The notes under the pieces were generated by a model. It made no database searches. It was not told the DNA's origin and saw nothing but the letters and a program-made list of their open reading frames with translations. Positions 1 to 26,872 of a stretch of DNA of 26,872 nucleotides are shown in pieces (within the stretch, counting starts at the first letter, position 1; the number at the start of each line of letters is the position of its first letter). This DNA comes from a virus, in the IMG/VR virus record IMGVR_UViG_3300032288_004259, positions 1-26,872 of that record. One strand, written 5' to 3'. The translations under genes and the position numbers were made by a program.

Positions 1-845
1 GCCAGCCGGTAATTAAGAAGGGCCAGTTCGCACCACGGCTCCCGCGTATTTGGAGCCTCCGAAGCGGCCATCTGGAAAGCCTTCTCGGCCTCTATCCAGT
101 TACCCATCTCGTTATAGCAGCGGCCCATAACCCGGTAGGCATAGCACCGCTCGTTCTGCCATGTGGCACGGGGCAGCTTCAGATAGCTATTGCAGGCATT
201 GATGGATTCTTGCCAGCGGGCATGGAAAGAAAGCTCGCGGGCATAATAGAAGGCATTGCGGGGACAATCCGGGTCTTCTTTGACCGAAAGCTCTAAGAGA
301 TCCAGATACTGGCCCCTGCTTTTCGTCGGATCAGGCTTGTGGACCGCCAAGAGCATGTCCGTCTGCGCCCAGACCTCTGTAATGCGACCATCCGGCACCG
401 GATACTCATGGCACGGGTGATGCCACATATACCCATGCTTGGCATGGATCTTCTCATAGTAAAATTGGATGCCGCAGCCCCAGTCAAACATATACCGAAG
501 CCGGGTCGTCTGGCCCTTAATCCAGACACGCTCAATCTCCTCTCGCCAACCGGGCTGGAGAACCTCGTCAATGTCTAGGCTTATACAAACGTCAAAATCA
601 CGAGGAATAAGAGCCAAAGCAGCGTTTCTAGCCAAATCAAAACGCCAAGGCGTAATGCAGATGTCGTGAACCACTGCGCCATATTTGCGAGCCTCCTCTG
701 GCAGGCCATCGGTAGAACCGGTATCCGCAATTAGTATCAAATCGGCTTCTTTTGCAGACTCACAAAAACGCTGCACAAAATGCACCTCGTTTTTACTGAT
801 TGCATAGACGCAAATCTTTAACTTTTCATCAGCGTTACTTGGCAT
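1..845 (-). CDS. Glycosyltransferase family 2 with TPR-like tail, 3' end cut by window
   Basis: The reading frame is open from an ATG at 845 to the window edge, so about 281 residues are present and the C-terminus is missing. The N-terminus reads ICVYAISKNE, then IADTGSTDG, the nucleotide-sugar binding signature of GT-A fold (GT2) enzymes; CISLDIDEVL about 40 residues later supplies the DxD-type metal motif. The part after residue ~190 (FYYARELSFHARW, CYAYRVMGRCYNEMGNW, EAEKAFQMAA) looks like TPR helices, a common tail on such enzymes. It should transfer a sugar to an unknown acceptor, in the cytoplasm. It lies directly downstream of the long fibre gene, 22 nt away, which suggests modification of the host surface glycan or of virion fibres, but that is inference. 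The fold is confident, the substrate is not. Confidence 0.85.
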   Translation of the reverse strand, partial: MPSNADEKLKICVYAISKNEVHFVQRFCESAKEADLILIADTGSTDGLPEEARKYGAVVHDICITPWRFDLARNAALALIPRDFDVCISLDIDEVLQPGWREEIERVWIKGQTTRLRYMFDWGCGIQFYYEKIHAKHGYMWHHPCHEYPVPDGRITEVWAQTDMLLAVHKPDPTKSRGQYLDLLELSVKEDPDCPRNAFYYARELSFHARWQESINACNSYLKLPRATWQNERCYAYRVMGRCYNEMGNWIEAEKAFQMAASEAPNTREPWCELALLNYRL

Positions 846-868
846 ATCACATTCCCCTCTTATGTGAT
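846..868 (-). promoter_or_regulatory. Hairpin presenting the Shine-Dalgarno of the glycosyltransferase
   Basis: The inverted repeat ATCACAT/ATGTGAT (7 bp) spans the gap between the fibre stop codon and the glycosyltransferase ATG. The loop, read on the minus strand, carries AGAGGGG, the only Shine-Dalgarno candidate for the gene. The start codon follows the stem immediately. This may tune translation; no function is shown. Confidence 0.4.
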
Positions 869-3800
869 TAAGTCGTGACGGTCGCCGTTGGCGGCGGAAT
901 GTTAGAAAACTTCAAATTGGTATTATTGCCACCGTCTGTGGAATTGATCCCGACGTACCAAACTTCACCAGCATTTGCTGTGCAGTAAGAAATGGAAAGA
1001 TAATTTGTTGCCACCGCGCTTCCCGGCTTGGAAAGAGTATAGGCGCTGGTAGTTGTGGCGTTTAGCGTAACAAGATTTCCGGGTGTTCCCTGCAAGGTGA
1101 AATTGGTGAATGTCTGCGTGGTCGCGGACGTAATAAATATCGTGCTAGGCAACGTAGTTGCGGTTAGGTTTGCAAACGTGTTTGAACCTGTGATCGTCAA
1201 CGCGCCCGCGCCGTCATTGGACAGGGTGCAATTATATGAAGAGCCGCCGCCGACAAAGGTTTTGGCGGTGGCGGCCGTCATGCTGATCTTGCCAGTGCCT
1301 GTTCCTGCCGTCGTCGTGAAGTTAGTCGGCTGCGCGTTGTTGAACGCAGTTGAGGATGCTGCGGGACAGACCAACGTACCGCCGTTGAAGGTAAGGTTCT
1401 TGGTGCCCGTCGCCGTTGTATAAGATGTGCCAACAGTTAACGTGTTCCCATTCAGGTTAAGAGTTCCGTTGGTATGCGTGACGGTGCGGGTCAAACCCGT
1501 TGTCATAGCATCCAAAAGACGGAATGTTCCACCAGCACCATTAAAGGTCACGGGGAAATTCATCGTCTTTCCGTTGGAAGTGATGTCCTGTGTTCCGCTT
1601 GTAGCAGCAAAGGTGGTTGTGTTTGCCCCTGCTGCAAGTGTCATCCCGGTTGATACAGTCAGATTACCAAAAATAGAACGTGTTGAGTTTGCAAGTGTCC
1701 GTGTGTAATTGGTGAAGTCAACATTGCCCCAAGAGCCCGTCAAAGCAACAATGTCGGTTGCAGCCGTGCCGATGTTAATCTGAGAGCCGCTAGTTGCGAG
1801 ATTGGGATACGTTCCGGCTGCAATCAATCCAGCAGTAAAGGTTCGGGTTCCCGTTGACCCAGTGTAATTGGAGGTGATGTTGAATGTGCCGATATAGCTA
1901 AAATTAGTCCCGCCGACATCGACGATGGTGGCGTTATTTCCAGTTACGTTAATGACATTAGTTCCAAACGCAATGGAGCGAGTTGTTGAGCCACTAGAAA
2001 CAAAAAGACCCGTTGAAAGACCAACAACACTGAGGTCAAGCGTTCCAGCCGTGAGTGTTGCCGTTCTCGTTGACCCAACGGTCAAAGCGTCTAGTGGCTT
2101 GAATGTTCCACCAGCTCCATTGAATGTAATCGGGAAGTCTATTGTTTTACCATTGGAAGTGATGTCCTGTGTTCCGCTGGTTGCACCAAAACGGAGTTCG
2201 CTCGTAGACGCTGTAAGCGTCATGCCAGTAGACAGCTTCAGGTTGCCATAAATGATGCCCGTCCCTGTCGCGGCCAAAGTTCCAGCAAATCCGGTGAAGT
2301 CTACATTTCCGGCTACGTCAGATGCGGCAAGGAACGTCAGGTTGTAGGTTCCAGCAGTAAAATTATAGCTGATGCTGTTTGCCTGAGTCGTTCTTGAAAC
2401 AACCGTTCTTGCTGAAGCACCAGCATAGGTGCAGTTCATGATTGCTGTACCAGTAACCGTAAGCGTGGTGCTCGTGATATTTACCATCTGCCCGGTGGTG
2501 TTCCCACCCCGGTTAGTCCATGTGCCAGAGCCGAAAGCTATGGTCGCGTCGGTGCTGATTACCGATATTGCCTCGATGGTTACATTGTATCCGTTGGCGT
2601 CAAATGTGGCATTTGAATTTATGCTTATACTAACTCCCCCCGTAAAATTGCAAGTAAAGGCATCCAGAATTTTTAAGTTTGTTGAAGCGCCTACAGAAAT
2701 GGCGAACGGAATTGTTCTGCCCGCAGATGTAAGTGTTTGAACGCTGCCGGATTTTGAGAAGGTAACAGCCGAAACAGAACCGGACAGTGTGGTTGAAGAC
2801 GAAAAGGCAACGTCCCCAAAAAATCTCATACCGGCGACGAACGTGAGTGTGTAAGCAGTCGTTCTGCTTGAGAGGTTCAGACCGCCACAGTTTGTAATGA
2901 CGAACGTCAGGCTTGATCCGGTCGTCGCGTTGTCGATGTATGCAGTGTCTTGAGCCAACGGGAAGTTATTGTCGTCTCCAGTTCCGTTGGAGGAAAGCGC
3001 CCATGAGCTACTTCCTGCCCATGTCGTGTTTGTTCCGACCCGATAGACATTCTTGGCGGCAGGGAAAACTATTCCAGAGTTTAATCCGCCGTCTCCGGCG
3101 CGTGTCGGTGCTGCTCCTGCCGCTGCGCCAGCAAGCGTGATGCCTCTGAAGTCACAATCTGTCGCGCTAATGGCTGCGGCAGTAATCGTTGACCCAGCCG
3201 AACCAGAATCTATAAAGCAGCGCCGCGAGGGGGAGGCCCCGCTTGACGTGAACGTGCCGGTCACCGTAAAGTTATTAGGAGACCCAATACCGTAAGATTT
3301 TGTACCACTTGCGTTGGGCGCAATCAGGGTCAGATTGTTAAATGTCGTCCCGGTGCAGGTAAGGTTTGAACCAGTGGTGCTGGTGGCACCAGACCCAGTG
3401 AACGATACGTTGTTGAACGTAATTGCTCCAGTGAGAAGGCCAGAAAACTGCGCGCCAGACAGGTTAATCTGAGACGTGCCAGCACTAAAAGTCAGGTTGG
3501 TGACGGTGCCTATGTTGATCGCACTCTGTTGTTGAGCTGTTATTGTAACTGTGCTGGAGGCAAGGTTGATGGTTCTTGTGTTGCTGTTACTGGAGCTAAA
3601 CGTCCCACAAGTGACGTTGAAACTGGCGGTGGTGAATGTGCCTTGAGTAACTGTCAAAGCGTTAGTGACCAGCAAAGCATCGCCCAGAGTTGCCGTGATG
3701 CCAGAGCCGTTAATCGTAATGGCACTAAATGTCTTTCCGGCACTCGTGATCGTTCCCGTACCAGCAATAGTTACTGCTCCCGTGTGCGAATACGTCATAC

Positions 3801-4062
3801 CCGCGACCAGTGTAATCCCGCCAGAAACGGTAATCGCGGCACCTCCCGCAAGCGTCCCCGTAAACCCAGTACAGGTAATGGACTTCGCCCCGGTGTTTCC
3901 GGTTGCGATAGTTACTGTCCCTGTGGACGAGGCATTAAAAAATACGTCATCGGCAGACGTTGGAACGGATGCGCCGCCCGGCCCCCCGGACGTGGCTGAC
4001 CATTTGGTCCCGGCAGTACCGTCCCAAGATGCTGTCCCGCCGACCCAATACCTGTCTGCCAT
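868..4062 (-). CDS. Long Ser/Thr/Gly-rich beta-repeat tail fibre or tailspike-like protein
   Basis: The 1064-aa protein starts MADRYWVGGTASWDG, an N-terminus recurring on environmental phage fibre proteins (from memory). It continues as an almost uninterrupted run of short T/S/G/N-rich beta strands, as in a beta-solenoid or pectin-lyase-like fibre. Units of the type ATSGTQDITSNGKT followed by FNGAGGTF and LDA recur near residues 620-690 and 815-880, with a more diverged copy near 430-470, so the shaft grew by internal duplication. The C-terminus (NYLSISYCTANAGEVWYVG) is less repetitive. There is no clear catalytic motif, and almost no charged residues occur in the shaft. It is probably the receptor-binding fibre or an adhesin. 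A GGAATAAGAC sequence precedes the ATG. Its position at the end of the late operon, after the adaptor and collagen fibre, supports a distal tail role. Confidence 0.75.
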   Translation of the reverse strand: MADRYWVGGTASWDGTAGTKWSATSGGPGGASVPTSADDVFFNASSTGTVTIATGNTGAKSITCTGFTGTLAGGAAITVSGGITLVAGMTYSHTGAVTIAGTGTITSAGKTFSAITINGSGITATLGDALLVTNALTVTQGTFTTASFNVTCGTFSSSNSNTRTINLASSTVTITAQQQSAINIGTVTNLTFSAGTSQINLSGAQFSGLLTGAITFNNVSFTGSGATSTTGSNLTCTGTTFNNLTLIAPNASGTKSYGIGSPNNFTVTGTFTSSGASPSRRCFIDSGSAGSTITAAAISATDCDFRGITLAGAAAGAAPTRAGDGGLNSGIVFPAAKNVYRVGTNTTWAGSSSWALSSNGTGDDNNFPLAQDTAYIDNATTGSSLTFVITNCGGLNLSSRTTAYTLTFVAGMRFFGDVAFSSSTTLSGSVSAVTFSKSGSVQTLTSAGRTIPFAISVGASTNLKILDAFTCNFTGGVSISINSNATFDANGYNVTIEAISVISTDATIAFGSGTWTNRGGNTTGQMVNITSTTLTVTGTAIMNCTYAGASARTVVSRTTQANSISYNFTAGTYNLTFLAASDVAGNVDFTGFAGTLAATGTGIIYGNLKLSTGMTLTASTSELRFGATSGTQDITSNGKTIDFPITFNGAGGTFKPLDALTVGSTRTATLTAGTLDLSVVGLSTGLFVSSGSTTRSIAFGTNVINVTGNNATIVDVGGTNFSYIGTFNITSNYTGSTGTRTFTAGLIAAGTYPNLATSGSQINIGTAATDIVALTGSWGNVDFTNYTRTLANSTRSIFGNLTVSTGMTLAAGANTTTFAATSGTQDITSNGKTMNFPVTFNGAGGTFRLLDAMTTGLTRTVTHTNGTLNLNGNTLTVGTSYTTATGTKNLTFNGGTLVCPAASSTAFNNAQPTNFTTTAGTGTGKISMTAATAKTFVGGGSSYNCTLSNDGAGALTITGSNTFANLTATTLPSTIFITSATTQTFTNFTLQGTPGNLVTLNATTTSAYTLSKPGSAVATNYLSISYCTANAGEVWYVGINSTDGGNNTNLKFSNIPPPTATVTT
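1574..2178 (-). repeat. Internal duplication in the fibre gene
   Basis: A 26-nt perfect direct repeat occurs at 1574-1599 and 2153-2178, inside longer similar stretches (about 1510-1640 and 2090-2220). Both encode the ATSGTQDITSNGKT unit. The copies are 579 nt apart, an exact multiple of three, so a repeat unit of 193 residues was gained or shuffled in frame. Confidence 0.8.
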
Positions 4063-4065
4063 GTC

Positions 4066-4290
4066 TTATTCCTGAACGGGGTCTTCAACTGGAGGTTCTT
4101 CAACAGGTGGCGCATTGATGATGGCAATCCAATTATCGTAGCGCGCTTGCTTCATCGCCTGAATTTCTTCAGGTGAAAGCGCGTCATAATCAGATTGCCG
4201 CATCACAAGAGCATCTCTGTAGAGCATGGGCGCTTCGCCCATTTCAAAGGCGTCACTTACCATACCGTTTTCAAGGATGGTGAAAGCCAT
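4066..4290 (-). CDS. Small acidic protein between two fibre genes
   Basis: This 74-residue protein has a tidy start just after the collagen-fibre stop (GAGGACATGAA precedes the ATG) and ends 3 nt before the long fibre start, so it is translationally packed in the tail operon. It is acidic, with the helical segment LSPEEIQAMKQARYDNWIAI and a Pro/Glu-rich tail (PPVEEPPVEDPVQE). I do not recognise the family with certainty. The position between two fibre genes suggests a fibre-assembly helper or small tail component, which is inference only. Confidence 0.7.
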   Translation of the reverse strand: MAFTILENGMVSDAFEMGEAPMLYRDALVMRQSDYDALSPEEIQAMKQARYDNWIAIINAPPVEEPPVEDPVQE

Positions 4291-4291
4291 T

Positions 4292-5389
<1,098 letters not shown>

Positions 5390-5397
5390 GTCTTACC

Positions 5398-6132
5398 TCA
5401 GAGCGGACCGGTCCTAGGGATTTCATTAAACCCATACGGGAGTGATGGATCGTTTATAACATATCCACCGCTGACATATGCACCCGTAAAAGTGGAATTT
5501 TGCAGATCAATCTGGCTTATGCCGAGAACGGTTATGAAAAATTGACCGTTGGCGCCAGGCACCCCCTCAACCTCCCCGACGATAACCTTTTGGCCGGTAA
5601 TCATCCCGCTGGTCGTGTTGAGCGTCAGACGAACAACACCAATACCATTGTTGGAGGCATTTATGACCGTCCGATAGGTTACTGCGTTAGGATCGGTGCC
5701 TGGCAGAGGATTTAGGCTCCCAGATGGGGCACCTGTTTCCTGGGTGGACCGAACGTCATTGGTGGCAACACCGCCAGACGAGGTAACGCGGGTATCCCCG
5801 CCAGGGACCGGAATGCCTGTCGCAGTGTTTACCGTGTTGGCCCCAGATACTTGGCGCTGGTTGGACTCGTCATAGGCAAATGGCTCGGTACGCGGGTTGA
5901 CGATCGGCATTGGATCGGCAGGGAGGATAATCGCCCGAAGCTGGTTTTGTGGCTCGTCGTAGCAAGATTCGCAGACCAAAATGCGCTTATTGATCAGAGA
6001 TGCCCCGGCCCAATCATACTGCCACGTCAGCTGATGATGGTTGTACCAAATGGCGCAACGATCACAGACCGCAAACGCCCTAGGGTCTCTTGCACTGGTT
6101 TTAGCCCGGCCAGATTTGGAAGCGTAAGCCAC
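5398..6132 (-). CDS. Virion-associated protein with paired CxxC motifs (probable zinc site)
   Basis: The protein has 244 residues and starts with GTG at 6132; AAGGAGG lies 5 nt upstream and no better ATG is in range. Near the N-terminus CDRC (about residues 23-26) and CESC (about 54-57) form two Cys pairs about 27 residues apart, a likely zinc ribbon or treble-clef. A Pro-rich linker (LPADPMPIVNPRTEPF) is followed by a T/G-rich beta domain containing RTVINASNNGIGVVRL and GYVINDPSLPYGFNEIP. Its place between the gp4-like adaptor and the collagen fibre points to a tail-hub or fibre-attachment protein. I do not know a specific name for the family. Confidence 0.7.
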   Translation of the reverse strand: MAYASKSGRAKTSARDPRAFAVCDRCAIWYNHHQLTWQYDWAGASLINKRILVCESCYDEPQNQLRAIILPADPMPIVNPRTEPFAYDESNQRQVSGANTVNTATGIPVPGGDTRVTSSGGVATNDVRSTQETGAPSGSLNPLPGTDPNAVTYRTVINASNNGIGVVRLTLNTTSGMITGQKVIVGEVEGVPGANGQFFITVLGISQIDLQNSTFTGAYVSGGYVINDPSLPYGFNEIPRTGPL

Positions 6133-6144
6133 AGCGCCTCCTTA

Positions 6145-6837
6145 CTATCTGAAATAGCCAGAGATCATGGGTGAGATGTATTGCTGGGCTTGCTCCACGT
6201 TCTGCGTGGCCGCAATTTGATATGCCTCATCAGCAAAAGGCTTCAACTCCATGACTTTGGCTGGGTTCCAAACTTGTGCCAAGCGGAGGGCCAAGCCATA
6301 GGCAAAAGCTTCAAGCCACAGATACGGGATGTCTACCTGTTCGCCGTTCTGAAGATTTGAATCTTCAATACGAACAACCCGATAATACTTCAGCTGGGAC
6401 GGCCCATTGCTGGTGTTCGGAACCGGCCAAAGCGTTACAGTTGGCGACAAAAGGCGGTCAAACCAATAAACAGTCGGGAAACCCTCCTGCTCTTTGTTTG
6501 GGTAAGACGCATATTCTGTGCGGCTGATTGGCAGGATAATACGGTCAATATCCTGTCCAGTTTGATTGTTGACGATATACGCGTCAAGAATCATCACTGT
6601 TTTTGCATCTACAGAATACGTAGCCTGTCCTGTCGTTAGATTCTGTGTAACCAGATCAACCTTCCATAGATTGACGCCCTGATTGGCCCAGCGAGACAGC
6701 ATCATGTTGGATGCCATGCGAGCGGCTTCCATATGCTCCTGAAGGACAGCCGTATTACGGATGCCGATCAAGTTGTAAGCATACAGAGTCAGTTCACCGA
6801 GAGCCGGATTGAACGTGTATGTGCTGCTCGTTGCCAT
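6145..6837 (-). CDS. Head-to-tail adaptor, P22 gp4-like (packaged-DNA stabilisation)
   Basis: The 230-aa protein has the pattern of P22 gp4-type tail accessory factors. A helical N-terminal region (ELTLYAYNLIGIRNTAVLQEHMEAARMASNMMLSRWANQ) is followed by WKVDLVTQNLTTGQATY, a central RTEYASYPNKEQEGFP segment, WFDRLLSPTVTLWPVP, and a C-terminal helix with LWLEAFAYGLALRLAQ. The family binds the portal ring after packaging and prepares it for tail attachment. The length is close to that of P22-like members. The ATG is preceded by AGAGGG. It sits downstream of the capsid genes and upstream of the fibres, as expected. This gene is the best argument for podoviral morphology. Confidence 0.8.
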   Translation of the reverse strand: MATSSTYTFNPALGELTLYAYNLIGIRNTAVLQEHMEAARMASNMMLSRWANQGVNLWKVDLVTQNLTTGQATYSVDAKTVMILDAYIVNNQTGQDIDRIILPISRTEYASYPNKEQEGFPTVYWFDRLLSPTVTLWPVPNTSNGPSQLKYYRVVRIEDSNLQNGEQVDIPYLWLEAFAYGLALRLAQVWNPAKVMELKPFADEAYQIAATQNVEQAQQYISPMISGYFR

Positions 6838-6846
6838 CTAGCCCTC

Positions 6847-7632
6847 TTAGGTACTGGCGTCGTTCTTGACCAGAAGAATGATGAACATTGACGAACAAGC
6901 GTTGTTGTTTCCTGTCCCGATAGCTTGGGCCTCAAGCGTCGTCTTTTCAGGAACAACGATAGGGTATTCAAATACATAGTCGGCAGCGCCGTTGTTGAGA
7001 GTAACAATAGCCGCAGTACGGCGAATTTCGTCAGTTCCGCGTGTTACCAAGCGACCAGTCACGGGACCAGTTCCAGAAGACTGGCCCGTGGAGAAAAGAC
7101 CCTGAGATACGTACGCCGTGTAGCCTGCCGGGACAGTGTAGCTTCCGGTGATGCGGGTGTTGTAGTCGTACTCGATCACGTCGTAGACAGTTGCGGGAAC
7201 GCCTGCGGTGACAGTGCCAGTGCCGAAGTAAATAGTGCCTTCTGCGCCATCTGAAGTTCCCGCCGTTGCCACATAGCACTGGTTGACGTGGAGGTAAGAT
7301 TGGACCGTCAGAACGGCGGTCTGGCCCGTCAACGACACTGTTTCAGAAATGGTGTTGTGGTTGGCGTCAAGCCCAGAAAGGAACACAGTCCGTGCCCCGG
7401 TTCCGTTTGATGTGTCGTTGGCGCTGCTTGAGCTTACCTTCAACTGTAGCGCAGTGGACGGAAAAGCAAGAAGGCCCCCATACGGCCAAACAGTCTCCAT
7501 TGCCGTATCAACGTCCGAATTATATCCGAAGATGGTGATAGACTCATGCCAAGTGATCTGGCCGCGAGAAACCTGAAGTTCAAACGGCTCATAACGGCCA
7601 TTCTGCGTGATTGACCAAGCTGTAACAGCCAT
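6847..7632 (-). CDS. Virion structural protein, beta-rich
   Basis: The protein has 261 residues and a clear AAGGAAG Shine-Dalgarno inside the end of the preceding gene. It opens with VTAWSITQNGRYEPFELQVS, has FGYNSDVDTAMETVWPYGG near residue 35, and then alternating T/G/V strands. The composition is that of phage head or tail structural proteins. Similar proteins sit beside the gp4-like adaptor in environmental podoviruses (from memory), so it is probably a virion component near the neck. No enzymatic motif is visible. The precise role is unknown. Confidence 0.65.
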   Translation of the reverse strand: MAVTAWSITQNGRYEPFELQVSRGQITWHESITIFGYNSDVDTAMETVWPYGGLLAFPSTALQLKVSSSSANDTSNGTGARTVFLSGLDANHNTISETVSLTGQTAVLTVQSYLHVNQCYVATAGTSDGAEGTIYFGTGTVTAGVPATVYDVIEYDYNTRITGSYTVPAGYTAYVSQGLFSTGQSSGTGPVTGRLVTRGTDEIRRTAAIVTLNNGAADYVFEYPIVVPEKTTLEAQAIGTGNNNACSSMFIILLVKNDAST

Positions 7633-7633
7633 T

Positions 7634-8032
7634 TTAATCTTCCTTACGTTCGCCCGATGGGCTTACAGGCCACGATTTTCTAGCAGGGCCGGTCTTTTTC
7701 CGTGACATAGACGCCTTTTGCTCTTTTGTCATGGCAGACGCAGCAGCAGCAGGACGGCAGGCCGGATAAGGACGCTTGCCCTTTTCTCCCGGTATTCTAC
7801 CACAATCTTTGCCAGTTTTCACATCCCGCCAGTCTTCAGAAAACCATTTTCCCAAACCGCCACCATCAGCTTTGTTGACCCGGTTGTCATCACCGGACCA
7901 TTTTCCACCGTGTTGCTTGTACCATTTGGAGGCAAAGGCGTTGGCATAAGCTGATGGGTAAACGTCAAATTTAGCCCGCGCAGCTGCTTTGGCACGGCCC
8001 CAAAGACCTGAGTTTTGAGGCTTCGCTGCCAT
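7634..8032 (-). CDS. Small basic protein, DUF5872-like
   Basis: This 132-residue, very basic protein contains LWGRAKAAARAKFDVYPS, AYANAFASKWYKQHGGKW, and GKDCGRIPGEKGKRPYPACRP. That pattern matches, from memory, a small domain named DUF5872 found in phages and large DNA viruses. Two conserved cysteines bracket a Lys/Pro-rich loop. The C-terminus is Lys/Arg-rich, suitable for nucleic-acid binding. It begins 2 nt from the upstream 81-aa gene. Both belong to a block of three consecutive small basic proteins. The function is unknown; internal DNA-binding virion protein is one possibility. Confidence 0.65.
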   Translation of the reverse strand: MAAKPQNSGLWGRAKAAARAKFDVYPSAYANAFASKWYKQHGGKWSGDDNRVNKADGGGLGKWFSEDWRDVKTGKDCGRIPGEKGKRPYPACRPAAAASAMTKEQKASMSRKKTGPARKSWPVSPSGERKED

Positions 8033-8033
8033 T

Positions 8034-8279
8034 TTAGCAGTCCCACTTGCGGAGAGATTTGTTGATTCGGCTATTAGGGTCAGCAGCTTTTGCCGAGCCA
8101 GTCAGTTTACGCTTCATGCCAGTCATTCGGGCACAGAAACTGTCTTTGCGAGAACCACCTTCAGGCTGCGGGCGCTTGATGTCATGCCCTGCGGCGCGGA
8201 GGCTGGCGCGGCCCTTTTCATTAAGCCCCCCAGATTCGCTCTTGCCTTCTTTTCGCGTCCAGGCTGGTGACTTCGCCAT
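8034..8279 (-). CDS. Small basic protein, DUF6321-like
   Basis: This 81-aa protein contains PAWTRKEGKSESGGLNEKG, then RPQPEGGSRKDSFCARMTGM and a terminal RINKSLRKWDC. The 'W..KEG.....GGLN.KGR' opening and 'R..SFCARM' block recall, from memory, the family DUF6321, often found beside DUF5872 proteins. It is strongly basic. AGGGGG lies upstream of the ATG. The gene ends 1 nt before the DUF5872-like start, so the two are co-translated and probably act together. Function unknown. Confidence 0.65.
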   Translation of the reverse strand: MAKSPAWTRKEGKSESGGLNEKGRASLRAAGHDIKRPQPEGGSRKDSFCARMTGMKRKLTGSAKAADPNSRINKSLRKWDC

Positions 8280-8291
8280 GACTTGCCCCCT

Positions 8292-8319
8292 AAAGGAAAG
8301 ATGGGGGCCAAAGCCCCCA
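8292..8319 (-). terminator. GC hairpin after the 96-aa gene, possible terminator
   Basis: Read on the minus strand, TGGGGGC and GCCCCCA form a 7-bp perfect stem with a 4-nt loop, just after the 96-aa stop codon. It is followed by a T-rich but interrupted tract (TCTTTCCTTT). This may be a weak terminator or an mRNA 3'-end stabiliser. Confidence 0.5.
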
Positions 8320-8323
8320 CCAG

Positions 8324-8614
8324 TTAGTCGTTAATGCTACCAGAAACATTACGACCCGGCGCAGGCGTGCCTTTAGCAGCCGACGACAAGGGGCTCATGT
8401 TGGAGCCAGTGCGGCCACCCGACTTGCGAGCAGGACGGCCCATGTTGGCCTTAGCCTTCATGCCCTTAACCTTGCCAACGGTCTTGCCGCCGCGCTTACG
8501 CTCTTCGGCTTCATCCATCGGATTTGCCTGATACGTATAACGCATGTTCTTTGTCTTGAGGTCTTCAGCAGCAGCGTTAACGCCACCCGAAGCACGCTTG
8601 GAACGACCTTTCAT
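8324..8614 (-). CDS. Small basic Lys/Arg/Gly-rich protein with RKSGG motifs
   Basis: This 96-residue, highly basic, probably disordered protein carries KRASGGV near the start, KRGGKT in the middle and RPARKSGGRTGS near residue 70. The same Lys/Arg-x-Gly-Gly motif is repeated many times in the 621-aa basic protein and once in the 242-aa protein of this phage, so the three may share a partner or a processing enzyme. AGGAGG precedes the ATG. I do not recognise the family. A DNA-condensing internal virion protein is a plausible but unproven role. Confidence 0.6.
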   Translation of the reverse strand: MKGRSKRASGGVNAAAEDLKTKNMRYTYQANPMDEAEERKRGGKTVGKVKGMKAKANMGRPARKSGGRTGSNMSPLSSAAKGTPAPGRNVSGSIND

Positions 8615-8633
8615 GTGAGCCTCCTAAGCTCTA

Positions 8634-9092
8634 TCAGATGCCACTGGCCTGAATGTATTCCACAACAAGGACGCCAGCGCCGGGAGTTGTGTCCGGCAAA
8701 CCAGAATCCACCCAAATCTGCACATCATCCGTGCCAACATTGGTCCACAGATCCGTGCGGGTAGCATTTGTTCCCGGATTAAGGGAAAGAATACCAACAG
8801 CATTCGCGTTCGTGGCAGCGACAAGTTCCGTCGCCGTAGCCGAAGTACCCACAGAAATGGTGTACGTCGTCGTGGCGCTAGACCAAGCCGTTTCAACATA
8901 GAGCGTGATGGCAGTGATAAGGCTACCAGCCGGAATGACAATGCCAGTAGCGGCAGCAGTCGTAGACTGAACGACAGCCGCAGCCTGAGCCGCAGTCAAA
9001 GTGCCAACATTCTTGAGCGTACCGACAGTGCTGCCGGTCGTGTTCAGAACGTCGCCAGCCTTAACAGGGCCAGTAAATGTAGTTGTTCCCAT
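8634..9092 (-). CDS. Small virion protein, probable head decoration or fibre
   Basis: The best start is the ATG at 9092, because AGGAGG lies 5-6 nt upstream of it; a GTG at 9107 overlaps that Shine-Dalgarno and is less likely. This gives 152 residues. The chain starts MGTTTFTGPVKAGD and consists of Thr/Ala/Val-rich beta strands (VGTLKNVGTLTAAQAAAV, LWTNVGTDDVQIWVDSG), with few charges and no cysteine. Such proteins next to the capsid gene are usually head decoration or minor head proteins. It is the first gene after the terminator that follows the capsid gene, and its leader contains a long hairpin. Confidence 0.65.
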   Translation of the reverse strand: MGTTTFTGPVKAGDVLNTTGSTVGTLKNVGTLTAAQAAAVVQSTTAAATGIVIPAGSLITAITLYVETAWSSATTTYTISVGTSATATELVAATNANAVGILSLNPGTNATRTDLWTNVGTDDVQIWVDSGLPDTTPGAGVLVVEYIQASGI

Positions 9093-9112
9093 AGGAACCT
9101 CCTGCACGATGA

Positions 9113-9157
9113 GATCACACTGTCTGTGCAGCGCCCGCTTGGCCGGTCAGTGTGATC
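9113..9157 (-). repeat. Perfect 10-bp inverted repeat in the leader of the decoration-like gene
   Basis: GATCACACTG at 9113-9122 and CAGTGTGATC at 9148-9157 are perfect reverse complements separated by 25 nt. The structure lies between the capsid terminator and the next gene, 21 nt before its ATG. It could be a stabilising 5' hairpin, an RNase III site or an operator. I see no good -10/-35 pair beside it. Confidence 0.7.
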
Positions 9158-9170
9158 AGAATGCCAAGAT

Positions 9171-9197
9171 AAAAGGCGGGGCTGTTACACCCCGCCT
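9171..9197 (-). terminator. Rho-independent terminator after the major capsid gene
   Basis: On the minus strand an 8-bp stem AGGCGGGG/CCCCGCCT with an 8-nt loop ends in TTTTATCTT. It begins 9 nt after the capsid stop. This would cap the capsid mRNA and lower expression of genes beyond it, matching the high dose needed for capsid protein. Confidence 0.8.
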
Positions 9198-9205
9198 CTT
9201 GTCTG

Positions 9206-10117
9206 TTACGACGGGAACGATCCGAAGATTGAACGCCAATTATAATATCCAAATGAGTATCTTTCGTAACCCTTAACCAGAAGGTTATCGGTCACAAAGT
9301 CTACCTGCATATCGGTTTCAAATGGCATACGGACCATGTACGACAGACCGTCAATGTTGGTCAGCAAGAACCAAGCAGTTGCAGAGGTCAAGAAGTCGTT
9401 GACCATGTAGCTCTCAGGCAGGCCGCCTGCGGTCATCATGATCGCGTTAACGTCATTGTCTGCTGTACCGGGACGCAGTTCCGTCTTCGTAAGGCGGATT
9501 GCGACAGGCTCAAGCTGCGGCGGAACAACGAGCTTGCGAGCACGCGCAAACACCTTGAGGCCAGCCTGATCCTTGAAGTTGGTACGAACAGCAATCATGC
9601 TGTTGAGCAGAGTCGCTTCGTTGAGGTCAACGTCAACGGCAGGACGGTTTGCAACCGTGCCACCATCAATCGGGTGATCTGTGGCGATCAGCGCCTTACC
9701 GTCACCGCCAACCGACGCATTGTACGTCGTAGCAGTGTTGAGCACATTGGCGCCGTAGATTTCCTTCGTCTGCTGGAACGACTCAATGAGGCCCAGGTTG
9801 GAAGGAGCAAACTGCGTCTTGTACAGGTTATCGTCAATGGCCTTGCGAGTAATCGCGTAGCCGAGAGCGATTTCCGTGTGCTCTTGGTTGTAGACGTAAC
9901 GCTCACCAGCGTTGTTATCAAAAGCAGTCTGGCCGCCTTCAGTCTTCAGCTGGGCGAGACCCAAGAAGCGCATTTCTGCGGTGCGCTCAAGCGCCATCTT
10001 GGAATCATGCTTCGTGAAGATCTTGTCGTACTGCGACGGGATCTGCTCGTACTTGCCTTCAACTCCACGGAGACCGGGGAGCAGAAGGTCTTTAATGGCA
10101 CTGAGATTAACAGCCAT
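9206..10117 (-). CDS. Major capsid protein, HK97-fold, Mu gpT-like
   Basis: The 303-residue protein forms the icosahedral shell. It has a long N-terminal region (AVNLSAIKDLLLPGLRGVEG), the helical segment GYAITRKAIDDNLYKT, and YGANVLNTATTYNASVGGDGKALIATDHP. That last block, a conserved Asn/Gly loop followed by L-x-A/S-T-D/A-HP, resembles the Mu gpT-type major head family. The segment KLVVPPQLEPVAIRLTKTE then leads into the beta-rich end (SFGYYNWRSIFGSFPS). There is no N-terminal protease domain. Shine-Dalgarno GAGGAGT precedes the ATG. It sits downstream of the scaffold and another head protein and is followed by a strong terminator, both typical of capsid genes. Confidence 0.85.
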   Translation of the reverse strand: MAVNLSAIKDLLLPGLRGVEGKYEQIPSQYDKIFTKHDSKMALERTAEMRFLGLAQLKTEGGQTAFDNNAGERYVYNQEHTEIALGYAITRKAIDDNLYKTQFAPSNLGLIESFQQTKEIYGANVLNTATTYNASVGGDGKALIATDHPIDGGTVANRPAVDVDLNEATLLNSMIAVRTNFKDQAGLKVFARARKLVVPPQLEPVAIRLTKTELRPGTADNDVNAIMMTAGGLPESYMVNDFLTSATAWFLLTNIDGLSYMVRMPFETDMQVDFVTDNLLVKGYERYSFGYYNWRSIFGSFPS

Positions 10118-10132
10118 TGGTCCTTACTCCTC

Positions 10133-10723
10133 TTAGATGCCCGTGAAGTTCTTGGTCGTCACGTTGTTGAACGCGACGATGACGCGGTTGTAAGCGCCAG
10201 CTTCGGTTCCACCGGAGCCCGGAGGGTCCACAACGAGGCTAAGAACACGGAAGGGAAGGGTGGTGGTTCCGGCAGCAGCCGTCGTCACATCGACGAAAGC
10301 GCCCGACAGGCCGTTGTTAGCGTTGCCCGTGCCAATGTCATAGCCGATGAGCAGATTGACAGTGGACTGAGTAGCGCCGGTTGAGCCGGTCTGAACGACG
10401 AACTTGGCGTTCGGATCGTTGATGATGTAGCCCTCAACGACGCTCGTGGAGGCAACATCCGAACCGGGCCAGTAGTTGGACCAGACGGTGCGCTTCTGAG
10501 CAACCGAGAGATACTTGCAGCCGACGAAAATGCCAGCAATACCGGCAGCGGCGGTCGTGCCGTCACCACGGATTACAAGGCCGTTTGCATCAGGTTCTAC
10601 GGGATCGCCATAGTAAATGGCGGAAGCGTTATAAGCGATCTGGACTGCGACCTGTTCGTAGGTCGGGGCCGAGCCCGTGCCGCTGTACTGGCTGAAACCG
10701 AAAGGCGTATTGCTATTCGCCAT
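10133..10723 (-). CDS. Head structural protein, probable decoration protein
   Basis: The 196-aa protein opens with MANSNTPFGFSQYSGTGS, a start seen on proteins next to phage capsid genes (from memory). The centre has VQIAYNASAIYYGDPVEPDANGLVI and GIAGIFVGCKYLSVAQKR, and the rest is beta-rich. Such beta-sandwich proteins often bind the outside of the shell as decoration or cement. AAAGGAGGC, an excellent Shine-Dalgarno, lies 6-7 nt before the ATG, and the capsid gene follows 15 nt downstream. The two together likely make the main head proteins. The exact role is inferred from position. Confidence 0.65.
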   Translation of the reverse strand: MANSNTPFGFSQYSGTGSAPTYEQVAVQIAYNASAIYYGDPVEPDANGLVIRGDGTTAAAGIAGIFVGCKYLSVAQKRTVWSNYWPGSDVASTSVVEGYIINDPNAKFVVQTGSTGATQSTVNLLIGYDIGTGNANNGLSGAFVDVTTAAAGTTTLPFRVLSLVVDPPGSGGTEAGAYNRVIVAFNNVTTKNFTGI

Positions 10724-10866
10724 GACGGTGCCTCCTTTTTACAGGAAGTCCCATCACTGCACACCGGGGCAGCTACGAGACCGGGAAGGTTGAAGCTCTC
10801 CACGCCGGGGGAGAGGAAAATCCACGAAGGTTTTTCAAAAATCAAAATACATCTTATTTAATGAAT

Positions 10867-10896
10867 GTAAAGGGCCACTTTTCAGCAGCCCTTTAC
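10867..10896 (-). terminator. Inverted repeat after the AT-hook-like gene, possible weak terminator
   Basis: GTAAAGGGC and GCCCTTTAC form a 9-bp perfect stem with a 12-nt loop, 15 nt past the stop codon of the 199-aa gene. The downstream minus-strand sequence is A/T-rich with runs of T but lacks an immediate U-tract. Partial termination or processing here would separate the scaffold unit from the head-protein unit. Confidence 0.55.
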
Positions 10897-10910
10897 TTAT
10901 TTGAATACTT

Positions 10911-11510
10911 TTATTCCTTAGGAACGGGCATGGGCTCAAAGCCCTTCTTAATGGCCGCCCGAACACGCGGATCACTGCGCTCAAACTGCCCATCAGGGGC
11001 CGAATTAAGCTGCTGCTCCTTAACGAGAACCTGAGCCCTCGCCCTGCGATGTTCAGCTTGGCGGACTTCCTCATTAATAACCGTCGGGCGCTGCATCAGG
11101 ACCATGCCTTTGCGCTCAATAGTCGGATAATTACCCTGCCCAGGCATCATCTCAGGGTGACGAGCGGTCGGAACCGGGTCCCAGCCCTGCCGAGCCAAGT
11201 GAACCTGATAGGCCGGGTCTTCCTGACCAAGCACCGTCCGGCGCTTCCACTCGTAAGTCCAGCCATCTGGGGCAGGAGGGGCAGCAAAGTCGTCTGTTCC
11301 CTCATCCATGCTGCCAATGTGGCCACGGATTTCAGCTGCACGACGAGCAGCCAAAACGCGGGGATCTTCTTCACGCATGGGCGGCCTCATGGGCGGGCGG
11401 TCAACGATCGGGGCTTCAAAAACAGCTTCCGCTACTGGCTGGGCTTCTGTTTTAATCTTCGGAGGACGGCCCGGACGCTTGCGGACCTGATTATTAACAG
11501 TATCGGTCAT
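10911..11510 (-). CDS. Virion-associated protein with AT-hook-like N-terminus
   Basis: The 199-residue protein has RKRPGRPPKIK at residues ~9-19, matching the AT-hook core (RGRP/PGRPPK flanked by Lys/Arg), which inserts in the minor groove of AT-rich DNA. A Pro/Met-rich stretch (DRPPMRPPMREEDP) follows, and then a compact segment with DGWTYEWKRRTVLGQEDPAYQ and a C-terminal helix rich in Arg/Gln. AGGAGAG precedes the ATG. It lies between the scaffold and head genes, so it is probably a minor head or internal protein. Whether the hook binds phage DNA is inference. Confidence 0.65.
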   Translation of the reverse strand: MTDTVNNQVRKRPGRPPKIKTEAQPVAEAVFEAPIVDRPPMRPPMREEDPRVLAARRAAEIRGHIGSMDEGTDDFAAPPAPDGWTYEWKRRTVLGQEDPAYQVHLARQGWDPVPTARHPEMMPGQGNYPTIERKGMVLMQRPTVINEEVRQAEHRRARAQVLVKEQQLNSAPDGQFERSDPRVRAAIKKGFEPMPVPKE

Positions 11511-11520
11511 TTAACTCTCC

Positions 11521-12456
11521 TTAGTGAGTGCGATTACGCTCTTGGATCATCAGTTTGTAGTATTCCACCTCACTCAGACCGCTGATTTTAGCGGCTTCTG
11601 CTTGAGCCGGGGTGAGCCGGACCACATTTGGCCGGGTTCCAGGGGCCGATCCAGACCGGCTGACAGGTGCAGCAGGGGGTGCTTGGCGACGCGTAGCGGG
11701 CGCCGAGGCCTCCGAGAATGGCGAATCATCCTCCTGAACCATTTCACGCTGCTGAGGACGGGATTCTTCTTTGTTGATGCCCAAGCGGTTCTCAACAAAT
11801 TGGAAATATTCCTTAGATTCAGCCTCAATACCCATATCAACGGCATCTTCATGGGCTCGGCCCATCATGCGAATCATGCGCGGGTCATCCAAATGGTCCC
11901 GATGTGCCTTGATCCACTTGGCTGATGTCGGGGTCACTCGTGAAGCAATCTCGTCAATCATACTGTCATGACGAGGGGCTGGCTGGGGCTCAATCTGAGG
12001 CCTGCTCCGCATCTCATTGTAACCCTGCTCAAGCTGCAACAGCTTGGCTGAGTTCATGGAAAGGGTTTCCTGAATTTCAGCGGCCTTATCAAAGTCGCCA
12101 ATAGACATTGCTTCCCTCAGGCCCGACTTGAGGATGTCCTGATCACGCTTGACGGTCTCAATTGCTGTCGTAACGAGCGTCAGATTGCTGTTTGCAACCT
12201 CATTTGACGCACGAGAAACACGCTGCATTGCGTCATGTGCTTCGCGTTCAGCTTTTTCTCGGAGCTTCTTCTCGCGCTTGAGCTTGTCCTGAAGCTTTTT
12301 TAGCGCGTCCTGAACGTCATCTTCTTTTTGAGCTTCAGGTTCAGCCTTAAGTTCAGCGCCCTCTTCAACGATCTCAACGATCGGATCAGAATTGTCTTCA
12401 ACCTTAGGTGTTACATCATCAAGATTAAGCTCAATTTGATTATTATCGCCTGTCAT
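11521..12456 (-). CDS. Capsid scaffolding protein
   Basis: The start chosen is the ATG at 12456, with AAGGAG 6-7 nt upstream; a TTG at 12474 would overlap the previous stop and this Shine-Dalgarno. This gives 311 aa. The N-terminus is acidic (NLDDVTPKVEDNSDPIVEIVEE). A highly charged coiled coil follows at about residues 50-160 (KKLQDKLKREKKLREKAERE), and then a Pro/Gln/Ala-rich linker and a helical C-terminus (RLTPAQAEAAKISGLSEVEYY). Long helical, charged, Pro-spaced proteins placed just before the capsid gene are the usual scaffolds, which fill the procapsid and are then lost. No protease domain is present. Confidence 0.75.
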   Translation of the reverse strand: MTGDNNQIELNLDDVTPKVEDNSDPIVEIVEEGAELKAEPEAQKEDDVQDALKKLQDKLKREKKLREKAEREAHDAMQRVSRASNEVANSNLTLVTTAIETVKRDQDILKSGLREAMSIGDFDKAAEIQETLSMNSAKLLQLEQGYNEMRSRPQIEPQPAPRHDSMIDEIASRVTPTSAKWIKAHRDHLDDPRMIRMMGRAHEDAVDMGIEAESKEYFQFVENRLGINKEESRPQQREMVQEDDSPFSEASAPATRRQAPPAAPVSRSGSAPGTRPNVVRLTPAQAEAAKISGLSEVEYYKLMIQERNRTH

Positions 12457-12467
12457 ATTGTTTCTCC

Positions 12468-12860
12468 TTACCAAACGCGATCAGGGTGATCCACCCGGCC
12501 ACGTACATTCACATCATCAATCATGCGGCAAAGAATGCCGTTGACCGTGATGCTCCATCCGTCGCTTGGACGGAAGACGATCCAGTCGTTGGTCTCAATG
12601 GAGATGTCGTTGAACCACTGGCCGGTATTGTCATCAAAGGCCATCGGACCTTTTTTAAGAACCAAGCCAACTTTGGACTGGAATTTATCTTCTTCGCGAT
12701 GCGCATCAGGCATGTAGATGCCCGTCTTGGTCTTCTCAGGCCGCAGATAAACAGCAACCAAAATCTGATTGTTGAAGACTTCCACGTTGGAAATGTCTCC
12801 AATGCTCTTCAAGAGCTTCTGACGCGGGTCTACTTCGTGTTCCATCAACATTGCTGGCAT
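12468..12860 (-). CDS. GroES-like co-chaperonin (Cpn10 family)
   Basis: This 130-aa protein has the GroES layout: VEVFNNQILVAVYLRPEK as the first strands, then KTKTGIYMP as the mobile loop with the hydrophobic triad IYM where GroES has IVL. VGLVLKKGP, NDWIVFRPSDGW and ILCRMIDDVNV follow as the core beta barrel. Cpn10 proteins cap the GroEL ring. Phage versions such as T4 gp31 replace host GroES so that the chaperonin can fold the capsid protein. The gene sits between the 69-aa gene and the scaffold, so capsid folding is the likely job. It is a little longer than bacterial GroES (about 97 aa) owing to an N-terminal extension and extra C-terminal residues. Shine-Dalgarno GAGGGG precedes the ATG. 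Confidence 0.8.
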   Translation of the reverse strand: MPAMLMEHEVDPRQKLLKSIGDISNVEVFNNQILVAVYLRPEKTKTGIYMPDAHREEDKFQSKVGLVLKKGPMAFDDNTGQWFNDISIETNDWIVFRPSDGWSITVNGILCRMIDDVNVRGRVDHPDRVW

Positions 12861-12862
12861 GA

Positions 12863-13072
12863 CTAACCCCTCTCTGCACCGTTTGCGACACTTTCAGCCT
12901 CTTCCATAAGCTCTAAAGCTCGGCGGAGACCGTCAATAATCCCTACGTGGTGTTTGTAAGTTGAAAAATCAGGGGTGCTCATACCCGTTGAGAGATTTTC
13001 TTTTAATCTTTCAACCTCGCCAACAATGAGTTTCCGCAACTCATGCTGATAAAACGCTTGATACGTTAACAT
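12863..13072 (-). CDS. Small helical protein upstream of the co-chaperonin
   Basis: This 69-residue protein is mostly alpha-helical, with IVGEVERLKENL and GLRRALELMEEAESV as amphipathic helices around a short linker (STGMSTPDFSTYKHHVG). It ends 2 nt before the GroES-like start and is co-translated with it. The ATG is preceded by GAGGGGG at 5 nt, and that Shine-Dalgarno can pair with the loop of an upstream hairpin. I do not recognise the family. The position suggests a small assembly factor, which is inference. Confidence 0.65.
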   Translation of the reverse strand: MLTYQAFYQHELRKLIVGEVERLKENLSTGMSTPDFSTYKHHVGIIDGLRRALELMEEAESVANGAERG

Positions 13073-13077
13073 TTACA

Positions 13078-13142
13078 CCCCCTCTGGTGTTCCCCCTCCT
13101 GTGTAAGTGGGACGGGAGCCAGAGGGGGCCAGCTCCCGTCCC
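13078..13142 (-). promoter_or_regulatory. Possible pseudoknot masking the Shine-Dalgarno of the 69-aa gene
   Basis: On the minus strand, GGGACGGGAGC (13142-13132) and GCTCCCGTCCC (13119-13109) form an 11-bp perfect stem with a 12-nt loop. The loop plus closing pair carries CCCCCTCTGG, which is perfectly complementary (10 nt) to CCAGAGGGGG at 13087-13078, the Shine-Dalgarno region just before the ATG at 13072. A second GAGGGGG in the 21-nt linker could pair with the loop instead. No U-tract follows the hairpin, so it is not a simple terminator. This is a candidate translation switch. Confidence 0.55.
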
Positions 13143-13177
13143 GATCCGCAGGGCCCCGGAAGAAGCCCGCCTGCGAA

Positions 13178-15043
13178 TCACCTTTTGCGAGCTTGGATTT
13201 CTGTCTTTTCCAGACGACCCAATCCCGAACCGGCGCCAGCATCCATGTCCTTGTAGGAGCGGTATGCCTTGCCACCAGCCTTACGACCCATGCGAGCCTT
13301 TGCGATGTCCGTCTTTTGCAAACGTCCTTCACCCGAGCCCGAGCCAGCAGTCATGTCCTTGTAGGACGACGCCTTAGCTGTGAGGCGACCACCCGACTTG
13401 CGAGGCATCGGAGGGCCGCCAGCGGGAGCCGCAGGCATCGGCATCGGCATTGGCATTGGCATTGGCATCGCGCCCGGAGCACCACCCTGCGGCGGCGGGA
13501 CCGGAACCGGCATACCCTGCGGGCCAGCGTCCATTCCCGGAGGAGGCCCCATCATGTCAGCGCCACCAGCAGGCTTGCCAGCCGCAATGACAATGTTGAT
13601 GTTGGTTCTGCCTTTGCCTTTACCCTTGGTCTTTCCACCAGTTGCACGAGCAATACGACCGCCAGTTACGCCGGGAATCTTGCCGGGATAGCTGGGACCA
13701 GAGAAGACTTCACCGCCGGTTGCGCGGGCCTTGCGGGCGCCGGGCTTCACCATTTTCTTGATGAGAGCGATGTCCATTTTCTCATCGGTGTGAGCCATGC
13801 CACCTTTTTTCAAACGGACAGGAGATCCAGATTGGCGGCGCTGGTTTTCGGCCTTAGCCTTATCCATCGTGTCAAATGGAGTTCCGGACATAGGGTCGCT
13901 AATCAAACCTTTTCCAGTGCCACTTGGCTCAAGCTTTACTTGATCCCAAGCATCACCGCCGGTTGCGCGGGCCTTGCGGGCGCCGGGCTTCACCATTTTC
14001 TTGATGAGAGCGATGTCCATCTTTTCGTCAGGGTGCTTGGCCTTACCACCATCTTTGCGACGATAGACATCCTGGTCAGATGCTGCGCGACGATGAGCGT
14101 TACGCTCGTCAAGTTCACGCATAAGCGAATTAGCCATTTTCCCACGCGGTTTGCGCTCGCCTGCATTCGCATTGACTGCGTAATACAAACCAAGGCCCGG
14201 TGAATCTTTCACCTTTTCCAGAGACTTTGGATCTTTCATTGCCTCTTCAATAACGTCGCCGCCTGAGGCGCGGCCCTTACGAGCAGGCGGCTTGACCATT
14301 TTCTTGATCAAAGCCTTGTCCATCGCTTCGTCTTTGTGAGCCATGCCGCCTTTTTTCAGGCCAGCAGCTTTTGAAAGGCGCGAAGTCGCGGGAACCGATG
14401 TAAGCGTAGCTGACGGAACGCCAGCAGTCTTTTGAGCCCGGCGCATCATTGACTCAGCCCCAGCCATAGGGCCGCCGTCCATCTTCTTGGTGCGACCGCC
14501 AGCCTTGCGACCTGTGGTTTTAAAATCCTGCCGGGCGCGCATTCTGTCTTCATAAGCACGATCCGTAGCAGCCTGGCCTTCCATAATTGCTCGCATCCGA
14601 CGCTCTTGCTCGGGCGTGATCGGCATATTTTCAGGAGTCAGTTCAGGCGCGCGTGAATCCATCACCATATTGGATATATTGCCACCAGCTTGTTTGTGAG
14701 CACGGCCACCCTTCTTCATACCGCCAACGTGCTTAACGCCGGGGCGATCTTCGTTGGCCTCTTTCACATTGCGGTTGATCTTGGCAATCGCATACTTGTT
14801 TGCCTCACCACCGGACTTGCGGGGCTTGCGGCCCATGTTGCAAGCAGCCTTCTCGCCCTTAACCGAGCCGCCAGACTTGAATGCACGGCGGCTGATAGGA
14901 CGGAGACCCGTCTTCGCTTCCGTGTTCAATGCCTCGGGCGGCGTCCAAGTGGACGAATCAACTTTCTGGTGCGGATCAGCCGACGACAGGCGGGACGCCT
15001 TCGCCTTCATAGCCGAGCGGGCCTTCTTTGCCATGTCGTACAT
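13178..15043 (-). CDS. Very basic repeat protein with recurring (K/R)xGG motifs
   Basis: This 621-residue protein is Lys/Arg/Gly/Ala/Met-rich and mostly disordered. Three copies of a ~30-residue unit, with the core ALIKKMVKPxARKxRA(S/T)GG, occur in the central part. Two copies of SYKDM(T/D)AGxGSGxGRLxKT form the C-terminus. About seventeen short Gly-Gly motifs preceded by basic or small residues (FKSGG, RKSGG, KKGG, RKAGG, RATGG) are spread along the whole chain. A Pro/Met stretch lies near residues 520-545. AGGAG precedes the ATG. There is no recognisable enzyme domain. The charge and the late position suggest a DNA-binding internal or ejected protein. The regular GG sites recall precursor core proteins cleaved at Gly-Gly in adenovirus or ASFV, which is an analogy only. 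Confidence 0.7.
   Translation of the reverse strand: MYDMAKKARSAMKAKASRLSSADPHQKVDSSTWTPPEALNTEAKTGLRPISRRAFKSGGSVKGEKAACNMGRKPRKSGGEANKYAIAKINRNVKEANEDRPGVKHVGGMKKGGRAHKQAGGNISNMVMDSRAPELTPENMPITPEQERRMRAIMEGQAATDRAYEDRMRARQDFKTTGRKAGGRTKKMDGGPMAGAESMMRRAQKTAGVPSATLTSVPATSRLSKAAGLKKGGMAHKDEAMDKALIKKMVKPPARKGRASGGDVIEEAMKDPKSLEKVKDSPGLGLYYAVNANAGERKPRGKMANSLMRELDERNAHRRAASDQDVYRRKDGGKAKHPDEKMDIALIKKMVKPGARKARATGGDAWDQVKLEPSGTGKGLISDPMSGTPFDTMDKAKAENQRRQSGSPVRLKKGGMAHTDEKMDIALIKKMVKPGARKARATGGEVFSGPSYPGKIPGVTGGRIARATGGKTKGKGKGRTNINIVIAAGKPAGGADMMGPPPGMDAGPQGMPVPVPPPQGGAPGAMPMPMPMPMPMPAAPAGGPPMPRKSGGRLTAKASSYKDMTAGSGSGEGRLQKTDIAKARMGRKAGGKAYRSYKDMDAGAGSGLGRLEKTEIQARKR
13710..14020 (-). repeat. 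68-nt perfect in-frame direct repeat in the basic protein gene
   Basis: Positions 13710-13777 and 13953-14020 are identical over 68 nt and are spaced exactly 243 nt (81 codons). They encode MDIALIKKMVKPGARKARAT followed by Gly-Gly. A third, diverged copy lies at about 14260-14325. The nucleotide identity points to a recent duplication or gene conversion. Confidence 0.9.
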
Positions 15044-15120
15044 GCTTGCTCCTGATCAGGTTCTGGGGCGTCCCCCGAAAAACAACGCGTTTACATTACA
15101 CCACACTTACCAAATTGCTG

Positions 15121-15849
15121 TTAGCGCCTTTCAGCCAGCAAACGGTGAATGATTTCCAGCGCTTGATTTAGCGCAGCATCGTTGCCACCAACTGAACCGC
15201 CGTCTTTTCTTTGCATGGGCTCACCCGTGCCGGTTATCCCAGCCTCACGCATGGCGCGATCTGCACGAACAAAGTCAGCCGGATTGCCGGTTTCGTTATA
15301 GCGATCCCAGAGCGAGGCAACGCTTGGGCCGGGCTCAGGCTGACGAACGGGAGGCAGCGGAACTCTGGATGGGCCACGTCCACGCTTTACAGCATCTTCA
15401 AGTATTCTTCCCTGCTCTCCAGAGAAGCCAGGCTCCTCATAGCTGGGGGAAGTGAGAAAACGCATGAAGGGCGCAGCTTCGTTTGTCTCATCAAACTGAT
15501 AACGACGCTCTCTTGCCGGGGGCAGCGGCTCAGGAGGCATAAAGCCTTCCATTGTAGAGCGAGAACCAAGAGGCACTTCAGATTGTGCCGGGGCCGAGCC
15601 AGAGACGCGGCTGGCAAGAGCGCTGCCATATCCAGGGGTCCCTGACTCAATTCCAGCAACAGCGGCAGGAACACCCATAGCTGTTGTTATCGCTGCATTT
15701 TGCGCTGCTGGACCACGCCCAAAAATAGCAGTTGGGGCATTAAATGTTCTGGGCGCCTGCGCTGCTGCTCGAGGCGCAGCAGATGCACCTTGACCAAGAA
15801 TTCTTGCGATAAGAGCAGCAAGGCCAACGGGGATTGCGGGGAGGGCCAT
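15121..15849 (-). CDS. Ala/Pro-rich protein with hydrophobic N-terminus, beside the portal
   Basis: The start chosen is the ATG at 15849, one base after the portal TGA, with AGGAG 9 nt upstream inside the portal gene; the upstream in-frame ATGs would overlap portal coding. This gives 242 aa. The N-terminus (LPAIPVGLAALIARILG) is a short hydrophobic helix that could enter a membrane. The middle is Ala/Pro/Gly-rich and disordered. ASLWDRYNETGNPADFVRADRAM forms a helical block, and the C-terminus has MQRKDGGSVGG and then a helix. The RKDGG motif links it to the basic protein that follows. It may be an internal or ejection protein acting at the host membrane, which is inference. No family is recognised. 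Confidence 0.65.
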   Translation of the reverse strand: MALPAIPVGLAALIARILGQGASAAPRAAAQAPRTFNAPTAIFGRGPAAQNAAITTAMGVPAAVAGIESGTPGYGSALASRVSGSAPAQSEVPLGSRSTMEGFMPPEPLPPARERRYQFDETNEAAPFMRFLTSPSYEEPGFSGEQGRILEDAVKRGRGPSRVPLPPVRQPEPGPSVASLWDRYNETGNPADFVRADRAMREAGITGTGEPMQRKDGGSVGGNDAALNQALEIIHRLLAERR

Positions 15850-15850
15850 C

Positions 15851-18184
15851 TCAAAGTTCTCCTGTCTTTGTGCCATCCAGAGTTGGCTCATTGGACTCTA
15901 ATCTGCCCAACATTGCCGGGTCTATCAGCTGGTTAACAATGCCAAGTCCTTGCGGGTTCTTGGATAATTCTTCTGCCATCTTCATGGCCGCCAGACGCTC
16001 ACGGCTCTCACGATCGCGCTTGCGGTTCACAGCATCCAGCAAAGCATCTTCCTGCTTCTGCTGCATTTCCTGCTGACGGACCTGAAGCTCCATCATCTTG
16101 GCTGGGTCACCACCTGAGCCAATGGCGCCTTGGGCCTCCATCTCAAGCCGAGCCATATCCACTTGGATCTTGGCATCCGTCTCTTTGGCGCGAGTTTGCG
16201 AATCAAGCATACGCGCTGCGGCGGCAGTCTTGTCGTTCTCCATATCGGCCATAGCCTTGATAAGCTCTGGCGGCGGCTTGCCCTGCGCGGAGGCCGGGAT
16301 CATGAACTGCTGCGGGTTAGACCAGCCAAGCGCCTGAAGCGCCGCAGTATCCACAGCAATCGGGTCATACAGAGACGGGTTGCTCTGAGCCAATTGCTTC
16401 AGGGCCAAGACTTTCATCAGGCGCTGCGTGTGGCTGGCCGTATTCGGGTCGGCCTGCGGGACCAGATCGCAGTCGTTCAAAGCCATCAAGAACTGTTTCT
16501 CGTCCCATGGATAAGATGGGCGGCGATTTCTCTGCCAGAAGCTCTCTGGATGCTCTTTGAATTCCCGAGCCACGAGCATGAACTCTTGCGCTTGCGCATT
16601 GTGCATACGCTTGTGAACCGAGTTTAAAACTTTCTGCGCCTGCTCAATCATGGCAAGCGTCGTGCCGACAGGAGCATCAGGCTTGCCCTCAGTCACCATG
16701 ACTTCAGACGAGCCACCCACGCGCATACCTGTATCAGCCATCTGCGTGACGAGGTTCATCAACGCGCCAGACGGCTCTTTGTACGGAAGCGGCATGATTG
16801 CCTGACTGAGTGGCATACCGTTTGTCTTCACCAGCGCCATCCCGCCAGGCGGAATGCGGAAGATGTTTGTGTTCTGACGAGCGCCGGTATCCGCCAGCAT
16901 GAAGCCGGGAAAGTTGTTGTACATGCCCGCGTCAAGAAGCTCGCGCCATGCAGCAGTGATAGCGTTGGTCGTGTTGCCGAGAATGTGCAGGAGGCCGATG
17001 TCGTAAAAGCCCATGCCCGGCACGAATGTGTACTTGACGAAGTTCTGACGAGCCTCAGGAAGCTCTTCAGTGTTCTCATCATAGTTGCGAACAATTGAGA
17101 GAATTTCTTTTGAAGAAGCATCAATCGTTACGCGGTACGGAATTTCCAATCCCGTATCTTTGCCCTTCCAACGGTGTTCAAAACCGCTGATGTTTAACTC
17201 GCAGTAGCACTCGTAAACCTCGCGATCACGGTCATCAGGATTGAATGAGCTTATATCAATCCCTTGCTGCGCTGCTTTTTCACGCTGCACACTGTCGGGG
17301 TTAGCAAACCCTGGAGTTGAAAGCGCAATATCGCGATAAACACCAAGGATTTGCAGGCGTTTAACGGTTGATGGCCGCATATATGTGCGGTGAGTAATGC
17401 GCTTTGCATTGCTCAGATCAGTTGCTGCATTGTTGACGATCAAGTCATCAGCATCAACGCTTTCGCTGACAGGACGATTGCGCAGCGGGCAGAAGTAAAC
17501 CTTCTTGAATGCCGAGCCACCAAAACCAAGCATCAGCAACATGCGATCGGTATCAGGATAATACTCTGTCGCGACTGCTGTCAGATAGTGGTTCATGTCT
17601 CGCTGAAGTGCGTTGGCTCGCTGATCTTGTTCTAGCGTTGCGCGCGTACTGTCGTTGCGGATTTTTACCGGGCCATCGGTTGGTAGCATCTCGGAGCGGG
17701 CGTTGGCTTGGAAGCGCAAAACGGCTTCAAGAAGAAGCGGATGACGAACCTTGCTCATGCCTTCAATCGGGGCGCCATCTGATGCGCCTTGAAGACCGGG
17801 GATTTCCATTTTCAAGCCAAGCAGCTTGATACCCTGCGCGCGATCTTCAATCCAATCCTTGCGAGACTGAAGATCATCTTCAATTCCACGGATCAAATCA
17901 CTGGAGATGCGGCTGAGTTCTGAATTATCAACTTCGTCAACGAGATTGCGGAACCAGCTTGTCCGATCTTTCTTCTCACTAGACTCGTTGATTGGTTTTC
18001 CATCCAGAGAGACGGTGATTGACCCATCAGGGTGCTCAATGCGCAGGATGTTCCCAAACTCGTCGGTTTGAACATTGTCGGGAGCGTCTTCCACGATCTC
18101 AACAATGACATCGGAGTCAGGAAGCTGCTCTTCAGCAGGACCATCCTGGCGCAAATTTAACCCGAGCCCCGGTGTCATCGGCAT
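15851..18184 (-). CDS. Portal protein, P22 gp1-type
   Basis: The 777-residue protein forms the dodecameric ring at the packaging vertex. Length and order match podoviral portals of the P22 type (about 725 aa). An acidic N-terminal arm (VIVEIVEDAPDNVQTDEFGN) comes first. The core contains LLLEAVLRFQANARSEMLPTDG, YYPDTDRMLLMLGFGGSAFKK, FVKYTFVPGMGFYDIGLLHI and SSEVMVTEGKPDAPVGTTLA. A long Gln/Glu/Met-rich helical C-terminus (MMELQVRQQEMQQKQEDALL) would form the barrel extending inside the head. It lies between terminase and the internal proteins. The start at MPMTPG has GAAGGGG upstream, overlapping the end of the 70-aa gene. Confidence 0.9.
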   Translation of the reverse strand: MPMTPGLGLNLRQDGPAEEQLPDSDVIVEIVEDAPDNVQTDEFGNILRIEHPDGSITVSLDGKPINESSEKKDRTSWFRNLVDEVDNSELSRISSDLIRGIEDDLQSRKDWIEDRAQGIKLLGLKMEIPGLQGASDGAPIEGMSKVRHPLLLEAVLRFQANARSEMLPTDGPVKIRNDSTRATLEQDQRANALQRDMNHYLTAVATEYYPDTDRMLLMLGFGGSAFKKVYFCPLRNRPVSESVDADDLIVNNAATDLSNAKRITHRTYMRPSTVKRLQILGVYRDIALSTPGFANPDSVQREKAAQQGIDISSFNPDDRDREVYECYCELNISGFEHRWKGKDTGLEIPYRVTIDASSKEILSIVRNYDENTEELPEARQNFVKYTFVPGMGFYDIGLLHILGNTTNAITAAWRELLDAGMYNNFPGFMLADTGARQNTNIFRIPPGGMALVKTNGMPLSQAIMPLPYKEPSGALMNLVTQMADTGMRVGGSSEVMVTEGKPDAPVGTTLAMIEQAQKVLNSVHKRMHNAQAQEFMLVAREFKEHPESFWQRNRRPSYPWDEKQFLMALNDCDLVPQADPNTASHTQRLMKVLALKQLAQSNPSLYDPIAVDTAALQALGWSNPQQFMIPASAQGKPPPELIKAMADMENDKTAAAARMLDSQTRAKETDAKIQVDMARLEMEAQGAIGSGGDPAKMMELQVRQQEMQQKQEDALLDAVNRKRDRESRERLAAMKMAEELSKNPQGLGIVNQLIDPAMLGRLESNEPTLDGTKTGEL

Positions 18185-18187
18185 ACG

Positions 18188-18400
18188 TCATTCCCCTTCA
18201 ACGGGCAGTTCTTCCATCTCTTTTACAAAGCGACGGATGCCCTCTTGGGCAGCTATAGTATCGTTTTTTGCCATGATTTCATAGTGACGAACGTAATCAT
18301 ATGGAGCCTTGCCCCATACCTCCACCCGAAAGTTGCCAATCCGCTGCGGGGTGGCGGGCCTAATCACGTCAACTATGGCACTGGCCAGAACCTGAGACAT
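18188..18400 (-). CDS. Small protein between terminase and portal
   Basis: The 70 residues contain GNFRVEVWGKAPYDYVRHYEI, a short beta hairpin, and a helix (IAAQEGIRRFVKEMEEL) with an acidic end. An AGGA sequence lies about 9 nt before the ATG, and the gene ends 3 nt before the portal start, providing the portal's Shine-Dalgarno. The spacing leaves no doubt that it belongs to the packaging operon. The family is not recognised. Confidence 0.65.
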   Translation of the reverse strand: MSQVLASAIVDVIRPATPQRIGNFRVEVWGKAPYDYVRHYEIMAKNDTIAAQEGIRRFVKEMEELPVEGE

Positions 18401-18430
18401 TTCTTTTATCCTGCTTTTGGATAGCCGGGA

Positions 18431-20200
18431 TTATACCGGGTAAAGGGCTGTAAAGCTATTGCCCCTAAACTGAAGCTGGTCCTCGGCATCGGCTGCCCAT
18501 TCGGCGCCCCTGACCAGAACCCCGATGTCTCTCAGGTGGCGGATAGCCATACTGACCGTATCCACCAAGTCGTCATGCTTGCCTTTGGGGAATTGGCCGA
18601 CCTGAGTGATGACCATCTCGGCCCAAGACATATTGGGGGCGTAAATCATCCCTTCGGCAAAGATGTGCTGAACAGAATAGAGCCGAGCCAGCTTATCTTG
18701 GCCTTTGGGGTCTATCAGCTGGACGCCAAACTTCTCGTACCCATAGAGGCGACGAATTTCCTGAGCCACCGAGTGACCAGCGGCCTTATTTTCAATCAGA
18801 AGGTTGTCTACCTTCATTTTGGCGCATGTTTCAGAGACTTTCGCCACCAGATCATGCAATTCGTACCGGCCCTGCCAGGCATACATCATCATGACGCGTG
18901 GGTGGCTTTCTGAATACCGGCGTTCAGCTGATCCGCCGACCTGTTTCATGTTTTGGGCGACCACATCTCCAGAAAACACGCCCCAAATGGTCAAAGCGGA
19001 CGGATCATTCTCTGTTTTTGTCGTGTAGGCAGTATCCAGAGAGGCAATAACTAGTTCCATAGAGGGATAGATGGATGAATCCCACGGCATCCACCATTCG
19101 CGCTTGATAACACCACCGCCTTTTGGCTCGGGACGCTGTTGAAGCTGACCGGCAGCAGTCCACGGACCCATTTGGCGCTCCAAAATCTCCACTTCGGTAT
19201 CGCCAAACCGTTCTGGCCAAAGCAATTCGCCTTCGCGGTCCTCTAATTCCACCTGAGCATCAGGGCTGACAGGAATACGCTCGCCATCTTCGCTGACCTC
19301 AACCAGCGGCTCGCCGTCATCATCCAATCCACGGGGGTCATCCCAGACCAATTCATAGCCTTCGGGATCAAATCCAAGGACCGTATGGCTGTGGCGTTGC
19401 CATTCATACCGCATTGGCAGGCAGAGATGGGTCCATTCGCCCATATCTTTGGACATTATGTACCCAGTCAGGTCCTGTTCGCTAAGTCTCTGCTGAATAA
19501 TGACAAAAGCGCCTGTTTTTGGGTCATTAAGTCGGGTTGAGAGCGCCGAATCCCACCATTCAATGGTGCTGGCGATGGTCGCCTCAGAAAAGGCTTCCTG
19601 TGCAGCGTTCGGATCGTCAACCACGATGATAGATCCGCCTTCACCCGTGAGTGCAGACCCGACAGAGGTGGAGAGACGCGAGCCATTCCGGTCATTATCA
19701 AACCTCGTCTTGGTATTTTGGTCGCCGGTCAGCTTAAACCTCTCGCCCCAGAGGGACTGATACCACGGACTTTCAATCAGGCGGCGGCATTTGACCGAGT
19801 CACGGAGAGAAAGCTGCTGGGCATACGAGGCGTGAAGGAATTGTACGCCTGGCCCGGCGGTCGGGGACCACTCAGATTGGGGCCTGGCCCATACCCAAGC
19901 CGGGAAAGCGACACTGGTGAGCGAGGATTTGGCGCAGCGAGGCGGAATGTTGATGATCAGGCGCCGGATTTGGCCGTCAGATACGGCCTGAAGGTGTTCA
20001 GCGACAGCTTCAATAGGCCATCCAGGGGTAAATTCAGATGAATCTATGTATCTCCAGCCGCTTTGAAGGAATGTGTACAGACTTTTCTGGCAGTCTACGC
20101 GCTCAAGTTCGCGTTCTACATCATCAATTCTCAACAATTGCCCGTTGAAATTAATGAATTCTTTCATGTTGCTGCCGGGTTTTTTAATTTCCATAACCAT
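18431..20200 (-). CDS. terL: Terminase large subunit (ATPase and nuclease)
   Basis: The 589-aa packaging motor cuts concatemers and translocates DNA through the portal. The ATPase domain has a Walker A variant PPRCAKSS at residues 86-93, Walker B IIVVDDP at 191-197, and QQR at 236-238 as the coupling motif. The RNase H-like nuclease domain has the acidic residues Asp389 (ASLDTAY), Glu470 (LLIENKAAG) and Asp543/544 (KHDDLVD). Two starts are possible. The ATG at 20200 is given; the ATG at 20167 overlaps the upstream stop as ATGA and could work by coupled re-initiation. Neither has a strong Shine-Dalgarno. The small subunit is not adjacent but about 5 kb away at 25265. Confidence 0.93.
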   Translation of the reverse strand: MVMEIKKPGSNMKEFINFNGQLLRIDDVERELERVDCQKSLYTFLQSGWRYIDSSEFTPGWPIEAVAEHLQAVSDGQIRRLIINIPPRCAKSSLTSVAFPAWVWARPQSEWSPTAGPGVQFLHASYAQQLSLRDSVKCRRLIESPWYQSLWGERFKLTGDQNTKTRFDNDRNGSRLSTSVGSALTGEGGSIIVVDDPNAAQEAFSEATIASTIEWWDSALSTRLNDPKTGAFVIIQQRLSEQDLTGYIMSKDMGEWTHLCLPMRYEWQRHSHTVLGFDPEGYELVWDDPRGLDDDGEPLVEVSEDGERIPVSPDAQVELEDREGELLWPERFGDTEVEILERQMGPWTAAGQLQQRPEPKGGGVIKREWWMPWDSSIYPSMELVIASLDTAYTTKTENDPSALTIWGVFSGDVVAQNMKQVGGSAERRYSESHPRVMMMYAWQGRYELHDLVAKVSETCAKMKVDNLLIENKAAGHSVAQEIRRLYGYEKFGVQLIDPKGQDKLARLYSVQHIFAEGMIYAPNMSWAEMVITQVGQFPKGKHDDLVDTVSMAIRHLRDIGVLVRGAEWAADAEDQLQFRGNSFTALYPV

Positions 20201-20445
20201 TTATTGGTCTTTCTGTAATATTCCATTGCTTCCAAAAGGTCAGCGATCTCATTGGCGTGCTCTGCTTTGAGTTGTTCTTGTAACCTACGTTCGTCATCTA
20301 TGATTTTCCAGAGACGAGAGATTTCCCTTTCCAGCCTTTGGACCTCAGCCAAGACCTGATGGCGGTAAAGCTCAGTGTCTTTGTCCAAGACCCGAGCCAA
20401 GAATTCATTTTTCTCTGGCTTTCTGAACTGCCTCTGCTGCCTCAT
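20164..20445 (-). CDS. Small coiled-coil protein upstream of terL
   Basis: This 93-residue protein has a highly charged helical core (EVQRLEREISRLWKIIDDE, RRLQEQLKAEHANEIADLLE) with heptad-like leucines, a clear coiled coil, and a basic end. It overlaps the start of terL and overlaps the upstream 69-aa gene by 41 nt. The start is therefore uncertain, and a later TTG may be used. Small coiled-coil proteins next to terL can act as terminase helpers, but a conventional TerS exists elsewhere in this window. Family not recognised. Confidence 0.55.
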   Translation of the reverse strand: MRQQRQFRKPEKNEFLARVLDKDTELYRHQVLAEVQRLEREISRLWKIIDDERRLQEQLKAEHANEIADLLEAMEYYRKTNKWLWKLKNPAAT

Positions 20446-20614
20446 CCGCTATCCCCGGCACTGTCTCGTCTATGTAACGAATGACATCATTCAAAAATTC
20501 TAGTTCATCTATGATTTCGGACCACAGGTTTTGCCGGAAACCATAGCTTTTGTTCTCTTGTGCTCGCCTATCAAGAGATTGCAAAAGAGCCATGAAGCTC
20601 TCGTCGGTATACAT
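20405..20614 (-). CDS. Small acidic helical protein, first gene of the late operon
   Basis: The start is set at the ATG at 20614, with GAGGG about 8 nt upstream; the in-frame TTG at 20620 is less likely. The 69 residues read MYTDESFMALLQSLDRR, then NLWSEIIDELEFLNDVIRYI and VPGIADEAAEAVQKAREK, all helical. It faces the divergent plus-strand operon across a 192-nt intergenic region. No family is recognised. Confidence 0.55.
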   Translation of the reverse strand: MYTDESFMALLQSLDRRAQENKSYGFRQNLWSEIIDELEFLNDVIRYIDETVPGIADEAAEAVQKAREK

Positions 20615-20639
20615 TGCCAAACCCTCAATGCTTATCGTT

Positions 20640-20653
20640 TGTTAAGATTAACA
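20640..20653. promoter_or_regulatory. Palindrome TGTTAAGATTAACA in the divergent promoter region
   Basis: This 14-bp dyad (6-bp arms around GA) sits between the diverging late and early-type operons, 10 nt upstream of the -35 box of the plus-strand promoter. It is a candidate operator for a regulator not seen here. Confidence 0.45.
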
Positions 20654-20663
20654 CAGTTTTCCC

Positions 20664-20691
20664 TTTACACCAACTGGGTTCATGCTACTAT
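20664..20691 (+). promoter_or_regulatory. Extended -10 sigma-70 promoter of the plus-strand operon
   Basis: TTTACA at 20664-20669 and TACTAT at 20686-20691 are separated by 16 nt, and TGC directly before the -10 box gives an extended -10 element. Transcription would start near 20698 and read a leader of about 110 nt before the first gene at 20807. The leader holds a small hairpin (GCCTAT/ATAGGC, 20734-20751). Confidence 0.7.
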
Positions 20692-20806
20692 CAATTACCC
20701 ATTGGTGTTTTCCCGAGCCAAGCATGAGCGGGCGCCTATTTCGCTATAGGCATCGGGATCTAAGGCGCGCGGAGCGGCTTGGTAATAAACAATCGCGGAG
20801 ATTGAG

Positions 20807-21205
20807 ATGGCTGAGATTAGAATCACTGGCTTTGACAATTTAGAGCAGTTGGTAGCCGAAACGCACAATAAGGTTTCGCTCCTTCTGCAGGCGTACAGGC
20901 AGCAGCCAGAATTGGATGCGCTGCTGGGTTGCATCAATGCTATGCAGTCTGCTGTTGAGAGTGTGATCCTCGCCTATGAGGAGCTTGCTGGTGGACAGAC
21001 ACCTGTCAGCAAAGAAGCACGCCACGCAATGAATGCAGCGCAGATGCTGAAGTATCAAAACGGTGCAGTGCCGTTTTTTGATTGGGTGTTCCCTGAAGAA
21101 CAAGATGGGCAGAAGTTTGAGACAGCAACGCGCGGCGAGCCCTTTGCAAAGACAACGCGCCTTGTGAAGAAGACAGCGCCAGCGAAGAAGGGAAAACGCA
21201 AATGA
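20807..21205 (+). CDS. First gene of the early-type operon, unknown
   Basis: This 132-residue protein has GGAG about 7 nt before the ATG. The N-terminal two thirds are helical (NLEQLVAETHNKVSLLLQAY, CINAMQSAVESVILAYEEL). A short segment, YQNGAVPFFDWVFP, precedes a basic tail (KTTRLVKKTAPAKKGKRK), which could bind nucleic acid. Its stop overlaps the next start (ATGA). It leads a chain of small coupled genes typical of early phage takeover functions. No family is recognised. Confidence 0.65.
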   Translation: MAEIRITGFDNLEQLVAETHNKVSLLLQAYRQQPELDALLGCINAMQSAVESVILAYEELAGGQTPVSKEARHAMNAAQMLKYQNGAVPFFDWVFPEEQDGQKFETATRGEPFAKTTRLVKKTAPAKKGKRK

Positions 21206-21429
21206 GCAACGACAAGCAAATCCTGTATGAGCGCAAGACAATCGTTAACAGCGAAGGCTGCCAACTGCCAGTAGGCCTCAGTGAGGCTGTGACGCTGCGC
21301 GACAAGTTTGCGATGGCGGCGCTGCCCGGCATCGTCTCAGCCAACTGGGGCAGGGTAGATGCTGATCGGATGGACCTCGCGTCATGGGCTTATGGCATTG
21401 CCGATGCCATGATGGAGGCACGGAAATAA
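21202..21429 (+). CDS. Small conserved phage protein (LRDKFA-type)
   Basis: The 75 aa begin with an ATGA overlap with the previous gene. The block SEAVTLRDKFAMAALPGIVS followed by DLASWAYGIADAMMEARK is a pattern I have seen repeatedly in small phage genes (a 'LRD-x-FA ... A-Y-x-IADAM' protein), but I know no function or name. The gene end contains GGAGG, which acts as the Shine-Dalgarno for the next gene. Confidence 0.7.
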   Translation: MSNDKQILYERKTIVNSEGCQLPVGLSEAVTLRDKFAMAALPGIVSANWGRVDADRMDLASWAYGIADAMMEARK

Positions 21430-21815
21430 TGGCTAATTTCTCAGAACTGATCGGCAAGACGATCACGATGATTGAGCGTGGTGATGATCGGCTGGTGCTC
21501 CAAACTAGCGACGGTGATCGCTACGTCATGGAGCATGAGCAGGACTGCTGCGAGACTGTCACGCTGGACGAGGTGATTGGCGATCTGCGCGATCTGGTTA
21601 ACAGCCCGATTATTGAGGCCAGCAAAGAGAGTGGGCAGCTAGAGCCTCAGAAGCCTGACGAGTATCCGAACGAATCCTACACTTGGACCTTCTACAAGAT
21701 TGGCTCAAGGAAGGGTTTCGTGACGTTGCGCTGGTATGGCGAGAGCAACGGCTATTACTCTGAGGAAGTGTCGTTCAACAAGAACGGCGAACGCTGGAGT
21801 TGTTCTGATGATTGA
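21429..21815 (+). CDS. Conserved phage protein, DUF7448-like
   Basis: The start at 21429 (TAATG overlap, GGAGG 9 nt upstream) gives 128 aa; the longer in-frame extension to 21384 lies inside the previous gene and is rejected. The features LIGKTITMIERGDDRL, HEQDCCETVTLDEVIGDL, TWTFYKIGSRKGFVTLRW and YGESNGYYSEEVSF match, from memory, a widespread phage family called DUF7448. It has a DCCE motif and a conserved aromatic core. Its function is not known. The CC pair could bind metal. Confidence 0.75.
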   Translation: MANFSELIGKTITMIERGDDRLVLQTSDGDRYVMEHEQDCCETVTLDEVIGDLRDLVNSPIIEASKESGQLEPQKPDEYPNESYTWTFYKIGSRKGFVTLRWYGESNGYYSEEVSFNKNGERWSCSDD

Positions 21816-21833
21816 TATGATGGAGGCGCGGAA

Positions 21834-22010
21834 ATGATCGCTGTTGGATTTGCATTATTTTGGATCGGAGTGATCTCTGCCTTGTGCTTTCACGATGAGC
21901 ACAGCCGCAATGCGCCGACGAAGGAGTGGGCGAGCGTCGTTCTCGCGGCGACTGGCCTTGCCTGCATCTTAATTGGAATCACTATCTGGATGTGGAGGGC
22001 GATGCCGTGA
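21834..22010 (+). CDS. 58-aa membrane protein with two transmembrane segments
   Basis: This short gene has GGAGG about 8 nt before the ATG at 21834. The protein has two hydrophobic helices, about residues 2-18 (IAVGFALFWIGVISALC) and 36-53 (VVLAATGLACILIGITIW), joined by a charged loop (HDEHSRNAPTKEW). Its stop overlaps the GTG start of the next gene. A class II-like holin or an exclusion/inner-membrane protein fits this size and shape, but no lysin gene is nearby in the window, so the function stays open. Confidence 0.65.
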   Translation: MIAVGFALFWIGVISALCFHDEHSRNAPTKEWASVVLAATGLACILIGITIWMWRAMP

Positions 22011-22237
22011 TCAGCAAAGACAAAACCTATCGCACCGCTGCTGGTCATGACGTTGGTGAGTTTACTGTCTACTCAAAAGAAATCTTTCCGGGGAAGACCG
22101 ATCAGTTCTTTGCTCAGCTTGTAACGCGCAACGGTGAGAGGCCGACTTTCGTCACATGGGATGACAAAGGAAAATGCATTCTAGACGGCTTTCCACAATG
22201 GGATTTGACTGAGGTGAAAGAGGGGGAAGGGCTGTGA
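22007..22237 (+). CDS. Small conserved phage protein (KTYRTAAGHDV-type)
   Basis: The start is the GTG at 22007, which overlaps the previous TGA (GTGA) with GGAGGG about 8 nt upstream; longer in-frame starts would lie inside the membrane-protein gene. The 76 residues begin ISKDKTYRTAAGHDVGEFTV and contain VTWDDKGKCILDGFPQWDL. The layout 'K-T-Y-x-T-x-x-G-x-x-V ... W-x-x-x-G-x-x-x-x-D-G' is common in small phage proteins of unknown role. Probably a single small beta domain. Confidence 0.7.
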   Translation: MISKDKTYRTAAGHDVGEFTVYSKEIFPGKTDQFFAQLVTRNGERPTFVTWDDKGKCILDGFPQWDLTEVKEGEGL

Positions 22238-22503
22238 CCGACGATCTTGTGAAGCGGCTGCGCGAAGAAGTTAACGATCATATGTTTGGCATCATCCAAA
22301 GTCCGCTTCAGCTAGAAGCCGCCGATCTCATTGAAAGCCAATTCAAATTGCTTGAAAGGTCCGGTGAGGTTCTTGCGTTATTATATTCCCGCATTGAGCA
22401 ACTGGAAGAGGCAATTCTTCAGATCGCTAACTTAGAGGCTGATCCAGAATTTGGAACGCCGCCGCTGGAAACAGCAAAAGCTATTGCACGAAAGGTCCTG
22501 TGA
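22234..22503 (+). CDS. Small coiled-coil-type phage protein
   Basis: The 89 residues start with GTG in a GTGA overlap. TDDLVKRLREEVND, EAADLIESQFKLLERSGEV and YSRIEQLEEAILQIANLEA are helical, ending in an 'ETAKAIARKVL' tail. This is the Eaa-like or 'DLVKRLRE...AADRIEQLEAAL' type of mosaic phage protein, which is frequent but of unknown function. It is coupled to the next gene by TGATG. Confidence 0.65.
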   Translation: MTDDLVKRLREEVNDHMFGIIQSPLQLEAADLIESQFKLLERSGEVLALLYSRIEQLEEAILQIANLEADPEFGTPPLETAKAIARKVL

Positions 22504-22763
22504 TGACTGAAGATGAGAACAAAGAGTTTGACCTTCTGCAACTAGCGGACGATATGTCTTACAAAAACTGGATGTACTTTAAGTTTCTCTACAACAAGAA
22601 GTTTAAGGAATCAGAAGAGCGGATCAAAGAGCTGGAAGCGGCGCTACGGTTCGCTTCTGGACTGATCAGCACAATGCCGCCTTTTGACATTGACCATCCA
22701 GAAGAAGCTTTGGAGTGGGTCATGCAAGAAAGCGCCGCACTAGGGGAGAAGAAAGATGTCTGA
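22503..22763 (+). CDS. Small helical protein, cassette gene 1 ending ALGEKK
   Basis: The start at the ATG at 22503 (TGATG overlap) gives 86 aa; a GTG one codon earlier is possible. It is helical, with FKFLYNKKFKESEERIKEL and EAALRFASGLISTMP. It ends in SAALGEKKDV. The DNA encoding this tail, GGGGAGAAGAAAGATG, is at once the Shine-Dalgarno and start of the next gene. Two following genes end the same way. Function unknown. Confidence 0.65.
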   Translation: MTEDENKEFDLLQLADDMSYKNWMYFKFLYNKKFKESEERIKELEAALRFASGLISTMPPFDIDHPEEALEWVMQESAALGEKKDV

Positions 22764-22941
22764 TGATTTTGTAATGACCGGCGACTCCGAATGGGTGAGA
22801 TTGAAGGCTCGTAACGCGGAACTGAAAATCATTCTGGCCCGCGCACTTGCTGATTATGAATCGTCAATATGCCCGGAGGATATGTTCTTTGATTGGATTG
22901 AAGATGCCCGCGCCGCATTAGGGGAGAAAAAAGATGGATGA
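22756..22941 (+). CDS. Small protein, cassette gene 2 ending ALGEKK
   Basis: This 61-aa protein begins inside the 3' repeat of the previous gene, with GGGGAGAAGAA as the Shine-Dalgarno. It contains DSEWVRLKARNAELKIILAR (helix), CPEDMFFDWIEDARAALGEKK and a repeat-derived end. The next gene starts 8 nt before its stop. It looks like a shortened relative of its neighbours. Function unknown. Confidence 0.6.
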   Translation: MSDDFVMTGDSEWVRLKARNAELKIILARALADYESSICPEDMFFDWIEDARAALGEKKDG

Positions 22942-23218
22942 TTTCCCAAATCAACTTCGCGAGCAGTTTTCAATAGACAGGATTCTTGAAAACCCCGCTT
23001 TCGTCGCGGCTGTTTATGTGAATGAACGCGACCATGCTGCTGACATCATTGAAGACCAGCAGAAACGCATTGAGAAATTTAGATCGGCACTGGAGAAGAT
23101 TGCTGCCATTGAGGATGAGCATATCAACGTGCCAAAGACAGATGAAGGCGCAAACCTTTGGGCTTGCCTCGCCATGTGCGTTGAACTTGCAGAAACTGCA
23201 CTAGGGGAGAAGAAGTGA
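22934..23218 (+). CDS. Small helical protein, cassette gene 3 ending ALGEKK
   Basis: The 94 residues carry NERDHAADIIEDQQKRIEKF and SALEKIAAIEDEHINVP as helices, and end in AETALGEKK. The start lies in the repeat that ends cassette gene 2, and the stop overlaps the next ATG (TGATG). The 'RI..F..ALEKIA.IED' pattern is common in mosaic phage coiled-coil proteins. Function unknown. Confidence 0.65.
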   Translation: MDDFPNQLREQFSIDRILENPAFVAAVYVNERDHAADIIEDQQKRIEKFRSALEKIAAIEDEHINVPKTDEGANLWACLAMCVELAETALGEKK

Positions 23219-23352
23219 TGAGAGTTCTAGATAAAACTGTTCAGATGAACGAAGATTTTAAGCCTGTTTTGCTTATCACTCTGGAGCTTCCGCTGACATT
23301 AAACGGGGGGGGGTTACATGAAAGGCAAAGACTTCATGGATGCGTTTTATGA
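23218..23352 (+). CDS. Short ORF broken at a G9 tract, possibly frameshifted
   Basis: The ATG at 23218 (TGATG overlap) opens 44 codons. After the plausible VLDKTVQMNEDFKPVLLITL and ELPLTLN, the frame enters nine G bases at 23305-23313 and ends in a low-quality tail (LHERQRLHGCVL). Removing one G would join it in frame to the next short ORF and give a sensible 59-aa protein. This is either a sequencing or assembly indel, a slippage site, or a true small gene. Confidence 0.45.
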   Translation: MRVLDKTVQMNEDFKPVLLITLELPLTLNGGGLHERQRLHGCVL

Positions 23353-23398
23353 AGCTATTAAGGTCTATGAAGATCAACAAGCAGCGGAGAAGAAATAA
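23318..23398 (+). CDS. 26-aa ORF, probable C-terminal half of the preceding gene
   Basis: The ATG follows the G9 tract by four bases, and the G run could itself act as a Shine-Dalgarno. The peptide KGKDFMDAFYEAIKVYED ends in QQAAEKK, the same kind of tail as the cassette genes, and its TAATG stop overlaps the next start. It is either a tiny gene or, more likely, the end of the 23218 gene after a one-base frameshift. Confidence 0.45.
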   Translation: MKGKDFMDAFYEAIKVYEDQQAAEKK

Positions 23399-23604
23399 TG
23401 GGCGTTATTAATTACGTTGAGCGTGCTCCGATGACACGGGCAGAACGCTGGAAAAAGCAGGACCAAGAACGCAAGTCTCGTGAATCTAACAACGATGTAA
23501 CGACTGCGGCGGTTGTCGGGTATTCCGCTTACAAAGCTGGCGAGGCATCTGGGGATGCTGTTTCTTCTGCCTTAGACAATACAGATAGTTCATCTGATGA
23601 ATAA
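23398..23604 (+). CDS. Small hypothetical protein
   Basis: The 68 residues are coupled to the previous stop by TAATG, with GGAGAAGAA upstream. The N-terminus (NYVERAPMTRAERWKKQDQE) is basic and helical, the middle VTTAAVVGYSAYKAGEASGD is Ala/Gly-rich, and the end is Ser/Asp-rich (SSALDNTDSSSDE). No family is recognised. Confidence 0.6.
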   Translation: MGVINYVERAPMTRAERWKKQDQERKSRESNNDVTTAAVVGYSAYKAGEASGDAVSSALDNTDSSSDE

Positions 23605-23615
23605 ATGGGTATGAC

Positions 23616-24023
23616 ATGAAGTATGATCCTATTGAGCAAGCTCGTCTGATCTATGAGGCCCAGCCAACGGCCTATAATGCCTCTGCCTATCAGCTTGCCG
23701 TGCAACTGGCGGCCCTAAGGACAGAGTTGGAACAGAACCTGAAAGCTGCCAAAGAAGACCGAGCCAATGCTAAGTCTGAAATGCTTTTCTACACGAGCAT
23801 GGCTGACAAATATCGCTGGCAACCTATAGAGACGGCGCCGAAAGATGGCGATGAAATCCTAACCTATGGCAAGGATGACGAGGGCGAGGAATATTTCTGG
23901 GTCAGCGGCTGGTGGCCTTTTCCAACCCACGAAAAAGGATCTTGGACCTGTTGGCATAATTCTGACTGGGCAACTCATTGGATGCCCCTGCCCGAACGAC
24001 CGGAAGAGCCGACCGATGCCTGA
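23616..24023 (+). CDS. DUF551-domain protein with helical N-terminal extension
   Basis: This 135-aa protein combines a helical N-terminal half (YQLAVQLAALRTELEQNLK) with a DUF551 domain from residue ~68: WQPIETAPKDGDEILTYGKD, VSGWWPFPTHEKGS, and WATHWMPLPERP. The start Trp-Gln-Pro-Ile-Glu-Thr-Ala-Pro and the end His-Trp-Met-Pro-Leu-Pro are the family hallmarks. DUF551 is common in phage early regions, and its function is unknown. A second DUF551 protein lies two genes downstream and shares a 23-nt identical stretch at the domain start. Confidence 0.8.
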   Translation: MKYDPIEQARLIYEAQPTAYNASAYQLAVQLAALRTELEQNLKAAKEDRANAKSEMLFYTSMADKYRWQPIETAPKDGDEILTYGKDDEGEEYFWVSGWWPFPTHEKGSWTCWHNSDWATHWMPLPERPEEPTDA

Positions 24024-24231
24024 TCCTGACTGGCTGGGCAAAACCTTCGCCCAAGAGAAATGGACGCCAGAGAAACGGCAATATGTCCTAGACCAACTGG
24101 CTAAGGGCAGGAAAGTTCCAGACATCGCCAGGGAACTTCTGGTACCTCCCGGCCAATTAAGAACAGCTATGCGATACCACCGAGCCAAAGGGGAAGGGCA
24201 TGAGTGAGTGGCAACCTATAGAGACGGCGCC
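23817..24231 (+). repeat. 23-nt direct repeat at the starts of two DUF551 domains
   Basis: Positions 23817-23839 and 24209-24231 are identical and encode WQPIETAP in both DUF551 genes, including wobble positions. The rest of the two genes is much less similar at DNA level. Confidence 0.85.
24016..24207 (+). CDS. Small helix-turn-helix protein
   Basis: The start at 24016 overlaps the end of the DUF551 gene by 8 nt and gives 63 aa; the longer in-frame version from 23866 lies inside that gene and is rejected. WTPEKRQYVLDQLAKGRKVP, DIARELLVPPGQLRTAMRYH is a three-helix HTH layout: 'W-T-x-E-K/R' opening, then 'x-IA-x-EL' and a recognition helix. It resembles the N-terminal domain of homeodomain-like or GcrA-type regulators. 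It probably binds DNA and could regulate the operon or the repeat region just downstream, but the target is unknown. Confidence 0.65.
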   Translation: MPDPDWLGKTFAQEKWTPEKRQYVLDQLAKGRKVPDIARELLVPPGQLRTAMRYHRAKGEGHE

Positions 24232-24502
24232 TCATGATGGAACCTGGATACTCGTCACAGGGTTTCGCCAACAGCACAACGGACCAATTAGCCATATGTT
24301 TGCTGTAGCTGCCTTCTTCCCCCGCAGCGAAAAGAACCCAATGGGACCCTATGAGTGGTTCTATGGAATAAAAAGAGAGCAATACATAGACAGCCCTACC
24401 CACTGGATGCCGCTACCCAACCAGCTGCCACCCAAGCCTGTCAAACCCAAAAGGCAACTCCAAGTGGTTACCCTGCCAAAAAGAAACATCAAAAAACCCT
24501 AG
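24200..24502 (+). CDS. DUF551-domain protein, last gene of the operon
   Basis: This 100-residue protein starts directly with the DUF551 domain: SEWQPIETAPHDGTWILVTG, FAVAAFFPRSEKN, and SPTHWMPLPNQ, followed by a basic tail (KPVKPKRQLQVVTLPKRN) that may bind nucleic acid. The start overlaps the HTH gene by 8 nt; GGGGAAGGG is the Shine-Dalgarno. It is a paralogue of the 135-aa DUF551 gene. One GGGACCC motif (24343-24349) already occurs inside it. Function unknown. Confidence 0.8.
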   Translation: MSEWQPIETAPHDGTWILVTGFRQQHNGPISHMFAVAAFFPRSEKNPMGPYEWFYGIKREQYIDSPTHWMPLPNQLPPKPVKPKRQLQVVTLPKRNIKKP

Positions 24503-24566
24503 CGAGACAAGACAGGACAAACCAAGACATTTGTCCCAATCAGTCCCAGCCAAGCAGGACAGACAA

Positions 24567-24590
24567 GGACAAAACCCTATAGGGTTGTCC
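24567..24590. repeat. Palindrome around AACCCTATAGGGTT
   Basis: A perfect 14-bp palindrome at 24573-24586 extends, with one extra base, to outer arms GGACAA/TTGTCC. It lies at the left edge of the repeat region. It may be a protein-binding site. No U-tract follows, so it is not a terminator. Confidence 0.6.
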
Positions 24591-24723
24591 AAATGTCCGA
24601 GGCCGACAGGGACCCAAAAAACCTAGCCAAAAAATGGGGTAAGTTTTTAGGACCCTTCCTAAATGGGGTGGGGGCTTTGGGAAAAGTTTGGCCGAAAACC
24701 CGGTAACAGGGACCCATATTGCC

Positions 24724-24751
24724 TTGCCAAAACAATGATTTGCAGTATAAT
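24724..24751 (+). promoter_or_regulatory. Sigma-70 promoter for a possible small RNA
   Basis: TTGCCA at 24724-24729 and a perfect TATAAT at 24746-24751 with a 16-nt spacer. A GGGACCC motif begins at the next base and covers the expected start site, so a protein bound there could repress it. Confidence 0.7.
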
Positions 24752-24757
24752 GGGACC

Positions 24758-24824
24758 CACAAGTGCCATACTTGTACTTCCTAAGCCGTCAGGGGGACTG
24801 GACGCCCTCTGGCGGCTTTTTCTT
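24758..24824 (+). ncRNA. Candidate ~67-nt small RNA between a promoter and a terminator
   Basis: Transcription from the promoter at 24724-24751 should start near 24758. The RNA would hold a first hairpin (ACAAGT/ACTTGT, 24759-24775), a short single-stranded stretch, and then the intrinsic terminator at 24783-24824. No start codon with a ribosome site is present. It could be an antisense or primer-type regulator of the locus; the 5' end is a prediction. Confidence 0.5.
24783..24824 (+). terminator. Strong rho-independent terminator
   Basis: AAGCCG and CGGCTT close a long stem (inner arms CAGGGGG and GCCCTCTG with a bulge), followed by TTTTTCTT. It ends both the plus-strand operon read-through and the short RNA starting near 24758. 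Confidence 0.85.
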
Positions 24825-25133
24825 GGCTGGGACAAAAAGGGACCCAAGTCAAAAGGGGACCCATAGGCCATACCCCTATATAGAGGGACCCATACCCCAT
24901 AAGGGGAAATACAAACACACATGGGGACACAGGGACCCAAAGGGACCCATTGGGAGGGGGACCCACTCCGGGGTTTGGTCATAATTTGCGAAATTAGAAG
25001 GCGGGGTTCAGGACCCAAGATAGGCCCGGCCTCTTTCTATTGGGGTGTGCCACCCGGTTTGGGCATAGGGACCCTCCCCAGGCGATCCCGCCCATATCGG
25101 GCGCTTGCCCAGGATGGGTTTGCTCGCCCGGAT

Positions 25134-25149
25134 TGTTTCACGTGAAACC
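25134..25149. promoter_or_regulatory. parS: parS-type ParB-binding palindrome
   Basis: TGTTTCACGTGAAACC matches the chromosomal parS consensus TGTTNCACGTGAAACA at all defined positions except the last. It contains the perfect 14-bp palindrome GTTTCACGTGAAAC (25135-25148). ParB/Spo0J binds this sequence and spreads as a CTP clamp. A 14-bp exact match is expected about 1 in 10,000 times in a window this size. No parA or parB is in the window, so the host protein or one coded elsewhere would have to bind. Confidence 0.8.
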
Positions 25150-25264
25150 ATATTGGGCATCCAGGCGCTGGCTGGGCGAAGGTGCTCATAATGAGTTGGC
25201 GCAATGCAGCATGGCATGGCGCTTGCCCTATCTGTTAAGTTGTAGCTTGCATGTAAGGCGAGGC

Positions 25265-25927
25265 TTAATCCTTTGCCTCGCTCCACTCTCCCTCCAGCGC
25301 ATCACTAGAGCCGGAGCGCGCAGATTGCAGCGCAATGCGGAGGATTTGCCTTTGCTCATCTGAGAGGGATTCGGCATTTATTGTTACAGCTGCCATCTGG
25401 ATTGGCGCGCCATTCGGGCCCGATATCTCCACTCTCTTAGTCTTATCGGCATATGAGCGAGGCTTTAAGCGCTCCGCATACCAACGCCAAGTGTCGCTTG
25501 CGAGCTTTGCCGCTTGCACCCGCGCAGGATCAATCCTCTCTGTTTTGTTGCGCTCTGCCTCCTCCAGAAGGCGCAGAGGGATAGCTATTGCCTCAGATGC
25601 AGCGTGCTCCGCATAAGCCTCGCGAGCGCGCGCGAGACGCTCCGGAAAATCTCTCTTAAGCCCCTCTTCACTCCTCTCCCAATCCCAGAGAGTCGAGCGC
25701 GGAATATCCAGCATGTCGCAAGCGAGCGTGATGCTTATTCCCTCTGCCATGAGCCGGAATAGTGTCTCTGCCTTGTGCTCACTGTATGAGCTTGGACGCC
25801 CCAGTCTCTTTTCAGCCTTTTCTAGAGCTTTGCGCTGATACTCTTGCAGGGCCCCTTGCAAGTGCTCTCTCATCTCTCCTCCGGAAGGTCTGCGGAGCTC
25901 TTTCACCTTGATTGCTTTGCCGCTCAT
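25265..25927 (-). CDS. terS: Terminase small subunit, Sf6 gp1-like
   Basis: The 220-aa protein starts at the ATG at 25927 after CAGGGATAA. The N-terminus is basic and Gly/Arg-rich. GRPSSYSEHKAETLFRLMAE then GISITLACDMLDIPRSTLWD form the helix-turn-helix (about residues 42-82) that recognises pac DNA. A helical oligomerisation core follows (ARAREAYAEHAASEAIAIPL, DPARVQAAKLASDTWRWYAE), ending in RLKPRSYADKTKRVEISG, a hallmark of these small subunits. The oligomer should select phage DNA and activate TerL. Unusually, terL lies about 5 kb away, with a plus-strand operon and the repeat region between them. Confidence 0.85.
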   Translation of the reverse strand: MSGKAIKVKELRRPSGGEMREHLQGALQEYQRKALEKAEKRLGRPSSYSEHKAETLFRLMAEGISITLACDMLDIPRSTLWDWERSEEGLKRDFPERLARAREAYAEHAASEAIAIPLRLLEEAERNKTERIDPARVQAAKLASDTWRWYAERLKPRSYADKTKRVEISGPNGAPIQMAAVTINAESLSDEQRQILRIALQSARSGSSDALEGEWSEAKD

Positions 25928-25995
25928 TTATCCCTGCCAGAGATTTGCTGTAGCCAGATGCGCGCGCCAATTAATCCAGCCACATCCATTCGCTG

Positions 25996-26023
25996 ATTAT
26001 ATCGCGACTCAAGCGCCAAACAA
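25996..26023 (-). promoter_or_regulatory. Promoter candidate for terS
   Basis: On the minus strand, TTGTTT (26023-26018) and a perfect TATAAT (26001-25996) are spaced 16 nt. Transcription would start near 25989, about 60 nt before the terS ATG. The -35 box is weak. Confidence 0.5.
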
Positions 26024-26182
26024 AACAAACGCCCGCTTATAGGAAACTAATCAAGACGATAGGAACGGAACGAAACGTGAAACCGGACAAGATTAATCCC
26101 GACGTGTAAAGGTAACCTAACCATGAAACGCCCGCCCATGGGCTTCTAATCGCGTTTAAATGCTATGTCGGAATCTTGACAC

Positions 26183-26214
26183 AAAAAAGGGAGAGAGCCT
26201 TTTCGCTCCCTCCC
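26183..26214 (-). terminator. Rho-independent terminator after the peptidase gene
   Basis: Read on the minus strand, GGGAGGGAGC pairs with GCTCTCTCCC (10 bp with one mismatch) around a 6-nt loop, and TTTTTT follows at once. It lies about 48 nt past the stop codon and insulates terS from the gene on the right. Confidence 0.85.
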
Positions 26215-26261
26215 AATAATTTATAGAATTGCTCAATTTTCCGATTAAATGCTCCAGCCGC

Positions 26262-26872
26262 TCATTTCAGCCATGGCGCAGATTCCATCAAATCATCTAT
26301 TGAGATTCCCCATTGCTCCAGAAAATCAGCCGTCTCTTCAGGATGATTTAAGACAAAATCATATACTGAGCGAGAGCGCTTGCGGGATTTGCGCCATATT
26401 CCTTCCTCGCGATAATCCTCCTCCCAGCCAGTGACACTAGCTGCGCTCGCATAATATGAGCGCGCAATTTTCGGCTCAGGCTTGCGCTGGATTGCCAGAG
26501 ACCGATAATCCAGCCGGAGAAGCATCTCGCGCAAATCCAGCAAATGCAGATAATCCAGAGTCTCAGATGCAGTGTGAGCATTCTCATACCCCACACTCAG
26601 ATTTGAAAGCTCTGGAACCAAATGTACGTAATTAGCAGTATCAGTGAAAATGCCATGCTCATCTGCCTTATAGCCTTTCAGGCTTTTTGAGAGAGAGCGC
26701 GCGAAAGCATCGCTCGCACATCTGCCTCCAGCCTGATGAGTAATGATTGAATCCCTGCCTTTGCGGTCAAGTGCAATCCCTGCCTGAATCCCTTCCAGAA
26801 GCTCTGGAGTATTCTCTGCAATCCATTGCGAGCCCCAGCCTCCAGACTCCTCCTCGCGATGGAAAATATATA
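26262..26872 (-). CDS. M28-like zinc peptidase-family protein, 5' end cut by window
   Basis: The frame is open from the right edge to TGA at 26262, giving 202 residues with the N-terminus missing. YIFHREEESGGWGSQW carries the Glu-Glu pair expected for the general base and a metal ligand. GIALDRKGRDSIITHQAGG, RCASDAFARSL, GIFTDTANYVHLVPELSNLS and GYENAHTASETLDYLHLL supply further conserved acidic and His residues. From memory this is the M28/M20-like peptidase type found as single genes in some phages. The substrate is unknown. The last ~60 residues, rich in basic and aromatic residues (KPEPKIARSYYASAAS), are a less conserved tail. Confidence 0.6.
   Translation of the reverse strand, partial: YIFHREEESGGWGSQWIAENTPELLEGIQAGIALDRKGRDSIITHQAGGRCASDAFARSLSKSLKGYKADEHGIFTDTANYVHLVPELSNLSVGYENAHTASETLDYLHLLDLREMLLRLDYRSLAIQRKPEPKIARSYYASAASVTGWEEDYREEGIWRKSRKRSRSVYDFVLNHPEETADFLEQWGISIDDLMESAPWLK

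Follow-up and report, generated by a model that had tools for sequence, protein, structure and literature searches.

A directional GGGACCC array beside terS and parS in an uncultured tailed phage, probably a docking site for a protein

The question raised by this locus is why a phage should carry ten copies of one seven-letter word, all facing the same way, in a gap beside its small terminase gene. The window, meaning the whole stretch of DNA analysed, is an IMG/VR fragment, 26.9 kb long, from a tailed phage that has not been cultured; its GGGACCC array spans positions 24609–25074 and comprises ten exact boxes (starting at 24609, 24709, 24752, 24839, 24856, 24885, 24932, 24942, 24958 and 25068) and two AGGACCC near-copies (24649–24655 and 25010–25016), on the + strand throughout. 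Dinucleotide shuffles give an expectation of about 0.03 copies per strand per 466 nt, and recounting bears out the sequence-only reading as to copy number, common orientation and rarity; the whole window holds 13 copies on both strands against a shuffle mean of 3.1 and a maximum of 8. No 7-mer in the window is more clustered than GGGACCC and GGACCCA, the same word shifted by one base. The box takes the form [AG]GGGACCC followed mostly by A, with A or G preferred before it and A after, and its copies are self-complementary except for an A-A mismatch. The array is indeed non-coding, as had been claimed, and is distinct from CRISPR; a 7-nt word recurs at irregular spacings of 10–110 nt, whereas CRISPR needs regular repeats of ~23–47 nt. 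Outside the array the word occurs at its expected frequency and in both orientations, with one extra exact copy at 24343 inside the last early ORF; the count outside the array therefore indicates no genome-wide avoidance and no equal density elsewhere, and because of this the earlier point that avoidance of RGGWCCY restriction sites makes the density stranger fails, as does restriction avoidance as an explanation.

The array does adjoin terS and parS, as the first reading placed it, within a gap (24503–25264) that separates the early operon from the terS 3′ end. The left border is the last early ORF (DUF551; 24200–24502, + strand), and the right border is terS (25265–25927, − strand), which encodes a small terminase subunit of Sf6 type (PHROG 1482, PF20901). 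Late genes run leftward and include TerL, portal, the major capsid protein (assigned by PHROG) and TerS; early genes run rightward. The large terminase subunit gene terL (18431–20200, − strand; PHROG 38) served as a motif-independent bait for relatives. Among cultured phages, the nearest TerL and portal matches include those infecting Roseobacter, Paracoccus, Caulobacter and Pelagibacter, which suggests Alphaproteobacteria as the host group. Neither the array nor the whole window has a BLAST match among cultured phages, and GGGACCC is absent from the 42 kb examined of MW202675.1, the closest database record, and from the 50 kb examined of Roseobacter phage CRP-901.

A promoter-like TTGCCA-16-TATAAT, a consensus match only (24724–24751, + strand), abuts the box at 24752, and an intrinsic terminator lies at 24783–24826 (+ strand), with a 14-pair stem (24783–24818) followed by TTTTTC and a T-run to about 24826; most boxes start from 13 nt past the terminator onward. 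Together the two predicted signals would delimit a short RNA of ~60 nt. A terminator stands just before or among the boxes in 11 of 24 family members examined, and -10-like words, read by eye, precede the array terminator in several relatives; in L348 and others the recurring -10-like word lies ~30–110 nt upstream, and such a word with its terminator is a possible short noncoding RNA gene. The same gap holds a GGACA/TGTCC-rich stretch (24503–24602) ending in GGACAAAACCCTATAGGGTTGTCC, which is probably another conserved non-coding element; a similar stretch lies upstream of TerL in the box-less contig L340.

Conservation was examined in 80 relatives picked by TerL alone, blind to the motif, from fragmentary metagenomic DNA. 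GGGACCC orientation is 154:5 upstream of TerL and 17:3 downstream, counts that include close relatives and are not independent; among 48 non-redundant upstream regions, 17 have two or more boxes and 27 have none. The array is absent from about half of the TerL relatives, so that the loss in related phages considered at the outset is real for some of them; its patchy presence on the TerL tree takes about 7 changes by parsimony, at least 3 of which are forced. Within the family the word is strict, with 123 exact sites vs 17 nearby one-mismatch forms. L009 and L010, which probably overlap as contigs from a single genome, preserve terS at 87–93%; L010 retains box orientation, terminator and parS despite diverged spacer sequence, and few of its boxes align column to column, and therefore sites turn over. 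Box spacings across the TerL family fall into classes near 10–13, 15–20, 26–30 and 41–51 nt, with none at 31–40 nt; these classes may be explained by relatedness.

Position is conserved along with direction. By homology-supported ORFs, the array is directly 3′ of terS in every family member with terS covered, and the gene on the far side points either way. GGGACCC is on the strand opposite terS in all 18 TerS-bearing array contigs recognised by a TerS profile, including two lineages outside the family; these two, which agree in box orientation, are L121, with a different TerL type and its boxes placed 5′ of terS, and L173/L180 (TerL 30%), where five boxes at 18-nt spacing stand between terS and terL. 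An IMG/VR scan with an octamer pair, using no protein information, led back to the same phages; many matching contigs encode the window's TerL and portal family.

The second element of the gap is a parS-type palindrome, GTTTCACGTGAAAC (25135–25148), identical to chromosomal ParB sites; this sequence is the chromosomal parS consensus (PMC7022226). In the 80 TerL loci, matches to the 14-nt chromosomal parS, with up to one base changed, number 98 upstream of TerL and 0 in 530 kb downstream, the counts again including close relatives. Clusters of several copies each are present upstream of TerL without a recognisable ParB in L341, L345, L354, L357, L358, L364 and L383, and in distant relatives too, with up to five sites per phage. 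A scan based on parS alone found the window's portal family in 21/118 contigs vs 1/164 controls among the matches listed, and parS is upstream of TerL in 17 of these 21. In several members that lack boxes there are three to five parS sites; in five sampled members neither element reaches two copies. Box number shows a weak negative link to parS number that is not significant (rho −0.26, p 0.15). GGGACCC itself is not parS-like. As for partition proteins, ParB_N (PF02195) was not found in 20 records, including 56–61 kb family genomes, many of the records being fragments, and neither AAA_31 ParA (PF13614) nor integrase occurs in the family records searched, many of them fragmentary.

The word is not confined to this family. 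Pattern scans of IMG/VR are samples, and their figures hold among the matches listed: with array classes (irregular, coding or tandem) set by simple rules, the GGGACCCA triple-word scan gave irregular non-coding arrays in 40/89, compared with 3/119 for the control word GGAGCCCA and 2/47 for ACCCAGGG. Array carriers outside the window's family form several protein-unrelated groups, most without detectable kinship to that family, and BLAST showed no phage protein that the window's family shares with the other lineages taken together. A single array locus is present in most of 20 long records tested, and the reversed control word is almost absent from them. In G010 and G015 the array is far from TerL; G010, a separate lineage, encodes a T7-like primase-helicase. 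Irregular GGGACCC-octamer arrays are rare in bacterial contigs (7/120 among the matches listed, from bacteria in general), and a Chi-like host word was rejected on this count. The literature searched held nothing relevant on GGGACCC with phage, nor on TGGGTCCC with repeat.

Because word, direction and place are all retained in relatives whose sequence otherwise drifts, and because unrelated phages show similar clusters, the GGGACCC array probably serves to dock a protein. The reading tentatively preferred here, at less than even confidence, is that selected boxes and parS make up a single cis-acting locus for genome handling, flanking terS on its 3′ side, with the boxes read by a factor common to hosts or many phages. 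A sequence-specific factor would bind the boxes, as DNA, in one orientation; it would probably be other than the phage's own TerS, and once loaded could hold the phage genome, segregate it or start its replication, with host ParB recruited at parS. The role of the array would then be maintenance or replication, not the start of packaging. A factor common to hosts or many phages is favoured since the TerS recognition helix differs among carriers and, in some other phages, the array of this word stands at a distance from TerL. A wider version is possible but doubtful: GGGACCC(A) may be a phage cis-element common to unrelated phages, each with one directional array, probably read by a host-encoded DNA-binding factor, and the terminase-linked version with parS would borrow host partition machinery. 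If real, one short word would mark genome-handling sites across many uncultured phages, and would point to a conserved reader not named in the literature searched; the parS beside the array suggests that phages without recognisable integrase or ParB tap host chromosome segregation.

Several results count against the genome-handling locus, namely the box-less half of the family, the lack of any AT-rich stretch that stands out in the array region, and negative tests for helical phasing (no periodicity at 9–13 nt, R at most 0.19), ParA, ParB and Prim-Pol. Among the genes of the family are those for an HTH_36 protein and a primase zinc ribbon, also present in a box-less member. The origin proposed among the first suggestions gains nothing from composition; cumulative GC skew near the array has a peak, not a dip, and is confounded by gene strand, and skew across long genomes is uninformative. 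Compared with iteron origins, the array likewise has a single word repeated directly in a common orientation and lacks helical register. The type I iterons of phage P4 ori/crr are boxes read by P4's own alpha protein; they resemble the array as short, strict, irregularly spaced boxes forming a cis locus for replication, but no common reader of the array was found across lineages. With respect to ParABS centromeres, the phages here have bona fide parS without their own ParB or ParA in the records searched. The mycobacteriophage RedRock offers a working parallel by analogy: an 8-bp motif is directly repeated eight times at both parS-L and parS-R, and its ParABS phage group has a replication-linked noncoding RNA (PMC7157519). 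RedRock is nevertheless not the same system, because its word differs and it encodes ParA and ParB, whereas the window's family has neither ParB nor AAA_31 ParA in the records searched; the part of the RedRock genome examined has no GGGACCC, which recurs in unrelated phages, and RedRock parS is a different word from the box.

The main rival to the genome-handling locus is a pac-type packaging-initiation site, at which TerS would bind the directional boxes by itself or together with a partner and headful packaging would begin at terS; this is considered rather unlikely. An array locked to terS fits packaging as well as it fits genome handling: it is always 3′ of terS in the family, its orientation holds in L121 and L173/L180 as well, and the TerS is of Sf6 type. 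To this extent the earlier proposal of a pac or TerS-binding region stands, as a place suited to packaging or genome handling. Boxes or parS lie near contig ends in 12 cases vs 5.4 ± 2.1 expected, but the ends share no single fixed point, and same-species contigs span the array. In known pac and cosB sites, such as the lambda R sites, the DNA is read by the matching TerS; these are likewise few, short, same-direction sites beside terS. Here, however, the TerS recognition helices diverge among carriers and the word is invariant, so the conserved DNA-recognition residues typical of a pac pairing are lacking; relatives with homologous TerS lack boxes, and arrays in G010 and G015 are far from TerL. 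A TerS-specific site is accordingly not favoured.

Two further explanations are improbable, to a like degree. The first is an RNA-level element, in which the repeats, as UGGGUCCC within the 3′ part of the terS transcript or as GGGACCC in RNA made by read-through, would act as RNA-binding sites or mutually pairing segments; the constant 3′ position and orientation relative to terS and the near self-complementarity of the copies would suit it. RNA structure was rejected, however, as folding is no better than that of shuffled sequence (z −0.1 to −1.1) and Rfam gives no match, and in ORF maps read by eye the arrays of other phages are not consistently 3′ of a sense gene. The second is a cluster of operator or antiterminator sites at which a phage repressor or a late regulator would act, an operator cluster having been allowed by the sequence-only reading too; the promoter-like site abutting one box and the terminator within the array are in its favour, but most boxes sit in the intervals between gene 3′ ends and not over promoters, and the word occurs in phages without a detected protein in common with the window's family.

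An anti-defence decoy is very unlikely. Clustered sites would titrate a host DNA-binding defence factor, in the manner of the aba element of BstA prophages, which suppresses BstA, needs two short direct CCCGCC repeats, acts as DNA and pairs with its own BstA variant (PMC8585504). Both are short DNA-acting elements with direct repeats on a phage, and strict repeats, patchy presence with its forced changes, and recurrence across phages would be in keeping with a decoy; no bstA-like partner is known for the array, however, there is no candidate defence factor, and a decoy would not require a fixed place and orientation beside terS. Neutral or mobile accumulation of a functionless short repeat has an equally slim chance: it would account for the patchy distribution and the turnover of positions, but the spacers are unrelated, a single strand is used, one-mismatch decay products are few and control words behave otherwise. 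A T7-type primase site (GGGTC) was dismissed, as no DnaB_C or Prim-Pol is present in the family records searched.

Two minor features accompany arrays elsewhere. In the array-terS interval of some carriers there are lineage-specific imperfect repeats beside terS, for example GGTTTGTCACACCC..AATGG (L143:3771–3971, L362:7334–7533, L010:429–526, L011 and L358), which are candidates for TerS or initiator sites. In another phage group (L142, L144, L151, L178 and L195) the last box is in the loop of a long hairpin; the stem AAGCCG...CGGCTT is seen in L142 and L144, and the text GGGACCCATTTTACTG occurs in several members of the group.
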